Shown here: piece after piece, positions 1 through 64,000 of the stretch
How the letters are laid out: every line of letters begins with the position of its first letter
Position numbering within the stretch: position 1 is the stretch's first letter
NCBI GenBank assembly: GCA_018267215.1
Contig: JAFDYX010000024.1
Coordinates: forward strand, 229,240-293,239
Origin: Bacteroidota bacterium
Lineage (GTDB): Bacteria; Bacteroidota; Bacteroidia; Cytophagales; Cyclobacteriaceae
Direction of reading: 5' to 3'
DNA: 64,000 bases
Notes under the pieces: generated by a model
Database searches by the model: none
Seen by the model: only the letters and a program-made list of their open reading frames with translations
Told to the model about the DNA's origin: nothing
Program-made: the position numbers and the translations under genes

Positions 1-1
1 G

Positions 2-409
2 AGTTGTTATTATGCCGGCAAGTATGAAGAAGCTGCCAAAGTAATCAACCAGATGCTCAACGAAATCAGCCTGAAGAAATACCCGTTTGTGCAGATGGAA
101 GTAAAGGCGTTGCTGGCGCTACAATATTGCATGTTGAAAGATTATGAATTGTTTACCCAACTAACCAACAGCATACAACGGCAAATCCGTACGTTTGGAA
201 AAGATGATTGCGAGAATGTGTTGTTGTTTTTAAAGATATTGCGCACAGCTACCAGCGAGGCTAAACGCGATAAAGCCAAAAAAATCAGTGCAGTTATTCC
301 TAAGTTCAAGCAGATAAAAGTAAACTACTTTGCGCCTACTTCGATGGTTAAAATGGACGATAGCTTTGTTGAAGCATTGGCATCCATTGAAGGTGCGGCT
401 GACGCCTGA
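2..409 (+). CDS. C-terminal part of an unknown helical (TPR-like) protein, cut by the window edge
   Basis: The reading frame is already open at the first bases and ends with TGA at 409, so the true start lies outside the window. The visible ~135 residues are mostly helical and begin with a TPR-like helix pair (SCYYAGKYEEAAKVINQML), followed by Lys/Arg-rich helices. No catalytic motif, membrane segment or signal is seen in this part. I do not recognise the family; a TPR-type scaffold is only an inference from the helical periodicity. It converges on the receiver-domain gene on the opposite strand with a 23-bp gap. Confidence 0.6.
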   Translation, partial: SCYYAGKYEEAAKVINQMLNEISLKKYPFVQMEVKALLALQYCMLKDYELFTQLTNSIQRQIRTFGKDDCENVLLFLKILRTATSEAKRDKAKKISAVIPKFKQIKVNYFAPTSMVKMDDSFVEALASIEGAADA

Positions 410-432
410 CATCTTCTGCCTTCCCTATAAAC

Positions 433-840
433 TTAAACCTCAATTTTTACGATGCTGTCGTGCGACAGGGGCTTGTTCAGGTACAAGCGTACATTTGGAT
501 ATTTCTTCGACCGGTTAAAATCTTGTGGATTGATGGATGAGGTGAGCATCACAATTTTGCATTTTTTGCGGGTGAGAGGGGAGAGGTTTTCAAACTCATC
601 CAAAAACTGAAAACCGTCCATCAGCGGCATATCAATATCCAGAAAAATCACATCGGGTAACACTTTTTCAGCCAAATCCATTTTCTCCATATTCTTCAAA
701 AACTCAATGGCGCTCTTGGCGCCTGTGTGTGTGTAGATATGGTCGGTAACGGCTGCAGCCTCGATCATTTTTTGGTTGATCAGGTTATCGATTTCATTGT
801 CATCAATGAGCATGACAGAGCGGTATTTTTTGGCGGTCAT
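433..840 (-). CDS. Single-domain response regulator (CheY-like receiver)
   Basis: This 135-residue protein is a bare receiver domain with no output domain. The acidic pocket is Asp13-Asp14, the phospho-acceptor is Asp68 in FLDIDMP, the switch Thr/Ser is in MLTSS (Thr100), and the conserved Lys is Lys123 in NKP. It probably receives phosphate from a histidine kinase encoded elsewhere and acts by protein-protein contact. No kinase gene is adjacent: the nearest is 9.5 kb away and is not in an operon with it. Bacteroidota have many such orphan CheY-like proteins with this VMLIDDNEIDNLI start. The partner is unknown. Confidence 0.9.
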   Translation of the reverse strand: MTAKKYRSVMLIDDNEIDNLINQKMIEAAAVTDHIYTHTGAKSAIEFLKNMEKMDLAEKVLPDVIFLDIDMPLMDGFQFLDEFENLSPLTRKKCKIVMLTSSINPQDFNRSKKYPNVRLYLNKPLSHDSIVKIEV

Positions 841-920
841 AGGTGAAAATTCTTGATCTTAAAAATAAACTATTTCCCGGTTTTTAAAAATGCACTTTTA
901 CAATTAATGGTACATAGTTT

Positions 921-2462
921 TTACAAATCGAATTTAATTCCCTGTGCCAGCGGCAGGCTGTCGCTGTAGTTGATGGTGTTGGTTTGCCTGCGCATATACA
1001 CTTTCCAGGCATCGGAGCCCGACTCGCGGCCTCCACCTGTTTCTTTTTCGCCACCAAAGGCACCGCCAATTTCAGCACCCGAGGTGCCGATGTTTACGTT
1101 GGCAATGCCGCAATCAGATCCGGCATGTGAAAGGAATTTTTCCATGTCTTGCAAGCGTGTTGTCATAATAGATGAGGAAAGTCCCTGCTTAACACCGTTT
1201 TGCAAAGCAATGGCTTCCTCTAATGTTTTGTATTTAATCAGATACAGAATAGGGGCAAATGTTTCTGCTTGTACAATTTCGTAGCTGTTATTTACTTCGG
1301 CTATGGCCGGTTTAACATAACAGCCCGATTCGTACCCTTTGCCTTTCAGCACTTTACCAGACACGGCAAATTTGCCGCCTTCCTTTTTTATTTTTTGCAA
1401 AGCTGAGTTATATGCCTTCACGGCAAGCTTATCTATGAGCGGCCCTACATGGTTGTGTTGGTCTAACGGATTGCCGATGCGCAGTTGCGAGTAGGCTTTG
1501 GTCAATCTGTTTTTCACTTCTTCATAAACACGTTCATGTACAATCAACCTTCTGGTAGAAGTGCAACGCTGGCCGGCCGTGCCCACGGCACCAAATACAG
1601 CACCGCGGATAGACATGTCGAGGTTGGCGTGTTCGGAAATGATAATGGCGTTGTTGCCACCTAATTCTAATAATGCACGACCTAAGCGAGCGGCCACCGT
1701 TTGCCCTACGGCTTTGCCCATGCGCACCGACCCCGTTGCCGACAACAGCGGAATGCGCTCATCGGCACACAGCCATTGCCCTACTTTATAATCTCCGTTT
1801 ATTATACACGACACACCTTCGGGCACACCGTTCCGTTCAAAAACTTCAGCCGCAATATTTTGACAGGCAATGCTGCAAAGCGGTGTTTTTTCTGAAGGCT
1901 TCCAGATACACACATCACCACAGACCCAGGCAATCATGGCGTTCCAACTCCAAACCGCCACCGGAAAATTAAAAGCGGTAATGATACCCACGATACCCAG
2001 CGGATGATATTGCTCATACATACGATGGTGCGGTCTTTCCGAGTGCATCGTCAGCCCGTTGAGTTGGCGCGAAAGACCTACGGCCAAGTCGCAGATATCA
2101 ATCATCTCCTGCACTTCGCCCAAGCCTTCCTGATAAGACTTCCCCATTTCGTACGAAACGAGTTTGCCCAAATGTTCTTTATGGTGGCGCAAGGATTCGC
2201 CTATTTGCCTGACTACTTCTCCGCGCTTCGGGGCGGGCACTATGCGCCATTGCTTAAAGGCATCGCTGGCTTGCTTCACTACTTTTTCAAATGATTTTTC
2301 ATCGGTGGCCTGAATGCGACCAATCAATTTGCCATCAGCCGGAGAATACGAGTCAATGAAATGACCGGATGTTTTGATCCATTTTTTGCCGATGGAAGTG
2401 CCCGGATTAGATTTTTTTATTCCGAGCGATTGAAGGGCTTCACTGATGCCAAAGCTTTTCAT
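921..2462 (-). CDS. Aldehyde dehydrogenase, ALDH7 (antiquitin / aminoadipate-semialdehyde) type
   Basis: The product (513 residues from the ATG at 2462) is a full-length NAD(P)-dependent aldehyde dehydrogenase. It shows the Rossmann-fold substrate/cofactor region (GIITAFNFPVAVWSWNAM, WKPSEKTPL), the general-base motif LLELGGNNAII and the nucleophile in GTAGQRCTSTRR. The spacing and the C-terminal EIGGAFGGEKETGGGRESGSD stretch fit the ALDH7 family, whose members oxidise alpha-aminoadipic semialdehyde / piperideine-6-carboxylate in lysine breakdown. The frame is open 18 codons further upstream, but family length and the KSFGISEALQSLGI start favour 2462. A TAnnTTTG promoter element lies about 50 bp upstream. 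No lysine-degradation neighbours are present, so the substrate is inferred. Confidence 0.85.
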   Translation of the reverse strand: MKSFGISEALQSLGIKKSNPGTSIGKKWIKTSGHFIDSYSPADGKLIGRIQATDEKSFEKVVKQASDAFKQWRIVPAPKRGEVVRQIGESLRHHKEHLGKLVSYEMGKSYQEGLGEVQEMIDICDLAVGLSRQLNGLTMHSERPHHRMYEQYHPLGIVGIITAFNFPVAVWSWNAMIAWVCGDVCIWKPSEKTPLCSIACQNIAAEVFERNGVPEGVSCIINGDYKVGQWLCADERIPLLSATGSVRMGKAVGQTVAARLGRALLELGGNNAIIISEHANLDMSIRGAVFGAVGTAGQRCTSTRRLIVHERVYEEVKNRLTKAYSQLRIGNPLDQHNHVGPLIDKLAVKAYNSALQKIKKEGGKFAVSGKVLKGKGYESGCYVKPAIAEVNNSYEIVQAETFAPILYLIKYKTLEEAIALQNGVKQGLSSSIMTTRLQDMEKFLSHAGSDCGIANVNIGTSGAEIGGAFGGEKETGGGRESGSDAWKVYMRRQTNTINYSDSLPLAQGIKFDL

Positions 2463-2513
2463 AGATGAATTATTTTGTTGTTCAGAAATAAGTGAAATCA
2501 AAATTTGGAAATA

Positions 2514-2521
2514 CAAACTTA
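2514..2521 (-). promoter_or_regulatory. Candidate -7 promoter element for the ALDH7 gene
   Basis: On the minus strand this reads TAAGTTTG, a match to the Bacteroidota -7 consensus TAnnTTTG. It would place transcription start about 45 nt before the chosen ATG at 2462. No clear -33 TTTG sits at 19-20 bp, so the call is tentative. Confidence 0.35.
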
Positions 2522-2547
2522 GATGAAAAATTGTAAAGTAGTAAGAA

Positions 2548-3495
2548 TCAAATTTGGTTCATGGCGGCTTTGTAAAATTTTATCATTTCCTCTATATCTC
2601 TTTTGTGCACTTTCTCGTGTGGCGAGTGCGCGCCATACTCCGGTGCGCCCACAAAACACCAGTCGAATGGTAAATGCCCGCGTTGCAACTCTCCACCATC
2701 GCTGGAGCCCGATCCCTCTACTTCTAATTGATAAGCAATTTTATTTTTCTGAGCGATGGTAATAATTTTTTCAATAAAAACCCTGCGCGGCACATTTTTG
2801 TCGCGCAGCGAAATAACGACACCCTTGCCATGTTCTACGCCATCGGATACCCACGTGATGTCGGATATCAAGGCCTGCCGTACTTTCCATTTTTTATAAA
2901 TGAAATCCGCCAGGTAAGGTACCGAGCCTCCTCCGTGCTCTTCCCAGCAACTAAAAACGATTACACCGTCTTGCAAAGTTTCCGCTACTTTCAGCGCATT
3001 GAAAATACCCAGCCGGTTGTCGAGGTAAGGCGATTGGATAAAGTCTTTGTTTTCCAGAAAATTGCTTTTGTAGGTAAGCGTAGTGCCCCGGTCTATCGGG
3101 CGACCGAATTTGTAAAAAGCATGGTTTTCTTTGTCGTATTCTAATTCGCACTCAATGTGCCCGAGCGAATCTTTGCCCACTAATTTTGTTCCGACATCGG
3201 CATCGGGGCTGCCGATGGAAAGCAATTGGTTAAAGTAGCGCACGGTAAACCCGGTAGAATCCATGTGCGCGAAGATGGCTGCGCGCGGCTTGCCGAATTT
3301 TAAAATCAGGCAATCTTGAAATTCTTCGCCTTCAACAACTTCAGGTTTTACAGCCCAGTTCTTTTTTTCTTTTTTGATGTAGGCCAGCAAAAAATCTTTC
3401 ATCGGTTTTTCATGACCGGAGGGCGCATGGATTTCACATAATTTTTTAAGCAGCTCAAATCCATTTTTATTTTTTGAAGACACTTTCACAGGCAC
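2548..3495 (-). CDS. M42/M20-like metallopeptidase (aminopeptidase-type, dinuclear zinc)
   Basis: The 315-residue product carries the ligand set of a co-catalytic metallopeptidase in the expected order: HMD (FAHMDSTGF), Asp in SPYLDNRLGIF, the catalytic Glu pair in CWEEHGGGS, Asp in ISDITWVSDGVEHGKG, and a late His in GAHSPHEKVHKRDIEEM. The N-terminal LKKLCEIHAPSGHEKPMKDF is typical for the M20/M42 clan. It has no signal peptide, so it is probably a cytoplasmic peptide or amino-acyl hydrolase. It is shorter than many M42 enzymes (about 350) but all metal ligands appear present. It lies 85 bp upstream of the ALDH7 gene on the same strand, with no clear functional link. Confidence 0.8.
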   Translation of the reverse strand: MPVKVSSKNKNGFELLKKLCEIHAPSGHEKPMKDFLLAYIKKEKKNWAVKPEVVEGEEFQDCLILKFGKPRAAIFAHMDSTGFTVRYFNQLLSIGSPDADVGTKLVGKDSLGHIECELEYDKENHAFYKFGRPIDRGTTLTYKSNFLENKDFIQSPYLDNRLGIFNALKVAETLQDGVIVFSCWEEHGGGSVPYLADFIYKKWKVRQALISDITWVSDGVEHGKGVVISLRDKNVPRRVFIEKIITIAQKNKIAYQLEVEGSGSSDGGELQRGHLPFDWCFVGAPEYGAHSPHEKVHKRDIEEMIKFYKAAMNQI

Positions 3496-3547
3496 TTAAC
3501 TTATCGTAAATTTTCACGAAAATAGTTTTACTTTTTGGTATTTGCGC

Positions 3548-3997
3548 ATGAAAGAAGAAATCCTCAAAGCTATTCCGGTTTTTTTTTCCAGCGCGTTGAA
3601 ATTTATTTTGGGCCCGATAGGCGGGTATGCGCTGCGGCTTCATTTCGTGACTACGTTTATAGCCACCGTTGGCGGCATGATGACGAGCGTATCGGCATTT
3701 ACCTTTTTTGGCGACTGGCTTCGCCACAGGTGGTTCAAAAAATATTTTGAAAAAGACCAGCCCGAAAAGAAGCGATGGTACAGCAATTTTTTAAAAGCGT
3801 ATGGCTTAACGGGTATAGCGGTGCTTACTCCGCTTATCCTTACGCCCATTGGTGGAACAGTATTAGCGCTCGGTTTGGGAAAACCCAAAAACAAAATTTT
3901 GGTTTTTATGCTGATCAGCGCGGTGCTGTGGGCGCTGTTGTTTACGTCCGCTATCTATGCGCTGGGTAAACTGGATGTACCCGATGTGTTGAAGTGA
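3548..3997 (+). CDS. Small multi-pass membrane protein (small multidrug-export-like)
   Basis: The 149-residue product starts at the ATG at 3548 (a TTG two codons earlier is possible). It has hydrophobic stretches around residues 14-30, 36-52, 83-103 and 108-134, separated by a charged loop (RHRWFKKYFEKDQPEKKRW). The LTPIGGTVLALGLGKPKNKI stretch resembles small multidrug-export / DedA-like membrane proteins, but no decisive motif is visible. It stands alone and converges on the serine dehydratase gene. Location in the inner membrane is clear; transport function is a guess. Confidence 0.65.
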   Translation: MKEEILKAIPVFFSSALKFILGPIGGYALRLHFVTTFIATVGGMMTSVSAFTFFGDWLRHRWFKKYFEKDQPEKKRWYSNFLKAYGLTGIAVLTPLILTPIGGTVLALGLGKPKNKILVFMLISAVLWALLFTSAIYALGKLDVPDVLK

Positions 3998-4037
3998 TCA
4001 GAAAACAAAAAAATCTTTTTCAATTAAGCGATTGGTT

Positions 4038-4937
4038 TCATCCTTCATCCGGCAGCACTTCAATATCTCTGATCAATACCCGCTTGGCAATAGACTGCCC
4101 GGTTTTGGTAGCAGCCAACCCGCCAAGCGCAGTTTCTTTGTATCGTGTTTCCATGCTGGAGCCAATTTCGCCCATAGCTTCCACTACTTCATCTACAGGG
4201 ATGACACTACTTACATCGGCTAAAGCTATTTGTGCCGAACTGTTGGCTATGGCGGCAGCGCTGGCATTGCGCACTACACATGGAATTTCTACCAGCCCAG
4301 CCACGGGATCACACACTAAGCCCAACATACACTGAATGGTGATGGCCACGGAATTGAAAACCTGATCAATATTTCCGCCCAGACAATAGACAATGGAGCC
4401 TGCACCCATAGCAGCCGCAGTGCCCGTTTCGGCCTGGCAGCCACCCACCGCCCCGGCTATGGATGCCTTTTGTTCGATGATGATGGCGATGCCGGCAGCG
4501 ACCATCATGGCTTCAATAATTTTTTTGTCGTCTATGTGATGAATCTCTTGCAAGGTGTAAAGTACACCCGGCATGATGCCGCTGGCTCCGGCTGTGGGCG
4601 CTGCCACTACACGGCCCATGCACGAGTTTACCTCTTTGGCAGCCAGTGCGCGCGAAATTAATTTTTGAAATTCAGGAGATAAAACTGTAACCGGATGCCG
4701 GAATACTTTTTTAGCGCCATTGTTCACCATGCCCGAGCGCGAGGTCATGTCTTCTTCCAGGCCTGTGCGCACGGCTTCTTTCATCACCGTCCAGGCGCGC
4801 ATCAGCCCTTCATTTACTTCGCTGATGTTTCTGCCTTTCTGTTCGCGCTCATACTCCAGCACGGTGTCGGCAAGCGTACATTTTTTTTCGAGACTGTATT
4901 TTTTCCAACCCTCAAACGAATCAAATAAATAAGCCAT
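4038..4937 (-). CDS. sdaAA: L-serine dehydratase, iron-sulfur type, alpha subunit
   Basis: The product (299 residues) corresponds to the catalytic alpha chain of the [4Fe-4S] L-serine deaminase that converts L-serine to pyruvate and ammonia. Cysteines likely to bind the cluster lie in NSCMGRVVAAPTAGASG, GGCQAETGTAAAMGAG and VCDPVAGLVEIPC, all family landmarks. The start at 4937 (MAYLFDSFEGW) is preferred over an ATG eight codons upstream because it matches family length. The beta subunit (sdaAB) is not next to it, so either the partner is elsewhere or this chain works alone. It has no obvious operon partner here. Confidence 0.9.
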   Translation of the reverse strand: MAYLFDSFEGWKKYSLEKKCTLADTVLEYEREQKGRNISEVNEGLMRAWTVMKEAVRTGLEEDMTSRSGMVNNGAKKVFRHPVTVLSPEFQKLISRALAAKEVNSCMGRVVAAPTAGASGIMPGVLYTLQEIHHIDDKKIIEAMMVAAGIAIIIEQKASIAGAVGGCQAETGTAAAMGAGSIVYCLGGNIDQVFNSVAITIQCMLGLVCDPVAGLVEIPCVVRNASAAAIANSSAQIALADVSSVIPVDEVVEAMGEIGSSMETRYKETALGGLAATKTGQSIAKRVLIRDIEVLPDEG

Positions 4938-5074
4938 GGCTGATTTTTTTCTGTTATGCAAGGTAGCGAGTTATTTTACAAAGCTGTAAAAACCTTTTAG
5001 CAGAAGTTTGTCAAAGCTTACCCTTAAGCCTTGAGAGTAGAGTAGAAAGATGATTAGTTTTTTTATTTTTGCAT

Positions 5075-5416
5075 ATGAAATTTTGGCTCCAACGCATCAT
5101 TTTACCTGCATTTCTTCTCAGCACGTTGCTGTTTGCGCAGTTGGGCGTCAATTTTTTTCATCATAACCACGACATCCACCAACTGAAGTCGGCAACTGCT
5201 GTTCCGCTAAAAAGCGGAGAAGCCGGTGTGCAAACCCACGATGGCGAGCATTGCCGGGTTTGTGCGGTAGATGGCTTCCATCACTCGTTTGTTGCTGTCG
5301 CAGAAATTTTCTTTACCCCCAATTTACAGGCCACTCCATTTGCCTATTTTCACTATTCCTATTTTTTTGCTTGCCTTTCTTTCTCGCAAGGTCGGGCTCC
5401 TCCGCGCTGCTGTTAA
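5075..5416 (+). CDS. Small His/Cys-rich exported protein upstream of a TonB receptor
   Basis: The product (113 residues from the ATG at 5075) begins with a signal-like hydrophobic segment (LPAFLLSTLLFAQLG). It then has clustered histidines and cysteines: FFHHNHDIHQ, DGEHCRVCAVDGFHHS, and a terminal PPRCC. Such a His/Cys pattern suggests metal binding. The next gene, 94 bp downstream on the same strand, is a TonB-dependent outer-membrane receptor, so the pair may serve metal or metal-chelate uptake. Both the family (possibly DUF2946-like) and the metal are inference. Confidence 0.65.
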   Translation: MKFWLQRIILPAFLLSTLLFAQLGVNFFHHNHDIHQLKSATAVPLKSGEAGVQTHDGEHCRVCAVDGFHHSFVAVAEIFFTPNLQATPFAYFHYSYFFACLSFSQGRAPPRCC

Positions 5417-5438
5417 TCCAATAAGTATCGGCTGATAC

Positions 5439-5467
5439 GACCGGCTCTTACCGACCGGTTATTTTTT
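5439..5467 (+). terminator. Weak hairpin with T-run between the small protein and the TonB receptor
   Basis: GACCGG (5439-5444) can pair with CCGGTT (5455-5460) across a 10-nt loop and is followed by ATTTTTT. It could be a partial terminator or attenuator between the two genes. The stem is short, so confidence is low. Confidence 0.35.
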
Positions 5468-5510
5468 CATTCTCTTTTATCTAATCAGGTTGTTAGGTTA
5501 ATCTAAAAAC

Positions 5511-7940
5511 ATGAAAATATTTTTCACTCTTTTACTTTGTGCCGCAGGCAGCTGTTGTGCAGCTCAGCAAATTATCACAGGTACGGTCAAAGATCAAAAT
5601 TCCGGTCATGTGCTGTTCGGCTGCACTGTTCAGGCAGCGAAATCAGCACAAGGAACAATCACCGATTCGTTTGGCAGGTTCAGGCTGATAGCAGACGGAA
5701 GCCAACCAATAATTTTTTCTTTCGTGGGTTATGAAACAGATACGGTACGCATCGTGCCCAATAAATTTGATTATGAAGTGTTGCTGATTCCGCATCAAAA
5801 AGAATTGAATGAAGTGGTGATCACTGCGATGACCCACGCTTCGCTGATAAAAGAGAACCCCATGGCGCTCAACACCATTCAAGCTAAGATGATAGAGCGC
5901 TCGAATGAAAATAATGTGATGGATGCCATTGCTAAAAACACACCGGGCATTGCCATGCTTAAAACAGGGCCGAATATTTCAAAACCATTTATTCGAGGTC
6001 TTGGCTTCAACCGTGTGCTGACATTGTATGATGGTGTTCGGCAGGAAGGGCAGCAGTGGGGTGGCGAACACGGTCTGGAGATTGACAATTACAATATTGA
6101 AAAAGCCGAAGTGGTGAAAGGGCCGGCCAGCTTAGTGTTTGGCTCTGATGCACTGGCTGGCGTAGTTAGCTTGCAGCCGTTTGTGCCGAAAGAAACAGAT
6201 GGATATGTAAAGGGACGCTGGCTTTCGGAATACCAAAGCAACAACGGACTGATTGGTAAAGGCTTCCGGCTATCGCAAGGAAATACACATTGGCTGTGGG
6301 CTTTGCGCGGCTCGTTGCGTATCGCAAAAAATTATAAAAATGCTACGGATGGGCGGGTTTACAACACAGGGTTTCAGGAAAAAAATCTGTCTGCGCTGGT
6401 GGGCTATCGAAGTGCCGCGGGCACCACTCATTTCAATCTTTCGCTGTACGATAACCTGCAGGGAATTCCGGATGGAACGAGAGACTCGCTGACAAGAAAA
6501 TTTACTAAACAGATTGACGAAGGTAATTTGGATGATGTAAAAAACCGCCCCATTGTTTCAGATGCCGAATTAAATTCCTATTCGCTCAGCCCGCTGCACC
6601 AGCGCATTCAGCATTATCGGATTTACGTCAACAACCATTATCAAATTGGTAAAGGAGATATCAATGCGTTGGTTGCTTTCACCCAAAATATCCGCAGAGA
6701 GTACAACCATCCTTCTGCCCCCGCGCAGGCCGGAACTTTTCTGCAGTTGAATACACTCAGCTATTCTATCCGTTACAACACGCCCGAACGTACAGGCATA
6801 GATTATTCATTTGGTGTGAATGGCATGTTTCAAAACAATAAAATAAAAGATGCTACTAATTTCCCCGTTCCTAATTATAGTTTAACCGATGGAGGCGCAT
6901 ACCTATTGAGTCATTGGAAAAAAAATTCATGGAACGTAGTGGGCGGTGTCCGGATGGATTGGAGGGATATTACGACAGACAACCTCTACACCCGCACCGA
7001 TGCCAATGGCTTTGATAGGCCCGTCATGCCACCCGATACCGTGCATGCCTCACTTCAATTTCCAGCCAGGCATTTATCTTTTTATGGTGTTTCTTTTAGC
7101 TTAGGTACTACACATCAATTTAATGGACACCTCAGTGCCAAGTTTAATTTTTCGCGCGGGTATCGCGCTCCGAGTATTTCAGAAATTGCTTCGAATGGAT
7201 TGGATGCCGGAGCTCATATTATTTATTTGGGCAACCCGCACTTCGAGCCGGAGTATAGCTGGCAACAAGACGTAGGGCTATTTGCTGATTTTACAAATGC
7301 TTCTGCATCGCTTAGCTTATTCAATAAAAATATTCAAAACTATATCTACCTCAACCAACTGGTAAACGGACGTGGCCTGCCGCTTACCGATGCGCAGGGC
7401 AACCGCACTTTTCAGTACCAGCAATCTAATGCGCAGTTGTATGGGTTGGAGGTTACCTTTAGCTGGATGCCGGGCAGCTTGTCTGGTTTTTCGTTCAACA
7501 ACCAACTGGCGCTTTGCTATGGTTTTAATCGAAATCCTTTTTTCGAAAACAAAAAGCAACAGGGAGAGTACCTGCCGTTTATCCCCCCGGCACGGTGGGT
7601 CAGTTCGATAAACCAAGAAATCAAGATTAAATCATCGTGGGTATCTGCACTCAGCACATTTGTAGAAGCCGACTGGCATGCAACCCAAAATCGTTTCCTG
7701 GCACTGTATGATACCGAAACGCGCACGCCCGGGTACACATTGACAGACGTAGGATTGCGCGCCACATTTTTTCAGCGATGGCAAGTGCAGGCGCAGGTAA
7801 ACAATTTATTTGACGAAGTGTACCAGTCTAATTTAAGCAGGCTTAAATATTTTGAGTATTACACGGCAACACCCAATGGCCACACCGGTATTTATGGTAT
7901 GGGCAGAAATTTTTGTTTTAAGCTGATCGTCAATTTTTAA
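5511..7940 (+). CDS. TonB-dependent outer-membrane receptor with N-terminal carboxypeptidase-regulatory-like domain
   Basis: The 809-residue product has a signal peptide ending near CCAAQQ, then a CarboxypepD_reg-like domain (IITGTVKDQNSGHVLFGCTV to about residue 95), a plug domain (ELNEVVITAM, KTGPNISKPFIRGLGFNRVL, VVKGPASLVFGSDALAGVVS), and a 22-strand-type beta barrel ending in an aromatic residue (FKLIVNF). It would import a scarce ligand across the outer membrane using TonB energy. No SusD partner follows, so it is not a typical glycan (SusCD) transporter. The preceding His/Cys-rich exported protein makes a metal or metal-complex substrate plausible. The gene after it (M28 peptidase) may be transcribed separately. 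Confidence 0.92.
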   Translation: MKIFFTLLLCAAGSCCAAQQIITGTVKDQNSGHVLFGCTVQAAKSAQGTITDSFGRFRLIADGSQPIIFSFVGYETDTVRIVPNKFDYEVLLIPHQKELNEVVITAMTHASLIKENPMALNTIQAKMIERSNENNVMDAIAKNTPGIAMLKTGPNISKPFIRGLGFNRVLTLYDGVRQEGQQWGGEHGLEIDNYNIEKAEVVKGPASLVFGSDALAGVVSLQPFVPKETDGYVKGRWLSEYQSNNGLIGKGFRLSQGNTHWLWALRGSLRIAKNYKNATDGRVYNTGFQEKNLSALVGYRSAAGTTHFNLSLYDNLQGIPDGTRDSLTRKFTKQIDEGNLDDVKNRPIVSDAELNSYSLSPLHQRIQHYRIYVNNHYQIGKGDINALVAFTQNIRREYNHPSAPAQAGTFLQLNTLSYSIRYNTPERTGIDYSFGVNGMFQNNKIKDATNFPVPNYSLTDGGAYLLSHWKKNSWNVVGGVRMDWRDITTDNLYTRTDANGFDRPVMPPDTVHASLQFPARHLSFYGVSFSLGTTHQFNGHLSAKFNFSRGYRAPSISEIASNGLDAGAHIIYLGNPHFEPEYSWQQDVGLFADFTNASASLSLFNKNIQNYIYLNQLVNGRGLPLTDAQGNRTFQYQQSNAQLYGLEVTFSWMPGSLSGFSFNNQLALCYGFNRNPFFENKKQQGEYLPFIPPARWVSSINQEIKIKSSWVSALSTFVEADWHATQNRFLALYDTETRTPGYTLTDVGLRATFFQRWQVQAQVNNLFDEVYQSNLSRLKYFEYYTATPNGHTGIYGMGRNFCFKLIVNF

Positions 7941-8034
7941 GTCTGTTTTCAACCAGAAAAAATTGACCGCCCATCCTGTATTAATTATGGTTACACATTT
8001 TTCGAAGTTATATTGCTTTCCAAAATATATTCAG

Positions 8035-9411
8035 ATGAAAAAAATCTTACTTATTTTATTTTTGGGGATACACGCAATGTTGTCAGCGCAAAATCCGCAA
8101 GACCAAAAAAGCATCAAAGAAATTTTTAATGAGGCACTGAAAAACGGCAAGTCGTATCAGATGCTGAAAGACCTGTGCATTAACATTGGCCCGCGCTTGG
8201 CGGGGTCGCCCGGGGCGGCCGCAGCGGTAGAGTGGAGCCGGCATATAATGGAGCGCAATGATTTTGATTCGGTGTGGCTGCAGCCGGTGATGGTGCCCCA
8301 CTGGGTGCGTGGCCAGCAAGAGATTGCACGCGTTATCAACTCAAAAAAAATGGGTACGGTAAGTTTGGCTGTATGTGCGCTGGGCAACTCGGTAGGTACA
8401 GGTCCTTCGGGCGTGAGCGCCCAAGTGGTGGAGGTGAAAAGTTTTGATGAACTGAAACAACTTGGTGCAAAAACAGTGCAGGGGAAAATTGTTTTCTTCA
8501 ACCGGCCGATGGATCCCACGCAGGTAAATACTTTTGCCGCCTATGGCGGAGCGGTAGATCAGCGCGTGGGCGGAGCATCTGAAGCGGCTAAGTTGGGAGC
8601 AGTAGCGGTAATCGTACGGTCAATGGGCGTAAACCTGGAAGATTATCCGCACACCGGCTCGATGCGTTATGCCGACAATGTTCCTAAAATTCCCGCCATC
8701 GCGGTAAGCACCAAACATGCCGAACTACTTTCAAAATTGGTAAGAGAAGAAAAAGAATTGCAAGTGTATATCGAAACACATTGCGAGATGCTGGACGATG
8801 CTCCTTCATTCAATGTAGTAGGTCAACTTAACGGCAGCGAATACAAAGATGAAATTATTGACGTAGGCGGCCACCTCGACTCGTGGGACTTGGCGCAGGG
8901 CGCGCACGATGATGGGGCAGGTTGTGTGCAGGCCATCGAAGTATTGCGGCTCTTTAAGATGCTGGGCATAAAACCCAAACGCACGCTTCGTGCTGTGATG
9001 TTTATGAACGAAGAAAACGGATTGCGCGGTGGAATGAAGTATGGAGAGTTGGCAAAAGCCAATAAAGAAAAACACATTGCCGCCATCGAATCAGACGAAG
9101 GCGGGTTTACACCACGCGGTTTCAGCATGACAGCAGATGAGCCCGTCAAAACAAAAATCAAAAACTGGAAGCCGCTACTCGAACCTTATGGCCTGACTGA
9201 CTTTGAACACCCGGGCGGTGGGGCAGACATCGGGCCGCTGGCACCGTTGGGCACGGCCATGATCGGCTTCTCGCCCGACACACAACGTTATTTCGATTAT
9301 CACCACACACCCGTAGATACAATAGACAAAGTAAGCCCGCGCGAATTGGAAATGGGCGCGGCTGCTATGGCCGCCTTGGTATTTTTGATTGACAAATATG
9401 GATTGAAGTAA
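8035..9411 (+). CDS. Secreted M28-family zinc peptidase
   Basis: Translation from 8035 gives 458 residues starting with a signal peptide (MKKILLILFLGIHAMLSAQ). The di-zinc peptidase core has His280-x-Asp282 (GGHLDSWD), Asp292/293 (HDDGAG), catalytic Glu326-Glu327 (NEEN), Asp354 (ESDEGG) and His423/424 (DYHHTPVDT). Residues about 120-250 form the inserted PA-like domain. The arrangement resembles carboxypeptidase Q / aminopeptidase members of M28. It should act on peptides in the periplasm or outside the cell. An upstream in-frame ATG at 7963 would add 24 residues without signal character, so it was rejected. Confidence 0.9.
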   Translation: MKKILLILFLGIHAMLSAQNPQDQKSIKEIFNEALKNGKSYQMLKDLCINIGPRLAGSPGAAAAVEWSRHIMERNDFDSVWLQPVMVPHWVRGQQEIARVINSKKMGTVSLAVCALGNSVGTGPSGVSAQVVEVKSFDELKQLGAKTVQGKIVFFNRPMDPTQVNTFAAYGGAVDQRVGGASEAAKLGAVAVIVRSMGVNLEDYPHTGSMRYADNVPKIPAIAVSTKHAELLSKLVREEKELQVYIETHCEMLDDAPSFNVVGQLNGSEYKDEIIDVGGHLDSWDLAQGAHDDGAGCVQAIEVLRLFKMLGIKPKRTLRAVMFMNEENGLRGGMKYGELAKANKEKHIAAIESDEGGFTPRGFSMTADEPVKTKIKNWKPLLEPYGLTDFEHPGGGADIGPLAPLGTAMIGFSPDTQRYFDYHHTPVDTIDKVSPRELEMGAAAMAALVFLIDKYGLK

Positions 9412-9439
9412 TAGACATTTAACACAACTCAATTTTTTT

Positions 9440-10000
9440 ATGCCACACATTCCGCTTGACGAAAACCTGCCGGGCATTACCGGCATATTGAATTACAGAC
9501 TGGATGCCGCTTTGCCCATCCGCCAACTGACACAAATTTTATTGCGTGGCGAATCAACACTCACCGAAGGCGAGCGCGAGATGATTGCCGCGGTCGTATC
9601 GAACGGCAACGAATGTAAATTCTGCACCGCAGCCCATACAGCCGCAGCCGCAGTATTAATGGGAGAAAAAGAAACTGTAGAAAAGGTGAAACAAGACATC
9701 AGCCGCGCACCCGTAAGCGCCAAGATGAAAGCACTTTTAACCGTTGCCAAAGCAACACAGGAAAACGGAAGAAATGTAACGCCCGCTATGGTAGCACAAG
9801 CGCGCCAAGCCGGAGCCACCGACCGCGAACTGTACGACACGGTGATGATTGCCGCCTTGTTTTCTCTTTACAACCGGCTGGTAGATGGCCTCGCCAGCGT
9901 TACGCCCACCGAGCCTGCTTTTTATGAACGCCTTGCCCACATTCTGAAAGACAAAGGATACATGCCCTCGGCCGACCGCTATGCCGGGCTGACGGGCTGA
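9440..10000 (+). CDS. AhpD-like / carboxymuconolactone-decarboxylase-family protein
   Basis: The 186-residue, all-helical product carries the AhpD-type redox motif Cys59-Lys-Phe-Cys62 with His66 in NECKFCTAAHTAAA. Members with this CxxC...H motif are peroxidase-related or alkylhydroperoxidase-like enzymes rather than true carboxymuconolactone decarboxylases. It has no signal peptide and is expected in the cytoplasm. It follows the M28 peptidase gene by 28 bp on the same strand, so they may share a transcript. The electron donor and substrate cannot be told from the sequence. Confidence 0.85.
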   Translation: MPHIPLDENLPGITGILNYRLDAALPIRQLTQILLRGESTLTEGEREMIAAVVSNGNECKFCTAAHTAAAAVLMGEKETVEKVKQDISRAPVSAKMKALLTVAKATQENGRNVTPAMVAQARQAGATDRELYDTVMIAALFSLYNRLVDGLASVTPTEPAFYERLAHILKDKGYMPSADRYAGLTG

Positions 10001-10033
10001 ACGTTGTTCTGTTGTGATTTTACTTTCAGACTT

Positions 10034-10099
10034 GCCCACCGGAGTGAAACACGGAGACGGGTTGTTCTTTCCTGCCGGAGTGGCACGCAGGCAGGGATG
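10034..10099. repeat. Two REP-like short palindromic units
   Basis: Two ~27-nt units begin 37 bp apart. Both contain CCGGAGTG then CACG, and both have complementary ends (CCCACC...GACGGG-like and CCTGCC...GGCAGG). The second unit (10071-10095) can fold with a CTGCC/GGCAG stem. This looks like a dispersed intergenic palindrome family. Confidence 0.45.
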
Positions 10100-10330
10100 A
10101 GATTACATACAGCTAAATATTTAGTGAGGTCGCAAAATGTTGGTTGTGATTCGCTTTCACCGGATTCTCCAATGAGTGCAAATCTTGGTGGTTTTGTAAG
10201 GAATCTTTTTCACCTAAAAGGTAAAAAGTTTTTACACCTAAAATTTTACCACCAATTTACACCTAATCGAATAAAAATGCGATTTTAAATTAAAATTGAA
10301 TTTTTTAGATGTCCGCTCGGAACCTCTGAA

Positions 10331-10365
10331 AGCCCTGAATTCGTAAGAGTTCGAGGCTTTTTTTT
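10331..10365 (+). terminator. Intrinsic terminator, probably bidirectional
   Basis: AGCCCTGAATTC (10331-10342) pairs with GAGTTCGAGGCT (10347-10358) over a GTAA loop, with one mismatch and two G-T wobbles, and is followed by a run of T. It sits between the convergent AhpD-like and sensor-kinase genes. Confidence 0.75.
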
Positions 10366-10399
10366 AAGTTGAACAACTAGCGTCTAGTAGTTTTGCGTA

Positions 10400-13300
10400 T
10401 TATTTTTTATGCTGTTTGTTTCCTGATAAAGACGGCAGGGTAACGGTAAACACACTGCCTTCACCATGTTTAGATGTTACTGAAACAGAGCCACCAATTT
10501 TATCAGCAACTTCTTTTACAATATAGAGCCCGAGGCCGGAGCCCCGGCTTTGCTCATTAGCGCGGTAAAACATTTTAAAGATATGATCAATATGTTCCTG
10601 GCTGATGCCAATGCCATTGTCTTTCACTACAATGCGGGCGGTGTGAGGGTTGCTGGCAACAGTCACTTCGATGAATGGGTGTTCAGCATACAGATTGGCA
10701 TATTTCAGCGCATTGGAGATGAGGTTGTTGAGGATAATTGTCAATCTTTTTCGGTCGGTATAAAAGGCTCCTTCATTTTGTACTTGCACAATGCGTTGGA
10801 TCTGGTTTTTTTCATCTAAGTACATCAGGTTGTCCATCAGTTCATGTATCAGCTTTTCAAATTCGATGGGCTCGGTTTCAATTTCAGTTCGGGCATTGCG
10901 CGAGAAATCTATGATATCGCGAATGAAGTGGTCTAACTTATGAACACTGATCTCAATCTTCTTAAAATAGTCGCCCATTTTGTGAGGGTCGTCCAGCCGT
11001 GCTACATTGATGAGTCCCAGAATGGAGGCCAAGGGTGCACGCAGATCGTGCGAAGCAGAGTACACAAACCGGTCGAGTTCATTATTAAGTTTTTTTAATT
11101 CCGCATTTTTTTTCTCTACCAGCATAATCCGCCATTTATAAACAGAATATAGAAGTGTTGCTATAAGCAGCGCGGCCAATAGATAAAACCAAATAGTTTG
11201 GTGGAAAAATGGTTTTACAGAAAAAGACAAAGTATCTCCTTGTTTATTCCAAATGCCATCCCGATTGCTGGCCACTACATGGAAGGTGTATTGACCGGGA
11301 CGTAAATTGGTGTACTCGGCCTGTCGTACGGCTCCCGCATCAATCCAGTCGTTGTCAACACCTTCGAGTTTATATCGAAACTGAATTTTGGCGGGCGAAA
11401 CCAAACTGAGCGCGGTAAATTGAAAAATACATCTGAGGCTGCCGGGTTCGATTACCGGGCTTGCTGCTGTAGAGTTCAGTTTTTCTTGGTTATCTACCAT
11501 CAGCGAGGTGATGTGTACCGGGAGAGGGGAAAGGTTAGTTTTGATTTTCTCGGGATAGAAGATGGAAACCCCACCGATGGTAGGAACCCAGATTTTTCCG
11601 GTTGATGATAGTGTAGCATGGGTAGCCCCGGTACATTCTTTTGCAGCCATACCATCCAGATTGTCGAAAAGTCTTTTGTCAATGACATCGATTTTACCTT
11701 CGGCAGCACGCAGCACATCTTCTTTGCTCAGTTGCAGCAAGCCGATATTGGTAGTAATCCATACATGGCCGATACGGTCCTCTATCCAGTCAAAATAGGT
11801 TTCACCTTTTTTGATTTTCGTCATGTTGAGCGGGATAAACCGGGTGCCGTCAAAATACAGGAGACCAATGTTGGAAACAACCCATACTTTTCCTGCTCCA
11901 TCTATATGGATATTGAAAATCAAGATGCCGGCATCATCTGTTTTGATGCTGTAGTTTTTTATTTCCCCCGATGGGCTGATCACGCTAAGCCCTCCGCTGT
12001 GAGTACCCACATAGATATTTCCGTGCGCGTCTTCTTCCAGCGCCAAGATGTAGTTCGACTTTAAGCCTGTTGTTTTATTGTACAAATGCGTAACAACATT
12101 GTTTTTTATTTTGGCTACCCCAAAAGACCGAGAAGCTACCCAAATGTTTCCTTGCCTATCCTGAATAATTCTTCGGAAATCGGTGGAGGGCAGGCCATCT
12201 TCTTTTGTAAACAGGCGCTCGCGCCCCTTGTCAGTCTTTAGAAGTCCCTTATAAGAAGCTATCCACAGACTACCGCTTTTATCTATGAGGATGTCGCGTA
12301 TGCCGGCATCGGGCGAAATAGTTTTAATCGGAAATGAAGTGATCTTTCCGCGTGCGTAAACATCTATGATGCCCGCGTCAGTGCCGATATAAAATTTTTG
12401 GTCGGGGGCTTCAAAGATCATATTTGCTTTGTTGCTGGAAAGACCATTGCCGATCGTGAGGTTAATGATACCCGACTCGCGTATCTGCACCAGCCCGTTG
12501 CGCTTGGAACTTATCCACAAACTGTTTTCGCGGTCGAAGCAAAGTGAATTGATTTTGGCGAGGGGGTATCCATCTTGCTCGGACAAAAACTCGAAAGATT
12601 GATCGTGCAGTCCGATGTGCGCAAGACCTAACTCGGTACCCACCCATATTTTATTGATACTGTCAGTGGCAAAACAATTTATCTGAAAGTCTTTCAGGGG
12701 ATCGAATTTGTACACCCGGCCTTGCCGGATATAATTGAGCCCATTGCTGGTGCCCACCAGCAACGTTTTATCTTTTGTATAAAAAAGTACATTAATCGTT
12801 TCGCTCAGCAGGCCATCTGTTAACGTGAGTTTTTTTCCATCAAACCGGTAGAGCCCCTGTCCGTCTGTGGCGATCCACAGATTGCCATCTGCATCCCGGA
12901 TGAGATCCTGAATTCCAACTTGATTGAGTTGGGGCAAATCAATTTTTTTAGGTTCCCCACCCTGAATCATATACAATCCGTTGTTAGCGGAGCCTGCCCA
13001 GATTTTTCCATCCGGCTCAATTAACAAAGACCGCACTGACTTGGGAAGAATTTGATTAGCTGAATCAACGATAGAGAATTTTGAATTTTTATACTTCACC
13101 ACACCGCTTCCTTGCGATGCAAACCAAAGTGTTCCTTGGTCATCTTCATATACTCTGTAAAATGCTTCTGTAGCTAAAAAGGGAATATTGCCTCGGTCAA
13201 ACACATCTACTTTGCGCCCGTCAAAGCGCATGATACCATTATAAGTAGTAGCCCAAATAAAACCGTTTTTTGCCTGGATGGCGTAAGTGATGTTGTTGGA

Positions 13301-13447
13301 TATAAGCCCGTTGTCGCCCGTGTATTGTGTAACAGAACATCCCGAAAGCAAAGTACCGCTTCCGAATTTCTGTGCTATAACTTGCTCTGGAAGCCACAGA
13401 ATAACAGAAATACAAAAGATAAAAGCCAACTTATCGCTCAACTCCAT
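10400..13447 (-). CDS. Hybrid one-piece sensor histidine kinase with periplasmic two-component propeller
   Basis: The 1015-residue product has a signal/anchor at the N-terminus, then about 14 Reg_prop beta-propeller blades (repeated units such as GLSSNKANMIFEAPD and DRQGNIWVASRSFGV) to about residue 640, a Y_Y_Y domain (LSFSVKPFFHQTIW ends it), one membrane helix (about 745-770), a HisKA domain with phospho-His800 in SASHDLRAPL, and a HATPase domain (NNLISNALKY, DNGIGIS, GSGLGLYIVK). Unlike classic Bacteroides hybrid systems it has no receiver and no AraC domain, so it must hand phosphate to a separate regulator. The ligand is probably extracellular, by analogy with carbohydrate-sensing relatives. 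It is transcribed alone. Confidence 0.92.
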   Translation of the reverse strand: MELSDKLAFIFCISVILWLPEQVIAQKFGSGTLLSGCSVTQYTGDNGLISNNITYAIQAKNGFIWATTYNGIMRFDGRKVDVFDRGNIPFLATEAFYRVYEDDQGTLWFASQGSGVVKYKNSKFSIVDSANQILPKSVRSLLIEPDGKIWAGSANNGLYMIQGGEPKKIDLPQLNQVGIQDLIRDADGNLWIATDGQGLYRFDGKKLTLTDGLLSETINVLFYTKDKTLLVGTSNGLNYIRQGRVYKFDPLKDFQINCFATDSINKIWVGTELGLAHIGLHDQSFEFLSEQDGYPLAKINSLCFDRENSLWISSKRNGLVQIRESGIINLTIGNGLSSNKANMIFEAPDQKFYIGTDAGIIDVYARGKITSFPIKTISPDAGIRDILIDKSGSLWIASYKGLLKTDKGRERLFTKEDGLPSTDFRRIIQDRQGNIWVASRSFGVAKIKNNVVTHLYNKTTGLKSNYILALEEDAHGNIYVGTHSGGLSVISPSGEIKNYSIKTDDAGILIFNIHIDGAGKVWVVSNIGLLYFDGTRFIPLNMTKIKKGETYFDWIEDRIGHVWITTNIGLLQLSKEDVLRAAEGKIDVIDKRLFDNLDGMAAKECTGATHATLSSTGKIWVPTIGGVSIFYPEKIKTNLSPLPVHITSLMVDNQEKLNSTAASPVIEPGSLRCIFQFTALSLVSPAKIQFRYKLEGVDNDWIDAGAVRQAEYTNLRPGQYTFHVVASNRDGIWNKQGDTLSFSVKPFFHQTIWFYLLAALLIATLLYSVYKWRIMLVEKKNAELKKLNNELDRFVYSASHDLRAPLASILGLINVARLDDPHKMGDYFKKIEISVHKLDHFIRDIIDFSRNARTEIETEPIEFEKLIHELMDNLMYLDEKNQIQRIVQVQNEGAFYTDRKRLTIILNNLISNALKYANLYAEHPFIEVTVASNPHTARIVVKDNGIGISQEHIDHIFKMFYRANEQSRGSGLGLYIVKEVADKIGGSVSVTSKHGEGSVFTVTLPSLSGNKQHKK

Positions 13448-13586
13448 TAAAGATTTTACTTCCGTAATTTATGAGATATTAAAATAATATTAAAAATATA
13501 CTTGACAAGCCTGTTAAGCATTTACTCAAAATGGTTTATTTGTTATGTAAATGAAACAATCCACTTACTTATATCCTCCCCCGATC

Positions 13587-16577
13587 ATGAGAAAAATCAA
13601 TCTATCATTAGCCTCCTTGCTCTTTTATTGTCTGGCCTATGCCCAGCCGTCTGCCGATAAGCATGTCTTTCAATTAGAAACTTCGGAGGTAGCAAACCCC
13701 ACGCTAAGTCTTTCACCCAACGGAAAAGAGATAGTGTTTAATCTGCTGGGGCATTTGTTTACTCTGCCGGTAACGGGTGGTGCTGCCAAACAAATTACAT
13801 TTGGCGCATACTACGACAGCGAACCTGTTTTTTCACCTGACGGCCTCCGCATGGCGTTTGTTTCTAACCGCGATGGCAGCGATGGAAACTTGTTTGTGTT
13901 GGAGTTGGCCAGCGGCAAAATTTCAAAACTCACGGATGAGTTTCAGGTAAGCTTGCCCACCTGGAGTCCTGACGGAAAAAAATTGTCGTACCTGGCGATG
14001 TTAAAGCGCGAGGAATATCCGAAAGAAATGGTGCCGGGCTTTGGGTCGGGCGATAGAGGTTATATTTCTACTGTGCCGTCAGCCGGAGGCCAAGCCACAA
14101 GGGTTAACAGTTCTCCGCTTTCTATCAGTTCTATATTTTATTTAACAGATGGCCGCCTTGCTTGGATGAAATTGGAAAGACACGGCCCGCCTTGGCCCGA
14201 TATGCCGGGCATGGCTCCTCAGCCGATGACCACACACATAGAAACACAAATGCCCGATGGCAGTGTCAGCAAGTTGGGCACGCTCAAAGGAAAAGCTGCT
14301 CGACCTGCGTATGTTCCATCGGCCAATCGTTTTTATTATGCCTTGTCAGGAAAACTATGGAAACACAATGTAACTGACACAGCTTCCGCGGAAGTGATGC
14401 CACTCACCGGAGGCGGGCTGACACTTTCGGTAATAGCAGACGAAAAATATTTGTTGGTAGGTGCCGATGCACATTTGTGGCAAATGACGGTGGCCGATAA
14501 GAAAAAAGAAAAGATAGAGTGGTCTGCCACCGTAAAAATGGAAGTAAACAAACCTTCACGTAAAGAATGGAAAGCAGACAACCTTCAGGAGCGACAGCCG
14601 TTGGCTGTTCTTACGCCACGGCTATCGCCCGATGGAAAGAAAATAGTGTTTGTGGCAGCAGGATCAATCTGGCTGCAACCTACAGCCGGTGGCAAGGCTA
14701 CGCGTTTGTTAGATGACCGTTCGTATCAGGTTGATCCGGCCTTTTCGCCTGATGGTAGCCGCCTTGCTTTTGTTTCCGACAAATACGGCAAACGCGAAGT
14801 GCGTGTATTCAATCTGGCCACCGGCCAAGTTAACACAGTAGCTTCAGTGGGCGGCTACGCATGGGTGCTGCAACCTGTCTGGAGCCGCGATGGAAAAAAA
14901 ATTCTGTACCAGCAGTCGGGTGCGCTGGGCGCACCTTATGAATTCTTTGAAATGGACGCTACCGCTGGCAGCAATGCTGTCAGCAAAGGTAAAACTTCCG
15001 GAAACTGGAATGCCCGCCCGCATTACTCGGCCGATGGCTCGGCTCTGTATTACACAGCACGCCAGGGAATGATAGCTAATGTTTTTCGGAAGGCTCTCGC
15101 TGACGAGTCAACCGCTAAGGCAATTACCGATTTAAAACGTCACGCGCACGATGCGTTGGTGTCGCCAGACGGTAAGTGGATAGCACTGCGGAGAAATTCA
15201 GAAATATGGATGGCACCATTGACAGATAAAGTATTGAAGGATGAAGACTTTTCTCTCTTCAGCAGCGTAGGGGGCAGGTCGTTTGCGTTTACGCCCGATG
15301 GCCATGCCATGATTTTTTCTGAAGGAAGCAACGTCTGGACTCAGTCATTATCAACTGGGGCTCAACCGGTGCGCTTGGCCGTGAATCATACGCTGCCCGC
15401 ATTTGTGGGCAATCCTGTTTTGTTAAATGATGTGCACGTACTCAATTTCACATCAGGAAAATTCAGCGAGCCAACTTCTATTCTGATACAAGAAGGTAAA
15501 ATCCGTTGGATCGGTTCTGCCTCCGGCCATCCATTGCCGCAAGGCGTTCAGGTAATTGCCGGACAGGGACGCTATGTGATACCCGGGCTCACCGACTCAC
15601 ACACCCATACCGCTTGGTCTAACCAGCAGATAACCGAAGACAGGTTAATTGCCTATGGGGTAACTTCTGTGCGCGATGTGGGCAGCCGCCTGGATGTCAT
15701 CAACAACCTGCGCGATCGCGGCTACACTACCAACTTGCCGGTGCCGCGCTACTTTGCCAGCGGTGATATTTTTGAAGGACTGATCCCCCTCTGGGGCGAT
15801 GCTTTTTTTGAGATCACCACCCGCGAGGAAGCCCGCCAGTATGTAAAGTCGGCAAAAGAAAATGGAGCTGATTTTATTAAAGTGTACGCCTCGTTGCCTT
15901 GGTTTGCCAAAGAAGAAGTGGCTGCCGAAGCCAGACGTCAGGGTATGCCGGTGGTAGGCCATGGGCTGTCTGTAGAAGAGATCACCCGTAGCGTGAACTT
16001 CGGCATTACATCTTTGGAACATGGCGGCCCCAACAGCGATGACATCGTGAAGCTGCTTGCCCACACAGGCCGGTGGCTTGATCCTACACCCACTATTTTT
16101 GGTGCCGGCACTACGATACGGCTGGCAGACTCTGCCACATTCGATTGGAAATTCAAAACATTTATTCCTGAAGATGAACTGAAAGCTGCCTACCCCGGCC
16201 GAAAGCCGTCTGCCCAACAATTGGCGGGTTGGAAAAATACTTTGGCCAATATCAAGCGCATCCACGACAATCAAGTAAAGTTGCTCGATGGCACAGACGC
16301 GTTGATGACGGGTGTGTTTCATGGTCCTTCTGTTCACTGGGTACTTCAGTTTTTTACTGAAGCAGGTATTCCCGCGATAGATGTACTTCGCTTAGCTACA
16401 CTTGGTGCAGCCCAATCGGTGGGCGCTTCGCGAGAATTGGGAAGTGTTGAAACCGGAAAACTTGCCGACTTACTGATACTTGAGGCAGACCCGTTGCAAG
16501 ACATCAGCAACACCATGAAGATATGGCGGGTAATAAAAAACGGAGAGATGTTCGACCCGGCTGCCTTACGCAAATGA
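13587..16577 (+). CDS. Secreted amidohydrolase fused to a TolB/PD40-type beta propeller
   Basis: The product is 996 residues from the ATG at 13587, which starts a good signal peptide (KINLSLASLLFYCLAYAQ). Residues about 30-600 are repeated PD40/WD40-like blades (LSPNGKEIVF, FSPDGLRMAFVSNRDGSD, WSPDGKKLSYLA, FSPDGSRLAFVSDKYGKR). The C-terminal third is a metal-dependent amidohydrolase: IPGLTDSHTHT holds the HxH metal ligands, followed by VVGHGLS, SLEHGG and GTDALMTG. This fusion is known in Bacteroidota and proteobacteria; substrates (cyclic amides, dipeptides, imidazolonepropionate-like compounds) are unknown here. It is monocistronic. An in-frame ATG 12 codons earlier lacks signal-peptide character. 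Confidence 0.88.
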   Translation: MRKINLSLASLLFYCLAYAQPSADKHVFQLETSEVANPTLSLSPNGKEIVFNLLGHLFTLPVTGGAAKQITFGAYYDSEPVFSPDGLRMAFVSNRDGSDGNLFVLELASGKISKLTDEFQVSLPTWSPDGKKLSYLAMLKREEYPKEMVPGFGSGDRGYISTVPSAGGQATRVNSSPLSISSIFYLTDGRLAWMKLERHGPPWPDMPGMAPQPMTTHIETQMPDGSVSKLGTLKGKAARPAYVPSANRFYYALSGKLWKHNVTDTASAEVMPLTGGGLTLSVIADEKYLLVGADAHLWQMTVADKKKEKIEWSATVKMEVNKPSRKEWKADNLQERQPLAVLTPRLSPDGKKIVFVAAGSIWLQPTAGGKATRLLDDRSYQVDPAFSPDGSRLAFVSDKYGKREVRVFNLATGQVNTVASVGGYAWVLQPVWSRDGKKILYQQSGALGAPYEFFEMDATAGSNAVSKGKTSGNWNARPHYSADGSALYYTARQGMIANVFRKALADESTAKAITDLKRHAHDALVSPDGKWIALRRNSEIWMAPLTDKVLKDEDFSLFSSVGGRSFAFTPDGHAMIFSEGSNVWTQSLSTGAQPVRLAVNHTLPAFVGNPVLLNDVHVLNFTSGKFSEPTSILIQEGKIRWIGSASGHPLPQGVQVIAGQGRYVIPGLTDSHTHTAWSNQQITEDRLIAYGVTSVRDVGSRLDVINNLRDRGYTTNLPVPRYFASGDIFEGLIPLWGDAFFEITTREEARQYVKSAKENGADFIKVYASLPWFAKEEVAAEARRQGMPVVGHGLSVEEITRSVNFGITSLEHGGPNSDDIVKLLAHTGRWLDPTPTIFGAGTTIRLADSATFDWKFKTFIPEDELKAAYPGRKPSAQQLAGWKNTLANIKRIHDNQVKLLDGTDALMTGVFHGPSVHWVLQFFTEAGIPAIDVLRLATLGAAQSVGASRELGSVETGKLADLLILEADPLQDISNTMKIWRVIKNGEMFDPAALRK

Positions 16578-16856
16578 CAGGCAGAGAAAAAAATTACAAC
16601 TTATTTTTTGCCCAATGTCATCGAGGTGACTTCTTTTTCCAAAAGCTTTTGAGCAAAATGATTGATTCAATGAAATTTTCATTGCAGCAGGCTTCATGGA
16701 AACTAAACGATGAATGCTTGGCTTTACCCTGACATTGAAACTGCCCTTGAATTCTTTATCAGGATATTTCCTCATCTCCTTACATGTCTCAAGGTAGTCG
16801 TTGACAGAATCATGAAATGCTTTAGTTGCAAATCTAAATAATGACTCTCTTACTGA
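16566..16856 (-). pseudogene. Remnant of a HicB-family antitoxin gene
   Basis: The minus-strand frame reads AFHDSVNDYLETCKEM then PDKEFKGSFNVRVKP, IHRLVSM and KISLNQ, which is the C-terminal half of HicB antitoxins (linker helix plus ribbon-helix-helix). The N-terminal half is missing: stops interrupt the frame just upstream of 16856 and no start codon precedes the homologous part. The 3' end has also drifted into unrelated residues. No hicA toxin is next to it. It is best read as a decayed toxin-antitoxin antitoxin, truncated next to the direct repeat that begins at 16879. Confidence 0.7.
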
Positions 16857-16878
16857 TCATCATGCTTATGCCAACACA

Positions 16879-16971
16879 ATATTCAAGCGCAAGATTTTAT
16901 AAGAAGAACAAAAAAGATTGGGTACTTTTAGCACACCATGAAGAGTGAGCAGACTTCAAAATGTGGTTTTT
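16879..16971 (+). repeat. Left copy of a diverged direct repeat flanking the DUF4145 island
   Basis: Starting with ATATTCAAGC, this stretch aligns with 18278-18370 at roughly 75-80% identity over about 93 bp. Shared words include TTTTAT, AGAAGAAC, TTGGGTA, TTTTAG and CATGAAG. The two copies enclose the DUF4145 gene and the small membrane-protein gene. Confidence 0.65.
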
Positions 16972-17091
16972 GTCAGTGAGCTACTGCACATGCTTGCGCA
17001 CAACACCAAGGGTGTGGAACTGGGAGCGTAAGCTGTTACTAGCTATTTAGAACTTGAAGATAGATTTGACAAAGAGAATAGGCTGCTGTAA
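16963..17091 (+). pseudogene. Possible broken reading frame of unknown origin
   Basis: From 16963 the frame reads VVFVSELLHMLAHNTKGVEL, meets one TAA, then continues AVTSYLELEDRFDKENRLL to a second TAA. The even amino-acid composition on both sides of the internal stop suggests a decayed gene fragment. I do not recognise a family, and chance cannot be excluded. Confidence 0.25.
17061..17068 (+). promoter_or_regulatory. Candidate -7 element upstream of the DUF4145 gene
   Basis: TAGATTTG matches TAnnTTTG exactly. Transcription would begin near 17074, about 80 nt before the ATG at 17154. No good -33 element is seen. Confidence 0.3.
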
Positions 17092-17153
17092 TAATGAAAC
17101 GCAGAATCTCCGAAACGGGAGAATTTGCAGAGAAACAAAAAGATTTTTTTTAA

Positions 17154-17822
17154 ATGAATTCACTCATTACTTGTGGACACTGTGGTAATAAAACAGTTCA
17201 CGAAATTATTTCCATCACAACGACCAATGAAAAAATTGAATATCAAGAACAAGAATTTATTGATATTAATTCAATCTATATAATTACTAAATGCAGAACG
17301 TGCAACCAAGTTTCAATTTTTTCACAATGGGATATTGATGATAATGAAACTAAGGATCTAGAAAAAGCTGTTCGGATTTACCCTACTAAAAAGTATCTGC
17401 CCATTGACATTTCCGACAAAATAAATAGTTCATACAGAGAAGCTTACAGGTTAATAAAAATTTCGCCACAGGCACATTCAATAATGATTAGGCGTTGTTT
17501 AGAGCTGATTTGTAAAGATCAAAATGCGAATGGAAAAAATTTGCACCAAATGTTAATGGATTTAGCCAAACGAGGAATTATTCCTCCAATATTGGCAGAG
17601 ATGACAAACCTCATCAAGGAAATTGGAAATGCCGGAACACACGAGGACAATTTTAGTCTCAACAAATTCGACTCTGAACTTGTGAATGACTTCTTTCTGG
17701 CTTTAGTTGATTTTATTTATACCATCCCTTCTAAAATAAAAAAGATAAAAAATAGGATAGGCGAAGGAGGAAGTGATTACAGGCAACCTAAATGGCCAGA
17801 TGATTTTATTTCATTGAATTAA
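17154..17822 (+). CDS. DUF4145-family protein with N-terminal zinc ribbon
   Basis: The 222-residue product opens with a four-cysteine zinc ribbon (Cys7-x2-Cys10 in CGHC and Cys47-x2-Cys50 in CRTC). This is followed by a helical DUF4145 domain with the landmarks YREAYRLIKISPQAHSIM, RRCLELICKD, GKNLHQML and IGNAGTHEDN. DUF4145 proteins are of unknown function and are often found with restriction or other defence genes. Codons here are A/T-richer than in the neighbours, and the gene lies between two diverged direct repeats next to a hicB remnant, which suggests acquired DNA. The next gene is 34 bp downstream on the same strand. Confidence 0.8.
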   Translation: MNSLITCGHCGNKTVHEIISITTTNEKIEYQEQEFIDINSIYIITKCRTCNQVSIFSQWDIDDNETKDLEKAVRIYPTKKYLPIDISDKINSSYREAYRLIKISPQAHSIMIRRCLELICKDQNANGKNLHQMLMDLAKRGIIPPILAEMTNLIKEIGNAGTHEDNFSLNKFDSELVNDFFLALVDFIYTIPSKIKKIKNRIGEGGSDYRQPKWPDDFISLN

Positions 17823-17856
17823 TGATATAGTATTGAAAAATTAGAATAACCTATAT

Positions 17857-18180
17857 ATGAGTAATTTTTTTAAAAGACTGATTCAAATGATTGAAAGGCT
17901 TTCCTTGAAAGCAATGTTGTTTTTAATAGGGATTGGAATTTGGATAATTGTTTTTCAAAATGCAGGTATTATACCCACAAAACAAAACGTATATGTTAAG
18001 GGCGGATACATCAATTGGATAAACAATCCGGTGCATATTGTGGGTGAAGTTAGCACAATAGTAGGCAACACAGTTGATATAAACATTCAAGAAATAAATG
18101 GGCAACGTAATGTTTTCTTTAATAATCCAAAACAAGGTGATAAAGACAAATTTTACCTCTTACCAGTAGTAATTCAGTAA
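17857..18180 (+). CDS. Small single-pass membrane protein of unknown function
   Basis: The 107-residue product has a cationic N-terminus, one clear membrane helix at about 19-33 (AMLFLIGIGIWIIVF), and a short beta-rich extracytoplasmic part (VYVKGGYINWINNPVHIVGE). No family is recognised. It is A/T-rich like the DUF4145 gene 34 bp upstream and probably shares its transcript; both lie inside the repeat-bounded island. Confidence 0.6.
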   Translation: MSNFFKRLIQMIERLSLKAMLFLIGIGIWIIVFQNAGIIPTKQNVYVKGGYINWINNPVHIVGEVSTIVGNTVDINIQEINGQRNVFFNNPKQGDKDKFYLLPVVIQ

Positions 18181-18674
18181 GAGAATCTACTATTAATATT
18201 TTTTGATACTTGTGGGATTAATTGCTTACAAATTTTTACAGGTGTCTCGCTTGTGCTTTTTTATGACTACTGTACAAATATTCAAGCATAAGGTTTTATG
18301 AGAAGAACGAAAATGGTTGGGTATTTTTAGTACAACATGAAGTATGAGTAAAACCTCAACATGTGTCTCTATAAACAAACATTGCTGTTCGACATTTGCA
18401 GTGTTGAATGACAGATAAAGCAGATTTTATAATCCGTGTTAAAAAATATTCTGCTTTGTGTGCGAGAGAAATGAGATGACCACGACAGTTTGTAAACGTA
18501 GGTAGCGCACTGTGTTACTGTGAAAGTTTTTAAAACCGTACGCAGAGACACGATTGCCGCATAGTTTTTCCGGCCGACAGATAAGCGATTTTTTTTCGAC
18601 CTTACCTGTGAAAAGACATTGGATTTCATTTTATTTTTAACCAGTTTTAGTAAACTATCTAAACCCCAACTCTT
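18181..18674. other. Non-coding spacer with the right direct-repeat copy
   Basis: This 494-bp stretch contains the second copy of the diverged direct repeat (18278-18370). The remainder shows no gene; an 86-codon minus-strand frame at 18369-18629 has no family character. A start region for the next gene is expected near its right end, but no consensus promoter was seen. Confidence 0.5.
18278..18370 (+). repeat. Right copy of the diverged direct repeat
   Basis: Partner of 16879-16971 (same orientation, about 1.4 kb apart). It keeps ATATTCAAGC, AGAAGAAC, TTGGGTA and CATGAAG, but the frame after the ATG is closed at once by TGA/TAA. Confidence 0.65.
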
Positions 18675-19247
18675 ATGAACATTATCGACAGAGCCAAAAA
18701 CATTTTGCTTACCCCTAAAACAGAATGGGTAACAATTGCCAACGAGCCGGCAACTCTTTCTTCATTACTCACTTCTTATGTATTGGTGCTGGCCGCCATC
18801 CCCGCTGTTGCATCAGTGGTGGGCGCCACGGTATTAGGGATGGGAGTGGGTAGCAGATTTGTTATCGTCTCCGCACTCATTGCCTATATAATGGCTGTTG
18901 CCTCTTATGTAATTACCGCATACGTGGCAGACATGCTGGCAAGCACTTTTAAATCCGAGAAGAACTTAGATAAGTCGGCACAGTTAGTGGCCTACTCTGC
19001 TACAGCCAGTTGGGTTGCCAGTGTTCTTTCTATCATTCCATTCATCGGGTGGATTGGCTCTATAGCAGGAGGTATCTATGCCATCTACTTATTATATCTG
19101 GGCGTTGGGCCGGTTAAAAAAACACCCGAAGATCAACGGATCATATATGTAGTAGTCATCATTGTGGTATTAGTTGTTGCCAGCTTAGTGTTGGGGTCTG
19201 TATTAGGTATGCTCCTGCTAACGGGAGGCGCGTTGTCTGCGAGGTAG
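18675..19247 (+). CDS. Yip1-family integral membrane protein
   Basis: The 190-residue product begins with the family signature IDRAKNILLTPKTEW and then shows five hydrophobic segments (about 29-50, 58-84, 107-124, 126-146, 152-185). Bacterial Yip1-domain proteins of this type (DUF1282-like) are inner-membrane proteins of unknown role. It is a single gene followed by a long spacer before the dcw cluster. Confidence 0.8.
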   Translation: MNIIDRAKNILLTPKTEWVTIANEPATLSSLLTSYVLVLAAIPAVASVVGATVLGMGVGSRFVIVSALIAYIMAVASYVITAYVADMLASTFKSEKNLDKSAQLVAYSATASWVASVLSIIPFIGWIGSIAGGIYAIYLLYLGVGPVKKTPEDQRIIYVVVIIVVLVVASLVLGSVLGMLLLTGGALSAR

Positions 19248-19719
19248 TGGCATCATAAAACCAAAAATATTCATCCTTTTCTAAACTGGGTCGTCCACCA
19301 TGAGGCTCTGAGTGGTGCTATCCAACCCTTGTTTTTTTTAGTGGAATATGTGAAGGAGAGAGGCTACCATAGTCTTCCTCATTAGTTACCAGACTCATTA
19401 TATTTTTACGCTACCGTTGCTCGCGTTAGAGTAAAATGCTGCCAATCAATCAGGTTAGCAGAAACGCAAGTTACTTGTGAAAAAAGCGGATGCAGCCGAG
19501 TGCTTTTTCCTTTTCCCTATTCTAAAATCTCGTTTCTTCCATGCGGCTCATCATGTTGGCTGTGTTTTTCGCTAATAAGATTTTCAGAAGACCCGACAAA
19601 CCACCGCTCAATTTCATACTCTTTGTGCCTGTCTGATTTACTTCTGGGATGCCTGTTTAACTGACTTGACGATTAAAAAGTATCAATTTTTGTCAAAATT
19701 CGATATAAAATGTAAAAAA
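19248..19719. other. Spacer upstream of the dcw promoter
   Basis: No gene is seen in this 472-bp stretch. It holds a terminator-like hairpin at 19481-19511. The rest looks unstructured and ends at the MraZ boxes. Confidence 0.5.
19481..19511. terminator. Hairpin with A-run and T-run (weak terminator)
   Basis: AAAAAGC (19481-19487) is complementary to GCTTTTT (19502-19508), with short GG/CC pairing inside. It lies 230 bp past the Yip1 gene and could insulate the dcw operon from upstream transcription. Confidence 0.4.
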
Positions 19720-19745
19720 GTGGTTGAAAGTGGTTGAAAGTGGTA
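19720..19745 (+). promoter_or_regulatory. MraZ operator: three GTGG boxes at 10-bp spacing
   Basis: GTGGTTGAAA, GTGGTTGAAA and GTGGTAAAAA begin at 19720, 19730 and 19740, exactly one helical turn apart. MraZ is known to bind such GTG-repeat boxes upstream of its own gene. The boxes cover the -33 element of the dcw promoter, so binding should repress transcription by blocking RNA polymerase. Confidence 0.85.
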
Positions 19746-19763
19746 AAAAATTACTTACGTTTG
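19734..19763 (+). promoter_or_regulatory. dcw operon promoter (Bacteroidota -33/-7 type)
   Basis: TTG at 19734-19736, a 19-bp spacer, and TACGTTTG at 19756-19763 match the Bacteroidota consensus (TTTG / TAnnTTTG). Transcription should start near 19770, giving a leader of about 25 nt to the mraZ ATG at 19794. The -33 half lies within the MraZ boxes. Confidence 0.75.
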
Positions 19764-19793
19764 CTTAGGAGAAAAAGACAACCACTACAGTCT

Positions 19794-20234
19794 ATGACTT
19801 TCTTCACCAGTCAATATGAGTCGAAACTCGATGCCAAAGGCAGGTTGGTATTACCTGCCCGCATCAAAGCCCAGTTGCCCGAAGGCGACAATGAGCTGGC
19901 CGTGCGCAAAGGTTTCGAGCCATGCCTCATCATTTACCCCATGGTGGAGTTTAAAAAGGTATTCTCAAAGATTTCTGCACTGAGCGAGTTCAACGAAGAG
20001 TACCGCAAGCTGCAGCGAAATATTTTGCCGGGGGTAGCCACACTGGAGTTAGATGGCAATGGCCGTCTGCTTATCCCAAAACTGATGCTGACGTATGCCG
20101 GCATAGAAAAAGATGTTTTGTTGATAGGCACCGGCTCAAAAGTAGAAGTGTGGAACCCTGCGGTTTACGAGAAGCACCAGATTCAAGATCCAAGTGAGTT
20201 GTCGCAGTTGGCAGCGAAGTATTTGAATGAGTAG
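19794..20234 (+). CDS. mraZ: Transcriptional regulator MraZ
   Basis: The 146-residue product has the two AbrB-like DNA-binding repeats of MraZ, seen as YESKLDAKGRLVLPAR near the N-terminus and TLELDGNGRLLIPKLM in the middle. MraZ forms a ring and controls the division/cell-wall cluster it heads. The frame is open further upstream (from a TTG at 19734), but that would run through the operator and promoter, so the ATG at 19794 is used. It is the first gene of the dcw cluster, followed by an inserted four-helix-bundle gene rather than directly by rsmH. Confidence 0.95.
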   Translation: MTFFTSQYESKLDAKGRLVLPARIKAQLPEGDNELAVRKGFEPCLIIYPMVEFKKVFSKISALSEFNEEYRKLQRNILPGVATLELDGNGRLLIPKLMLTYAGIEKDVLLIGTGSKVEVWNPAVYEKHQIQDPSELSQLAAKYLNE

Positions 20235-20242
20235 TTGGAGAG

Positions 20243-20266
20243 AGCTTCTGGCTTATAGCTATTGGC
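20243..20266 (+). repeat. Left arm of an imperfect inverted repeat around the first four-helix-bundle gene
   Basis: It begins AGCTTC and is partly complementary (15 of 24 positions) to 20652-20675. The two arms bracket the inserted gene between mraZ and rsmH. Confidence 0.45.
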
Positions 20267-20293
20267 TTCTGACTTTATTCAATAATTAAAAAA

Positions 20294-20656
20294 ATGAGAG
20301 ACTTTAAAAAGCTTCTTATTTGGCAACGCGGAATGGAAATAGTTGATAAAGTGTATGACATGGTTCCAGTTCTTCCTGGCGAGGAAAAATTTGGGATGAA
20401 GTCGCAGATTACGAGAAGTGCAACATCCATTTCGGGAAATATTGCTGAAGGAAGTGCTAAGAAAAGCCAAAAGGATTACTGTAGGTTCATTGAAATAGCA
20501 TTGGGTTCATCATTTGAATTGGAAACTCATTTGTTGATTGTTCAGAGAAGAAAGTGGGTTGCCGAAAATGTGATCTGTCATTTGCTGAAGATGTTAGATG
20601 AAGAACAGAAAATGCTTCAGTCGTTCATAAAAAAAATAAGTTATGGAGAAGGCTAG
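20294..20656 (+). CDS. Four-helix-bundle protein of the S23 / 23S-intervening-sequence family
   Basis: The 120-residue product shows the family signature: LLIWQRGMEIVDKVY, FGMKSQITRSATSISGNIAEG and KKSQKDYCRFIEIALGSSFELET. Relatives are encoded in intervening sequences of 23S rRNA genes and, as Avd, beside diversity-generating retroelements; their role is poorly known, with nucleic-acid binding suggested. Here the gene sits inside the dcw operon, between mraZ and rsmH, same strand. Partly complementary arms (20243-20266 and 20652-20675) enclose it, and the right arm begins just before its stop codon. A paralogue sits at 28322-28681. I infer a mobile or mobilised insert. Confidence 0.88.
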   Translation: MRDFKKLLIWQRGMEIVDKVYDMVPVLPGEEKFGMKSQITRSATSISGNIAEGSAKKSQKDYCRFIEIALGSSFELETHLLIVQRRKWVAENVICHLLKMLDEEQKMLQSFIKKISYGEG

Positions 20657-20675
20657 CGGCTCAAGGCTTGAAGCT
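20652..20675 (+). repeat. Right arm of the imperfect inverted repeat
   Basis: GCTAGCGGC...GAAGCT pairs imperfectly with 20243-20266; it overlaps the stop codon of the four-helix-bundle gene and ends two bases before the rsmH ATG. Confidence 0.45.
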
Positions 20676-20677
20676 TT

Positions 20678-21592
20678 ATGAGTTTCTACCACAATCCTGT
20701 CATGCTTCGCGAATGTGTGGAAGGATTGCGCATCAATCCAGAAGGCACTTATGTGGATGCCACCTTTGGCGGAGGCGGGCACAGTTTGGCGATCTTGGAA
20801 AAACTGAAAAGCGGAAGGCTGATTGCTTTTGACCAAGACGATGACGCAAGAATAGAAGCAGAAAAAATACAACATCGTTCTTTCACATTTTGTCAAGCCA
20901 ACTTCAGGTATATGAAACAGTATCTGAAGTTGCACGGGGCAACCCGGGTAGATGGCATCTTAGCCGATCTCGGCATTTCATCGCACCAGATTGACGAGGC
21001 CACACGCGGGTTTTCAACTCGCCTGGAAGGCCCGCTCGATATGCGGATGGATCGGAAAGGCAAGCTGACGGCCGCTAAGGTTTTAAGCAGTTACAGCGAA
21101 GAGCAACTACACAAAATCTTGGGCATGTATGGCGAACTGAAAAATGCCCGCACGGCTGCCAAAGAGATAGTAAAGAGGAGGAACGCCAAGCCTTTCGAAA
21201 CTACTTACGACCTGAAGGAAGCATTGCGCCACGTTGCCCCGCGTGGGAAGGAAAACAAATATTTCGCCCAGGTGTTTCAAGCCTTGCGTATCGAGGTAAA
21301 CCAAGAGATGCAGGTGCTGGAAGATTTTTTGCACCAATGTGGCGAAGTGATGGAGCCAGGTGGCCGATTGGTGGTATTGAGCTACCACTCGCTGGAAGAC
21401 CGCATGGTAAAAAACTATATGAACACGGGCAAAATTTATGGCGAAGTAGAGAAAGATTTTTTTGGAAATAAGCTCAAACCTTTTGAAGCGATAACCCGCA
21501 AACCGGTGGAAGCTTCGGAAGAGGAAGTAGCAAATAATAATAGAGCGCGTAGCGCCAAACTGAGAATAGCAGAACGAACAGACAAAAAATAA
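20678..21592 (+). CDS. rsmH: 16S rRNA (cytosine-1402-N4)-methyltransferase
   Basis: The 304-residue product is RsmH (MraW), which methylates N4 of C1402 in 16S rRNA using S-adenosylmethionine. It has the SAM-binding motif VDATFGGGGHS, then GILADLGISSHQIDEA, RGFSTRLEGPLDMRMD, and the late VLSYHSLEDRMVK. Length is normal for the family. It normally follows mraZ directly; here a four-helix-bundle gene has come between them. ftsL follows 36 bp later. Confidence 0.96.
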   Translation: MSFYHNPVMLRECVEGLRINPEGTYVDATFGGGGHSLAILEKLKSGRLIAFDQDDDARIEAEKIQHRSFTFCQANFRYMKQYLKLHGATRVDGILADLGISSHQIDEATRGFSTRLEGPLDMRMDRKGKLTAAKVLSSYSEEQLHKILGMYGELKNARTAAKEIVKRRNAKPFETTYDLKEALRHVAPRGKENKYFAQVFQALRIEVNQEMQVLEDFLHQCGEVMEPGGRLVVLSYHSLEDRMVKNYMNTGKIYGEVEKDFFGNKLKPFEAITRKPVEASEEEVANNNRARSAKLRIAERTDKK

Positions 21593-21628
21593 TTGAAGAG
21601 AAGATAAAAATTGTGGTAAAGAAATCGG

Positions 21629-22018
21629 ATGGAAAATAAATTCAGAATAGAACCAGACAAGTCGAACGAAGTGCGCGTAAAGCCTTCGAAAGAGGGGAAG
21701 AGCGCCTTTTCGGGTATAGAAAAAAAGCTGAAGCTGGAATCTTATTTTGAAGAAGGCTTCCCGGTGCAATACCTGCCCAAAATACTTTTTGTGGTTTTTC
21801 TTGCATTGGTGTACATCAGCAATACCCACTATGCTGATAAAACAACACGGGCTATCGAAAAGGCGCAAAGCGAAGTAGAAGATTTGCGTGCCGATTTTAC
21901 AACGCTGAAAGCAGATGTCATGTTTGCCAGTAAACAAAGTGAGGTAGCCCGCAGGGTGAAATCACTTGGCTTGGAAGAAAGCGTTCATCCACCATTTAAA
22001 ATTATGGTAGAGAAGTGA
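21629..22018 (+). CDS. ftsL: FtsL-like division protein
   Basis: The 129-residue product has a charged cytoplasmic N-terminus of about 48 residues, one membrane helix (LPKILFVVFLALVYI, about 49-64), and a coiled-coil-like periplasmic part (IEKAQSEVEDLRADFTTLKA). This bitopic layout and its place between rsmH and ftsI identify it as FtsL, which links FtsQ and FtsB to the FtsWI synthase. Primary sequence is poorly conserved in FtsL, so context carries the call. Its TGA overlaps the GTG start of ftsI (GTGA). Confidence 0.8.
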   Translation: MENKFRIEPDKSNEVRVKPSKEGKSAFSGIEKKLKLESYFEEGFPVQYLPKILFVVFLALVYISNTHYADKTTRAIEKAQSEVEDLRADFTTLKADVMFASKQSEVARRVKSLGLEESVHPPFKIMVEK

Positions 22019-24105
22019 ATATCAAGAAGTCCATATTAATAAGAGTGCGCATCGCTTTTCTGGGCGTGCTGGTGTTTGCGGTTTGTGTAGCTGCCAAAAT
22101 AGGCCACATACAGATAGCGGAAGGCGAGAAATGGAAAAAAGAAGCAGAGTTGATGATGTTTAGAAATATGCCTGTGCCGGCTACACGCGGAAATATCTAT
22201 TCTGACAACGGAAGCCTGCTGGCTACTTCGCTCCCTTTTTACCGGGTCGCGATGGATCCCACGCTGGCAAAAAATGAAATTTTTTCTAAAGGGCTCGACT
22301 CGCTGTCGCTTCAGTTGTCGCGCTTCTATAAAGACAAGCCGGCCAAAGAGTACAAAGAAATACTGAAAGATGCACGGGCGGCCAACAAGCAATACATCAC
22401 ATTAAACCGCAAGCAGATTAATTATCAGATAAAAAAGGAGATGAGCTCGTGGCCTATCTTCCGCGAAGGCCGCTACAAGGGCGGAGTTATTTTTGAAAAG
22501 ATTGATGTGCGCTATCATCCCTTCACCAACCTGGCGCGAAGAACCATCGGCTTTGTAAACGAAGAAGAAAAAGGCGCAGGGTTGGAGTACAGTTTTGACG
22601 AAGCGTTGGGCGGAAAAAACGGGGAAGCACTATTTCAAAAAATTGCCGGGGGCAGTTGGAAGCCCGTGTACAACGGAAATGAAATTAAGTCGGTGGATGG
22701 CATGGATATTCAAACAGCCATAGACATCAACTTGCAGGATGTAGCAGAAACTTCGTTGTACGAAGCTATGCGCAGCCACGATGCAGACGAAGGCACCGTG
22801 GTGGTGATGGAGGTAAAGACCGGCCGCATCAAAGCGATCTCTAACCTGAGTGCAGATGGAAGCGGAGACTATACCGAAAAACTAAACCATGCCGTGGGCG
22901 GATTGTTTGAACCGGGGTCAACTTTTAAGCTGGTAACGATGATGGCGCTGTTGGAAGAAACCAACATCAACTTAAAAGACACGATTAATACAGGCAAGGG
23001 TGAACTTACCTTCTACAACAAAAAAGTGCGCGACCATGAAGAAGGAGGCTATGGAAAAATTTCCATTCAAGATGCTTTCCTCGTTTCGTCAAACATTGCC
23101 ATGGCTAAGCTGGTGGACAAACATTTTGGAACGAAGCCCGAAAAATTTGTGGGCTACCTCGATGCGCTGAAACTTTCCAAGCCGCTTGGCTTGCAGATCA
23201 ACGGAGAGCTGTACCCTAAAATCACACGCCCCAAAGACAAAGGATGGAGCGGCATCACCCTGCCCTGGATGGCCTATGGTTACGGTTTTGAAATTTCACC
23301 ACTCCATACGCTCACCTTATACAATGCCATTGCCAACGAAGGCAAAATGATCAAGCCTGTATTTGTTACGGCTATCACCAAGGGTGATAAAGTGATAAAG
23401 GAATTTGAAACAGAAACACTCAATTCAAAAATCTGTTCTGGTAAAACATTAGATCAGTTAAAGCTTCTTTTGGAAGGAGTAGTAGAGCGAGGCACGGCCA
23501 AGAACCTGAAGAACACCTATTACCAAATTGCCGGCAAAACAGGCACGGCAGTAATTTTAAATAACGGTCGCTACGAAAAAAAATATATCACATCGTTTGT
23601 CGGGTATTTTCCTGCTCACGCACCGAAGTATTCAGCTATTGTGCTGATCAAAAATCCGAAGGGAATTTATCAGTATGGCAATAGTGTGGCGGGGCCTGTT
23701 TTTAGAGCCATTGCCGACAACATTTATTCGCGCGATTTAAACCTGCATGCACCCATGGAAGAGAAGAAGATAACACAGGTGGGTGTGCTTCCGCTGGTGC
23801 GGGCCGGCCGCCAGGAAGAGTTGGCCATGCTCAGCAATGAGTTTGGTGTATCGCATCACAACGAATCAGATGATGAGTGGGTACGTGCTGTAAAAAGCGA
23901 TAACTCCGTTAGTTGGAAAAAAATTCCGATGATTCAGGGGCTCGTACCCGATGTTACCGGTATGACATTTCGCGATGCCATTTACTTGTTAGAGAAATCA
24001 GGGTTGAAAGTTTATTTCAATGGAAAGGGGCGAGTGTCTGAGCAATCGCTGCGCCCCGGCACAAAAATTTCAAATGGAAACAAAATTCATTTAAAGCTAA
24101 GCTGA
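22015..24105 (+). CDS. ftsI: Penicillin-binding protein, septal transpeptidase FtsI (PBP3), with PASTA domain
   Basis: The 696-residue product starts at a GTG that overlaps the ftsL stop. An N-terminal membrane helix (about 10-27) is followed by a dimerisation domain and the transpeptidase domain with all three active-site motifs: Ser302-x-x-Lys305 (STFK), Ser358-x-Asn360 (SSN) and Lys508-Thr-Gly510 (KTGTA). The C-terminus carries one PASTA domain (LVPDVTGMTFRDAIYLLE), common in Bacteroidota FtsI. It cross-links septal peptidoglycan with FtsW, whose gene lies downstream in the same cluster. Confidence 0.95.
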   Translation: MNIKKSILIRVRIAFLGVLVFAVCVAAKIGHIQIAEGEKWKKEAELMMFRNMPVPATRGNIYSDNGSLLATSLPFYRVAMDPTLAKNEIFSKGLDSLSLQLSRFYKDKPAKEYKEILKDARAANKQYITLNRKQINYQIKKEMSSWPIFREGRYKGGVIFEKIDVRYHPFTNLARRTIGFVNEEEKGAGLEYSFDEALGGKNGEALFQKIAGGSWKPVYNGNEIKSVDGMDIQTAIDINLQDVAETSLYEAMRSHDADEGTVVVMEVKTGRIKAISNLSADGSGDYTEKLNHAVGGLFEPGSTFKLVTMMALLEETNINLKDTINTGKGELTFYNKKVRDHEEGGYGKISIQDAFLVSSNIAMAKLVDKHFGTKPEKFVGYLDALKLSKPLGLQINGELYPKITRPKDKGWSGITLPWMAYGYGFEISPLHTLTLYNAIANEGKMIKPVFVTAITKGDKVIKEFETETLNSKICSGKTLDQLKLLLEGVVERGTAKNLKNTYYQIAGKTGTAVILNNGRYEKKYITSFVGYFPAHAPKYSAIVLIKNPKGIYQYGNSVAGPVFRAIADNIYSRDLNLHAPMEEKKITQVGVLPLVRAGRQEELAMLSNEFGVSHHNESDDEWVRAVKSDNSVSWKKIPMIQGLVPDVTGMTFRDAIYLLEKSGLKVYFNGKGRVSEQSLRPGTKISNGNKIHLKLS

Positions 24106-24107
24106 TT

Positions 24108-25571
24108 GTGAAAGCACTGCGCGACATATTATATAAAGTGCATATCACCGCCACCTCGGGAAACATGGATGGCGAGGTGAGTGGCGTGGCTTTTGATTCG
24201 CGCAAAGTGAAAACCGGATTTTTATTTGTGGCCATCAAAGGACATACCTCGGATGGACACCAGTTCATTGACCGCGCCATACACGCTGGTGCCACGGTGA
24301 TCGTGTGCGAAAAAATGCCTGAAGCAATTTCAAACAACATCACCTACGTAACCGTGAAAGGAAGTGCCAAGGCATTGGGCACCATGGCTTCCAATTTTTA
24401 CGATAACCCTTCGAAGCAAATTAAACTGACAGGTATAACCGGTACTAACGGCAAGACGACCACGGCCACACTATTGTTCAAACTTTTTACGGCACTCAAT
24501 TATAAAGTCGGTTTGTTATCCACAGTTGTGAATAGAATTGTGGACAAGGAAGTGCCGGCCACACTTACTACACCCGATCCGATTCAGATCAACGAGTTGC
24601 TGGTGCAGATGATTAGCGAAGGATGCACACATTGTTTTATGGAGGTAAGTTCGATAGCAGTAGATCAGAGCCGCATAGAAGGTCTTCATTTTACTGGGGG
24701 CATCTTTACCAACATCACACACGACCATTTGGATTATCACCACACGTTTGAAAGTTACATCCGTGCCAAAAAAGGTTTTTTCGATATGCTGCTGTCTGAG
24801 TCATTTGCATTAGTCAATGCCGATGACAAACGCGGTGCGGTGATGCTGCAAAACTGTAAGGCAAAAAAATATACGTACAGTTTGAAGAAGATGGCCGACT
24901 TCAAAGCCAAAATTATTACCAATACCATTGAGGGACTTGAACTAGAGGTAAGTGAAAAAAATGTTTGGTTTAAGTTGATTGGCGATTTCAATGCCTATAA
25001 TCTTTTGGCTGTTTATGGTACTGCCTGCCTGCTGGGCGAAGATCCGGAGTTGGTGCTGATGAGACTGTCATCACTTACCGGTGCCGTGGGGCGCTTTGAA
25101 CTGGTGAGACCGGGATCGAAGTTTACCGCCATCGTAGATTATGCCCACACACCCGATGCCCTGAAAAATGTACTGGAAACCATTGAACATTTCCGCACGG
25201 GCAACGAACAAATTATTTCGGTAGTAGGCTGCGGAGGCGACCGCGACAAAACTAAACGCCCGCTGATGGCGGCCATCGCGTGCAAGTATTCTACCAAAGT
25301 GATTTTTACTTCCGACAATCCGCGCAGCGAAGACCCGATGGAGATCATCAAAGAAATGCAAAAGGGAGTAGGACCGAGCGAAGCCAAAAAGACATTGGTA
25401 ATGGCCGACCGGGAGGAGGCAATCAAAACAGCCTGCATGCTGGCCAAAGAAAAAGATATTATTCTGGTAGCAGGAAAAGGGCATGAAACCTATCAGGAAA
25501 TTAAAGGTGTGAAACACCCTTTTGATGATCGTGAAGTATTAGAAAGGATGCTGAAAATGTTTGCTAACTAA
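24108..25571 (+). CDS. murE: UDP-MurNAc-L-Ala-D-Glu:meso-diaminopimelate ligase
   Basis: The 487-residue product is MurE. It has the ATP-binding motif [13 protein letters not shown], the central ligase motifs (FMEVSSIAVDQ, NITHDHLDYH, IVDYAHTPDALKN) and the substrate-selecting motif DNPRSEDP. DNPR is the signature of enzymes adding meso-diaminopimelate rather than lysine, so the organism should make Dap-type peptidoglycan. Translation starts with GTG two bases after the ftsI stop. Confidence 0.96.
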   Translation: MKALRDILYKVHITATSGNMDGEVSGVAFDSRKVKTGFLFVAIKGHTSDGHQFIDRAIHAGATVIVCEKMPEAISNNITYVTVKGSAKALGTMASNFYDNPSKQIKLTGITGTNGKTTTATLLFKLFTALNYKVGLLSTVVNRIVDKEVPATLTTPDPIQINELLVQMISEGCTHCFMEVSSIAVDQSRIEGLHFTGGIFTNITHDHLDYHHTFESYIRAKKGFFDMLLSESFALVNADDKRGAVMLQNCKAKKYTYSLKKMADFKAKIITNTIEGLELEVSEKNVWFKLIGDFNAYNLLAVYGTACLLGEDPELVLMRLSSLTGAVGRFELVRPGSKFTAIVDYAHTPDALKNVLETIEHFRTGNEQIISVVGCGGDRDKTKRPLMAAIACKYSTKVIFTSDNPRSEDPMEIIKEMQKGVGPSEAKKTLVMADREEAIKTACMLAKEKDIILVAGKGHETYQEIKGVKHPFDDREVLERMLKMFAN

Positions 25572-25586
25572 TTTGAACATGGAACA

Positions 25587-25671
25587 ATTTGAAAATTTGA
25601 AAATGAGGTGGGCACTACGAAAGTATGAGCTTATCCAATTTTCAAATTTCTCAATTTTCAAATTTTCAAAT
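25587..25671. repeat. Near-perfect inverted repeat in the murE/mraY junction, without a gene inside
   Basis: The left arm 25587-25607 (ATTTGAAAATTTGAAAATGAG) and right arm 25650-25671 are complementary over 21 of 22 positions (one extra T). They are separated by about 42 bp that also holds a partial extra copy of the right arm (25635-25649). The layout matches the arm-bracketed four-helix-bundle inserts in this operon, but no such gene is present. Confidence 0.65.
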
Positions 25672-25684
25672 CAAAAAATATAGA

Positions 25685-26911
25685 ATGCTGTACTACCTCT
25701 TCACTTATCTCGACAAACACTATAACTTACCCGGTGCGGGGTTGTTTCAATACATCTCGTTCCGGGCAGGCATAGCTGCCGTTCTTTCTTTGTTGATCAC
25801 CATTACTTACGGAAATAAACTAATTTCTTTTTTGAGAAGGAAACAAGTAGGCGAAGACATTCGCGACTTAGGCTTGGAAGGCCAGATGCAAAAAAAGGGA
25901 ACACCCACGATGGGTGGGCTGATTATTATCGCAGCCATTTTAGTGCCTACGCTGCTCATGGCCAAGCTCGACAACGTGTATGTCATCTTGCTCATCGCTA
26001 CAACGGTGTGGCTGGGTCTGATCGGATTTTTGGATGATTACATTAAAGTATTTAAGAAAAATAAAGAAGGGCTTGCCGGCCGGTTTAAAATTGTCGGTCA
26101 GGTAACCATCGGCTTGGTGGTGGGGCTCACCTTATACTTCAGCGAGCACGTAGTGGTACGCCATGTTACCTCTGCTAATGAAGTGGCTACATCGGTGATG
26201 AAAGAAGAGCCGGAGACATCGCTGAAATATGAAGACATCAAGTCAACCAAAACGACAGTACCGTTTTTTAAGAACAACGAATTTGATTACCACCAACTCA
26301 CTCCGTGGCTAAATGAAAATTACACATGGATAGTTTATACATTGATTGTGATCCTCATCATCACAGCCGTTTCAAACGGAGCTAATATTACCGATGGCAT
26401 AGATGGGTTGGCAGCCGGCACCTCAGGTATTATCGGGCTTACGCTGGCCATCTTCGCGTACTTGTCGGGTCGTGTTGACTTCAGCCACTACCTCAATATA
26501 ATGTACATTCCCAACCTGAGCGAACTCGTGATTTTTTGCACAGCCTTTGTGGGCGCGTGTCTCGGGTTCCTCTGGTACAATGCTTACCCCGCGCAAGTGT
26601 TTATGGGCGACACCGGCAGCTTGGCGCTGGGCGGAATCATTGCTGTGATTGCCCTGGCTGTGCGCAAAGAGTTGATGATACCTGTCGTATGTGGTGTTTT
26701 TTTGATTGAAAACATTTCGGTGATCATGCAGGTGTCGTACTTTAAATACACCAAGAAAAAATATGGCGAAGGCAGACGTATTTTCCTGATGTCGCCCTTG
26801 CATCATCATTTTCAGAAAAAAAATATACACGAAGCTAAAATTGTAACACGATTTTGGATCGTGGGAATACTGTTGGCGATTATCAGTTTGGCAACATTAA
26901 AAGTGAGATGA
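25685..26911 (+). CDS. mraY: Phospho-MurNAc-pentapeptide translocase
   Basis: The 408-residue product is MraY, the membrane enzyme that makes lipid I from UDP-MurNAc-pentapeptide and undecaprenyl phosphate. Landmarks are [39 protein letters not shown] and [12 protein letters not shown], followed by SPLHHHFQ. It is longer than the E. coli enzyme (360) because of an extra-membrane insertion of about 50 residues after VVRHVTSAN, a Bacteroidota trait. The ATG at 25685 is chosen; an upstream ATG at 25625 would translate the inverted-repeat arm. Its stop overlaps the murD start (ATGA). Confidence 0.95.
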
Positions 26912-28260
26912 AACAAAGGGCGGTGATATTGGGTGCAGGAGAAAGCGGAACAGGCGCTGCGCTGCTGGCGCACGTGCAGGGCTATGATGTTTTTGTTTCT
27001 GATCAGGGCACGATTAAAGAAAAATATAAATCAGAATTAGCTTCAAAAGCTATTGCTTGGGAAGAGGGGAAACATTCTGAAGAAAAAATATTGTCGGCCG
27101 ATGTGATTGTGAAAAGCCCGGGTATCCCGGAGAAAGCCGAGATCATTAAAAAAGCAAAAGCAAAAAATATTTCCATCATAGATGAGATTGAATTTGCATT
27201 TCAATTCCTGAAAGGGAAAGTGATAGCCATTACTGGCACCAACGGTAAAACTACTACTACGTTACTCACCTATCATTTATTAAAGCAGGCTGGTCTTAAT
27301 GTGGCGCTGGCGGGCAATGTGGGCGAGAGCCTGGCCAAGAAAGTGGCTACGCAGAGTTATAATTGGTATGTAGTAGAGATGAGCAGTTTTCAGTTAGATG
27401 GAATCAAATCATTCCGCCCTGACATTGGAATATTGTTGAACATCACACCCGATCATCTGGATCGGTATGAGTACCAACTTCAGAATTATATCAACTCCAA
27501 ATTCAGGTTGGTTCAAAACATGAAGCCCACCGATCGGTTTATTTATTATTCTGATGATCCGGTGATCACAAAAGAAACTGCCAACCGAAAATTTATTCCT
27601 CAACCTCTTCGCATTTCTTTAAAGAATCAATCTTGTGAAGCCTATTATGATGGGCATGAGATGCGGTTTTCATTTGATGGCAACGAATTTGGTGTAGAAC
27701 AAAAAGACACCACACTGAAAGGATCACACAATTTAATTAACACGATGAGTGCGGTAGCTGCTGCCCGCATAGCAGGTGTGCCGGTTGATTCTATCAGGCG
27801 TGGCTTGAAGACATTTAAAAATGCACCGCACCGGCTTGAGTCTGTTGGGGTAATCAATGGCATCGAATTCGTCAACGACTCCAAAGCTACCAATGTAGAT
27901 TCGGTAGTATATGCGCTGGGAAGTTATACCGGTCCACTCGTTTGGATTGCCGGAGGCATTGACAAAGGCAACGACTACAAACTGATAGAAGAGGAAGTAC
28001 GGAAAAAAGTACGCACGCTGATTTGCTTAGGCAAAGATAATTCCAAGCTACATCAGGCATTCGACCGCGTGGTGAAGGAAGTGCAGGAAACACAAAGTGT
28101 AAAAGAGTTGGTAAGTATGGCTTTGCAGGCAGCACAAAAAGGCGATGTGGTGCTGCTGTCTCCGGCTTGTGCCAGTTTTGATTTATTTAAAAACTACGAA
28201 GACCGGGGCAATCAGTTTAGGGAAGCAGTGGCTGAATTAAAAAAGAAGGTGGAGTGCTGA
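26908..28260 (+). CDS. murD: UDP-MurNAc-L-alanine:D-glutamate ligase
   Basis: The 450-residue product is MurD, adding D-glutamate to UDP-MurNAc-L-Ala. It shows the N-terminal [16 protein letters not shown], the ATP motif [12 protein letters not shown], and later [19 protein letters not shown] and [19 protein letters not shown]. The ATG at 26908 overlaps the mraY stop by four bases (ATGA), indicating coupled translation. An upstream in-frame ATG inside mraY was rejected. A four-helix-bundle gene is inserted after it, before ftsW. Confidence 0.96.
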
Positions 28261-28300
28261 AGTAGAAGATAGAATACAGAAGAAAGAAGTTAGAATTAGA
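28261..28300 (+). repeat. Left purine-rich arm around the second four-helix-bundle gene
   Basis: This AGTAGAAGATAGAATACAGA-type stretch starts right after the murD stop. It is complementary, with gaps, to the pyrimidine-rich 28693-28730. Low sequence complexity weakens the case. Confidence 0.4.
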
Positions 28301-28321
28301 ATTTAGAATATAAAATAGAAG

Positions 28322-28681
28322 ATGGAGAGAAGACCTGCACAGACGTTTAGAGATTTGATTGTTTGGCAAATGACACATCAATTAGTTTTGAATGTGCATG
28401 CGATGACGCAATCATTTCCGAAAGAAGAAATATATGGATTAACATCTCAGATTAGAAGATCATCAGTTTCTGTTGCAGCCAACATCGTAGAGGGTTTCAA
28501 GAAAAAAGGAAAGAGAGATAAGTTAAGGTTTATGAATATCTCTCAAGGCTCGTTAGCTGAAACGATGTACTACCTCATCTTGGTAAATGATTTAAACTAT
28601 TTTAAAACAGACCCATTGTTGGGCGATGCTGTTGAAGTAGAAAAAATTTTAGAATCATACAGGAATGCTTTTAATAAATGA
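28322..28681 (+). CDS. Four-helix-bundle protein of the S23 / 23S-intervening-sequence family (second copy)
   Basis: The 119-residue product has the family landmarks FRDLIVWQMTHQLVLNVHAM, IYGLTSQIRRSSVSVAANIV and RFMNISQGSLAETMYYLIL. It is a clear relative, but not a recent duplicate, of the protein at 20294-20656. It is placed between murD and ftsW on the operon's strand. Purine-rich and pyrimidine-rich arms that can pair (28261-28300 with 28693-28730) lie on either side, as expected if the segment could be folded out of the polycistronic RNA. Function is unknown. Confidence 0.88.
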   Translation: MERRPAQTFRDLIVWQMTHQLVLNVHAMTQSFPKEEIYGLTSQIRRSSVSVAANIVEGFKKKGKRDKLRFMNISQGSLAETMYYLILVNDLNYFKTDPLLGDAVEVEKILESYRNAFNK

Positions 28682-28692
28682 AAACCTCACAA

Positions 28693-28730
28693 CCTATATT
28701 CTTACTTCTTATTTCTTATTTCTTACTACT
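28693..28730 (+). repeat. Right pyrimidine-rich arm
   Basis: The reverse complement begins AGTAGTAAGAAATAAGAAAT, matching the left arm at 28261 with small gaps. It ends eight bases before the ftsW start. Confidence 0.4.
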
Positions 28731-28738
28731 GCTTTGTT

Positions 28739-29917
28739 ATGAGACTCAGTAAAATAAAACAATGGCTTGACGAGAATTTGCAAGGCGACCGCGTGATCTG
28801 GGCGGTGGTCTTCGCTTTGTCGCTTATCAGCATGTTGGTAGTGTATAGTTCGGTGGGCACATTGGCTTTTAGAAAAACAACTACAGCCGAATGGTACTTA
28901 CTCAAGCACACATCTATGATTGTTTTGGGGTTAGCGGCCATGTGGGTAGCGCATAAAATTGACTATCGTTATTATTCCAAGCTTTCACGTTTTGCGTTGT
29001 GGCTCAGTGTTCCGCTATTGTTGTACACACTCAAATTCGGAGTGAGCATCAACGATGCATCACGCTGGATCAAAGTACCTATTTTCGGATCTTTTCAGCC
29101 GTCTGATTTTGCCAGCCTGGCGCTGATCATCAATTTGGCGAGCATGCTCTCCAAGAAACAACAAAATATTGAAGACATAAAAGAAGCGCTCATCCCCATG
29201 CTGCTATGGTGCGGAGCTATCTGCGGTTTGATTGCGCTGACCAATCTCTCCAGTGCCGTGTTGTTGTTTGCTACATGCATGTTGGTGATGTTTATTGGCC
29301 GCGTACCTGTAAAGTATCTGGCCATGTTGGTATTGGTGGGTTTGTTGGCAGGAGCCGCAGCCTTGAAGTTGGGTGTGCGCGGAGAAACTGCCAAGCACCG
29401 GGTAATGAGCTTTATCAATGGAAGCGAGCTCCCGTTTCAGGCAAAGCAGGGTAGGATAGCAGTAGCTACAGGAGGATTATTAGGTAAAGGCCCGGGCAAC
29501 AGTGAACAAAGAAATATTCTACCCGATGCTTTTTCAGATTTTATTTATGCCATCGTCATCGAAGAGTATGGACTGGTGGGTGGTATTGTTGTGGTAGTAC
29601 TTTACCTCGTGTTGTTACACCGCGGTATGAAGGCTGCCTATAACAGCGAACGTGCCTTCGGTGGTTTGCTGTCGGCAGGTTTAAGTTTTGATTTAGTCTG
29701 TCAGGCTATGGTGAACATGGGTGTGGTGGTAGGGCTGGGACCCATTACCGGCCAACCGTTGCCACTTATCAGTATGGGAGGAACCGCGCTGGTATTTACC
29801 GGCATATCAATCGGAATTATTTTGAGTGTAAGCCGGGGAGAGCAAGATAAAAACTGGGGACAAGAACCAACTACCCCTGAAGCAGAAAGTAAAAACATAG
29901 AAGCAAAAGCAGCATAG
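28739..29917 (+). CDS. ftsW: Septal peptidoglycan polymerase FtsW
   Basis: The 392-residue product is a SEDS-family glycosyltransferase with about ten membrane helices. Landmarks include VYSSVGTLAF, the lipid-II pocket region WIKVPIFGSFQPSDFA, FSDFIYAIVIEEYGLVGG and GQPLPLISMGGTALV. It polymerises glycan strands at the septum with the transpeptidase FtsI. Its stop shares one base with the GTG start of murG. The upstream neighbour is the inserted four-helix-bundle gene. Confidence 0.95.
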   Translation: MRLSKIKQWLDENLQGDRVIWAVVFALSLISMLVVYSSVGTLAFRKTTTAEWYLLKHTSMIVLGLAAMWVAHKIDYRYYSKLSRFALWLSVPLLLYTLKFGVSINDASRWIKVPIFGSFQPSDFASLALIINLASMLSKKQQNIEDIKEALIPMLLWCGAICGLIALTNLSSAVLLFATCMLVMFIGRVPVKYLAMLVLVGLLAGAAALKLGVRGETAKHRVMSFINGSELPFQAKQGRIAVATGGLLGKGPGNSEQRNILPDAFSDFIYAIVIEEYGLVGGIVVVVLYLVLLHRGMKAAYNSERAFGGLLSAGLSFDLVCQAMVNMGVVVGLGPITGQPLPLISMGGTALVFTGISIGIILSVSRGEQDKNWGQEPTTPEAESKNIEAKAA

Positions 29918-31029
29918 TGGCAGCACAACAACCATATCGGATAATTATTAGCGGAGGCGGAACCGGGGGTCATATCTTTCCGGCTATTTCCATTGCCAAT
30001 AAATTTAAAGAACGCCATCCCGATGCCGATATTCTTTTTGTCGGTGCCAAAGGAAAGATGGAGATGGTGCGGGTGCCCGAGGCAGGTTATAAAATCATTG
30101 GCTTGTGGATCAGCGGGCTGCAACGAAAACTCACGTTGTCTAACTTACTGTTTCCATTCAAGTTACTGAGCAGCTACTGGAAGGCAGGCACGATCATCAA
30201 AAAATTTAAACCGCACGCAGTTATCGGTACGGGCGGTTATGCCAGCGGGCCGATCATGCTGGCAGCTACACGCCATCGGATACCATCTGTGATACAAGAA
30301 CAAAATTCCTACGCGGGGCTGACCAATAAACAGTTGGGGAGCAAAGTGCAGCGGGTATGTGTGGCCTATGCAGGAATGGAAAAATATTTTCCGAAAGAAA
30401 AATTGAGAATGACCGGCAACCCCGTACGCAAAGATTTATTAACGATTGATTCCAAGAAAGAACGTGCGTTGGCACACTTTGGATTTGCCACCAGTGCGCG
30501 TACACTGTTGATTTTAGGAGGTAGCCAAGGTGCGCGAACCATCAACGAAAGCATGTTAAACCATATTGATAAACTGCTCGATGCACAAGTGCAGGTGATA
30601 TGGCAAACAGGAAAATTTTATTATGAGCATGTGAAGGGGCAACTCAATGGCCGCGATTTGCGCAGCGTTCGCATTCATGATTTTATTCAGATCATGGACA
30701 TGGCTTATGCGGCTGCCGATGTAGTTGTTTCGCGGGCGGGGGCATTAGCTATTTCAGAATTATGTCTGGCAAAAAAACCGAGCATACTGGTGCCGTCACC
30801 CAATGTGGCCGAAGACCATCAAACGAAAAATGCCTTGTCGTTGGTAGAATTGAACGCAGCCGTTTTGGTACACGATGAAGCAGCACGCGAAAAGTTGGTG
30901 GATGAAGCACTTAAACTACTGTTTGATAAACCCCGTTGCGAAGAGTTGAGCAAAAATATTTCGGCATTGGCCAAACCCCATGCCACTGATGAAATTGTAG
31001 ATGAAATAGAAAAAGTATTAGCAAACTAA
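29917..31029 (+). CDS. murG: Lipid II synthase (UDP-GlcNAc transferase) MurG
   Basis: The 370-residue product is MurG, transferring GlcNAc from UDP-GlcNAc to lipid I at the inner membrane face. It has SGGGTGGHIFPAISIA at the N-terminus, GTGGYASGPIML, QEQNSYAGLTNK, GGSQGARTIN and SRAGALAISEL. Translation starts with GTG overlapping the ftsW TAG by one base. An in-frame ATG farther in would delete the glycine-rich loop region, so GTG is preferred. Confidence 0.96.
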   Translation: MAAQQPYRIIISGGGTGGHIFPAISIANKFKERHPDADILFVGAKGKMEMVRVPEAGYKIIGLWISGLQRKLTLSNLLFPFKLLSSYWKAGTIIKKFKPHAVIGTGGYASGPIMLAATRHRIPSVIQEQNSYAGLTNKQLGSKVQRVCVAYAGMEKYFPKEKLRMTGNPVRKDLLTIDSKKERALAHFGFATSARTLLILGGSQGARTINESMLNHIDKLLDAQVQVIWQTGKFYYEHVKGQLNGRDLRSVRIHDFIQIMDMAYAAADVVVSRAGALAISELCLAKKPSILVPSPNVAEDHQTKNALSLVELNAAVLVHDEAAREKLVDEALKLLFDKPRCEELSKNISALAKPHATDEIVDEIEKVLAN

Positions 31030-31050
31030 AAAAGTTTAACAACAACTGCA

Positions 31051-32430
31051 TTGAACCTGAAAAACTACGATAGCATTTATTTTCTCGGCATAGGCGGCAT
31101 AGGCATGAGCGCGCTGGCCCGGTGGTTTAAACATGCTGGCTTGAGAGTGTCGGGCTACGATCGCACCGCTACCCCACTTACACACGAGCTGATGGATGAG
31201 GGAATGGAAATCCATTTTGAAGATAAGATAGAGTTTATACCCGGCAACTTCACCAAAGAAAAAACACTGGTGGTATTTACACCTGCCATCCCGAAAGACC
31301 ATAAAGAATATAATTACCTGAAGGCACAGGGATTTACGATTGTTAAACGGTCGGAGGTATTGGGCATGCTTACTAAAAATTATAAAACAGTAGCAGTGGC
31401 AGGCACACATGGTAAAACTACTACATCTTCTTTAATCGCCCACATCCTGAAAACAGCCGGCAAAGATATGGTGGCATTTCTCGGAGGCATTACAGCTAAT
31501 TATAATTCTAACCTCGTGATGCACGGCAAGGTAAATGAACACACGCTCATGGTAGCAGAAGCTGATGAGTTTGATCGTTCGTTTTTGCGGCTCTTTCCAG
31601 AAATGGCCGTAGTTACTTCTGCCGATGCCGACCATTTGGATATTTATGGAGATCATCTGCAGATGCTTTCTGCTTACAAAGAATTTATCAGTCAAGTTAA
31701 TAAAGGCGGGTACTTGGCCATCCACGAATCTGTGGCGCTGCTGGCAGACGAAAAAAAGCAAATTGTAAAAGAAACGTATGGCACCAACCGCGGTCAGTAT
31801 TTTGCCAGCAACATCCGGGCGCAACATGGGTTTTTTCAATTCGATCTGAATGGCCCGGGATTAAAACTTGAAAACATACAGTTGGGTGTGCCCGGGTTCC
31901 ACAACATGGAAAACGCCATAGCCGCTACCATGGTAGCCATGAAGTTGGGTATAGAGGATGATATTATTCGCGAAGCCTTGGCATCATTCAGTGGTGTGAA
32001 GCGCAGGTTTGAATTTATCATCCGCGATCAGAGTTTGGTATTCATTGATGACTACGCTCATCACCCCGCAGAGATCGAAGCCTTTTTAAAATCGCTGAAG
32101 TCTATGTATGCCGGAAAAAAAATTACGGCAGTATTTCAGCCACACTTATTTACCCGCACCAGAGATTTTGCCGAAGATTTTTCGAAGGCACTGAGCCTGG
32201 CCGATGAGTTGTTGCTGCTCGATATTTACCCGGCACGCGAGCTGCCGATTCCGGGAGTTACCAGCGATCTGTTGTTTAACAACATCACCAGTCCCGTTAA
32301 GATGCGCTGTACTAAGAATGACTTGCTGCAAAAATTAAGTGCACTGAAAATAGAAGTACTGGCTACGGTAGGAGCTGGAGATATAGACACGATGGTAAGG
32401 CCGATCAAAGAAATGTTGAAGAAAAAATGA
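31051..32430 (+). CDS. murC: UDP-MurNAc:L-alanine ligase
   Basis: The 459-residue product is MurC, the first of the Mur ligases. It shows YFLGIGGIGMSALARWF, the ATP motif AGTHGKTTTSSLIA, AEADEFDRSFL, TSADADHLDIYG, and IDDYAHHPAEIEAFL. The start is a rare TTG (MNLKNYDSI); no in-frame ATG precedes the conserved glycine loop. It begins 21 bp after murG and its end overlaps ftsQ by four bases (ATGA). Confidence 0.95.
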   Translation: MNLKNYDSIYFLGIGGIGMSALARWFKHAGLRVSGYDRTATPLTHELMDEGMEIHFEDKIEFIPGNFTKEKTLVVFTPAIPKDHKEYNYLKAQGFTIVKRSEVLGMLTKNYKTVAVAGTHGKTTTSSLIAHILKTAGKDMVAFLGGITANYNSNLVMHGKVNEHTLMVAEADEFDRSFLRLFPEMAVVTSADADHLDIYGDHLQMLSAYKEFISQVNKGGYLAIHESVALLADEKKQIVKETYGTNRGQYFASNIRAQHGFFQFDLNGPGLKLENIQLGVPGFHNMENAIAATMVAMKLGIEDDIIREALASFSGVKRRFEFIIRDQSLVFIDDYAHHPAEIEAFLKSLKSMYAGKKITAVFQPHLFTRTRDFAEDFSKALSLADELLLLDIYPARELPIPGVTSDLLFNNITSPVKMRCTKNDLLQKLSALKIEVLATVGAGDIDTMVRPIKEMLKKK

Positions 32431-33191
32431 AGTGGAAAATTAACATACGCAGAGAAATAGCCGTGGTAGCTACCCTGGTAGGAGTTTCCTTTCTGGTGGC
32501 ATTCAGCGAGCGGAGACTGAGCAACAATGTGTGCCGCGAGGTGGCCATTGAAATAGACAACAATCAGGAAAATCATTTCTTAGATGAAGCAGATGTGTTG
32601 AAGTTGGTAGATAATTCAGGCGTTGCTATCAAAGGAAGCAGCATCAACCACATCAACTTGAAAGAGATTGAAGGGAAGCTGAAGTATGATAAACACATAG
32701 CCGATGCTCAATTGTTCAGCGACTTAAAAGGAAACCTGACTGTAAATGTAAAATTGCGCAGGCCGGTTGCACGCATTGTGCAGCAAGATGCTCCCGATGC
32801 CTACATTGCAGAAGATGGCGTAGTAATGCCCATGAGCGAAAAATATACTTCGCGTGTGTTGCTTCTGAGTGGGGCGTTCATGAAAAGATTACTCGAAACT
32901 CAAAACCTCTCAACCACGGCAGAAGGAAAACAAATTCTGGAGATGATCGAATTTGTAAACCAAAATAAATTTTGGAAAGCACAGATTGCCCAAATGGATG
33001 TGAACAGCGAAGGAAAGATTATTCTCTATCCTGAAATATCGGCACAGAAAGTAGAGTTTGGACGTGCCGAAAATATCGAGCAAAAATTTGACAAGCTGAT
33101 GCTTTTCTACAAACGCATTTTGCCGCAACGTGGATGGACAAAATATGCGCGGGTAAATCTGGAATACGAAGGACAAATTATTGCTGAATAA
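32427..33191 (+). CDS. ftsQ: Cell division protein FtsQ
   Basis: The 254-residue product has a short basic cytoplasmic tail, one membrane helix (about 9-27, IAVVATLVGVSFLVAF), a POTRA-like segment (about 45-110, FLDEADVLKLVDNSG through NLTVNVKLRRPVARI) and a beta-rich FtsQ domain. FtsQ is the periplasmic hub of the division complex, binding FtsL and FtsB. Sequence conservation is weak as usual; layout and its place between murC and ftsA support the call. Confidence 0.88.
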   Translation: MKWKINIRREIAVVATLVGVSFLVAFSERRLSNNVCREVAIEIDNNQENHFLDEADVLKLVDNSGVAIKGSSINHINLKEIEGKLKYDKHIADAQLFSDLKGNLTVNVKLRRPVARIVQQDAPDAYIAEDGVVMPMSEKYTSRVLLLSGAFMKRLLETQNLSTTAEGKQILEMIEFVNQNKFWKAQIAQMDVNSEGKIILYPEISAQKVEFGRAENIEQKFDKLMLFYKRILPQRGWTKYARVNLEYEGQIIAE

Positions 33192-33248
33192 TGAACCAAC
33201 TCAATAACCACATAAATAAATAAACAGACAACCACTAAACTACTGAAT

Positions 33249-34556
33249 ATGGAAAACGAAAAAATAATTGTAGGCCTCGACATTGGCACCACTAAAATCT
33301 GCGCTATCGTAGGCCGTAAAAATGAGTTCGGAAAACTTGAAGTGCTGGGCATGGGCAAGGCCGAGAGCGAAGGCGTAATCAAAGGCATTGTCGTCAACAT
33401 CGAAAAAACGGTCTTCGCCATCGGCAAGGCTATCAAAGAAGCCAGCGACATGAGCGGCATTGACATCGGTGTGGTAAACGTAGGCATCGCTGGCCAGCAC
33501 ATCCGCAGTTCCATTCATCACGGCAGCATCACACGCACTTCTAACGAAGACGAAGTGAGCATTGAAGATGTGAACCGGCTTACCGAAGATATGTATCGCA
33601 TCGTGATACCGCCCGGCAGCGAAATCATTCACGTAATGCCGCAAGACTATATCGTGGATTACGAAGAAAACATCAAAGACCCCGTTGGTATGAGTGGGAT
33701 GAAGTTGGAGGCAGACTTTCACATCATCACTGCACAAACAAGTGCTATCAATAATATCAATAAATGTGTCAGACGCACTGGCCTCGAAATTGAAGACCTG
33801 ATTTTGGAGCCGCTCAGTTCCAGCCTGGCAGTATTGAGCGAAGAAGAAAAAGAAGCCGGTGTATGTTTGATTGATATCGGTGGAGGAACCACAGACATAG
33901 CAGTGTTTCACGACAACATTATCCGCCATACGGCCGTCATCCCATTTGGTGGAAACATTCTGACAGACGACATACGCGAAGGCTTGAAGGTAATGGTAAA
34001 GCAGGCCGAACAATTAAAAACACGCTTTGGAAAAGCGATTGCCGAAGAAGCCAACACAAATGAAATTGTTTCCATTCCCGGCATCCGCAACCGCACGGCC
34101 AAAGAAATTTCTGTTAAAACATTGAGTAGCATTATTCAGGCTCGTATGGAAGAAATTATTGAGATGGCTCACACAGAAATTATCAACTCCGGATTTGAAA
34201 GTAAACTGGCAGGCGGCATTGTGATTACAGGTGGTGGCGCTCAGTTGGCATGTCTGAAACAATTAGTGGAGTACATGACGGGTATGGATGTGCGCATCGG
34301 CTATCCCAATGAACACTTAGGCAAGAGCAAACTCGAAGCCGTGAAGAGCCCTATGTATGCCACAGCCGTAGGCTTGGTGCTGGCAGGCTTCCGTTCATTA
34401 GATGATCGTGAAGACCGTTACCGCGAGAAGATGGCCGAAGTAAAACCCAATGTAAAAACTAAAAGGCCTAACCCTACATCAGATTTTTTCTCCAGCATTA
34501 TACAAAAGACAAAAGGCTTGCTGATTGATGACTTGGGAGATAAAAATGAATATTAA
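33249..34556 (+). CDS. ftsA: Cell division protein FtsA
   Basis: The 435-residue product is the actin-like FtsA. It has the phosphate-binding loop VGLDIGTTKICAIVG, the 1C domain after about residue 85, the second phosphate loop CLIDIGGGTTDIAVF, the adenosine motif GIVITGGGAQLACL and a C-terminal positively charged membrane-targeting tail (IIQKTKGLL). It tethers FtsZ filaments to the membrane and signals to FtsW/FtsI. It begins 57 bp after ftsQ, the largest spacer between core genes apart from those with inserts. Confidence 0.96.
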   Translation: MENEKIIVGLDIGTTKICAIVGRKNEFGKLEVLGMGKAESEGVIKGIVVNIEKTVFAIGKAIKEASDMSGIDIGVVNVGIAGQHIRSSIHHGSITRTSNEDEVSIEDVNRLTEDMYRIVIPPGSEIIHVMPQDYIVDYEENIKDPVGMSGMKLEADFHIITAQTSAINNINKCVRRTGLEIEDLILEPLSSSLAVLSEEEKEAGVCLIDIGGGTTDIAVFHDNIIRHTAVIPFGGNILTDDIREGLKVMVKQAEQLKTRFGKAIAEEANTNEIVSIPGIRNRTAKEISVKTLSSIIQARMEEIIEMAHTEIINSGFESKLAGGIVITGGGAQLACLKQLVEYMTGMDVRIGYPNEHLGKSKLEAVKSPMYATAVGLVLAGFRSLDDREDRYREKMAEVKPNVKTKRPNPTSDFFSSIIQKTKGLLIDDLGDKNEY

Positions 34557-34599
34557 ACTTTGAACGTAAACCATAAACAACCGCTAAATACATAAAGTC

Positions 34600-36210
34600 A
34601 TGTTTGAAACTGTATCATACAAATTTGATCTGCCTAAGCACCACAAGTCTATCATTAAAGTGATAGGCGTGGGTGGCGGAGGCAGTAATGCGGTGAACCA
34701 CATGTACAAGCTCGGCATCAAGGATGTGGAGTTTGTTGTGGCCAACACCGATTTGCAGGCTCTGAACAGTAGCCCCGTGCCACATAAACTTCAACTGGGC
34801 GCTACGCTTACGGAAGGCTTGGGCTGTGGCGCCAACCCCGAAGTGGGGCGGGCTGCCGCGCTGGAGAGCAAAGACCAGATTCGCGAAATGCTTACCGGCA
34901 CGAAAATGATTTTTGTAACGGCAGGCATGGGTGGCGGCACCGGCACAGGGGCAGCTCCGGTTATTGCCAAGATTGCCAAAGACATGGAAATCCTGACGGT
35001 GGGCATTGTAACCGTACCGTTTGGTTTTGAAGGAAAGAAAAAATTATCGCAAGCCGAATTAGGAATCGAATCGCTTCGCGCCAGTTGCGATACGGTATTG
35101 GTGATTTTGAATGACAAGCTGCGCGAGATTTACGGCAACCTAGCCATCGGCCAGGCATTTGGCGAAGCCGATAATGTGTTGACAACTGCCGCTAAAGGTA
35201 TTGCCGAAATTATTACGCTGGCCGGTTATGTTAACGTAGATTTTCAAGATGTGCGTACGGTGATGTTAAATGCCGGGGCAGCCGTGATGGGCTCAGCCGA
35301 AACACGGGGCGACAACAGGGCGGTGAAGGCCGCACAGCAGGCACTCGCATCTCCTTTGCTCGACAGTCGCGACATTATGGGCGCCAAGAAAATTTTGTTG
35401 TCCATCATTTCAGGTGAACAGGCCGAGCTGCAGATGGATGAACTGACCACCATCACTGAATACATTCAGCAACAAGCCGGAGATGAGGCCGAAGTAATTT
35501 TTGGTCATGGTGTGGACAGCGCACTGGGCGACCGCATCCGTGTAACGGTCATAGCCACCGGCTTTTTCACAGAAGGGAAAATGAGTAAGAAGGTAGCCGA
35601 GAAAAAAGTTCATGAACTAGATCGCTCACAGATTTCGTTGTTTGAACAAACAGACAATTCGGTAAACCAGCGGATCAACGAAATCGAATTGAAAACCAAA
35701 ACCGGCAAGCTGCCCGAGTTAAATGACAAGGACACATCTTCGGTAGAAAAACCTGTTTCACCCAAACCGGCCGATAAGCCTGTGTTGAACGTACCGCAAG
35801 AACCTATCGAAACATCCCACATTTTTGAATGGGAGAACGAGGCCATATCCAAGCCTGAAGACGAAGGGGAAGAAAGCCTTTTCACCGAAGACGAAGAATT
35901 TAAAGTTGGCAACGAAATAGCTGCCGACCAAATCATCAATGAAGATGGTTTGATGGAAGTCCGTAAAACAAAAGAACGGTTAGAGCAACAAGCCAAAGAG
36001 CGCAGAGAAAAGCTGAAAGCCAACCGGAAACAGGAGATGACCAAAGAAGAGTTTAATGAAAAGTGGGCCTTGCCCGCTTACCTGCGCAGAGGTGTAAAAG
36101 TAGATGATGACGTGCCTCATTCATCAGAGCCGTTCATTTCGCGCTATAACCTGAATGATGATAATAATTTGTTAGGCAACAATAAATTTTTGCATGACAA
36201 TGTGGATTGA
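34600..36210 (+). CDS. ftsZ: Cell division protein FtsZ
   Basis: The 536-residue product is the tubulin-like GTPase of the division ring. Gly111-Gly-Gly-Thr-Gly-Thr-Gly117 is the tubulin signature, with VIGVGGGGSNAVNHM near the N-terminus and the T7-loop region NVDFQDVRTVM. After the GTPase core (about 1-335) comes a long acidic linker (about 340-490), then the conserved C-terminal peptide core PAYLRR at 492-497, followed unusually by 39 more residues. Extended linkers and tails are common in Bacteroidota FtsZ. It is the last gene of the cluster; a strong terminator lies 230 bp downstream. Confidence 0.97.
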   Translation: MFETVSYKFDLPKHHKSIIKVIGVGGGGSNAVNHMYKLGIKDVEFVVANTDLQALNSSPVPHKLQLGATLTEGLGCGANPEVGRAAALESKDQIREMLTGTKMIFVTAGMGGGTGTGAAPVIAKIAKDMEILTVGIVTVPFGFEGKKKLSQAELGIESLRASCDTVLVILNDKLREIYGNLAIGQAFGEADNVLTTAAKGIAEIITLAGYVNVDFQDVRTVMLNAGAAVMGSAETRGDNRAVKAAQQALASPLLDSRDIMGAKKILLSIISGEQAELQMDELTTITEYIQQQAGDEAEVIFGHGVDSALGDRIRVTVIATGFFTEGKMSKKVAEKKVHELDRSQISLFEQTDNSVNQRINEIELKTKTGKLPELNDKDTSSVEKPVSPKPADKPVLNVPQEPIETSHIFEWENEAISKPEDEGEESLFTEDEEFKVGNEIAADQIINEDGLMEVRKTKERLEQQAKERREKLKANRKQEMTKEEFNEKWALPAYLRRGVKVDDDVPHSSEPFISRYNLNDDNNLLGNNKFLHDNVD

Positions 36211-36441
36211 TGATCCACGGCCGACAGACAACGGTTTGCAGCATTTACTGTTGACTGTGGACAGAAGTCTGTCAGCTGAAAGACATGGCATATCCGGCAC
36301 GACTGGTTTTACTCCATTCGTAGTGGTTGTTGGTAGTAATATTTTTTGCCGGTGCCGGTGTGCCTTCTTACTCGGTCAGAGATTTTGAAAATGCAGTGAC
36401 TTGATTTTTTTGCTGCGCTGACCGAAAGTTTTTTTAAACTG
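36211..36441. other. Spacer after ftsZ
   Basis: No gene is supported here. A short palindrome GACAGAAGTCTGTC occurs near 36262-36275. The stretch ends at the terminator. Confidence 0.4.
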
Positions 36442-36472
36442 AAAAGCCCTGACGCTACAGTCGGGGCTTTTT
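36442..36472 (+). terminator. Intrinsic terminator of the dcw cluster (bidirectional)
   Basis: AAAAGCCCTGAC (36442-36453) pairs over 12 bp with GTCGGGGCTTTT (36460-36471; one wobble) across a 6-nt loop, with flanking A and T runs on both sides. It can stop both the ftsZ transcript and the convergent cyclase-family transcript. Confidence 0.88.
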
Positions 36473-36510
36473 GATTTTTATAATCTGGGTGACCTGTATC
36501 AAATTTCTGT

Positions 36511-37158
36511 TTACAGAACTTTTGCATACGCCCTCACAGGAAATGTTCCCACGCCTACAAACTTAGGAGGCACAGCGCTGAACTTAAATTTTTTCACTTT
36601 GAGCAAGTGAAGATGAGCCATGTGTTCAACAATGAGGATTTCATTTTTTAATAACGTGCTGTGCACAGGCCGTGTGTTGGTGCGTGTGTCGTCTATGTTG
36701 TGCGAATCAATACCTACCAACTTTACTTGTTGTTGTACTAAAAACGCAGCGGCTTCTGGCGTAATAAATGGATGGTTTTCAAAGTAGGTATCGGTGCGCC
36801 AGTGCCGGCTCCATCCGGTAAAAACAATAACGGCTTTATTTGTCAAATTTTTTTTTTCAAAGAACTTAATGCCAACTTCCTGAACTCCCTCTACGTCAAT
36901 CAATATGCCATCCAACTCTGTCAGTTTTTCTAATTCTATTTGCGATAAGTCTTTTCCATTTTCATAGCGATGAAACGGGCAGTCGAGGTACGTGCCGGTG
37001 TTGGCCACCATTTCAATTTTTCCTATTTGAAATTCTGTTCCCGGTGCATACCTTTTTCTCGATTCTTCCCGACTCAGATAATCGCAGACGATGGGCGCGG
37101 GCAATCCTTTGTAGGTAATCATCCCGCTTTCGATAGAATGGCTGAGATCAATGAGCAT
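36511..37158 (-). CDS. Cyclase-family metal hydrolase (kynurenine-formamidase fold), variant motif
   Basis: The 215-residue product belongs to the cyclase family (PF04199 type), whose members hydrolyse N-formylkynurenine or related amides with a metal. The family motif HxGTHxDxPxH appears here as ANTGTYLDCPFHRY, so both early histidines are replaced (Asn and Tyr), while Asp and the last His remain. Other landmarks are VIVFTGWSRHW, GIDSHNIDD and VEHMAHL. The ATG at 37158 is used; a TTG three codons earlier is possible. The lost metal-ligand residues make the activity uncertain. It lies 62 bp downstream of the rhomboid gene, same strand. Confidence 0.8.
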   Translation of the reverse strand: MLIDLSHSIESGMITYKGLPAPIVCDYLSREESRKRYAPGTEFQIGKIEMVANTGTYLDCPFHRYENGKDLSQIELEKLTELDGILIDVEGVQEVGIKFFEKKNLTNKAVIVFTGWSRHWRTDTYFENHPFITPEAAAFLVQQQVKLVGIDSHNIDDTRTNTRPVHSTLLKNEILIVEHMAHLHLLKVKKFKFSAVPPKFVGVGTFPVRAYAKVL

Positions 37159-37180
37159 AAACTTCAAATTGAGAATTTCA

Positions 37181-37218
37181 AATTACAGATTGGGTCATCG
37201 CATAAATTTGCAATCTGT
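37181..37218. repeat. Short inverted repeat in the rhomboid/cyclase spacer
   Basis: ACAGATTG (37185-37192) is the perfect complement of CAATCTGT (37211-37218). The 12-mer AATTACAGATTG (37181-37192) recurs, on the other strand, in the metY leader at 45525-45536. Confidence 0.45.
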
Positions 37219-37220
37219 CA

Positions 37221-38114
37221 TCACTTCTTACTGGCATTAAACAATTTTTCTTTTTCGTCTTTGGTCAGACTTTCATAACCACGATCAGAAATTTTGTCGA
37301 GGATGGTGTCAATCTCTTCTTGTGTTGCTTTGGAGGCTGCCGTCCCTGCTTTTTGCGTGCCCTGCTTCCGGTACGTGATTTTTACTTTCGGTCTGGCTGT
37401 AAACAAATTTCTAAACCAGCCGAGCACAGTGGTAATCCACCTGCCCCAATTTATTCCGGCCTGTAGTTGTTTGATGTACACATACCCCATTAGAGCTCCG
37501 CCCAAATGAGCCAAGTTGCCACCGGCATTAGCACCAGCTGTGCCAATAAAGGAGATGATGATATAAAAGGCAGCAATATATTTAATCCGCACCGGCCCCA
37601 AGAAAAGTAAAAAAAATGTGTAGTCGGGCAGGAGCGTAGCAGCTCCCACCATAATGGCATAGATGGCGCCCGAAGCACCGACCATACCACCACCGGATGA
37701 CTTCGTAATAAACTCGGGAGGATTGGGAATAAGATTGTAAGCTCCCAGATAAATCAACGCACCGGTTATAGCGCCCAACACATACAAAGCAATCAGTTTA
37801 TCGCTGCCCAGGTATTCTACAAACAGTTTTCCAAACCAATACAACACCAGCATGTTAAAAAGAATGTGCCAGATCTGGTTGAGGTCGTGCGTAAAGGAGT
37901 AGGTAATAAGTGTCCATGGCCTTCTGGTGAAATCTGCGAAGGCATCGGGTATAGAAAAATTTTTATAGATGTCACTAAAAATATCGGGATGATTAGACCA
38001 CGATAAAGCCACCCGCACCACTTCTAATAGCAGAAAAACGGCTACGTTGATGATGATCAACTGCACATGGCCATTGTTGACGCGGCTGAAGGCATTTTTA
38101 AAATCTTCAAACAT
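37221..38114 (-). CDS. Rhomboid intramembrane serine protease
   Basis: The 297-residue product has six or more membrane helices with the rhomboid catalytic pair: Ser148 in GGMVGASGAIYA and His203 in GGNLAHLGGALMG. His83 and Asn87 in IWHILFNM fit the oxyanion-hole positions. A cytoplasmic basic tail of about 75 residues (from about 220) follows, ending in a helical segment. It cleaves membrane proteins within their membrane segments; substrates are unknown. A second rhomboid gene lies 78 bp upstream on the same strand. Confidence 0.93.
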   Translation of the reverse strand: MFEDFKNAFSRVNNGHVQLIIINVAVFLLLEVVRVALSWSNHPDIFSDIYKNFSIPDAFADFTRRPWTLITYSFTHDLNQIWHILFNMLVLYWFGKLFVEYLGSDKLIALYVLGAITGALIYLGAYNLIPNPPEFITKSSGGGMVGASGAIYAIMVGAATLLPDYTFFLLFLGPVRIKYIAAFYIIISFIGTAGANAGGNLAHLGGALMGYVYIKQLQAGINWGRWITTVLGWFRNLFTARPKVKITYRKQGTQKAGTAASKATQEEIDTILDKISDRGYESLTKDEKEKLFNASKK

Positions 38115-38192
38115 CCGGATTTTCAGATTTACGGAATGATCTTTTTTGTAGTTTAAAAATAGCAGATGTGTTTCAAATTGGCTAATTCAACT

Positions 38193-38768
38193 TCACTGGC
38201 CGGTGCGCTTCCAATAGCTGATGAGGACAAACGCCACAAACGCTCCACCAAAATGAGCTAAGTGGGCTACAGTGCCGGTGCTGTCTGTCAGATAGGTGAG
38301 GCCACCGATTAAAAAAACCATGTACTTGGCTTTGATGGGAATGGGTGGGAACAGCAACATAATTTCTAAGTTAGGAAACACCATGCCGAAAGCCATCAAC
38401 ACTCCGTACAGAGCACCCGAGGCACCCAGCATAGGGCCGGCATGCCCGGGAAAGAAAAAATAATTGACAACTCCATAAATAACACCTGCCCCAATGCCTG
38501 TGGCCATATAGAAAAAAAGAAATTTTTTCTCGCCCCAGTGGGTTTCCAGAATGGGCGCAAAAGATGCCAGCGCCAGCATATTAAAGAAAATATGACCGAA
38601 GCCGCCATGGGCAAACATATAGGTAAAAAACTGGTAAGGCTGAAAATAAGATGTGCCCATCGGCCACAACGACAGATAGACTGTAGCAACGGGTGCCACA
38701 TTTTGTAGTACAAAAACTGCTACGTTAATAATAATTAATGTGCGAACGAGGGGTGTAAAGCTGAACAT
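38193..38768 (-). CDS. Rhomboid intramembrane serine protease (second, compact)
   Basis: The 191-residue product is a minimal six-helix rhomboid with Ser117 in GPMLGASGALYG and His172 in LAHFGGAF; His59 and Asn63 (GHIFFNML) match oxyanion-hole residues. It lacks the long cytoplasmic tail of its neighbour. mutL ends 9 bp before it on the same strand, so the order mutL, rhomboid, rhomboid, cyclase may form one transcript. Substrates are unknown. Confidence 0.93.
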   Translation of the reverse strand: MFSFTPLVRTLIIINVAVFVLQNVAPVATVYLSLWPMGTSYFQPYQFFTYMFAHGGFGHIFFNMLALASFAPILETHWGEKKFLFFYMATGIGAGVIYGVVNYFFFPGHAGPMLGASGALYGVLMAFGMVFPNLEIMLLFPPIPIKAKYMVFLIGGLTYLTDSTGTVAHLAHFGGAFVAFVLISYWKRTGQ

Positions 38769-38777
38769 GAATGGTAA

Positions 38778-40580
38778 TTAGTGCGAAAAATAACTTTCAA
38801 TCTTAGACGAGTCAAGCACAAAAAAGGTTTGCCGACCGTCTGGTGTATAATTGGGGTTAGGACAAGAAAAAAGACTGGCCGCCAGCGCTTCCATCTCTTC
38901 GCCCGAAAGTGGCTGGCCTGCTTTGATGGAGGCACGCTTGGCCATAGCCTGCGCCAGGTTTTCGCGCAGCGGCAATTGCAAAGCCGCCTGATTCTTAAAT
39001 TGTTCGATCAGCCCTTCCAATAATTCTTTTTCGTTGCCGGTGCTCTCTGCCGGCACGCCCGATACCAACAACGTATTTTTTCCGAATACTTCGAAGCGAA
39101 ACCCCAAGGCGTGTACTTCTTTTTCCATTTCTAAAACAAGCGCAAAGTCTGGCGCGCTCAGTGCCAACGTCTGCGGAAACAAACTTTGCTGGCTGTGGCC
39201 CGGCATGCCTTTCAGGTGCAGAATATATTTCTCAAACAAAATCCGTTCGTGCGCGGCCTGCTGATCTATGAACATGATGCCCTGCCGCGAAGCACGCACT
39301 ATGTATTTTTGACGAAACTGAAACAAACCTTTTTCCTCTTCGTGCTTCTCTTTTGCAGTAAACTGGTTGATCGAACTTTCCACACGGTAAGTGGGTTTTG
39401 CTTCGATGGATTTTTGGTCTATCAGTTTGGAGGCGCCCGTTTCCTGCTCAAACAGTTTCTCCCAGTTCTGCAAAGTAGATTTATTCAGTGTAGTAAATTG
39501 CTCGGCATAATATTGCTCGCGAGATAGCGGCTGTGAGGAAAGTTTATTTACCAGGTTCACATCATCGGCAAAATCGATAGTCGGAGCCAGGTTGTGTGTA
39601 CCTAATGCTTGCTTCACAGCACTCCACACAACGCCATACACGGTGCGCTCGTCATCAAATTTTATTTCGGTTTTGGTAGGATGAACGTTCACATCCACAT
39701 GCTTAGGGTCAATCTCAATAAACAACGCGTAGAAAGGGAAACTATTTTCCTGCAGGAGTCCTTCGTAGGCGCTGGTTACTGCGTGGCCGAGGTAGTTATT
39801 GCGGATGAACCGATGGTTGACAAAAATATATTGCTCGCCTCTTTTTTTCCTGGCTAACTCAGGCCGGCCGATGTAACCCGATATTTTCATCAGCGATGTT
39901 TCTTCCTGCACCGGAGCCAGTTGGCTTTGATAATTTTTTCCGAAAAGATTGACAATACGCTGGCTCAATTTGCCGGGCGGCAAGTCGAACAACACTTCAT
40001 CTTGTTGTATCAACATAAACGAGATGTGCGGATGTGCCAACGACAAGCGCATAAATTCTTCCGAGAGATGGCTCATCTCCACACTGTTCGATTTAAGAAA
40101 ATTTCTGCGGACAGGAATATTGAAGAATAAATTTTTTACGCTGATGTTCGTTCCTTTTTCTGTGGCTACGGGTTCTTGTTTTTTTACATCCGATCCCTCC
40201 ACCACCAGCCACGTACCCAAATCTTCTGTTGCCAGTCGCGTTTTCATTTCCATTTGCGACACAGCCGCAATGGAAGCTAAGGCCTCGCCCCGAAAGCCCA
40301 TAGTGTGCAGCCGGAACAAATCTTCAGTCGTCCGTATCTTCGAGGTGGCGTGCCGCTCCAAACTCATGCGGGCATCTGTTTCGCTCATCCCTTGGCCGTT
40401 GTCAATTACCTGAATCAAAGTTTTGCCGGCATCTTTTACAATGAGCTTGATGTGGGTAGCGCCAGCATCCAGCGCGTTTTCTATCAACTCTTTGACGGCC
40501 GATGCGGGTCGCTGCACCACCTCGCCCGCAGCAATCTGGTTGGCAATGGAATCGGGAAGAAGCTGGATCAGGTCTGGCAT
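38778..40580 (-). CDS. mutL: DNA mismatch repair protein MutL
   Basis: The 600-residue product starts at MPDLIQLLPDSIANQIAAGE and carries the GHKL ATPase motifs: KELIENALDAGATHI, DNGQGM, GFRGEALASIAAVS and KGTNISVKNLF. The C-terminal domain has DQQAAHERILFE, which fits the endonuclease motif DQHAx2Ex4E with His replaced by Gln, and ends with NPNYTPDGRQTFF. This suggests the nicking type of MutL used by bacteria without MutH. A start 15 codons upstream is open but does not fit the family. Confidence 0.95.
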   Translation of the reverse strand: MPDLIQLLPDSIANQIAAGEVVQRPASAVKELIENALDAGATHIKLIVKDAGKTLIQVIDNGQGMSETDARMSLERHATSKIRTTEDLFRLHTMGFRGEALASIAAVSQMEMKTRLATEDLGTWLVVEGSDVKKQEPVATEKGTNISVKNLFFNIPVRRNFLKSNSVEMSHLSEEFMRLSLAHPHISFMLIQQDEVLFDLPPGKLSQRIVNLFGKNYQSQLAPVQEETSLMKISGYIGRPELARKKRGEQYIFVNHRFIRNNYLGHAVTSAYEGLLQENSFPFYALFIEIDPKHVDVNVHPTKTEIKFDDERTVYGVVWSAVKQALGTHNLAPTIDFADDVNLVNKLSSQPLSREQYYAEQFTTLNKSTLQNWEKLFEQETGASKLIDQKSIEAKPTYRVESSINQFTAKEKHEEEKGLFQFRQKYIVRASRQGIMFIDQQAAHERILFEKYILHLKGMPGHSQQSLFPQTLALSAPDFALVLEMEKEVHALGFRFEVFGKNTLLVSGVPAESTGNEKELLEGLIEQFKNQAALQLPLRENLAQAMAKRASIKAGQPLSGEEMEALAASLFSCPNPNYTPDGRQTFFVLDSSKIESYFSH

Positions 40581-40645
40581 AAAAAAAGTGGTGCAAGGTA
40601 CAAAAAAGTGTAGGCGGCTTTTCAACGAAATCTGTATTTTTAAAA

Positions 40646-41839
40646 ATGATTATAACACAAAAAATTTCAAGAGTGGCTTCCATTGATGTATTCAGGGCTA
40701 TCACTATGTTGTTAATGATTTTTGTGAATGACTTGTGGACACTGCGCGACATCCCTTCCTGGCTCGAGCATGTATCCGCTGCAGAAGATGGATTGGGTTT
40801 AGCCGATGTAGTATTTCCTGCATTCTTATTTATTGTGGGGCTTTCCATTCCGCTGGCCGTTCAGTACAGATTCTCCAAAGGAGATTCTGACGCCACCATT
40901 ATAAAGCACACACTTTGGCGTGGCTTGGCATTGATTATCATGGGTGTCTTTCATGTAAACCTTGAGTCGTACAGCGACTCGGCTATTTTACCGAAAGAAC
41001 TTTGGGAGATTATCATCACGGTAAGTTTCTTTTTCATTTGGCTGGACTACCCCAAAGACATGGCTGAAAAGAAAAAATATTTCCTCAAGGGATTAGGTGT
41101 CGTGTTGCTGGTGGTGATGGCTTCCTTATACAAAGGAGGGTCGGCCAATCAACCACAATGGATGACAACGCAATGGTGGGGAATCTTAGGATTGATCGGC
41201 TGGAGTTATTTGATCGGCTCTTTGATCTATATCTTTTTCAGAAATAATATTTTAGTCCAGATCGCCTTCTTTGTATTTTTTATTTCTTTCAGCGCGGCAG
41301 CACACCTTCAGGCCCTTGCGTGGCTGAGTTTTATCCGCCCGTATGTTTGGCTTATTAGCGAAGGCGCACTGCCAGCGATAGTGATGGCGGGGATTATTGT
41401 AACAGGTTTGTACCTCCGAACTCGGGAAGAATCGAACTACCCGCGTTTTTTTATTTTGATGACAGCAAGTTCTGTGTTGCTCATTTTATTTTGTGTTGTT
41501 ACCCGCCCCTGGTGGGGCATTCACAAAATCTCGGCATCGCCTTCGTGGGTAGCACTGTGCATAGCCATCAGCATATTATTTTTTATTATTCTGATCAGGT
41601 GGGTTGACATAAAACAAAAGGATGGATGGTTCTCATTTTTAAAACCTGCCGGCACCAGCACACTCACCTGCTACTTGTTGCCGTACCTGCACTACTCAAT
41701 CATTTCATGGATCGGTATCAGTCTCCCTATGTTTTTGCGAACAGGCATGATCGGTATTTTAAAATCCATTTTGTATGCCCTGGCTATCGTTGCCTTGACG
41801 GGAATACTGGAGAAAAAGAAAATAAAATTGAAGTTGTAG
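40646..41839 (+). CDS. Multi-pass membrane acyltransferase-like protein (DUF5009 / HGSNAT-like)
   Basis: The 397-residue product has about ten membrane helices. The N-terminal RVASIDVFRAITMLLMIFVND and the GLADVVFPAFLFIVGLSIPLA stretch are hallmarks of the DUF5009 / heparan-alpha-glucosaminide acetyltransferase-like family. Members may move acetyl groups across the inner membrane onto sugars. It diverges from mutL and its stop abuts the stop of the convergent homoserine dehydrogenase gene. Substrate is unknown; an in-frame downstream start is possible but less likely. Confidence 0.85.
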   Translation: MIITQKISRVASIDVFRAITMLLMIFVNDLWTLRDIPSWLEHVSAAEDGLGLADVVFPAFLFIVGLSIPLAVQYRFSKGDSDATIIKHTLWRGLALIIMGVFHVNLESYSDSAILPKELWEIIITVSFFFIWLDYPKDMAEKKKYFLKGLGVVLLVVMASLYKGGSANQPQWMTTQWWGILGLIGWSYLIGSLIYIFFRNNILVQIAFFVFFISFSAAAHLQALAWLSFIRPYVWLISEGALPAIVMAGIIVTGLYLRTREESNYPRFFILMTASSVLLILFCVVTRPWWGIHKISASPSWVALCIAISILFFIILIRWVDIKQKDGWFSFLKPAGTSTLTCYLLPYLHYSIISWIGISLPMFLRTGMIGILKSILYALAIVALTGILEKKKIKLKL

Positions 41840-43096
41840 CTATGCGAACAACAGCTCTTTTTTAGTTTCTTCTACCGGGTTAAGGTTCAGCTCGGGTGCC
41901 AGAATAATGCTGACGTCATCCCACTCATTCCATATTTTTAGTTTTTCCAGTTTCACGGTGCCGGTCATAAACTGATAATCATTTCCCTGATAGCCTCCTT
42001 TGAAAGTTTCAAAATCTTTAGGTGAGAGGAGAGAGCCTTTCGGGAAACTGACCACCACATCTACTGTTGCTTCGTTGGAAAACGGAAGCCCTTCGCCCTG
42101 TGCATATTTTTTGTATTCGTAGCGATAGTCGTAGGTCAGTGCAGAAATATCTGATAGCACGGCCGAGCCCGTGGGGTAGCTTCCGGCTCCTTTTCCGATA
42201 AACACTTGTTTTTCGGCAAAGGCTCCTTCTACCAATACAGCATTGTATTCGTTGCGTACCGATGCCAGCATGTGGTCAGTAGGAATGAACTGCGGGGCTA
42301 CGAGGGCAAATACTTTTCCGTTCTTTTTGTAAGCACGGGCTACCAGTTTGATAGCATAATTATTTTCGCGGGCGTATTTCAAATCGGTAGCTGCAATTTT
42401 TTGAATACCTATGTTGATGACCTGCTCAGGTTTTAAGAATACGCCAAAGGTGTGAGCGATGGCGATGGTTAGTTTAAATTTTGGATCAAACCCTTTTACG
42501 TCCAGCGAAGGGTCGCTCTCGGCAAAGCCAAGGTCTTGCGCGCCTTTCAAAGCCTCTGTGTAGCTTTTTCGTTCTTCAAAAATTTTGGTGAGGATATAGT
42601 TGGTAGAGCCATTGAAGATACCCTCGATGCTGGTGATCAGGTCGTTGTCGTAATACTCTTCCAAGTTTCGCAGAATGGGGATGCTACCACACACAGAACC
42701 TTCATATAATACAGAGCGGTTGTGCTTTTGCTGCAAGGCATAGATTTCAGGCAGGTGCTCGGCAATCATACGCTTGTTGGCGGTAACTACGTGTTTTCCG
42801 TTTTGCAAAGCTGTTTTTACAATTTCAAAAGCAGCATTGGCATCATCAATTAATTCAACGATTACATTGATTTCATTATCAGTCAGGATATCGTTTTTGT
42901 CGTAAGTGAAAATGGCCGAATCCAGGATGCGTTTCTTGTCGCGGTTTTTTACACAGATTTTTTTGATCTCTGCTTTGATGCCGTGGGTTTCATTCAGTAC
43001 ATGGTACAGCCCTTGCCCTACACAGCCAAATCCAAAAACACCAAGTTTTAATTTCTTGTGAGGTGTGTGCTGGTTTTTATTTTCTTCTTGTGCCAT
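41840..43096 (-). CDS. hom: Homoserine dehydrogenase
   Basis: The 418-residue product has the NAD(P)-binding loop LGVFGFGCVGQGLYHVL, the region NVIVELIDDANAAFEI, and substrate-binding segments VVTANKRMIAEH, GSVCGSIPILRNLEEYYDND, GIFNGSTNYILT and DPSLDVKGFDPKFKL. It reduces aspartate semialdehyde to homoserine, the branch-point to threonine and methionine. It is not fused to aspartokinase. As the third gene of metY-metX-hom, 6 bp after metX, it is under the control of the SAM-I riboswitch leader. Confidence 0.95.
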   Translation of the reverse strand: MAQEENKNQHTPHKKLKLGVFGFGCVGQGLYHVLNETHGIKAEIKKICVKNRDKKRILDSAIFTYDKNDILTDNEINVIVELIDDANAAFEIVKTALQNGKHVVTANKRMIAEHLPEIYALQQKHNRSVLYEGSVCGSIPILRNLEEYYDNDLITSIEGIFNGSTNYILTKIFEERKSYTEALKGAQDLGFAESDPSLDVKGFDPKFKLTIAIAHTFGVFLKPEQVINIGIQKIAATDLKYARENNYAIKLVARAYKKNGKVFALVAPQFIPTDHMLASVRNEYNAVLVEGAFAEKQVFIGKGAGSYPTGSAVLSDISALTYDYRYEYKKYAQGEGLPFSNEATVDVVVSFPKGSLLSPKDFETFKGGYQGNDYQFMTGTVKLEKLKIWNEWDDVSIILAPELNLNPVEETKKELLFA

Positions 43097-43102
43097 AATT
43101 GT

Positions 43103-44143
43103 TTATGGTATTGCTACCGTTTCTTTAGTTAAAAATTCTGATACTATTTTCTTAAAAATTTCAAACTCCACTAAAAATCCATCGTGGCCGAAATCAGACG
43201 AAATAATTTTTAATGAAGCCTGATTGATATGCTCGGCTAAATACCGTTGCTCGACAACAGGAAACAAGCAATCGGTTTGGATGCCCACCACCAATGTTTT
43301 TGCTTTGATCTGTTTTAAGGCGTCTTCCACAGAAGTTTTTCCGCGGCCTACATGGTGGCTGTCCATCGCTTTAGACAGAAGCCAGTAGGTAAACGCATTA
43401 AACCGATTGGCTAATTTTTGACCTTGGTACCGTTGATAGGAAGCAGCGCGAAAGCCATCTACTTTGTCGTTTGTTTTTTCTGATTGGGTCTTTTCAAAAC
43501 CATCGTGTGCGCGGTACGAAATCATGCCGATGGCACGGGCTGCCTTCATTCCCTCCAGTCCGGCACGGGCATCATTTTCTTTCCAGGTTTGGTCTGCCTC
43601 AATGGCCATGCGCTGTGCTTCGTTAAAGGCAATGCCCCAGGGCGAGTGTTGCGCATTGGTGGCAATCAAAATCAGGTTTTCAAAAACGGAAGGTTGAGTA
43701 ATGGCCCACTCCATCGCTTGTTGTCCGCCTAGTGAAGGGCCGATCAGTGTGTTTATTTTCTCCAACCCCAAATGCTGGCGGAGCAGGTCAAACGAAGCCA
43801 CTACATCACGGTTGGTAAATTGAGGGAAGTCGTGAAAATAATTTTTACCTGTGTCGGGGTTTACCGACAAAGGGCCGGTAGAGCCATAGCAACCGCCCAA
43901 TGTGTTGGCACAGACAATGAAATGGTGACGCGGATCAAACGGACCGCCTGTAGTAAATAAATCTTTCCACCAATCGGTAAAATCCGAACTGCCCGTCAGC
44001 GCATGGATAACCCAAATCACGTTGTCGCGTTCACGGTTCAGTTGGCCGAGTGTGGTGTACTTGAGTTGGAAGCCGGAAAGTTTTCCTCCGGCTTCCAGTT
44101 CAAATGGATGGTTGTAATGAAAAATATGATCTTGTTTTACCAC
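43103..44143 (-). CDS. metX: Homoserine O-acetyltransferase
   Basis: The 346-residue alpha/beta hydrolase-fold protein has its triad at Ser137 (GPSLGGQQAM), Asp291 (GIQTDCLFP) and His320 (SSDFGHDGFL). Landmarks WVIHALTGSSDFTDWW and NTLGGCYGSTGP support MetX rather than an unrelated hydrolase. It activates homoserine for methionine synthesis. Acetyl versus succinyl specificity is inferred from family and phylum. It lies 9 bp downstream of metY. Confidence 0.94.
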   Translation of the reverse strand: MVKQDHIFHYNHPFELEAGGKLSGFQLKYTTLGQLNRERDNVIWVIHALTGSSDFTDWWKDLFTTGGPFDPRHHFIVCANTLGGCYGSTGPLSVNPDTGKNYFHDFPQFTNRDVVASFDLLRQHLGLEKINTLIGPSLGGQQAMEWAITQPSVFENLILIATNAQHSPWGIAFNEAQRMAIEADQTWKENDARAGLEGMKAARAIGMISYRAHDGFEKTQSEKTNDKVDGFRAASYQRYQGQKLANRFNAFTYWLLSKAMDSHHVGRGKTSVEDALKQIKAKTLVVGIQTDCLFPVVEQRYLAEHINQASLKIISSDFGHDGFLVEFEIFKKIVSEFLTKETVAIP

Positions 44144-44152
44144 CTTAGTTTA

Positions 44153-45487
<1,335 letters not shown>

Positions 45488-45510
45488 TTAAATTTTTGAT
45501 TTTTGATTTG

Positions 45511-45536
45511 AGATTGGCCTCAGCCAATCTGTAATT
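45511..45536. repeat. Perfect 8-bp hairpin with dispersed 12-mer
   Basis: AGATTGGC-CTCA-GCCAATCT (45511-45530) is a perfect hairpin about 40 nt before the metY ATG. Its right part runs into CAATCTGTAATT (45525-45536), the reverse complement of a 12-mer at 37181-37192. Confidence 0.5.
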
Positions 45537-45606
45537 AGTAATTTGATATTTGTAATTGTATCTAAGCTTACTCATGCCCGTCACCCGGCAGACCGTGCGC
45601 TTAGTT

Positions 45607-45648
45607 TGTTGCTGTGTGTTTTGGCTAACAACGAAATCAACAGCAACA
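45607..45648 (-). promoter_or_regulatory. 9-bp stem whose 5' arm is the last three Cys codons of the leader frame
   Basis: On the minus strand TGTTGCTGT (the last three Cys codons, 45640-45648) pairs perfectly with ACAGCAACA (45607-45615) across a 24-nt loop that includes the stop codon. A ribosome paused on the Cys codons would keep the stem open. Confidence 0.6.
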
Positions 45649-45747
45649 GCGCTTGCAGCAACACATGTTGCCAATACAAATGCCGATACTTTGATTAATG
45701 ATTGGTTCGGAGTGAACCTGATGTTGGGATGTGATGAAGTTTTTCAT
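45637..45747 (-). CDS. Cys-rich leader peptide between the SAM-I riboswitch and metY
   Basis: A 36-codon frame starts with ATG (45747) ten bases after the end of the riboswitch P1 stem and ends with TGA at 45637. The peptide begins MKNFITSQHQ and ends MCCCKRCCC, with six Cys in its last eight residues plus one Cys earlier. Such a run is very unlikely by chance and looks like a ribosome-stalling sensor of Cys-tRNA, as polycysteine leaders do elsewhere (known from actinobacterial attenuators). The final Cys codons form one arm of a perfect stem. Whether it is translated is inferred, not shown. Confidence 0.65.
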   Translation of the reverse strand: MKNFITSQHQVHSEPIINQSIGICIGNMCCCKRCCC

Positions 45748-45757
45748 GTTGCTTCCG

Positions 45758-45850
45758 GTTTATATTTCAGGAGTTAGCACCTTTTCCGAACACTATCCGG
45801 GGGGTTGCTAGCGCTTCATTGAGCCTGTCTCTCCGCGCTTCTGTATAAAT
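45758..45850 (-). promoter_or_regulatory. SAM-I (S-box) riboswitch controlling metY-metX-hom
   Basis: On the minus strand the conserved S-box core is visible: GCGCGGAGAGACAGGCUC, AAUGAAGCGCUAGCAACC, and AAAAGGUGCUAACUCCUG. P1 forms from UUUAUACAG and CUG...UAUAAA; P2 from AGCGC/GCGCU; P3 from CCG/CGG around GAUAGUGUU; P4 from UAGCA/UGCUA. S-adenosylmethionine binding should shut the operon off. No terminator stem with a U-run directly follows, so the expression platform may be translational or may act through the downstream leader frame. Confidence 0.9.
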
Positions 45851-45884
45851 CGGTTGAGCTGTTGCTTCACCGACTACGATGATG

Positions 45885-45916
45885 CAAACGTATAGTAGTT
45901 TAGTAGAGTTTCCAAA
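45885..45916 (-). promoter_or_regulatory. Promoter of the metY-metX-hom operon
   Basis: On the minus strand TTTG (45913-45916), a 20-bp spacer and TACGTTTG (45885-45892) match the Bacteroidota -33/-7 consensus. Transcription should begin near 45878, just upstream of the riboswitch. Confidence 0.75.
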
Positions 45917-45963
45917 CTTTCAGTAAAAAAAATAAAAAAAATTATGCTTACGCTTGTTCGTGG

Positions 45964-47730
45964 TTATTGAGGCAAGGTCACTGTGAAGGTAGAACCTTTC
46001 CCTATTTCGCTGACCAATTTAATATGGCCGTTCAGCCTTTCCACGGCTCTTTTTAATATGTATAAGCCAAGCCCCGAACCCTTTGCTTGTTTATTGGCAC
46101 GGTAAAACATATCGAAGATTTTAGCTTGGTGCTGCTCATCAATACCCTGGCCATTGTCGGAAACGATAATGTTTATTTGGTTTTCATTCCGATAGATTGC
46201 AATCTCTAAAAACGGATTTTTTTCGGTGGCATACTTAATGCCGTTTTCGATCAGGTTTTGCAAGATCGTGTTAAGGATGGCCCATTCCGAATAGAAATTA
46301 AACACCTCAATTTTTTTGATGAACCGGATATCTTTAAAATTTTCAAAGTACTGATAGGAGTCAATACACTCATCAATGAGTTTTTCAAAATCAATTTTGG
46401 TTTTCTTTACTTCCAAATGATTTAACTGGGTAAGATGGATGAGGCCAATGACGATATCGTGAATACGGCTTACCTGCGACCGGTACATGTCAAAGTATTT
46501 TAAGGCAGCTTCTTCCTTTACATCTATTCTGACAAGCGAATCGAGCCCCTGCAACGAGGCGATGGGGCCTTTTAGGTCGTGCGACACGCGGTAAAAAAAT
46601 GAATCCAGCTCGGCATTTTTGCTTTCGATGATCTTATTTTTTTCTTTCTGAGCAGAAGTTTCGCGCTCTAGTGTTTCAATACGAGTTACGGCTTCATAGC
46701 TTTTGATGAGCGTATAGTTTTCTTTGTTGATGACTGATTCTTTGTGCTGCAAATGTTTTTCCAGGTGTTCCAGTGCCAGCCCGGAATGATTTTCTTTTTT
46801 TGCCAGTAAGTATAAATTATGATAGGCTTTAAATATCATGAACTCGATGTGATAGGCTTTAGAAAGTTCGAGTGTTTTGTTAAAATATTTTTTGGCTTCA
46901 TCCAACTCGCCTGACTCATAGTAAGCCATCCCTAATTTATTGTAAGCCATACAAAGCCCAAGTCTATCGCTGGCTTGCTCTTGAATGATGACAGCTTCGA
47001 GTAAGTCGGTGATAGCTTGAGTATATTGATTTTGTTTGATGTACAACTTGGCGCGGCCATACATAGCATAGGCAAGCCCCCGGATATCGTGAGTTTCATT
47101 TTTTAAACGAATGCTCCGCTCGATAGTGTCCATGGCCAGTTCCTGTTTCCCCTGATTAAAGTAAATGGCTGAAAGTGGGTTCAATGCGTTTGATTCAAGT
47201 CCTAACTCATTAATCATTTGGCAGGCTTCAATTGATTTTTCGTACGACTCAATGGCCTTATCCTGATCATTGAAAAATTCGTAGATGGTACCCATGCTCT
47301 TCAGCGTGCGCGCCAAATTATAATAATCATTGCCTTCGCGATATATCTTCAGGCACTCGGCCAGTAACAATAAAGCCTCGTGGTATTTATTGGTGCGGTA
47401 ATAGATGCTGCCAATATTATATTTGGAGTCAGCTATACCGGGCAGATGATGGGCAGTTTCAAAATATTCTAATGCACTCTGAGAATATTGTTGAGAAAGA
47501 CCAAATTCACCCTGGATAAGAAAAAAAAGCCCTAAATGGTTTTTGGCCAGAGCTTCCAGATGAGGATAACCCGATTCGACACATTGCTGCAAAAGTTGTT
47601 GTGTAAGCTGTATGCTCTTTTTCAGGTCAGAGGTGCGCAGGTTATAGGAATCGGTTAGTTGCGAGGAGAGTTCTGCTTCCGTGGGCTTTGCAGCGATCTG
47701 ATCCATCATGATAAATGAATGGATAAACAT
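45964..47730 (-). CDS. Cytoplasmic TPR-containing sensor histidine kinase
   Basis: The product (588 residues; the start may be 7-8 codons later at the MMDQ methionines, 47709/47706) has no membrane segment. Residues about 20-340 are tandem TPR units (ALAKNHLGLFFLIQGEFGLS, LGMAYYESGELDEAKKYFNK), then a coiled coil (about 345-375), a HisKA domain with His384 in SHDLKGPIASLQG and a HATPase domain (LIENGIKYATEK, DNGQGID, GSGLGLYILKRAVERL). The kinase core resembles the one at 10400-13447. No response regulator is adjacent. It is expected to sense an internal protein partner. Confidence 0.9.
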   Translation of the reverse strand: MFIHSFIMMDQIAAKPTEAELSSQLTDSYNLRTSDLKKSIQLTQQLLQQCVESGYPHLEALAKNHLGLFFLIQGEFGLSQQYSQSALEYFETAHHLPGIADSKYNIGSIYYRTNKYHEALLLLAECLKIYREGNDYYNLARTLKSMGTIYEFFNDQDKAIESYEKSIEACQMINELGLESNALNPLSAIYFNQGKQELAMDTIERSIRLKNETHDIRGLAYAMYGRAKLYIKQNQYTQAITDLLEAVIIQEQASDRLGLCMAYNKLGMAYYESGELDEAKKYFNKTLELSKAYHIEFMIFKAYHNLYLLAKKENHSGLALEHLEKHLQHKESVINKENYTLIKSYEAVTRIETLERETSAQKEKNKIIESKNAELDSFFYRVSHDLKGPIASLQGLDSLVRIDVKEEAALKYFDMYRSQVSRIHDIVIGLIHLTQLNHLEVKKTKIDFEKLIDECIDSYQYFENFKDIRFIKKIEVFNFYSEWAILNTILQNLIENGIKYATEKNPFLEIAIYRNENQINIIVSDNGQGIDEQHQAKIFDMFYRANKQAKGSGLGLYILKRAVERLNGHIKLVSEIGKGSTFTVTLPQ

Positions 47731-47808
47731 AGCTATTTGAGGCAGAAATTCAAACAGATAGACTCCTGCTCGAGTAAAATAAATGCGATAAGAAGCGGTG
47801 AACCCTGA

Positions 47809-48555
47809 TTAGGTCAACATTCCCCCGTCCACCTGAAGTACTTGCCCGGTGATATAAGATGAAAGATCGGAAGCCAAAAATATACACGCATTGGCCACAT
47901 CTTCGGGTTTGCCCCCGCGTTTCAACGGTATGGCATCGCGCCAACTTTGTACTGTTTTTTCATCCAGCTTTCCGGTCATTTCGGTTTCGATGAAACCCGG
48001 TGCTACGGCATTGCAGCGAATACCGCGCGAGCCAAGCTCAAGCGCTACTGACTTAGTAAAACCGATGATGCCCGCTTTGGAGGCTGCATAGTTGGCTTGC
48101 CCGGCATTGCCTTTCAACCCCACTACGGATGTCATGTTGATGATGGAACCGCTCTTCTGTTTCATCATCGGCTTGGTGGCACCCTTCACCGTGTTGAAGC
48201 ACGATTTCAGGTTTACGTTCATAATCTTATCCCAGGCTTCCTCACTCATGCGGAGCAGCAGGTTGTCCATGGTGATGCCTGCATTGTTAACCAGAATATC
48301 AATAGAGCCAAAATCGGTCACCACATCGTTGATGAGTTTGTCGGCCTGGGTAAAGTCTGAGGCATCCGAGCGGTAGCCTTTGGCTTTCACACCTTTGGAG
48401 GCAAGTTCGGCTTCGAGTGCCTGGCCTTGTTCCACACTCGATAAGTAAGTGAAGGCAACATGAGCGCCTTGTTCGGCAAAACGGATGGCAATGCTGCGGC
48501 CGATGCCTTTGGATGCGCCCGTGATGAGGGCGGTTTTATTTTGGAGTAGTTTCAT
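47809..48555 (-). CDS. fabG: 3-oxoacyl-[acyl-carrier-protein] reductase
   Basis: The 248-residue short-chain dehydrogenase begins MKLLQNKTALITGASKGIGR with the NADPH loop TGASKGIG, has NNAG, and the catalytic Ser143, Tyr156 and Lys160 (YAASK). Length and the C-terminal ITGQVLQVDGGM fit FabG, which reduces beta-ketoacyl-ACP in fatty-acid synthesis. The longer frame upstream is rejected because it lacks family residues. A small membrane-protein gene overlaps its 5' end by 20 bp. Confidence 0.93.
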   Translation of the reverse strand: MKLLQNKTALITGASKGIGRSIAIRFAEQGAHVAFTYLSSVEQGQALEAELASKGVKAKGYRSDASDFTQADKLINDVVTDFGSIDILVNNAGITMDNLLLRMSEEAWDKIMNVNLKSCFNTVKGATKPMMKQKSGSIINMTSVVGLKGNAGQANYAASKAGIIGFTKSVALELGSRGIRCNAVAPGFIETEMTGKLDEKTVQSWRDAIPLKRGGKPEDVANACIFLASDLSSYITGQVLQVDGGMLT

Positions 48556-48724
48556 TTTTTCTATTGAATATTTTTGGTAAAACATAAAAGGCCAATATTA
48601 AAAAGAATCCGGTGCCCAAACCCTGAAAGAAATAGCCTCCGTTAGTATGAGTTAGATTAAGGAAAGTACCGATGATTCCGGCAACAGAGCCTGCAAAAAG
48701 CAAAATAGAATCTTTTAAATCCAT
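48536..48724 (-). CDS. Small two-helix membrane protein overlapping fabG
   Basis: The 62-residue product (MDLKDSILLFAGSVAGIIGT...) has two hydrophobic segments (about 6-23 and 30-50, the latter GGYFFQGLGTGFFLILAFYV) and a charged tail. It reads into the first 20 bp of fabG, in a different frame, so translation could be coupled. No family is recognised. Confidence 0.5.
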   Translation of the reverse strand: MDLKDSILLFAGSVAGIIGTFLNLTHTNGGYFFQGLGTGFFLILAFYVLPKIFNRKNETTPK

Positions 48725-48837
48725 TAGAAAAACTAACAATATTGTGCGAAGCTAATCTTTTTTTTGCATCCAATATTTTGAATTAATTTGCGAGGCTAAA
48801 AAATAGAAGGCTTGAAACTTTAAATCTGAAATAAATC

Positions 48838-50229
48838 ATGGCAAACTATGATCTGATCGTTATCGGCTCGGGCCCCGGTGGGTACGTAGCGGCAATACGC
48901 GCTTCTCAATTAGGCTTGAAGGTGGGTGTGGTAGAGAAAGCAGAACTGGGCGGCATTTGTTTGAACTGGGGTTGTATCCCCACCAAAGCATTATTGAAGA
49001 GTGCCAATGTTTTTGAATACATCCAGCATGCCAAAGATTATGGTATTGAAGTAAAAGATGCATCGGTGGATTTTGCCGGTGTCATTAAGCGCAGTCGCGA
49101 AGTGGCTGCCGGTATGAGTAAAGGCATTCAGTTTCTGTTAAAGAAAAATAAAATAGATCATATAGCCGGCTTTGGAGTACTGAAGAAAGGAAACAAAGTA
49201 GAGGTAACAGATGCGGCCGGAAAAAAAACAACGTACGATGCCAAGCATATTATCCTTGCTACCGGCACCCGCTCGCGCGAATTGCCCGCACTGAAAATTG
49301 ACGGCAAAAAAATCATCGGCTACCGCGAAGCATTGACTTTAGCCGAGCGCCCTAAAAAACTATTGGTAGTAGGCTCGGGAGCTATCGGAGTGGAGTTTGC
49401 CTATTTCTATAATACACTGGGAGCAGAAGTTACCATCGTTGAATTTTTACCCCGGATTGTGCCGGTAGAAGATGAGGAAGTTTCTAAGCAACTGGAGAAG
49501 TCATTCAAGAAAGCCGGAATGAGCATCTACACCAACTCTGAGGTAACAGCCGTTGACACCAAAGGCAAGGGCTGCATATCTACCGTAAAAACCCCGACAG
49601 GCGAAATTAAAATTGAATCAGACATCGTGCTTTCGGCAGTAGGGGTGACTACCAATCTGGAAGGTATCGGCTTAGAAGAAGTGGGCGTAAAAACCGACAA
49701 AGGAAAAGTAGTGGTGGACGATTTTTATAAAACCAATGTGCCGGGTGTCTATGCCATTGGCGATATCGTGAAAGGCCCCGCGTTGGCACACGTGGCCTCG
49801 GCAGAAGGAATTATTTGTGTAGAAAAAATAGCCGGGCAAAATCCCGAGCCGCTCAATTATAATAACATACCAGGTTGCACGTACTGCTCACCCGAAATTG
49901 CCTCGGTGGGCTACACCGAAGAGGCCGCCAAGAAAGCCGGCTACCAGATTAAAGTGGGCAAGTTTCCGTTTACTGCTTCCGGCAAAGCCAAGGCCGCAGG
50001 CGCTGCCGATGGTTTTGTAAAAGTAATCTTCGATGCCAAGTATGGCGAATGGTTAGGTGCGCACTTTATCGGGGCAAACGTTACCGAAATGATAGCCGAG
50101 GCTGTTGTGGCGCGCAAACTGGAAACAACCGGTCATGAGATCATCAAATCTGTACATCCGCACCCTACTATGAGCGAAGCCATTATGGAAGCTACCGCAG
50201 CGGCCTATGGAGAGGTAATTCATTTGTAA
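48838..50229 (+). CDS. lpdA: Dihydrolipoyl dehydrogenase
   Basis: The 463-residue flavoprotein has the FAD-binding IVIGSGPGGYVAAIRA, the redox disulfide Cys41-x4-Cys46 (GGICLNWGCIPTK), the NAD loop LVVGSGAIGVEFA, the second FAD motif GVYAIGDIV and the C-terminal HPHPTMSEA with the catalytic His. It is the E3 subunit of 2-oxo-acid dehydrogenase complexes and the glycine cleavage system. It is transcribed alone, with a strong terminator 22 bp after the stop. Confidence 0.96.
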   Translation: MANYDLIVIGSGPGGYVAAIRASQLGLKVGVVEKAELGGICLNWGCIPTKALLKSANVFEYIQHAKDYGIEVKDASVDFAGVIKRSREVAAGMSKGIQFLLKKNKIDHIAGFGVLKKGNKVEVTDAAGKKTTYDAKHIILATGTRSRELPALKIDGKKIIGYREALTLAERPKKLLVVGSGAIGVEFAYFYNTLGAEVTIVEFLPRIVPVEDEEVSKQLEKSFKKAGMSIYTNSEVTAVDTKGKGCISTVKTPTGEIKIESDIVLSAVGVTTNLEGIGLEEVGVKTDKGKVVVDDFYKTNVPGVYAIGDIVKGPALAHVASAEGIICVEKIAGQNPEPLNYNNIPGCTYCSPEIASVGYTEEAAKKAGYQIKVGKFPFTASGKAKAAGAADGFVKVIFDAKYGEWLGAHFIGANVTEMIAEAVVARKLETTGHEIIKSVHPHPTMSEAIMEATAAAYGEVIHL

Positions 50230-50250
50230 TTTTTACTAAAGGGTTCTTTC

Positions 50251-50278
50251 AAAAGGCCTGTTGCAACAGGCCTTTTTT
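50251..50278 (+). terminator. Intrinsic terminator after lpdA
   Basis: AAAAGGCCTGTTG and CAACAGGCCTTTT form a perfect 26-nt palindrome (50251-50276) followed by TT. It is symmetrical and could work both ways. Confidence 0.88.
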
Positions 50279-50330
50279 ATGCCCAAAATGGAACTACACA
50301 CTATTGATATTGTGCCTTTTAAAGTGGGCT

Positions 50331-50386
50331 GATGATATATCACCCTGTTTACTTTTTAGCCTGAGGGTGATTAAAACAGGTAGGCT
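50331..50386. other. Overlapping inverted repeats: possible structured RNA or remnant
   Basis: Three pairings overlap: ATCACCCT/AGGGTGAT (50339-50346 with 50364-50371), CCTGTTT/AAACAGG (50344-50350 with 50374-50380) and AGCCT/AGGCT (50358-50362 with 50382-50386). They exclude each other, which hints at alternative folds. No function is assigned. Confidence 0.35.
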
Positions 50387-50447
50387 TCACCTTACCGATT
50401 GTTATGCACATTGGCAGAAAACTCTTTTTAATTAAATCATTTTCTTG

Positions 50448-50455
50448 TATATTTG
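50448..50455 (+). promoter_or_regulatory. -7 promoter element for the tandem mini-membrane-protein genes
   Basis: TATATTTG matches TAnnTTTG exactly; transcription would start near 50462, about 20 nt before the ATG at 50483. A T-rich -33 region (50425-50428) is only approximate. Confidence 0.5.
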
Positions 50456-50482
50456 ATATAATAATTTAAAAATCAGAATATT

Positions 50483-50602
50483 ATGAAAACAGCTCCGATC
50501 AGATTTTATTTCCATAGGGCTCGTGTCTTCGGTTGGTTGTTGGTTCTTTCCATAGTAGGGTACGTGCTTTTCGGCTTAGTATCAGAGTATTTGCAGAAAT
50601 GA
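50483..50602 (+). CDS. 39-residue single-pass membrane protein, first of a tandem pair
   Basis: The peptide MKTAPIRFYFHRARVFGWLL... has a basic N-terminus and one membrane helix (about 17-33) and ends LVSEYLQK. Its FYFHRARVFGWL stretch aligns with SYYRRAKVFGYL in the next gene, showing that the two are paralogues. Its TGA overlaps the ATG of the second gene (ATGA). A consensus -7 element lies 28 bp upstream. Function is unknown. Confidence 0.65.
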   Translation: MKTAPIRFYFHRARVFGWLLVLSIVGYVLFGLVSEYLQK

Positions 50603-50724
50603 GCCGGCAAAAAAATATTCCTGTTAAAAGTTATTATCGAAGGGCAAAGGTCTTTGGTTATTTGATTATAGTGATCGTTGTGGTGTTGGTTGCGCTCTAT
50701 ATCTACGAGCGGTTTATAGAATAG
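50599..50724 (+). CDS. 41-residue single-pass membrane protein, second of a tandem pair
   Basis: MSRQKNIPVKSYYRRAKVFG then LIIVIVVVLVALYIYERFIE: a basic N-terminus and one membrane helix. It is paralogous to the preceding gene and translationally coupled through ATGA. A duplicated micro-gene kept open in both copies argues that it is real. Function unknown. Confidence 0.65.
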   Translation: MSRQKNIPVKSYYRRAKVFGYLIIVIVVVLVALYIYERFIE

Positions 50725-50799
50725 TTTCCATTCCCGGGGTTTCCTCAATCATGTCAGGAAAGTACTGTTTTGCGATGTTTTCATCCTTCGCCTAATCCG

Positions 50800-50807
50800 T
50801 ACATTTG
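50800..50807 (+). promoter_or_regulatory. -7 promoter element of the giant TPR gene
   Basis: TACATTTG matches TAnnTTTG. Transcription would start near 50813, giving a ~18-nt leader before the ATG at 50831. The -33 region is only T-rich. Confidence 0.5.
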
Positions 50808-50830
50808 TTTAATCAGTAAACGAAAAAATT

Positions 50831-53800
50831 ATGCGCATTTTCCTCATTGCTGGCTTGGCGTTCATTACATTTTGTGTACAGGCACAGAAGCAAGACTCGC
50901 TGCAACAAGTTGTTTTTCAATCGGCATTACAAAAGTTGAAACAAGGAAATTATGCTGAGGCGTCAGCTCAGTTGTCGCAGTTAATCGCCACCAACTTTGC
51001 CAATAAAGAAGTGTATGTAAAGCGTGGTGTGGCGGAGTTTATGTTGGGTAATGTGGAGAAAGCAAAAAATGATTTCGATGAAGCTGTAAAAGCACGCATC
51101 AACACCAGCGAGTTGTTTGAATACCGCGGGCTGGCCAAATACAAACTGGAGGATGCGGCAGGCGCCTCCATGGATTTGGAAAAAGCAATTTCTATGGGAC
51201 TGAAAAGCCCCGAACTTTTTGCCACGTTGGGCAATGCCAAATTTAAACTGAACAATTATAAAGAAGCCATTGCCAATTATGATATGGCTATCCTTTCCGG
51301 AAAAAAGGAAGCCATTCTTTTCAACAATCGCGGAAAAGCCAAGATGACTTTAAATGATTTAGAAGGTGCCGAAAAAGATTTTACCGAAGCGCTTAACATC
51401 AAGCCCGATTACGACAAGGCACTCGACAACCGGGCCAACACACGCTATCAATTAAAAAAATGGAAAGAAGCCACAACCGATTTTGATAAGATTATTTCTT
51501 CGGGCAGAAGCGATACAGAGTTGCTTCAAAAATTGGGCACTGCTAAATTCAACATACAAGATTTTAAAGGCTGTGCCGAGGCGCTCAATAAGGTGGTGAG
51601 CAAAGGCGTAAAAGACAAAGATGTTTTTAAGATGCTCGGCCTCAGTCTGGCCAGCCAAAATAATTGTACGGAAGCAGCCCAGGCCCTGAGTGCAGCCGTC
51701 TCTTTGGGCGTAAGCGACAAAGATACATTTGAGCAACTGGGTACATGCCAATACAAGAACAAGGAATATGCACAGGCCATCGAGTCGCTGGGGCGGGCGG
51801 TGGCCATGGGCTCGTCATCCAAAGAAATTTTTCTGATGAAGGGCAATGCCGAATATCAACAGAAAGATATTGACAATGCACTGAAAGATTTGGAAAAAGC
51901 CGTAGCGATGGGCGTTTCGGATTATGATGCTTTTAAAAATCTGGGCGACAGTAAATTTTTAAAAACAGATTACGCCAGTGCCCTGAAGTATTATGACAAA
52001 GCAATTGCGATAACATCAACCGATGCTGTGCTGTTTAATAATCGCGGCAAAGCCAAATATACTTTGGGAGATATTGCAGGTTCGCTGCCAGATTTCGACA
52101 AAGCCATTTCTTTAAAGCCTGATTACAGCAAGGCGCTCTCGAACCGCGGCACAGCGCGATTTGCGTTAAATGATTTTAAAGGCGCTGCCGAAGACTTGGA
52201 TAAAACACGTGCTACCGAAGGAGAATCGGCCGAGCTGATGCGCATGCTCGGCATTTCAAAATACAATTTGCAAGACAAAGAAGCAGCCAAAACATTTTTG
52301 GAAAAAGCAGCGAAGACCGGATCGAAAGACTCAAAAGTAAACTTGTACTTGGGTTATCTCCGGTACGATGCCAGCGATTACAAGGGAACGATAGACGCAC
52401 TTAACTTAGCTGAAGCATCTGGCGAAAAAGAAATTCTGTTGTACGAAAAACGCGGCAAGTCGCTTTTTGCCACCAAAGATTATGTAACCAGCGTAACTGA
52501 TCTTGAAAAAATTGTTCAAAACGGTAAGCCCGATGTAGCTACTTATGAAGATTTGGGCATAGCCTATCAGCAACAACAAAAAAATAAAGAAGCATTGGCC
52601 AATCTCGAGCAAGCAGTCATGGCCGGAAGCAAGAATAAGGATGTTTACTTTCAGGTGGGCAACGGCCGCTTTAAAGAAAATAATTTTACAGGAGCCATCG
52701 AGGCGTATGATAAAGCCATTTCGCTGGGCGCGAATGACGAAGTGATTTATAACAACCGCGGAAAGGCCAAACTCAACGCCAATCAGATAAAAGAATCGTT
52801 GCCAGATTTTGATAAAGCCCTGCAGTTAAAACCAACATACATGCTGGCCATGAAAAACAGGGCGTCAGCCGATGCACAGCTAAAAGATTGGCCTAAGGTG
52901 GTAACAGACTTGGCTCCGGTTATATCCGCCAATCAGGCCGGAGCAGATGAGTTTTTGCTTTCCGGCTTAGCAAAATACAACCTGAAAAATTATCAAGGCG
53001 CTATTGATGATCTGAGCAAAGCCATCAGCTCGGGAACAAAAGACAAACAGGCTTATACAGCCCGTGGCAGTTCTTATTTTGAAATCCCTGATCTCACCAA
53101 AGCGTCAGACGATTTTTCGAAGGCTATTGACATGGGCGAAAGCTCACCGGAGATTTACTTTAAGCGAGGCTCTTGCCGGTTTAGCGCGCAAGAATATAAA
53201 AACGCTTTCCCGGATTTAGACAAAGCAATTAATTCAGGATACACTGAGGCATCGGCTTACGATATGCGCGGCTATTGCCAGTTAGACAACAAAAACGTAG
53301 AGGCTGCCCTCAACGATTTTAACATAGCCATTGAAAAAAATCCTAAGCTGCCTTCCGCATTTTTCCATCGGGGCGATGCGCGCTTTCGTTCTAATAATTT
53401 TTTAGGAGCGGTGCAGGATTATTCCACAGCTATCGAACAAGGTTTAACGGATGCGGTTATATTGAATAACCGGGGCAAAGCCTATTTAAACCAAGATCAG
53501 TTCGATCAGGCTATTCAAGATTTTTCCACAGCCATCTCCAAGAAGAATGATTATGCACGTGCTTACGAGAATCGCGCCAGCGCCTATTTGAAAACAAAGA
53601 AATTTGATTTGGCCGTAAAAGATTTACGGCAACTGGAAAAACTTACCGAAAAACCGGATGCTGATTTTTATCAGAGATTGGGCGAAGCGTATTTTGAATT
53701 GAAGAATTATCCTGTGGCGTTCGATTACCTCGACAAGGCAATTACCGGAGGCAACAAACAAAAAGATTTGTTCTTGAAACGAGCTAAATGCTACATGGAG

Positions 53801-54307
53801 CAACAAGACTACCAGCCGGCCATACGCGATTTGGATGACGCCCTGAAAGCCGGGGAGAATACCGTGGCTTTGTTTCTCGAAAAAGCACGCGCTTATCTCG
53901 GACTCGGAAATAAAAAATCAGCATTGGAGAGTTTGTCGAAAGCCATCGCTCTCGATCCAGGCAATGCTGATGTGTATTTTAACAGCGCTGTCATTAAAGA
54001 AGAAAGCCAAGATTACGAACAAGCCCTGTTGGATTATAATAAAGCATTGCAATACAAGCCCAAAGATGCACCCGCATTGGCCGGCCGGGCTAACTGCAAA
54101 GCACAAATGGAAGACTACGGAGCGGCCGTAAATGATATGGATGATGCCATTGCACTCGACCCCAAAAATGCTTCGTACTATAAGCAGCGAGGCAATTTTA
54201 ATTACCAACTCAAAAACAAAGAAGAAGCCTGCAAAGACTGGGCAAAAGCAGTAGAACTGGGCGATGCCAAAGCAAAATTTTCGATAGATCAATTCTGCAA
54301 AAAATAA
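50831..54307 (+). CDS. Secreted 1158-residue TPR-repeat protein with a 238-residue super-repeat
   Basis: A signal peptide (MRIFLIAGLAFITFCVQAQ) is followed by TPR units over nearly the whole length, about 33 units of 34 residues. A higher-order pattern is visible: the variant unit starting NNRGKA recurs at residues 165, 403, 641 and 879, each exactly 238 residues (7 x 34) apart, and each time is followed by a DFDKAL/DFSTAI and LKPDY-like unit. This implies that a seven-TPR block was duplicated in tandem. No enzyme domain is present. It is likely a periplasmic or outer-membrane scaffold; partners are unknown. Transcribed alone. Confidence 0.9.
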   Translation: MRIFLIAGLAFITFCVQAQKQDSLQQVVFQSALQKLKQGNYAEASAQLSQLIATNFANKEVYVKRGVAEFMLGNVEKAKNDFDEAVKARINTSELFEYRGLAKYKLEDAAGASMDLEKAISMGLKSPELFATLGNAKFKLNNYKEAIANYDMAILSGKKEAILFNNRGKAKMTLNDLEGAEKDFTEALNIKPDYDKALDNRANTRYQLKKWKEATTDFDKIISSGRSDTELLQKLGTAKFNIQDFKGCAEALNKVVSKGVKDKDVFKMLGLSLASQNNCTEAAQALSAAVSLGVSDKDTFEQLGTCQYKNKEYAQAIESLGRAVAMGSSSKEIFLMKGNAEYQQKDIDNALKDLEKAVAMGVSDYDAFKNLGDSKFLKTDYASALKYYDKAIAITSTDAVLFNNRGKAKYTLGDIAGSLPDFDKAISLKPDYSKALSNRGTARFALNDFKGAAEDLDKTRATEGESAELMRMLGISKYNLQDKEAAKTFLEKAAKTGSKDSKVNLYLGYLRYDASDYKGTIDALNLAEASGEKEILLYEKRGKSLFATKDYVTSVTDLEKIVQNGKPDVATYEDLGIAYQQQQKNKEALANLEQAVMAGSKNKDVYFQVGNGRFKENNFTGAIEAYDKAISLGANDEVIYNNRGKAKLNANQIKESLPDFDKALQLKPTYMLAMKNRASADAQLKDWPKVVTDLAPVISANQAGADEFLLSGLAKYNLKNYQGAIDDLSKAISSGTKDKQAYTARGSSYFEIPDLTKASDDFSKAIDMGESSPEIYFKRGSCRFSAQEYKNAFPDLDKAINSGYTEASAYDMRGYCQLDNKNVEAALNDFNIAIEKNPKLPSAFFHRGDARFRSNNFLGAVQDYSTAIEQGLTDAVILNNRGKAYLNQDQFDQAIQDFSTAISKKNDYARAYENRASAYLKTKKFDLAVKDLRQLEKLTEKPDADFYQRLGEAYFELKNYPVAFDYLDKAITGGNKQKDLFLKRAKCYMEQQDYQPAIRDLDDALKAGENTVALFLEKARAYLGLGNKKSALESLSKAIALDPGNADVYFNSAVIKEESQDYEQALLDYNKALQYKPKDAPALAGRANCKAQMEDYGAAVNDMDDAIALDPKNASYYKQRGNFNYQLKNKEEACKDWAKAVELGDAKAKFSIDQFCKK

Positions 54308-54547
54308 TTTTTTTCTCTTGATGATGTCAGAACTGCCCTGAACCATACAAGAGGCAAATCCTTTAAAGGATAGGTCAGTCCTTTAATTAAAAAAATTTAA
54401 ACCTTTTAGCCTTGATTTCAGGAGGATAAAAAGCCACCTGCATTTTTTAACGATGAAATCTTACATCCGTCAGCAGGCGGTAGTATAAGTCGGTGAACTG
54501 CCGATTACCCTTATGATCTTTGTTACATCAATCAATAAATAATAGTT
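54308..54547. other. Spacer between the TPR gene and the nuclease-fold gene
   Basis: This 240-bp stretch shows only short palindromes (CCTTTAAAGG near 54361) and no gene. Confidence 0.4.
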
Positions 54548-55042
54548 ATGAAAAACATAGCAATTTTAGTTGTCTTGGTGATGGTAACCGTTGGCGGTTT
54601 CTGCAAAAGCAATGTGGTGAACGGAAAAGTGGTTACCGTGATAGATGGTAACACCGTTTCAGTTACCGGCCCTGATAATGAAACATATCGGGTTGTGTTG
54701 TACGGTATTGACTGTCCTGAAATAGGGCAGGAGTTTGGCGAGCAGGCAAAATCTTTTTTGTCTAAGATGATTCTCGATAAAAATGTGAGCGTGCAGATGC
54801 AAGGCAAAGACCGGTGGGGAAATTATGTGGGCATTATTTTGATTGACGAAACCCTCGACCCGCGATTCAGCTTGCTTGAAGCCGGCCTGGCTTGGACAAC
54901 GGAACGAAACCCTGTAGAAGAGTTGGTTGCGATAAAAGAAAAAGCACGCGCCAAAGGCACTGGCTTGTGGAAATTGCCTGACCCCACGCCTCCCTGGATT
55001 TTCCGCAGGCAACAAACATTGACACAATATAAGTCGAGTTGA
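54548..55042 (+). CDS. Exported staphylococcal-nuclease-fold protein, probably catalytically inactive
   Basis: The 164-residue product has an N-terminal signal or anchor and an SNase/OB-fold domain: GKVVTVIDGNTVSV, YRVVLYGIDCPE, FGEQAKSFLSKMI, KDRWGNYVGIILID, LLEAGLAWT and KARAKGTGLW. Comparing motif positions with staphylococcal nuclease, calcium ligand Asp21 is Asn (DGNT instead of DGDT), catalytic Arg35 is Val (YRVVL instead of YRVRL) and catalytic Arg87 is Asn (WGNYV instead of YGRxV). Only the Glu43 position remains. It may therefore bind rather than cut nucleic acid. The next gene starts 35 bp downstream within a terminator-like hairpin. Confidence 0.85.
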   Translation: MKNIAILVVLVMVTVGGFCKSNVVNGKVVTVIDGNTVSVTGPDNETYRVVLYGIDCPEIGQEFGEQAKSFLSKMILDKNVSVQMQGKDRWGNYVGIILIDETLDPRFSLLEAGLAWTTERNPVEELVAIKEKARAKGTGLWKLPDPTPPWIFRRQQTLTQYKSS

Positions 55043-55067
55043 AATAAAACTACATCGGCAGCGTTAT

Positions 55068-55106
55068 AACCCCAGCTATGAAAAAAATAAAGCCGGGGTT
55101 TTTTAT
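55068..55106 (+). terminator. Terminator-like hairpin containing the start codon of the next gene
   Basis: AACCCCAGCT (55068-55077) pairs with AGCCGGGGTT (55091-55100) with one mismatch, followed by TTTTTT. The 13-nt loop begins with the ATG (55078) of the following reading frame, so termination and translation of that gene compete. Confidence 0.7.
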
Positions 55107-55446
55107 TTCTTCGTTGCTGGTCATGCTTTCACTGGCATGCCATGCACAAAATAATTCATTGGGAGACCGATCGGCCGCTACGACCGTTGACCAATCTCAA
55201 AAAAGTCATCGTCAACGGATTTCTAAAAGGCAACGTCTGCTTTTTAGAAAACCAAACGTGCGCCACACTGCCCAATATGAATTTTATGAGCGATTAGAGC
55301 AGGTCGCTAAAGAAAAGAAACGCATGCTGCGCAAAATGGCACGGCCGCAATATTCCGATTTCCTTTACTTTGGGCATAAGTCAAAACCTAAAAAGCATTT
55401 GCCCTTCGCCATGCGCTATTGTAAAGAGTGTGGCATCCGCCATTAG
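55078..55446 (+). CDS. Small basic secreted protein of unknown function
   Basis: The 122-residue product begins with a signal peptide (KKIKPGFFISSLLVMLSLACHAQ) and continues as a strongly basic mature part (QRISKRQRLLFRKPNVRH, KEKKRMLRKMARPQ) ending in MRYCKECGIRH, where a CxxC pair precedes a final His. No family is recognised. The start codon lies in the loop of a terminator-like hairpin behind the nuclease-fold gene, which suggests low or regulated expression. Nucleic-acid or surface-polymer binding would suit the charge but is speculation. Confidence 0.65.
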   Translation: MKKIKPGFFISSLLVMLSLACHAQNNSLGDRSAATTVDQSQKSHRQRISKRQRLLFRKPNVRHTAQYEFYERLEQVAKEKKRMLRKMARPQYSDFLYFGHKSKPKKHLPFAMRYCKECGIRH

Positions 55447-55506
55447 CTTTCCTGACGAGGTCGAGAATTATTTTCACGGCAAATTCATTTGGCGTAATTT
55501 CGGCAG

Positions 55507-56169
55507 ATGAATGTAGCCGCCTGTATTGAGCATACAAACCTCAGCCCCACGTTAACCATTCAAGATATTGATCGGTTGGTAGCTGAAGCCAAGCAGCACC
55601 ATCTGCTGGGAGTTTGTGTGCCTCCGTTTTGGGTACAGCGCGCAAAGCGCGAAATAGGAGACACAAAAATTTTGTTGGTAACCGTAGCCGGCTTTCCGTT
55701 AGGCTATTCCATGACAGAAACTAAACTGGACGAAATAAAGCGGGCGATAGATAACGGAGCAGACGAAGTAGATATGGTTTGGAATTTGTCATCCTTTAAA
55801 ACCGGCATGCCGTGGACAAAAATAGAGATAGCCAAGTGCTGCAAACTGGCGCACGACCATCAAAAGCTGATAAAAATAATTATTGAAACAGCTTCTCTGT
55901 CAGAAGAAGAAATAGTGACTGCCAGCAAACTGTGTGCCGATGCAGGCGCTGATTTTGTAAAAACTTCTACGGGCTTTGCATCCGGAGGGGCAACGGTAGA
56001 ACACATTCGCCTCATTAAACAAACAATACCTTCGTCAGTAAAGATCAAAGCTTCCGGTGGTATAAAAACCTATGAGCAGGCGAAAGCCCTGCTGGCAGCG
56101 GGCGCTTCGCGTATCGGCACTTCTTCTGCCTTAAAAATTTTAGAAACCCCAACCCAAAACTTAACCTAA
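55507..56169 (+). CDS. deoC: Deoxyribose-phosphate aldolase
   Basis: The 220-residue TIM-barrel protein has the active-site residues of DeoC: Asp89 (DEVDMVWN), Schiff-base Lys152 (DFVKTSTGF) and Lys181 (KIKASGGIK). It cleaves 2-deoxyribose 5-phosphate to glyceraldehyde 3-phosphate and acetaldehyde. It heads an operon with gapN (4 bp later) and acyP. Length is normal for the short bacterial class. Confidence 0.95.
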   Translation: MNVAACIEHTNLSPTLTIQDIDRLVAEAKQHHLLGVCVPPFWVQRAKREIGDTKILLVTVAGFPLGYSMTETKLDEIKRAIDNGADEVDMVWNLSSFKTGMPWTKIEIAKCCKLAHDHQKLIKIIIETASLSEEEIVTASKLCADAGADFVKTSTGFASGGATVEHIRLIKQTIPSSVKIKASGGIKTYEQAKALLAAGASRIGTSSALKILETPTQNLT

Positions 56170-56173
56170 ACCC

Positions 56174-57787
56174 ATGGATTTACTTTCCTGCTACCCCGAA
56201 GAAAAGAACATACCGGCATCGGTAAGACTAAATTCGGATTACGAACAACGCGAGTACCTGATCAACGGAGAGATGCATCTATGGCAAGGGCCGATGAGTC
56301 CTGTGCAGAGCCCCGTGTTTATCCGCCAGGGAAATGAGTATAAACAAAAAACAATCGGCAGCACACCATTGCTGACATCAAAAGAAGCATTGATGGCATT
56401 AGATGCTGCGGTGTCGGCCTACAACCTGGGCGTGGGCAAGTGGCCGATGATGACCGTTGCCGAGCGCATCGGCCATGTAGAAGCATTTGTAAGCAAGATG
56501 AGAGAAAAAAGGCAGGAGATAGTAAACCTGCTGATGTGGGAGATCGGCAAAACACAAAAAGATTCTGAAAAAGAATTTGACCGCACCTGTGATTATATTG
56601 TGGACACGATCAATGCGCTGAAAGATTTAGACCGAAGGTCATCTTCTTTTGTGCAAGAGCAAGGTATCATGGGGCAGATCAGGCGGGTGCCCTTGGGTGT
56701 GGCACTGTGCATGGGGCCGTACAACTATCCGCTGAACGAAACATTCAGCACGCTTTTTCCCGCGCTTATCATGGGCAACACCGTAGTTTTTAAACCCGCT
56801 AAATATGGTGTGTTGCTGATACGCCCTTTGCTTGATGCATTTAAAACCAGCTTCCCGCCCGGTGTCATTAACATTATTTATGGCCGCGGCCGCGACACAG
56901 TTGGCGCCATGATGGAAACCGGAAAGATAGATGTGTTTGCATTTATCGGCACGAATAAAGGCGCCAATGAGTTAAAGAAAGCACACCCGAAGTCTCACCG
57001 TCTGCGGGCTATTTTGGGATTGGATGCAAAAAACCTGGCTGTTATTTTACCCGATGCCGACCTCGACAATGCCGTGAATGAATGTTTGCTCGGCTCGCTG
57101 TCGTTTAACGGGCAGCGGTGCACGGCCATTAAAATTATTTTTGCCCACCAGGACATACGCGAAAAATTCATCAAAAAATTTTGCGAAGCAGTTTCAAAAT
57201 TAAAACCCGGTATGCCTTGGGATGCCGGTGTAGGCATCACTCCTTTGCCCGAACCCGGAAAAACAGATTACCTGAAAAGCCTGGTTGACGATGCCGTGCA
57301 GCATGGCGCTAAAATTATGAATGAGCAGGGAGGAACTACCGTCAATACATTTTTTTACCCGGCAGTGCTTTTTCCTGTCAACGATAAAATGAAAATTTAT
57401 TATGAAGAACAATTTGGCCCGGTCGTCCCGATCCGTGCTTTTGCAGAAGAAAAGGAAGTGATAGAATATATCCTGCACTCCAGCTTTGGCCAGCAACTCA
57501 GCATTTTCGGAAAGGATTCAAAAATGATTGGCCATCTGATTGACTCGTTCTCCAACCAAGTGGGACGGATTAATATCAACGCACAATGCCAGCGCGGTCC
57601 TGATAATTTTCCTTTTAACGGGCGCAAAGATTCGGCAGAAGGAACGCTGTCGGTGGCAGACGCCTTACGCTCTTTCTCTATCCGCTCGTTGGTAGCTACT
57701 AAGGTCAATGAGGAGAACAAAAAAATTATTGGCCAAATTATCCGCAACCGCGAGTCAGTATTTTTGAGTACGGATTATATTTTTTAA
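56174..57787 (+). CDS. gapN: NADP-dependent non-phosphorylating glyceraldehyde-3-phosphate dehydrogenase (GapN-like)
   Basis: The 537-residue aldehyde dehydrogenase resembles the GapN/ALDH11 family: MGPYNYPLNETFSTLFPALI, VVFKPAKYGVLLI, nucleophile Cys in NGQRCTAIK, and QRGPDNFPFNGRKDS. It should oxidise glyceraldehyde 3-phosphate to 3-phosphoglycerate with NADP. The usual general-base motif ELGGK is replaced by LGLDAKN, so the catalytic Glu is missing from its normal place; an acidic residue (Asp) sits two positions on. The gene lies between deoC and acyP, one base from the latter. Substrate assignment is by family and context. Confidence 0.82.
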   Translation: MDLLSCYPEEKNIPASVRLNSDYEQREYLINGEMHLWQGPMSPVQSPVFIRQGNEYKQKTIGSTPLLTSKEALMALDAAVSAYNLGVGKWPMMTVAERIGHVEAFVSKMREKRQEIVNLLMWEIGKTQKDSEKEFDRTCDYIVDTINALKDLDRRSSSFVQEQGIMGQIRRVPLGVALCMGPYNYPLNETFSTLFPALIMGNTVVFKPAKYGVLLIRPLLDAFKTSFPPGVINIIYGRGRDTVGAMMETGKIDVFAFIGTNKGANELKKAHPKSHRLRAILGLDAKNLAVILPDADLDNAVNECLLGSLSFNGQRCTAIKIIFAHQDIREKFIKKFCEAVSKLKPGMPWDAGVGITPLPEPGKTDYLKSLVDDAVQHGAKIMNEQGGTTVNTFFYPAVLFPVNDKMKIYYEEQFGPVVPIRAFAEEKEVIEYILHSSFGQQLSIFGKDSKMIGHLIDSFSNQVGRININAQCQRGPDNFPFNGRKDSAEGTLSVADALRSFSIRSLVATKVNEENKKIIGQIIRNRESVFLSTDYIF

Positions 57788-57788
57788 G

Positions 57789-58061
57789 ATGCTTAGGCAC
57801 TTATCCATTACTGTTTCAGGCAGGGTGCAAGGGGTTTATTATCGCGCCAGCACGAAAGAACAGGCGGATCGTTTGAATATAAAAGGGTTCGTGCGCAATG
57901 AAAAAAATGGAGATGTTTACATTGAGGCAGTGGGAATGGAAGAAAATTTAAAAGATTTTATCGCTTGGTGTAAGCGAGGCTCAGCCCGAGCAAAGGTTGA
58001 TCATGTTGAGTGGAAAGAATTATCTCTGAAAAATTTTTCAGATTTTACAATCCAGCGCTGA
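57789..58061 (+). CDS. acyP: Acylphosphatase
   Basis: The 90-residue product has the family signature GRVQGVYYRASTKEQA with catalytic Arg19, and GFVRNEKNGDVYIEA with catalytic Asn37. Acylphosphatases hydrolyse carboxyl-phosphate bonds such as that of 1,3-bisphosphoglycerate. It begins one base after gapN and closes the deoC-gapN-acyP operon. Its stop abuts the stop of the convergent OmpA-family gene with no spacer. Confidence 0.93.
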   Translation: MLRHLSITVSGRVQGVYYRASTKEQADRLNIKGFVRNEKNGDVYIEAVGMEENLKDFIAWCKRGSARAKVDHVEWKELSLKNFSDFTIQR

Positions 58062-59336
58062 TTAATCTTCCAGCACCTCTACATCCACGCGTATATTCTT
58101 CCGGGCATGTGTGCTGTTTTTGTCGTGTATCATGCGGCTGCCGCCCCATCCTTTTACAGCCACACGGTTTTCGCTTATCCCCTGCGCAATCAGCCACTCG
58201 CGGATCGTATTAGCCCGTGCCTCAGACAATTCTTTGGCCGAGCCCGATCCATTTTTTACATCATTAGTAAGAGTAAAAAAATCTTTACTGGGACCCATGT
58301 AAATAATTTTACCATGCCCGTTGCCATTGGTGTGCCCATGCAATTTTATTTTAAGCTTAGGGTTTTCTTGCATCAGGTTTAGTAAACTGTTCAGTTGATA
58401 TTTAGATTCGGGCAACATGATGGCGGCATCATTATAAAAATATACATTATACAAAGTAGAGATGTCGCCTTTATGAATCCGGGCGAGGCCGAAATTGACC
58501 ATATAATAATTTCCTACCAGTGCCACATAAGGTTTTAAGGTATCGGCTTCGGTATTTTTATAATTGAGTTCTAACTGATCTTTACGAAATCCGAACACAT
58601 TAGAGATAAGCGTGAGTTGTCCGCTCTTAGTACCCGGGTTGGGCAGGCTGATGTAGGTGTTGCCTTTTACTTTGGTGATGAGGCGGCTCCGTTCGGTATC
58701 TACTACTTCAATGTCGCCATCCAGCACTTCTTTGTTGGTCATATTGTAAAGGCTTAGAAATACCTGTGTATTTTTTAATGTCTGTGGTACATAAACAGGC
58801 TTGGCAGGTGGGTTGGGCACTACTTCGGTTACGGCAGGGGCAGGCTTCACCTCCTCAGGTTTTACTTCCTCGGGTTTAACTTCTTCTTTTTTTATAAGTT
58901 CTGTTTTTACCGGCTCGTTTTTTACCGCGCCATTTGTAGAGGCAGGTATCGTTTTAACAGCCGGTTCTTCTTTCTTTTCTACGGTAGCCGTGGTTGCTGT
59001 TGGCTCGGCTCCGTCTTTAATTACCCGCACCCACACATTATCGAACTGTCCTTCTTTTCTCAGCTTCAGCATTTGCTGAACCGACTCGTTGAAGTCGCTG
59101 TACTGATCTACATACACGTAGTAAAATTTTCTGGCTGCATCAAAACCAATGGTGCTGTGCCGCCCGCTTTCATTCAGCTTAGCGGCATAGCGTTGTGCAA
59201 AATCTTCTTGGTTAGAAAAATAAGCGGCCACCACCAAGTAATTGCCTTTGGGCAAAATATGTTCTTGGGCGTTGGCATGCTGACGATACCCGGACAGTAC
59301 CACCAAACCGATTAAGCAACTGTAGAACTTTATCAT
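58062..59336 (-). CDS. Exported OmpA-family protein with N-terminal SPOR-like domain
   Basis: From the ATG at 59336 the product is 424 residues with a signal peptide (IKFYSCLIGLVVLSG...). Residues about 28-110 (NYLVVAAYFSNQEDFAQRYA ... YVYVDQYSDF) look like a SPOR-type peptidoglycan-binding fold. A Lys/Glu/Pro-rich linker with VKPEEVKPEEVKPAP repeats follows, then a beta-rich middle part and a C-terminal OmpA domain (KLKIKLHGHTNGNG, LSEARANTIREWLIAQGI, VAVKGWGGSRMI). It probably anchors the outer membrane or an outer-membrane complex to peptidoglycan. An upstream start adds a non-signal extension and is rejected. Confidence 0.87.
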   Translation of the reverse strand: MIKFYSCLIGLVVLSGYRQHANAQEHILPKGNYLVVAAYFSNQEDFAQRYAAKLNESGRHSTIGFDAARKFYYVYVDQYSDFNESVQQMLKLRKEGQFDNVWVRVIKDGAEPTATTATVEKKEEPAVKTIPASTNGAVKNEPVKTELIKKEEVKPEEVKPEEVKPAPAVTEVVPNPPAKPVYVPQTLKNTQVFLSLYNMTNKEVLDGDIEVVDTERSRLITKVKGNTYISLPNPGTKSGQLTLISNVFGFRKDQLELNYKNTEADTLKPYVALVGNYYMVNFGLARIHKGDISTLYNVYFYNDAAIMLPESKYQLNSLLNLMQENPKLKIKLHGHTNGNGHGKIIYMGPSKDFFTLTNDVKNGSGSAKELSEARANTIREWLIAQGISENRVAVKGWGGSRMIHDKNSTHARKNIRVDVEVLED

Positions 59337-59452
59337 GTAATAAAATGCGTTGGTTGTACCAAATTTATCGAAGAATAGTCTAAAATTCCAATTTCTATGC
59401 AAACAGACCCTCATTGTTCCTATAAAACACGGTGTAAGGAATAGAAGTAAAT

Positions 59453-61414
59453 GTGTCGAAAGCTAATCTTTTTGAAAAGGCTGTGCGAAATTCGGCACTT
59501 TCGGATTATCCCGGCATACTTTCTATTTTTACGAAAAAAAACCAAGTGCAGGCAGTTATTTTAGCAGGCGGGCAGGGTACCCGAATACGTTCAGTAGATG
59601 CCGGCACACCCAAGTCTATGCTGCCCATTGGGGGCAAACCCTTGCTTCAGCACCAGATTGAGTGGCTGAAATCGTATGGCATAAAGGAAGTGATCCTGCT
59701 GGTCAATCATCTGAAAGAACCCATCATTTCGTTTTTTCAAAATGGCGAAAAATGGGGTATCGGCATCAGCTATTACGAAGAAGCGACACCGCTGGGAACG
59801 GTGGGTGGTGTAAAGGAAATTGAAAATAAAATAAAGGGAGATTTTTTGCTGCTCTACGGAGATGTGATGGCCGACATGGACATCCACCGGCTGCAACAAT
59901 TTCATTCCTCGAAGAAAAGCGATTGCACGTTGGTGGTGCACCCCAACGACCATCCTCACGACAGCGATCTGGTGGATATGGATGCAGAAGAAAGGATCAA
60001 CGCATTTCATCCTAAACCTCACGATGCTACCCGCTACTATCGCAACTTAGTCAATGCCGGGGTTTGTATTTTTTCTCCCGCCATCTTCCCGTTTTTACAA
60101 AAAGGAGTGAAGGCCGATTTCGGAAAAGATATTTTCCCTACACTCGTCAACCGGATCAACATGTTTGGGTATAACACAACCGAATACCTGAAGGACATGG
60201 GTACGCCCGAACGATTAGAAAAAGTAAACCAAGATTTTCTTTCCGGAAAGGTGCAGGCCAAAAATCTGGCAAAAGAACAAAAAGCAATTTTCCTCGACCG
60301 CGATGGCGTACTGAATGAAGACAGCCACCTGGTGGCAAGCGTTAACGAACTGGACGTTTATCCTTACTCCGGAAGTGCCGTAAAAAAAATAAACGATTCT
60401 AATTATTTAGCCATCGTGGCAACCAACCAATCAGTCATTGCGCGCGGCAAAATTTCGGAAGATGATCTTCGGGCAATTCATAATAAACTCGATACGGTGT
60501 TGGGGCGCGATCACGCCAAGTTGGATGCCATTTATTATTGTCCCCATCATCCCGACAAAGGTTTTGCCGGAGAAAGCACCAACTACAAAATTGACTGCCA
60601 CTGCCGCAAACCCAAGCCGGGCATGCTGCTCGATGCAGCCAAAAATTTTAATATTAATCTGAGTGAATCTTATTTTATCGGTGATGCCGAGCGCGATATT
60701 GAAGCGGGGCAGCGGGCAGGTGTTACCACCGTGGGCGTGATGACGGGCAAAGGCATGATGGGCAGCCGGCTGCGGCCGGATTATTTTTTTAGAAACTTGT
60801 CGGATGCCGTTGACTTCATCATAGACGAGCCTTATAAACAATTGTTTGATCAGGTAAAAGAGATGACTACAAGGTCTGGCAAAAAACCTTTCGTAATTTT
60901 ACTGGGCGGCAATACACGGTCAGGAAAATCATCATTGGCCACGTACCTAACGAAACGCTTCACCAAAGAAAAACAATCTGTTTTGCAGATCAACTTAGAC
61001 GACTGGATTTTACACAGCAAAGAACGAAAAACATTTTCCGTGTTCGACAGTTTTCAAATGCCCAGACTCGTGGCAGACATAGAAAATATTTTGAAGAAAA
61101 AAATGGTAGAGCTGCCGGGCTATGCGCACCACCCGAGTTGGGAGGCGCTACCTGCCCACTATCAATACCAAAATGAACAGATTGTTTTAGTCGAAGGCGT
61201 AGTTGCGCTGGCCGATGAGAAATTGAGAAGGCTTTCTGATCTTCGTCTTTTTAAACAGATTAAATCGTCTGAGTTAAAAAAGCGGTTTGCTGACTTTTAC
61301 CGTTGGAAGGGATTGGATTCCGAATCCATCGAAAAATTATATCAAAACCGGAAAGCAGGAGAGTATGACATCATCGAGCGGCACGAACAATTTGCCGATA
61401 TAGTTATAGAGTGA
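59453..61414 (+). CDS. Three-domain heptose enzyme: nucleotidyltransferase, heptose-bisphosphate phosphatase, P-loop kinase-like domain
   Basis: The 653-residue product (GTG start) joins three enzymes. Residues about 32-265 are a sugar-phosphate nucleotidyltransferase (QAVILAGGQGTRI, GTPKSMLPIGGKPLLQHQI), HddC-like. Residues about 275-455 are a GmhB-type HAD phosphatase with Asp282/Asp284 (FLDRDGVLNE), zinc ligands Cys363, His365, Cys382, Cys384, and IGDAERDI. Residues about 478-650 are a P-loop domain like uridine kinase, Walker A GGNTRSGKSS (Lys492), then INLDDW and LVEGVVAL. With hddA and gmhA downstream it would complete GDP-D-glycero-alpha-D-manno-heptose synthesis. The role of the third domain is unknown. 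Confidence 0.88.
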   Translation: MSKANLFEKAVRNSALSDYPGILSIFTKKNQVQAVILAGGQGTRIRSVDAGTPKSMLPIGGKPLLQHQIEWLKSYGIKEVILLVNHLKEPIISFFQNGEKWGIGISYYEEATPLGTVGGVKEIENKIKGDFLLLYGDVMADMDIHRLQQFHSSKKSDCTLVVHPNDHPHDSDLVDMDAEERINAFHPKPHDATRYYRNLVNAGVCIFSPAIFPFLQKGVKADFGKDIFPTLVNRINMFGYNTTEYLKDMGTPERLEKVNQDFLSGKVQAKNLAKEQKAIFLDRDGVLNEDSHLVASVNELDVYPYSGSAVKKINDSNYLAIVATNQSVIARGKISEDDLRAIHNKLDTVLGRDHAKLDAIYYCPHHPDKGFAGESTNYKIDCHCRKPKPGMLLDAAKNFNINLSESYFIGDAERDIEAGQRAGVTTVGVMTGKGMMGSRLRPDYFFRNLSDAVDFIIDEPYKQLFDQVKEMTTRSGKKPFVILLGGNTRSGKSSLATYLTKRFTKEKQSVLQINLDDWILHSKERKTFSVFDSFQMPRLVADIENILKKKMVELPGYAHHPSWEALPAHYQYQNEQIVLVEGVVALADEKLRRLSDLRLFKQIKSSELKKRFADFYRWKGLDSESIEKLYQNRKAGEYDIIERHEQFADIVIE

Positions 61415-61470
61415 AAAATTAAAATAAATCCTTCCGAATACACCGCAAGGAGAGAAGCGGAAGAAAAGTT

Positions 61471-62454
61471 ATGATCATTACACGCACACCCTTTCGTATC
61501 AGTTTTGTTGGCGGAGGCTCAGACCTTCGCAGTTTTTATGAGCAACACCCCGGTGCGGTGCTCAGCACGTCCATCAATAAATACATGTACATCTCTTCGC
61601 ATAAATTTTTTGAAGAAGATAAAATCAGGGTGAAGTATTCTAAAACAGAAACCGTAACGGGCACACACGAGTTGCAGCATCCTATCCTTCGCGCTGTGCT
61701 GGACGAATTTAAAGTAAAAGGAGGCCTTGAGTTTAGCTCTATTGCCGATGTGCCGGCCGGTACGGGCTTGGGTTCTTCATCATCATTCACGGTTGGATTG
61801 CTGCACAACCTTCACGTTCTCTTTCATCATCATTTTTCTAAAGAGCAACTGGCGCACGAAGCTTGCCGCGTAGAGATAGAATTGTTACAAGAACCCATTG
61901 GCAAGCAAGACCAGTATGCTGCCGCTATGGGCGGCTTGAATGTAATCGAATTTCATTCGGACGGAAAAGTTACGGTTGACCCTCTTCAAATGAATGAAAA
62001 CGCTTACCGCCAACTGCAAAAAAATTTGCTGATGTTTTATACGGGCGATCAGCGCAGTGCATCTGCTATTTTGCAGGAACAAAATAAAAACAACACACAC
62101 GAAGAAAAATTTAAGTCGCTGAAGCAGATGGTAGGCTTAGTGCACGACATGAAAAACGCCCTCGCCCACGAACGGCTGGACGACTTTGGAAAAATCCTTC
62201 ATGAAAATTGGATTTTAAAAAAAACGCTGGCCTCGGGCATCACCAACCCGGGCATCGAAAATGCTTATGACGTGGCCATGAAAAATGGCGCGATGGGCGG
62301 CAAGCTGCTGGGCGCAGGCGGTGGAGGTTTTTTGTTGTTCTACTGCCCGCAACAGCAACAAGAAAAACTGATTGCCGCATTGAAACCGTTTCGTAAGTTT
62401 GATTTTACGTTTGATGAGGAAGGAACCAAATTAATACACATTTCAGATGAGTGA
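61471..62454 (+). CDS. hddA: D-glycero-alpha-D-manno-heptose-7-phosphate 1-kinase (GHMP family)
   Basis: The 327-residue GHMP kinase begins MIITRTPFRISFVGGGSDLR, has the ATP loop PAGTGLGSSSSFTVGLL and the third motif GGKLLGAGGGGFLLFY. This N-terminus and the gene set around it fit HddA, which phosphorylates heptose 7-phosphate at C1. It lies between the three-domain enzyme (56 bp upstream) and gmhA, overlapping the latter by 8 bp. Confidence 0.9.
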   Translation: MIITRTPFRISFVGGGSDLRSFYEQHPGAVLSTSINKYMYISSHKFFEEDKIRVKYSKTETVTGTHELQHPILRAVLDEFKVKGGLEFSSIADVPAGTGLGSSSSFTVGLLHNLHVLFHHHFSKEQLAHEACRVEIELLQEPIGKQDQYAAAMGGLNVIEFHSDGKVTVDPLQMNENAYRQLQKNLLMFYTGDQRSASAILQEQNKNNTHEEKFKSLKQMVGLVHDMKNALAHERLDDFGKILHENWILKKTLASGITNPGIENAYDVAMKNGAMGGKLLGAGGGGFLLFYCPQQQQEKLIAALKPFRKFDFTFDEEGTKLIHISDE

Positions 62455-63061
62455 AACACGCCACACCATAGAACAATATCTTTCATTGGTGAAAGATACC
62501 GTTGACAGCCTCGACCGCACCCAAATTGAAAAAGTAATTGAGGCGTTTATGAAGGCCTACCACGCGGGCAGCACCATTTATATTTTTGGCAACGGAGGCA
62601 GCGCGGCTTCGGCCACCCATGCCACCGGTGATTTGGTGAAGGGCGCATCGTTTGGATTGGAGAAACGCTTTCGCGTGATGAGTTTGGTGGACAACCTTCC
62701 GGCACTGATGGCCATTGCCAACGACATTTCGTACGATGATATTTTTGTGGAACAACTGAAAAATTTTATCAAGCCGGGCGATGTGGTGGTGGGTATCTCA
62801 GGCTCGGGCAACTCGGCCAATGTGGTGAAGGCCATGCAGTATGCCAAAGACCAGGGCGTGCAGACCATTGCCTTTTGCGGCTACACAGGCGGAAAAATAA
62901 AAGCGTTGGCAGATATTTCAATTCACTCCGTGGCCATGGATATGGAAGTAGCCGAAGACATCCACATGATCGTATTCAACGTCATCAAAAAAGAAGTGAT
63001 GCGCAGGCTGCGTGGCCATCATACTTCCATGGGCGCTACGTATGATGACCGCATTAAGTAG
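62447..63061 (+). CDS. gmhA: Sedoheptulose-7-phosphate isomerase (SIS family)
   Basis: The 204-residue SIS-domain protein has FGNGGSAASATHATGDLVKG, VGISGSGNSANVVKAM and a C-terminal VMRRLRGHH stretch. GmhA makes D-glycero-D-manno-heptose 7-phosphate from sedoheptulose 7-phosphate, the first step of the pathway. Its start overlaps hddA by 8 bp, indicating coupled translation. It is the last gene of the operon. Confidence 0.92.
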   Translation: MSETRHTIEQYLSLVKDTVDSLDRTQIEKVIEAFMKAYHAGSTIYIFGNGGSAASATHATGDLVKGASFGLEKRFRVMSLVDNLPALMAIANDISYDDIFVEQLKNFIKPGDVVVGISGSGNSANVVKAMQYAKDQGVQTIAFCGYTGGKIKALADISIHSVAMDMEVAEDIHMIVFNVIKKEVMRRLRGHHTSMGATYDDRIK

Positions 63062-63219
63062 TTTTGGTGATTTGTAATTCTACTGGATCTGTAAATTAAA
63101 CTACACAGTTCAATTTTGCATTAAAGTTCAATCGAAGAATTACTGTTGAATTTAGCACTGACCCTGCCATTTTGCCAAACTGCCTGTTAGCGGGTCGGCC
63201 TTCTGTTTATTCGTATGTT

Positions 63220-64000
63220 TTAATCTTCTCCAAAATAATCGTTGTCAATTTTTTTAAGTTCATAAATCTGTTGGGTAGTACAACCAAGATTGTAGTCAAT
63301 CATTAGTTGAGCTAATTGTTCACCGCTAATGAGTACAATTTTTGTTTCATTTTTTGGTGTATAGTCCAATGCTTCTTTAGTAAAGTTTGATGTTGTTATA
63401 AAAATCCCTTTTTTGGCTCCTTGCCCAGCAAGTGCACCAACGAATTTTTGAAGTTCCGGTCGTCCAACAACGTTTCCTAGTTTCCAACGCTTGGCTTGAA
63501 TGTAAATAATGTCAAGCCCAAGTTTGTCTTCTTTTATTGTTCCATCAATTCCTTCGTCACCACTTTTACCCATTGCTTTTCCTGCGTCTTTGATTGAACC
63601 ACCATACCCCATTTTTACTAAAAGTTCAACTACAAGTCGCTCGAAAAAAGCAGGAGAGAGGTCAACAACTTTGTTAAGCAGTTCAGATGCCAAAGATTTT
63701 CTTATTCGCTGATATACTTTATCTAAACTCTCTTCAGGTGTCTGCTCGTTATTATCAATAATGGCAGTTTCATCATCTTCAGTTTCACTATTGTTTCTTG
63801 AAGCGTTCTGAAATTCTAAAAACGCAGGAAACTGTCTTAAATATTTTGCATCAATTCGGTCAGGATTTTTATCTAAAGTCTGTCTACCAAGATCTGTAAT
63901 TACAAAAGTTGCACGTTTTGGAGAGTCAAGAAGCCCTGCTTTTTTAAGGTAAGTTTTTGCCCAGCCAACTCGATTGTCAAAAATTGCTTGGTTGCCACTT
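63220..64000 (-). CDS. mrr: Mrr-type restriction endonuclease, 5' end beyond the window
   Basis: The minus-strand frame is open from the window edge to TAA/TAG at 63220, giving about 260 visible residues. The upstream part (NRVGWAKTYLKKAGLLDSPK, RATFVITDLGRQTLDKNP) is a winged-helix Mrr_N domain. The C-terminal part is the Mrr catalytic fold: FFERLVVELLVKMGYGG, Asp in GDEGIDGTI and QAK in IIYIQAKRW, forming the PD-QxK active site, then GIFITTSNFTKEA. Mrr enzymes cut modified DNA and act in defence. A TTG at 63693 would give only the catalytic half, but the frame continues. Its partners, if any, lie outside. Confidence 0.88.
   Translation of the reverse strand, partial: SGNQAIFDNRVGWAKTYLKKAGLLDSPKRATFVITDLGRQTLDKNPDRIDAKYLRQFPAFLEFQNASRNNSETEDDETAIIDNNEQTPEESLDKVYQRIRKSLASELLNKVVDLSPAFFERLVVELLVKMGYGGSIKDAGKAMGKSGDEGIDGTIKEDKLGLDIIYIQAKRWKLGNVVGRPELQKFVGALAGQGAKKGIFITTSNFTKEALDYTPKNETKIVLISGEQLAQLMIDYNLGCTTQQIYELKKIDNDYFGED

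Follow-up and report, generated by a model that had tools for sequence, protein, structure and literature searches.

Introduction

The mgtL/mgtA leader of Salmonella carries a proline-codon peptide and a metal-sensing RNA in one leader, a combination of peptide and sensing RNA that the locus described here shares, with different signals, genes and phylum. Riboswitch-controlled upstream ORFs (uORFs) have also been described in M. tuberculosis, at the pe20 Mbox (PMC12810186) and at the B12 riboswitches of ppe2 and metE (PMC11260477), and there too a riboswitch and a short upstream ORF act jointly; the pe20 Mbox governs its uORF by way of a translational platform with Rho-dependent termination (PMC12810186). 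These M. tuberculosis systems respond to other ligands, and the available portions of the two papers mention no amino-acid-sensing codon run.

Polycysteine leaders were predicted before the cys operons of Actinobacteria, without obvious terminators (PMC1262725), and have been tested in mycobacteria (Canestrari et al. 2020, as cited in PMC9031893; reference entry PMC13236596). As far as the accessible parts of these sources go, they resemble the leader analysed here in having a short ORF with Cys codons beside the stop, ahead of sulfur genes and with no obvious terminator, but they belong to another phylum, the mycobacterial ORFs are leaderless, no SAM riboswitch is mentioned, and the Met codons and the AUG close behind an aptamer are features of the present type. 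Tandem Cys codons in a uORF are likewise shared with uORFC-8-2, found exclusively before cysS of Rhodobacterales and proposed as a ribosome-mediated attenuator, for which the available text gives a consensus fold, two conserved Cys codons and a U-run end fitting an intrinsic terminator (PMC8632094). For the Bacteroidota, leader-peptide attenuation was noted 5' of amino-acid operons of Flavobacterium psychrophilum in the part of that paper at hand, the supplement of which may include a related case (PMC9723704). Among the matches listed in the open-licence literature, no description was found of polycysteine leaders in Bacteroidota or of a Cys leader placed behind a SAM riboswitch, in agreement with the original prediction, which had known of no such pairing in the phylum.

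The metY locus

The features of the locus are collected in Table 1; the window is the whole 64,000-nucleotide stretch analysed, from a genome of the Cyclobacteriaceae. The original prediction had placed a 36-codon minus-strand frame ending MCCCKRCCC and TGA between a SAM-I riboswitch and metY, and had noted that TGTTGCTGT and ACAGCAACA are exact reverse complements 24 nt apart; both descriptions held. By covariance-model score (Table 1) the aptamer is a member of the SAM-I family, with an output that is probably the leader ORF and not metY directly. The leader start codon lies 9 nt past the aptamer, an ATG (45666-45664) stands ahead of the two Cys codon runs and AAG CGC separates them, and 161 nt divide the leader stop from metY. 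The riboswitch and the promoter-like site 5' of the ORF would speak against the leaderless mycobacterial type, and the metY context, with no terminator-like site called in the window spacer, sets the leader apart from uORFC-8-2. The promoter-like site is one of three minus-strand matches in the window to TTTG-N(17-23)-TAnnTTTG, an expression based on what we take to be the Bacteroidota promoter consensus.

Table 1. Features of the metY locus, in window coordinates
Feature	Position	Strand	Basis
Promoter-like sequence, Bacteroidota-type, TTTG...TATACGTTTG	45885..45916	-	Ahead of riboswitch; regular-expression match
SAM-I riboswitch aptamer, RF00162	45757..45851	-	67.6 bits (gathering 44.4)
Leader ORF, 36 codons, ATG...TGA, peptide MKNFITSQHQVHSEPIINQSIGICIGNMCCCKRCCC ending MCCCKRCCC	45637..45747	-	Sequence and relatives
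Cys codon runs, TGTTGCTGC (45663-45655) and TGTTGCTGT (45648-45640)	45640..45663	-	Sequence
Anti-Cys segment ACAGCAACA, able to pair with Cys codons	45607..45615	-	Sequence
Downstream element, anti-Cys segment plus hairpin CTAAGC...TGCC-GGGTGACG-GGCA...GCTTAG	45551..45621	-	Covariance-model match, 61.9 bits, the window sequence being training-set member L035
metY, O-acetylhomoserine/O-acetylserine sulfhydrylase	44153..45475	-	TIGR01326, 679.2 bits (cutoff 495.1)
metX-like homoserine O-acetyltransferase, gene after metY	43103..44143	-	TIGR01392, 345.7 bits, below cutoff of 500
Homoserine dehydrogenase-like gene, third in same direction	41840..43096	-	ORF; named by inspection

Elsewhere in the same genome, a second SAM-I riboswitch (contig C18) stands before a metH-like gene, named by inspection, without a Cys leader. 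The genome has 33 CCC-stop matches (12 for the reversed control pattern), and among the 30 that were read, the window's included, 17 have no in-frame ATG and no second convincing polycysteine leader was found. A further hairpin, AGATTGGC-TGAG-GCCAATCT, lies shortly 5' of metY in the window (45510-45530, minus strand); it is missing from the G137 leader in a four-way alignment.

Conservation of the leader before metY

The 148 genomes of the window's family gave 117 MetY matches in 116 genomes, of which 113 were read and 112 kept, one locus without the MetY motif (L045) being dropped. Leaders counted as SAM-preceded if the aptamer 3'-end expression GGTGC[CT][AT] occurred within 520 nt (104 of the 112, the other eight being left out), and as Cys-positive if an ATG frame wholly inside the leader held at least three Cys within some 12 residues. 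So defined, 72 of the 104 were Cys-positive, compared with 4.5 in dinucleotide shuffles and 5/104 on the antisense strand. In a second set, of 80 named loci, the SAM motif was present in 67, and 53 of these were Cys-positive; the two sets overlap in 14 identical leaders and together give 114 different Cys-positive leader ORFs. The conserved C-rich frame that the original prediction proposed to look for in relatives is thus present, and the conservation of frame and Cys run is more than chance. On these comparisons, a Cys-codon leader peptide between a SAM-I riboswitch and metY is conserved across several Bacteroidota orders.

The leader ORFs have 24-60 codons, and in the 72 family leaders the stop lies 61-205 nt from metY. 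In the last 12 residues of these 72 Cys makes up 38.4%, against 2.8% elsewhere in the peptide, and Met 10.4% against 1.7%, which marks a sulfur-amino-acid leader and not a purely Cys one; the final residue is Cys in 42. Codon use is mixed (231 TGT to 154 TGC), Cys number in 12 residues ranges from 3 to 10 among Cys-positive leaders, and the N-terminal parts differ between genera. The pattern CCCKRCCC occurs in only 2 of the 148 genomes, the second occurrence being discarded as antisense to a 511-codon open frame; with the exact string so rare, it is the Cys pattern that is conserved. A pooled pN/pS of 0.49 was obtained over 21 non-independent leader pairs limited to 55-97% protein identity, with 30 synonymous and 23 replacement changes in Cys columns. 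Two marks of an amino-acid attenuator are found, namely a conserved short ORF rich in the regulatory codon and genes that make or use that amino acid (metY here; cysS and cysH elsewhere). Cys-poor leaders also exist, for example in several Algoriphagus, with the early AUG kept and few or no Cys, and some Cys-poor metY leaders have Met codons near the end instead; on sequence, such leaders count against a strict Cys rule.

Outside the window's class, Met/Cys-rich frames (such as MMQMCMMMCCC) were seen before metY at four loci (L168, L169, L170, L177), none with a match to RF00162, as if the peptide sensor there worked without a riboswitch. No such frame was found before metY in most of the other families of the phylum examined.

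Where another gene comes first, the leader stands before that gene. In two of the eight leaders left out above (G094, G017) the whole leader precedes an OsmC-like gene, and a covariance model of the downstream element matched about 500-600 nt 5' of metY at six loci (L036, L037, L210, L213, L219 and L223, with L037 and L213 showing no difference over the 1500 bases compared). Behind the element, the first five carry an OsmC-like gene of 144-145 codons (PF02566 was scanned for L036), and at L223 the OsmC-like start position is open for 20 codons only. A Cys-rich frame precedes the element, and an Rfam aptamer is present, at all six. The leader therefore marks the front of the transcription unit; in the window, no OsmC-like gene lies between leader and metY.

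Spacing between aptamer and leader start

Aptamer coordinates were listed for 44 metY leaders (26 Cys-positive, 18 Cys-poor), and in 40 of these the first ATG lies 6-9 nt past the aptamer (at 8 or 9 in 34), Cys-poor leaders included. Twenty further metY loci, including Mucilaginibacter, Pedobacter, Solitalea, Hymenobacter and a Saprospiraceae MAG, all had the first AUG at +5 to +10, and in 19 it was the start chosen earlier for the Cys frame. Overall, then, 60 of 64 metY leaders have their first AUG 5-10 nt past the aptamer, compared with 1 of 22 control SAM leaders of other genes, in which the position of the first ATG varies between 2 and 144 nt. Among 32 SAM aptamer loci, six of the 10 that precede metY, and none of the 22 that precede other genes, had at least three Cys. 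Exceptions were a metY leader with its Cys frame at +344 (L264), Cys-positive metY leaders at +13 and +15, and cysH leaders with frames at +19 (L370) and +112 (L380).

A start near the aptamer's switching helix at conserved spacing, as in riboswitch-controlled uORFs, is thus a feature of these metY leaders, and an initiation site within the 3' side of the SAM-I P1 helix is a known output mode, according to the accessible part of PMC2258182. Since the leader start codon follows the aptamer so closely and at near-constant distance, riboswitch and leader are probably nested, with the riboswitch gating the peptide: SAM probably controls leader initiation. Cys-tRNA supply had been put forward in the original prediction as a second control layer. 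Cys-tRNA sensing is consistent with two results, the occurrence of polycysteine frames ahead of certain cysS and cysH genes and the Met enrichment in the same C-terminal stretch, but the two layers are probably nested and not independent.

RNA structure around the cysteine codons

The 9-bp stem of the original prediction fared less well. In the window the duplex of Cys codons and tail has a predicted energy of -27.8 kcal/mol, which 11% of tail shuffles equalled or bettered, so that the window stem alone is not beyond chance; in the minimum free energy (MFE) fold the Cys codons pair with upstream ORF codons and the stem is absent. Over the 72 leaders, complementarity of Cys codons and tail is barely above shuffled tails (mean z -0.64; 11/72 below 0.05), and the stem was rejected as a general mechanism. 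It stays for one Chryseolinea-like clade. From 19 clade sequences, picked by a GTGAC motif that is conserved among them by construction, RNAalifold derived an 8-bp stem joining a Cys-codon run to a CRGCAACA segment that is near-invariant in this selection. The clade consensus pairs the first Cys run with this segment, and not the last run as had been suggested. With both arms near-invariant, the compensatory changes anticipated for the stem do not appear and covariation is absent.

Beside the clade stem lies a covarying three-tier hairpin, derived from the same 19 sequences, in which 90.7% of cells are paired (slid controls below 47%). Two-sided changes were found in 16 cells versus 5.8 shuffled (0/500); pairs with a two-sided change (4 versus 3.3 shuffled, 210/500) and further pair types (9 versus 11.2, 499/500) were not above shuffles. 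The hairpin and the Cys:anti-Cys stem do not appear to be mutually exclusive. With a limit of E <= 1, the covariance model of this downstream element matched 12 of 80 sources in one set and 18 of 92 in another, none with an E-value above 3.1e-6, counts that include training loci and some loci counted twice, and the element was not found in the remaining sources scanned. The loop GUGAC of the hairpin (within 45551-45621) could pair with the AUGUCA of the metY start, and most of 26 sequences share the register of this pairing; because ATGTCA starts are common outside the clade as well (55/100), this pairing was not counted as evidence.

RNAalifold gave no consensus pairs for 11 Mucilaginibacter tails. 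By eye, a hairpin ACACGT...ACGTGT was seen within a few bases of the leader stop in L250, L254, L272, L289 and similar Mucilaginibacter leaders; it was not recovered by RNAalifold on a MAFFT alignment.

Terminator-like spacers numbered 9 of 113 by a rule of our own, applied without a shuffle control, and T-runs of six or more 18 of 113. The window spacer is outside the nine, and the intrinsic terminator of a classical transcription attenuator was not found there. No general sequestering of the metY start was seen; the sequence itself does not reveal how the leader would be linked to metY.

Polycysteine leaders before other genes

A CCCCC-stop pattern was searched in 395 genomes of the class. 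The pattern is noisy, and the 20 hits taken further were hand-picked in a way that favoured TAA stops and particular families, so that the six in which a polycysteine frame precedes a following gene are examples and not rates. Such frames lie 60 nt before cysS (L325, L332) and 156 nt before a PAPS reductase gene (L327). Reading of 30 cysS loci (three genes not located) gave two with a polycysteine frame, one of them the query's own, and reading of 30 cysH loci (one gene not located) gave six, including the query's own and two identical peptides; a Cys-rich match before cysH at L386 was discarded for want of a terminal Cys run. Among the loci with such frames are L340, L341 and L325 for cysS, and L370, L373-L376 and L380 for cysH.

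In the four cysH leaders L373-L376, which come from one family and of which two are alike, an anti-Cys segment (AACAGCAACA or ACAGCA) stands immediately before the cysH start codon. In all four MFE folds the Cys codons are base-paired to the region around the cysH start, and 7 to 14 bases of the leader's last eight codons are engaged. As predicted folds, these four are the clearest view of a stall-on mechanism that would act at the level of translation.

Scanning 12 of these loci with Rfam revealed the SAM aptamer in L370, L380 and L330, and none in L340, L341, L325, L373-L376, L331 or L326, with about 300 nt before the Cys run available to the scan in L325, L326 and L331. At L330 (minus strand) the aptamer is followed at +10 by a frame ending CCCCC, and 249 nt further on by a RimK-like ATP-grasp gene; judged on sequence, this is the nested arrangement in front of a different gene from metY. 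Single cases were also seen of a PhyH-family dioxygenase gene (L331:371-1174, plus strand) 52 nt behind a frame ending MMRMCCCCCCC, of a gene similar to it by look 537 nt behind a CCCCC-ending frame (L323), and of a TonB-dependent receptor gene with a CCCCCCC-ending frame 101 nt ahead of it (L326, minus strand).

Proposed mechanism and alternatives

From the anatomy and its conservation, established by comparison, we infer a nested, ribosome-dependent attenuator, with a SAM-gated leader peptide sensing the charging of Cys (and Met) tRNA; we put the probability of this reading at roughly 0.7. Its conjectural parts are SAM gating of the leader, ribosome stalling, the direction in which metY responds and the step at which the output is set. 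With SAM bound, the closed P1 helix just 5' of the leader AUG would block initiation, leaving the leader untranslated and metY low. When SAM is low, ribosomes would translate the leader. If charged Cys-tRNA (or Met-tRNA) were then scarce, the ribosome would stall on the C-terminal codons and the downstream RNA would take a form that permits metY expression; with good supply it would finish and release, the Cys codons would re-pair with their flanks, and expression would drop. In the window's clade, re-pairing would use the anti-Cys segment beside the covarying hairpin. With so few terminator-like spacers, control at the output step is more likely to be translational or Rho-dependent than to use intrinsic termination of the classical kind. 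Low charging most likely turns metY on, a sign suggested by the analogous cysS and cysH leaders and by the enrichment of Met codons.

A broader formulation, to which we give even odds, is that of a two-input RNA logic gate of Bacteroidota, in which the SAM-I riboswitch would directly set translation of a leader that senses sulfur amino acids through its Cys and Met codons and stalling would decide metY, within a wider polycysteine-leader regulon. This regulon would cover part of the cysS and cysH genes as well as, in single genomes, the PhyH-type dioxygenase, the TonB-dependent receptor and the ATP-grasp gene preceded by a SAM riboswitch.

The opposite sign for metY is possible, at fairly long odds. 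A stall for lack of Cys-tRNA would then keep metY off, and full translation of the leader would turn it on, perhaps by coupling. MetY and cysteine synthase compete for sulfide, and this pathway knowledge favours such an arrangement, in which sulfide would go to cysteine first. A parallel is offered by PPE2 of M. tuberculosis, the expression of which requires translation of the upstream ORF, as given in the accessible text of PMC11260477. Against it, stall-on is what the leaders of cysS and cysH imply, one family has predicted folds that bring Cys codons onto the start of cysH, Met codons, which stand for the end product, are also enriched, and the distance from leader stop to metY in the family leaders is far for coupling.

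It is quite improbable that the Cys run is an RNA-structure signal only, with UGY repeats that pair and translation that is irrelevant. Anti-Cys hexamers do occur downstream in 38 of 113 leaders versus 16.9 shuffled, and pairing between the run and the codons ahead of it exceeds that of shuffled codons (mean z -0.97, n 114), as such a signal would predict; however, 18 of the 38 hexamers come from a single clade, and an unrelated pattern used as control, ACRACR, is likewise raised (21 versus 12.7). A pure structure signal also offers no explanation for the reading frame, for an AUG so early in the leader, for a stop directly following the run, or for the Met enrichment, the mixed TGT/TGC use and the association with cysS and cysH.

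A shade less probable again is an action of the peptide itself, for instance as a small protein that binds metal or sulfide. The Cys-rich C-terminus and the modest constraint seen in pN/pS are consistent with this, but the N-terminal parts vary between genera, as does Cys number between leaders, the run is at the extreme C-terminus, and the window peptide matched no NCBIfam family up to E 1.

Finally, a chance ORF in the spacer, for which the unconserved exact string and the CCC-stop background of the genome, much of it lacking an in-frame ATG, might be cited, is refuted by the conservation of the frame in the family and its recurrence in other orders.

Significance

If the nested attenuator is correct, two known control devices would act in series on one transcript, with a metabolite switch deciding whether a sensor of tRNA charging gets read. 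It would also provide a clear and testable cysteine/methionine sensor for the Bacteroidota, in which little on amino-acid attenuation was found, and the AUG 5-10 nt behind the aptamer would be a simple signature for finding further riboswitch-gated leader peptides.
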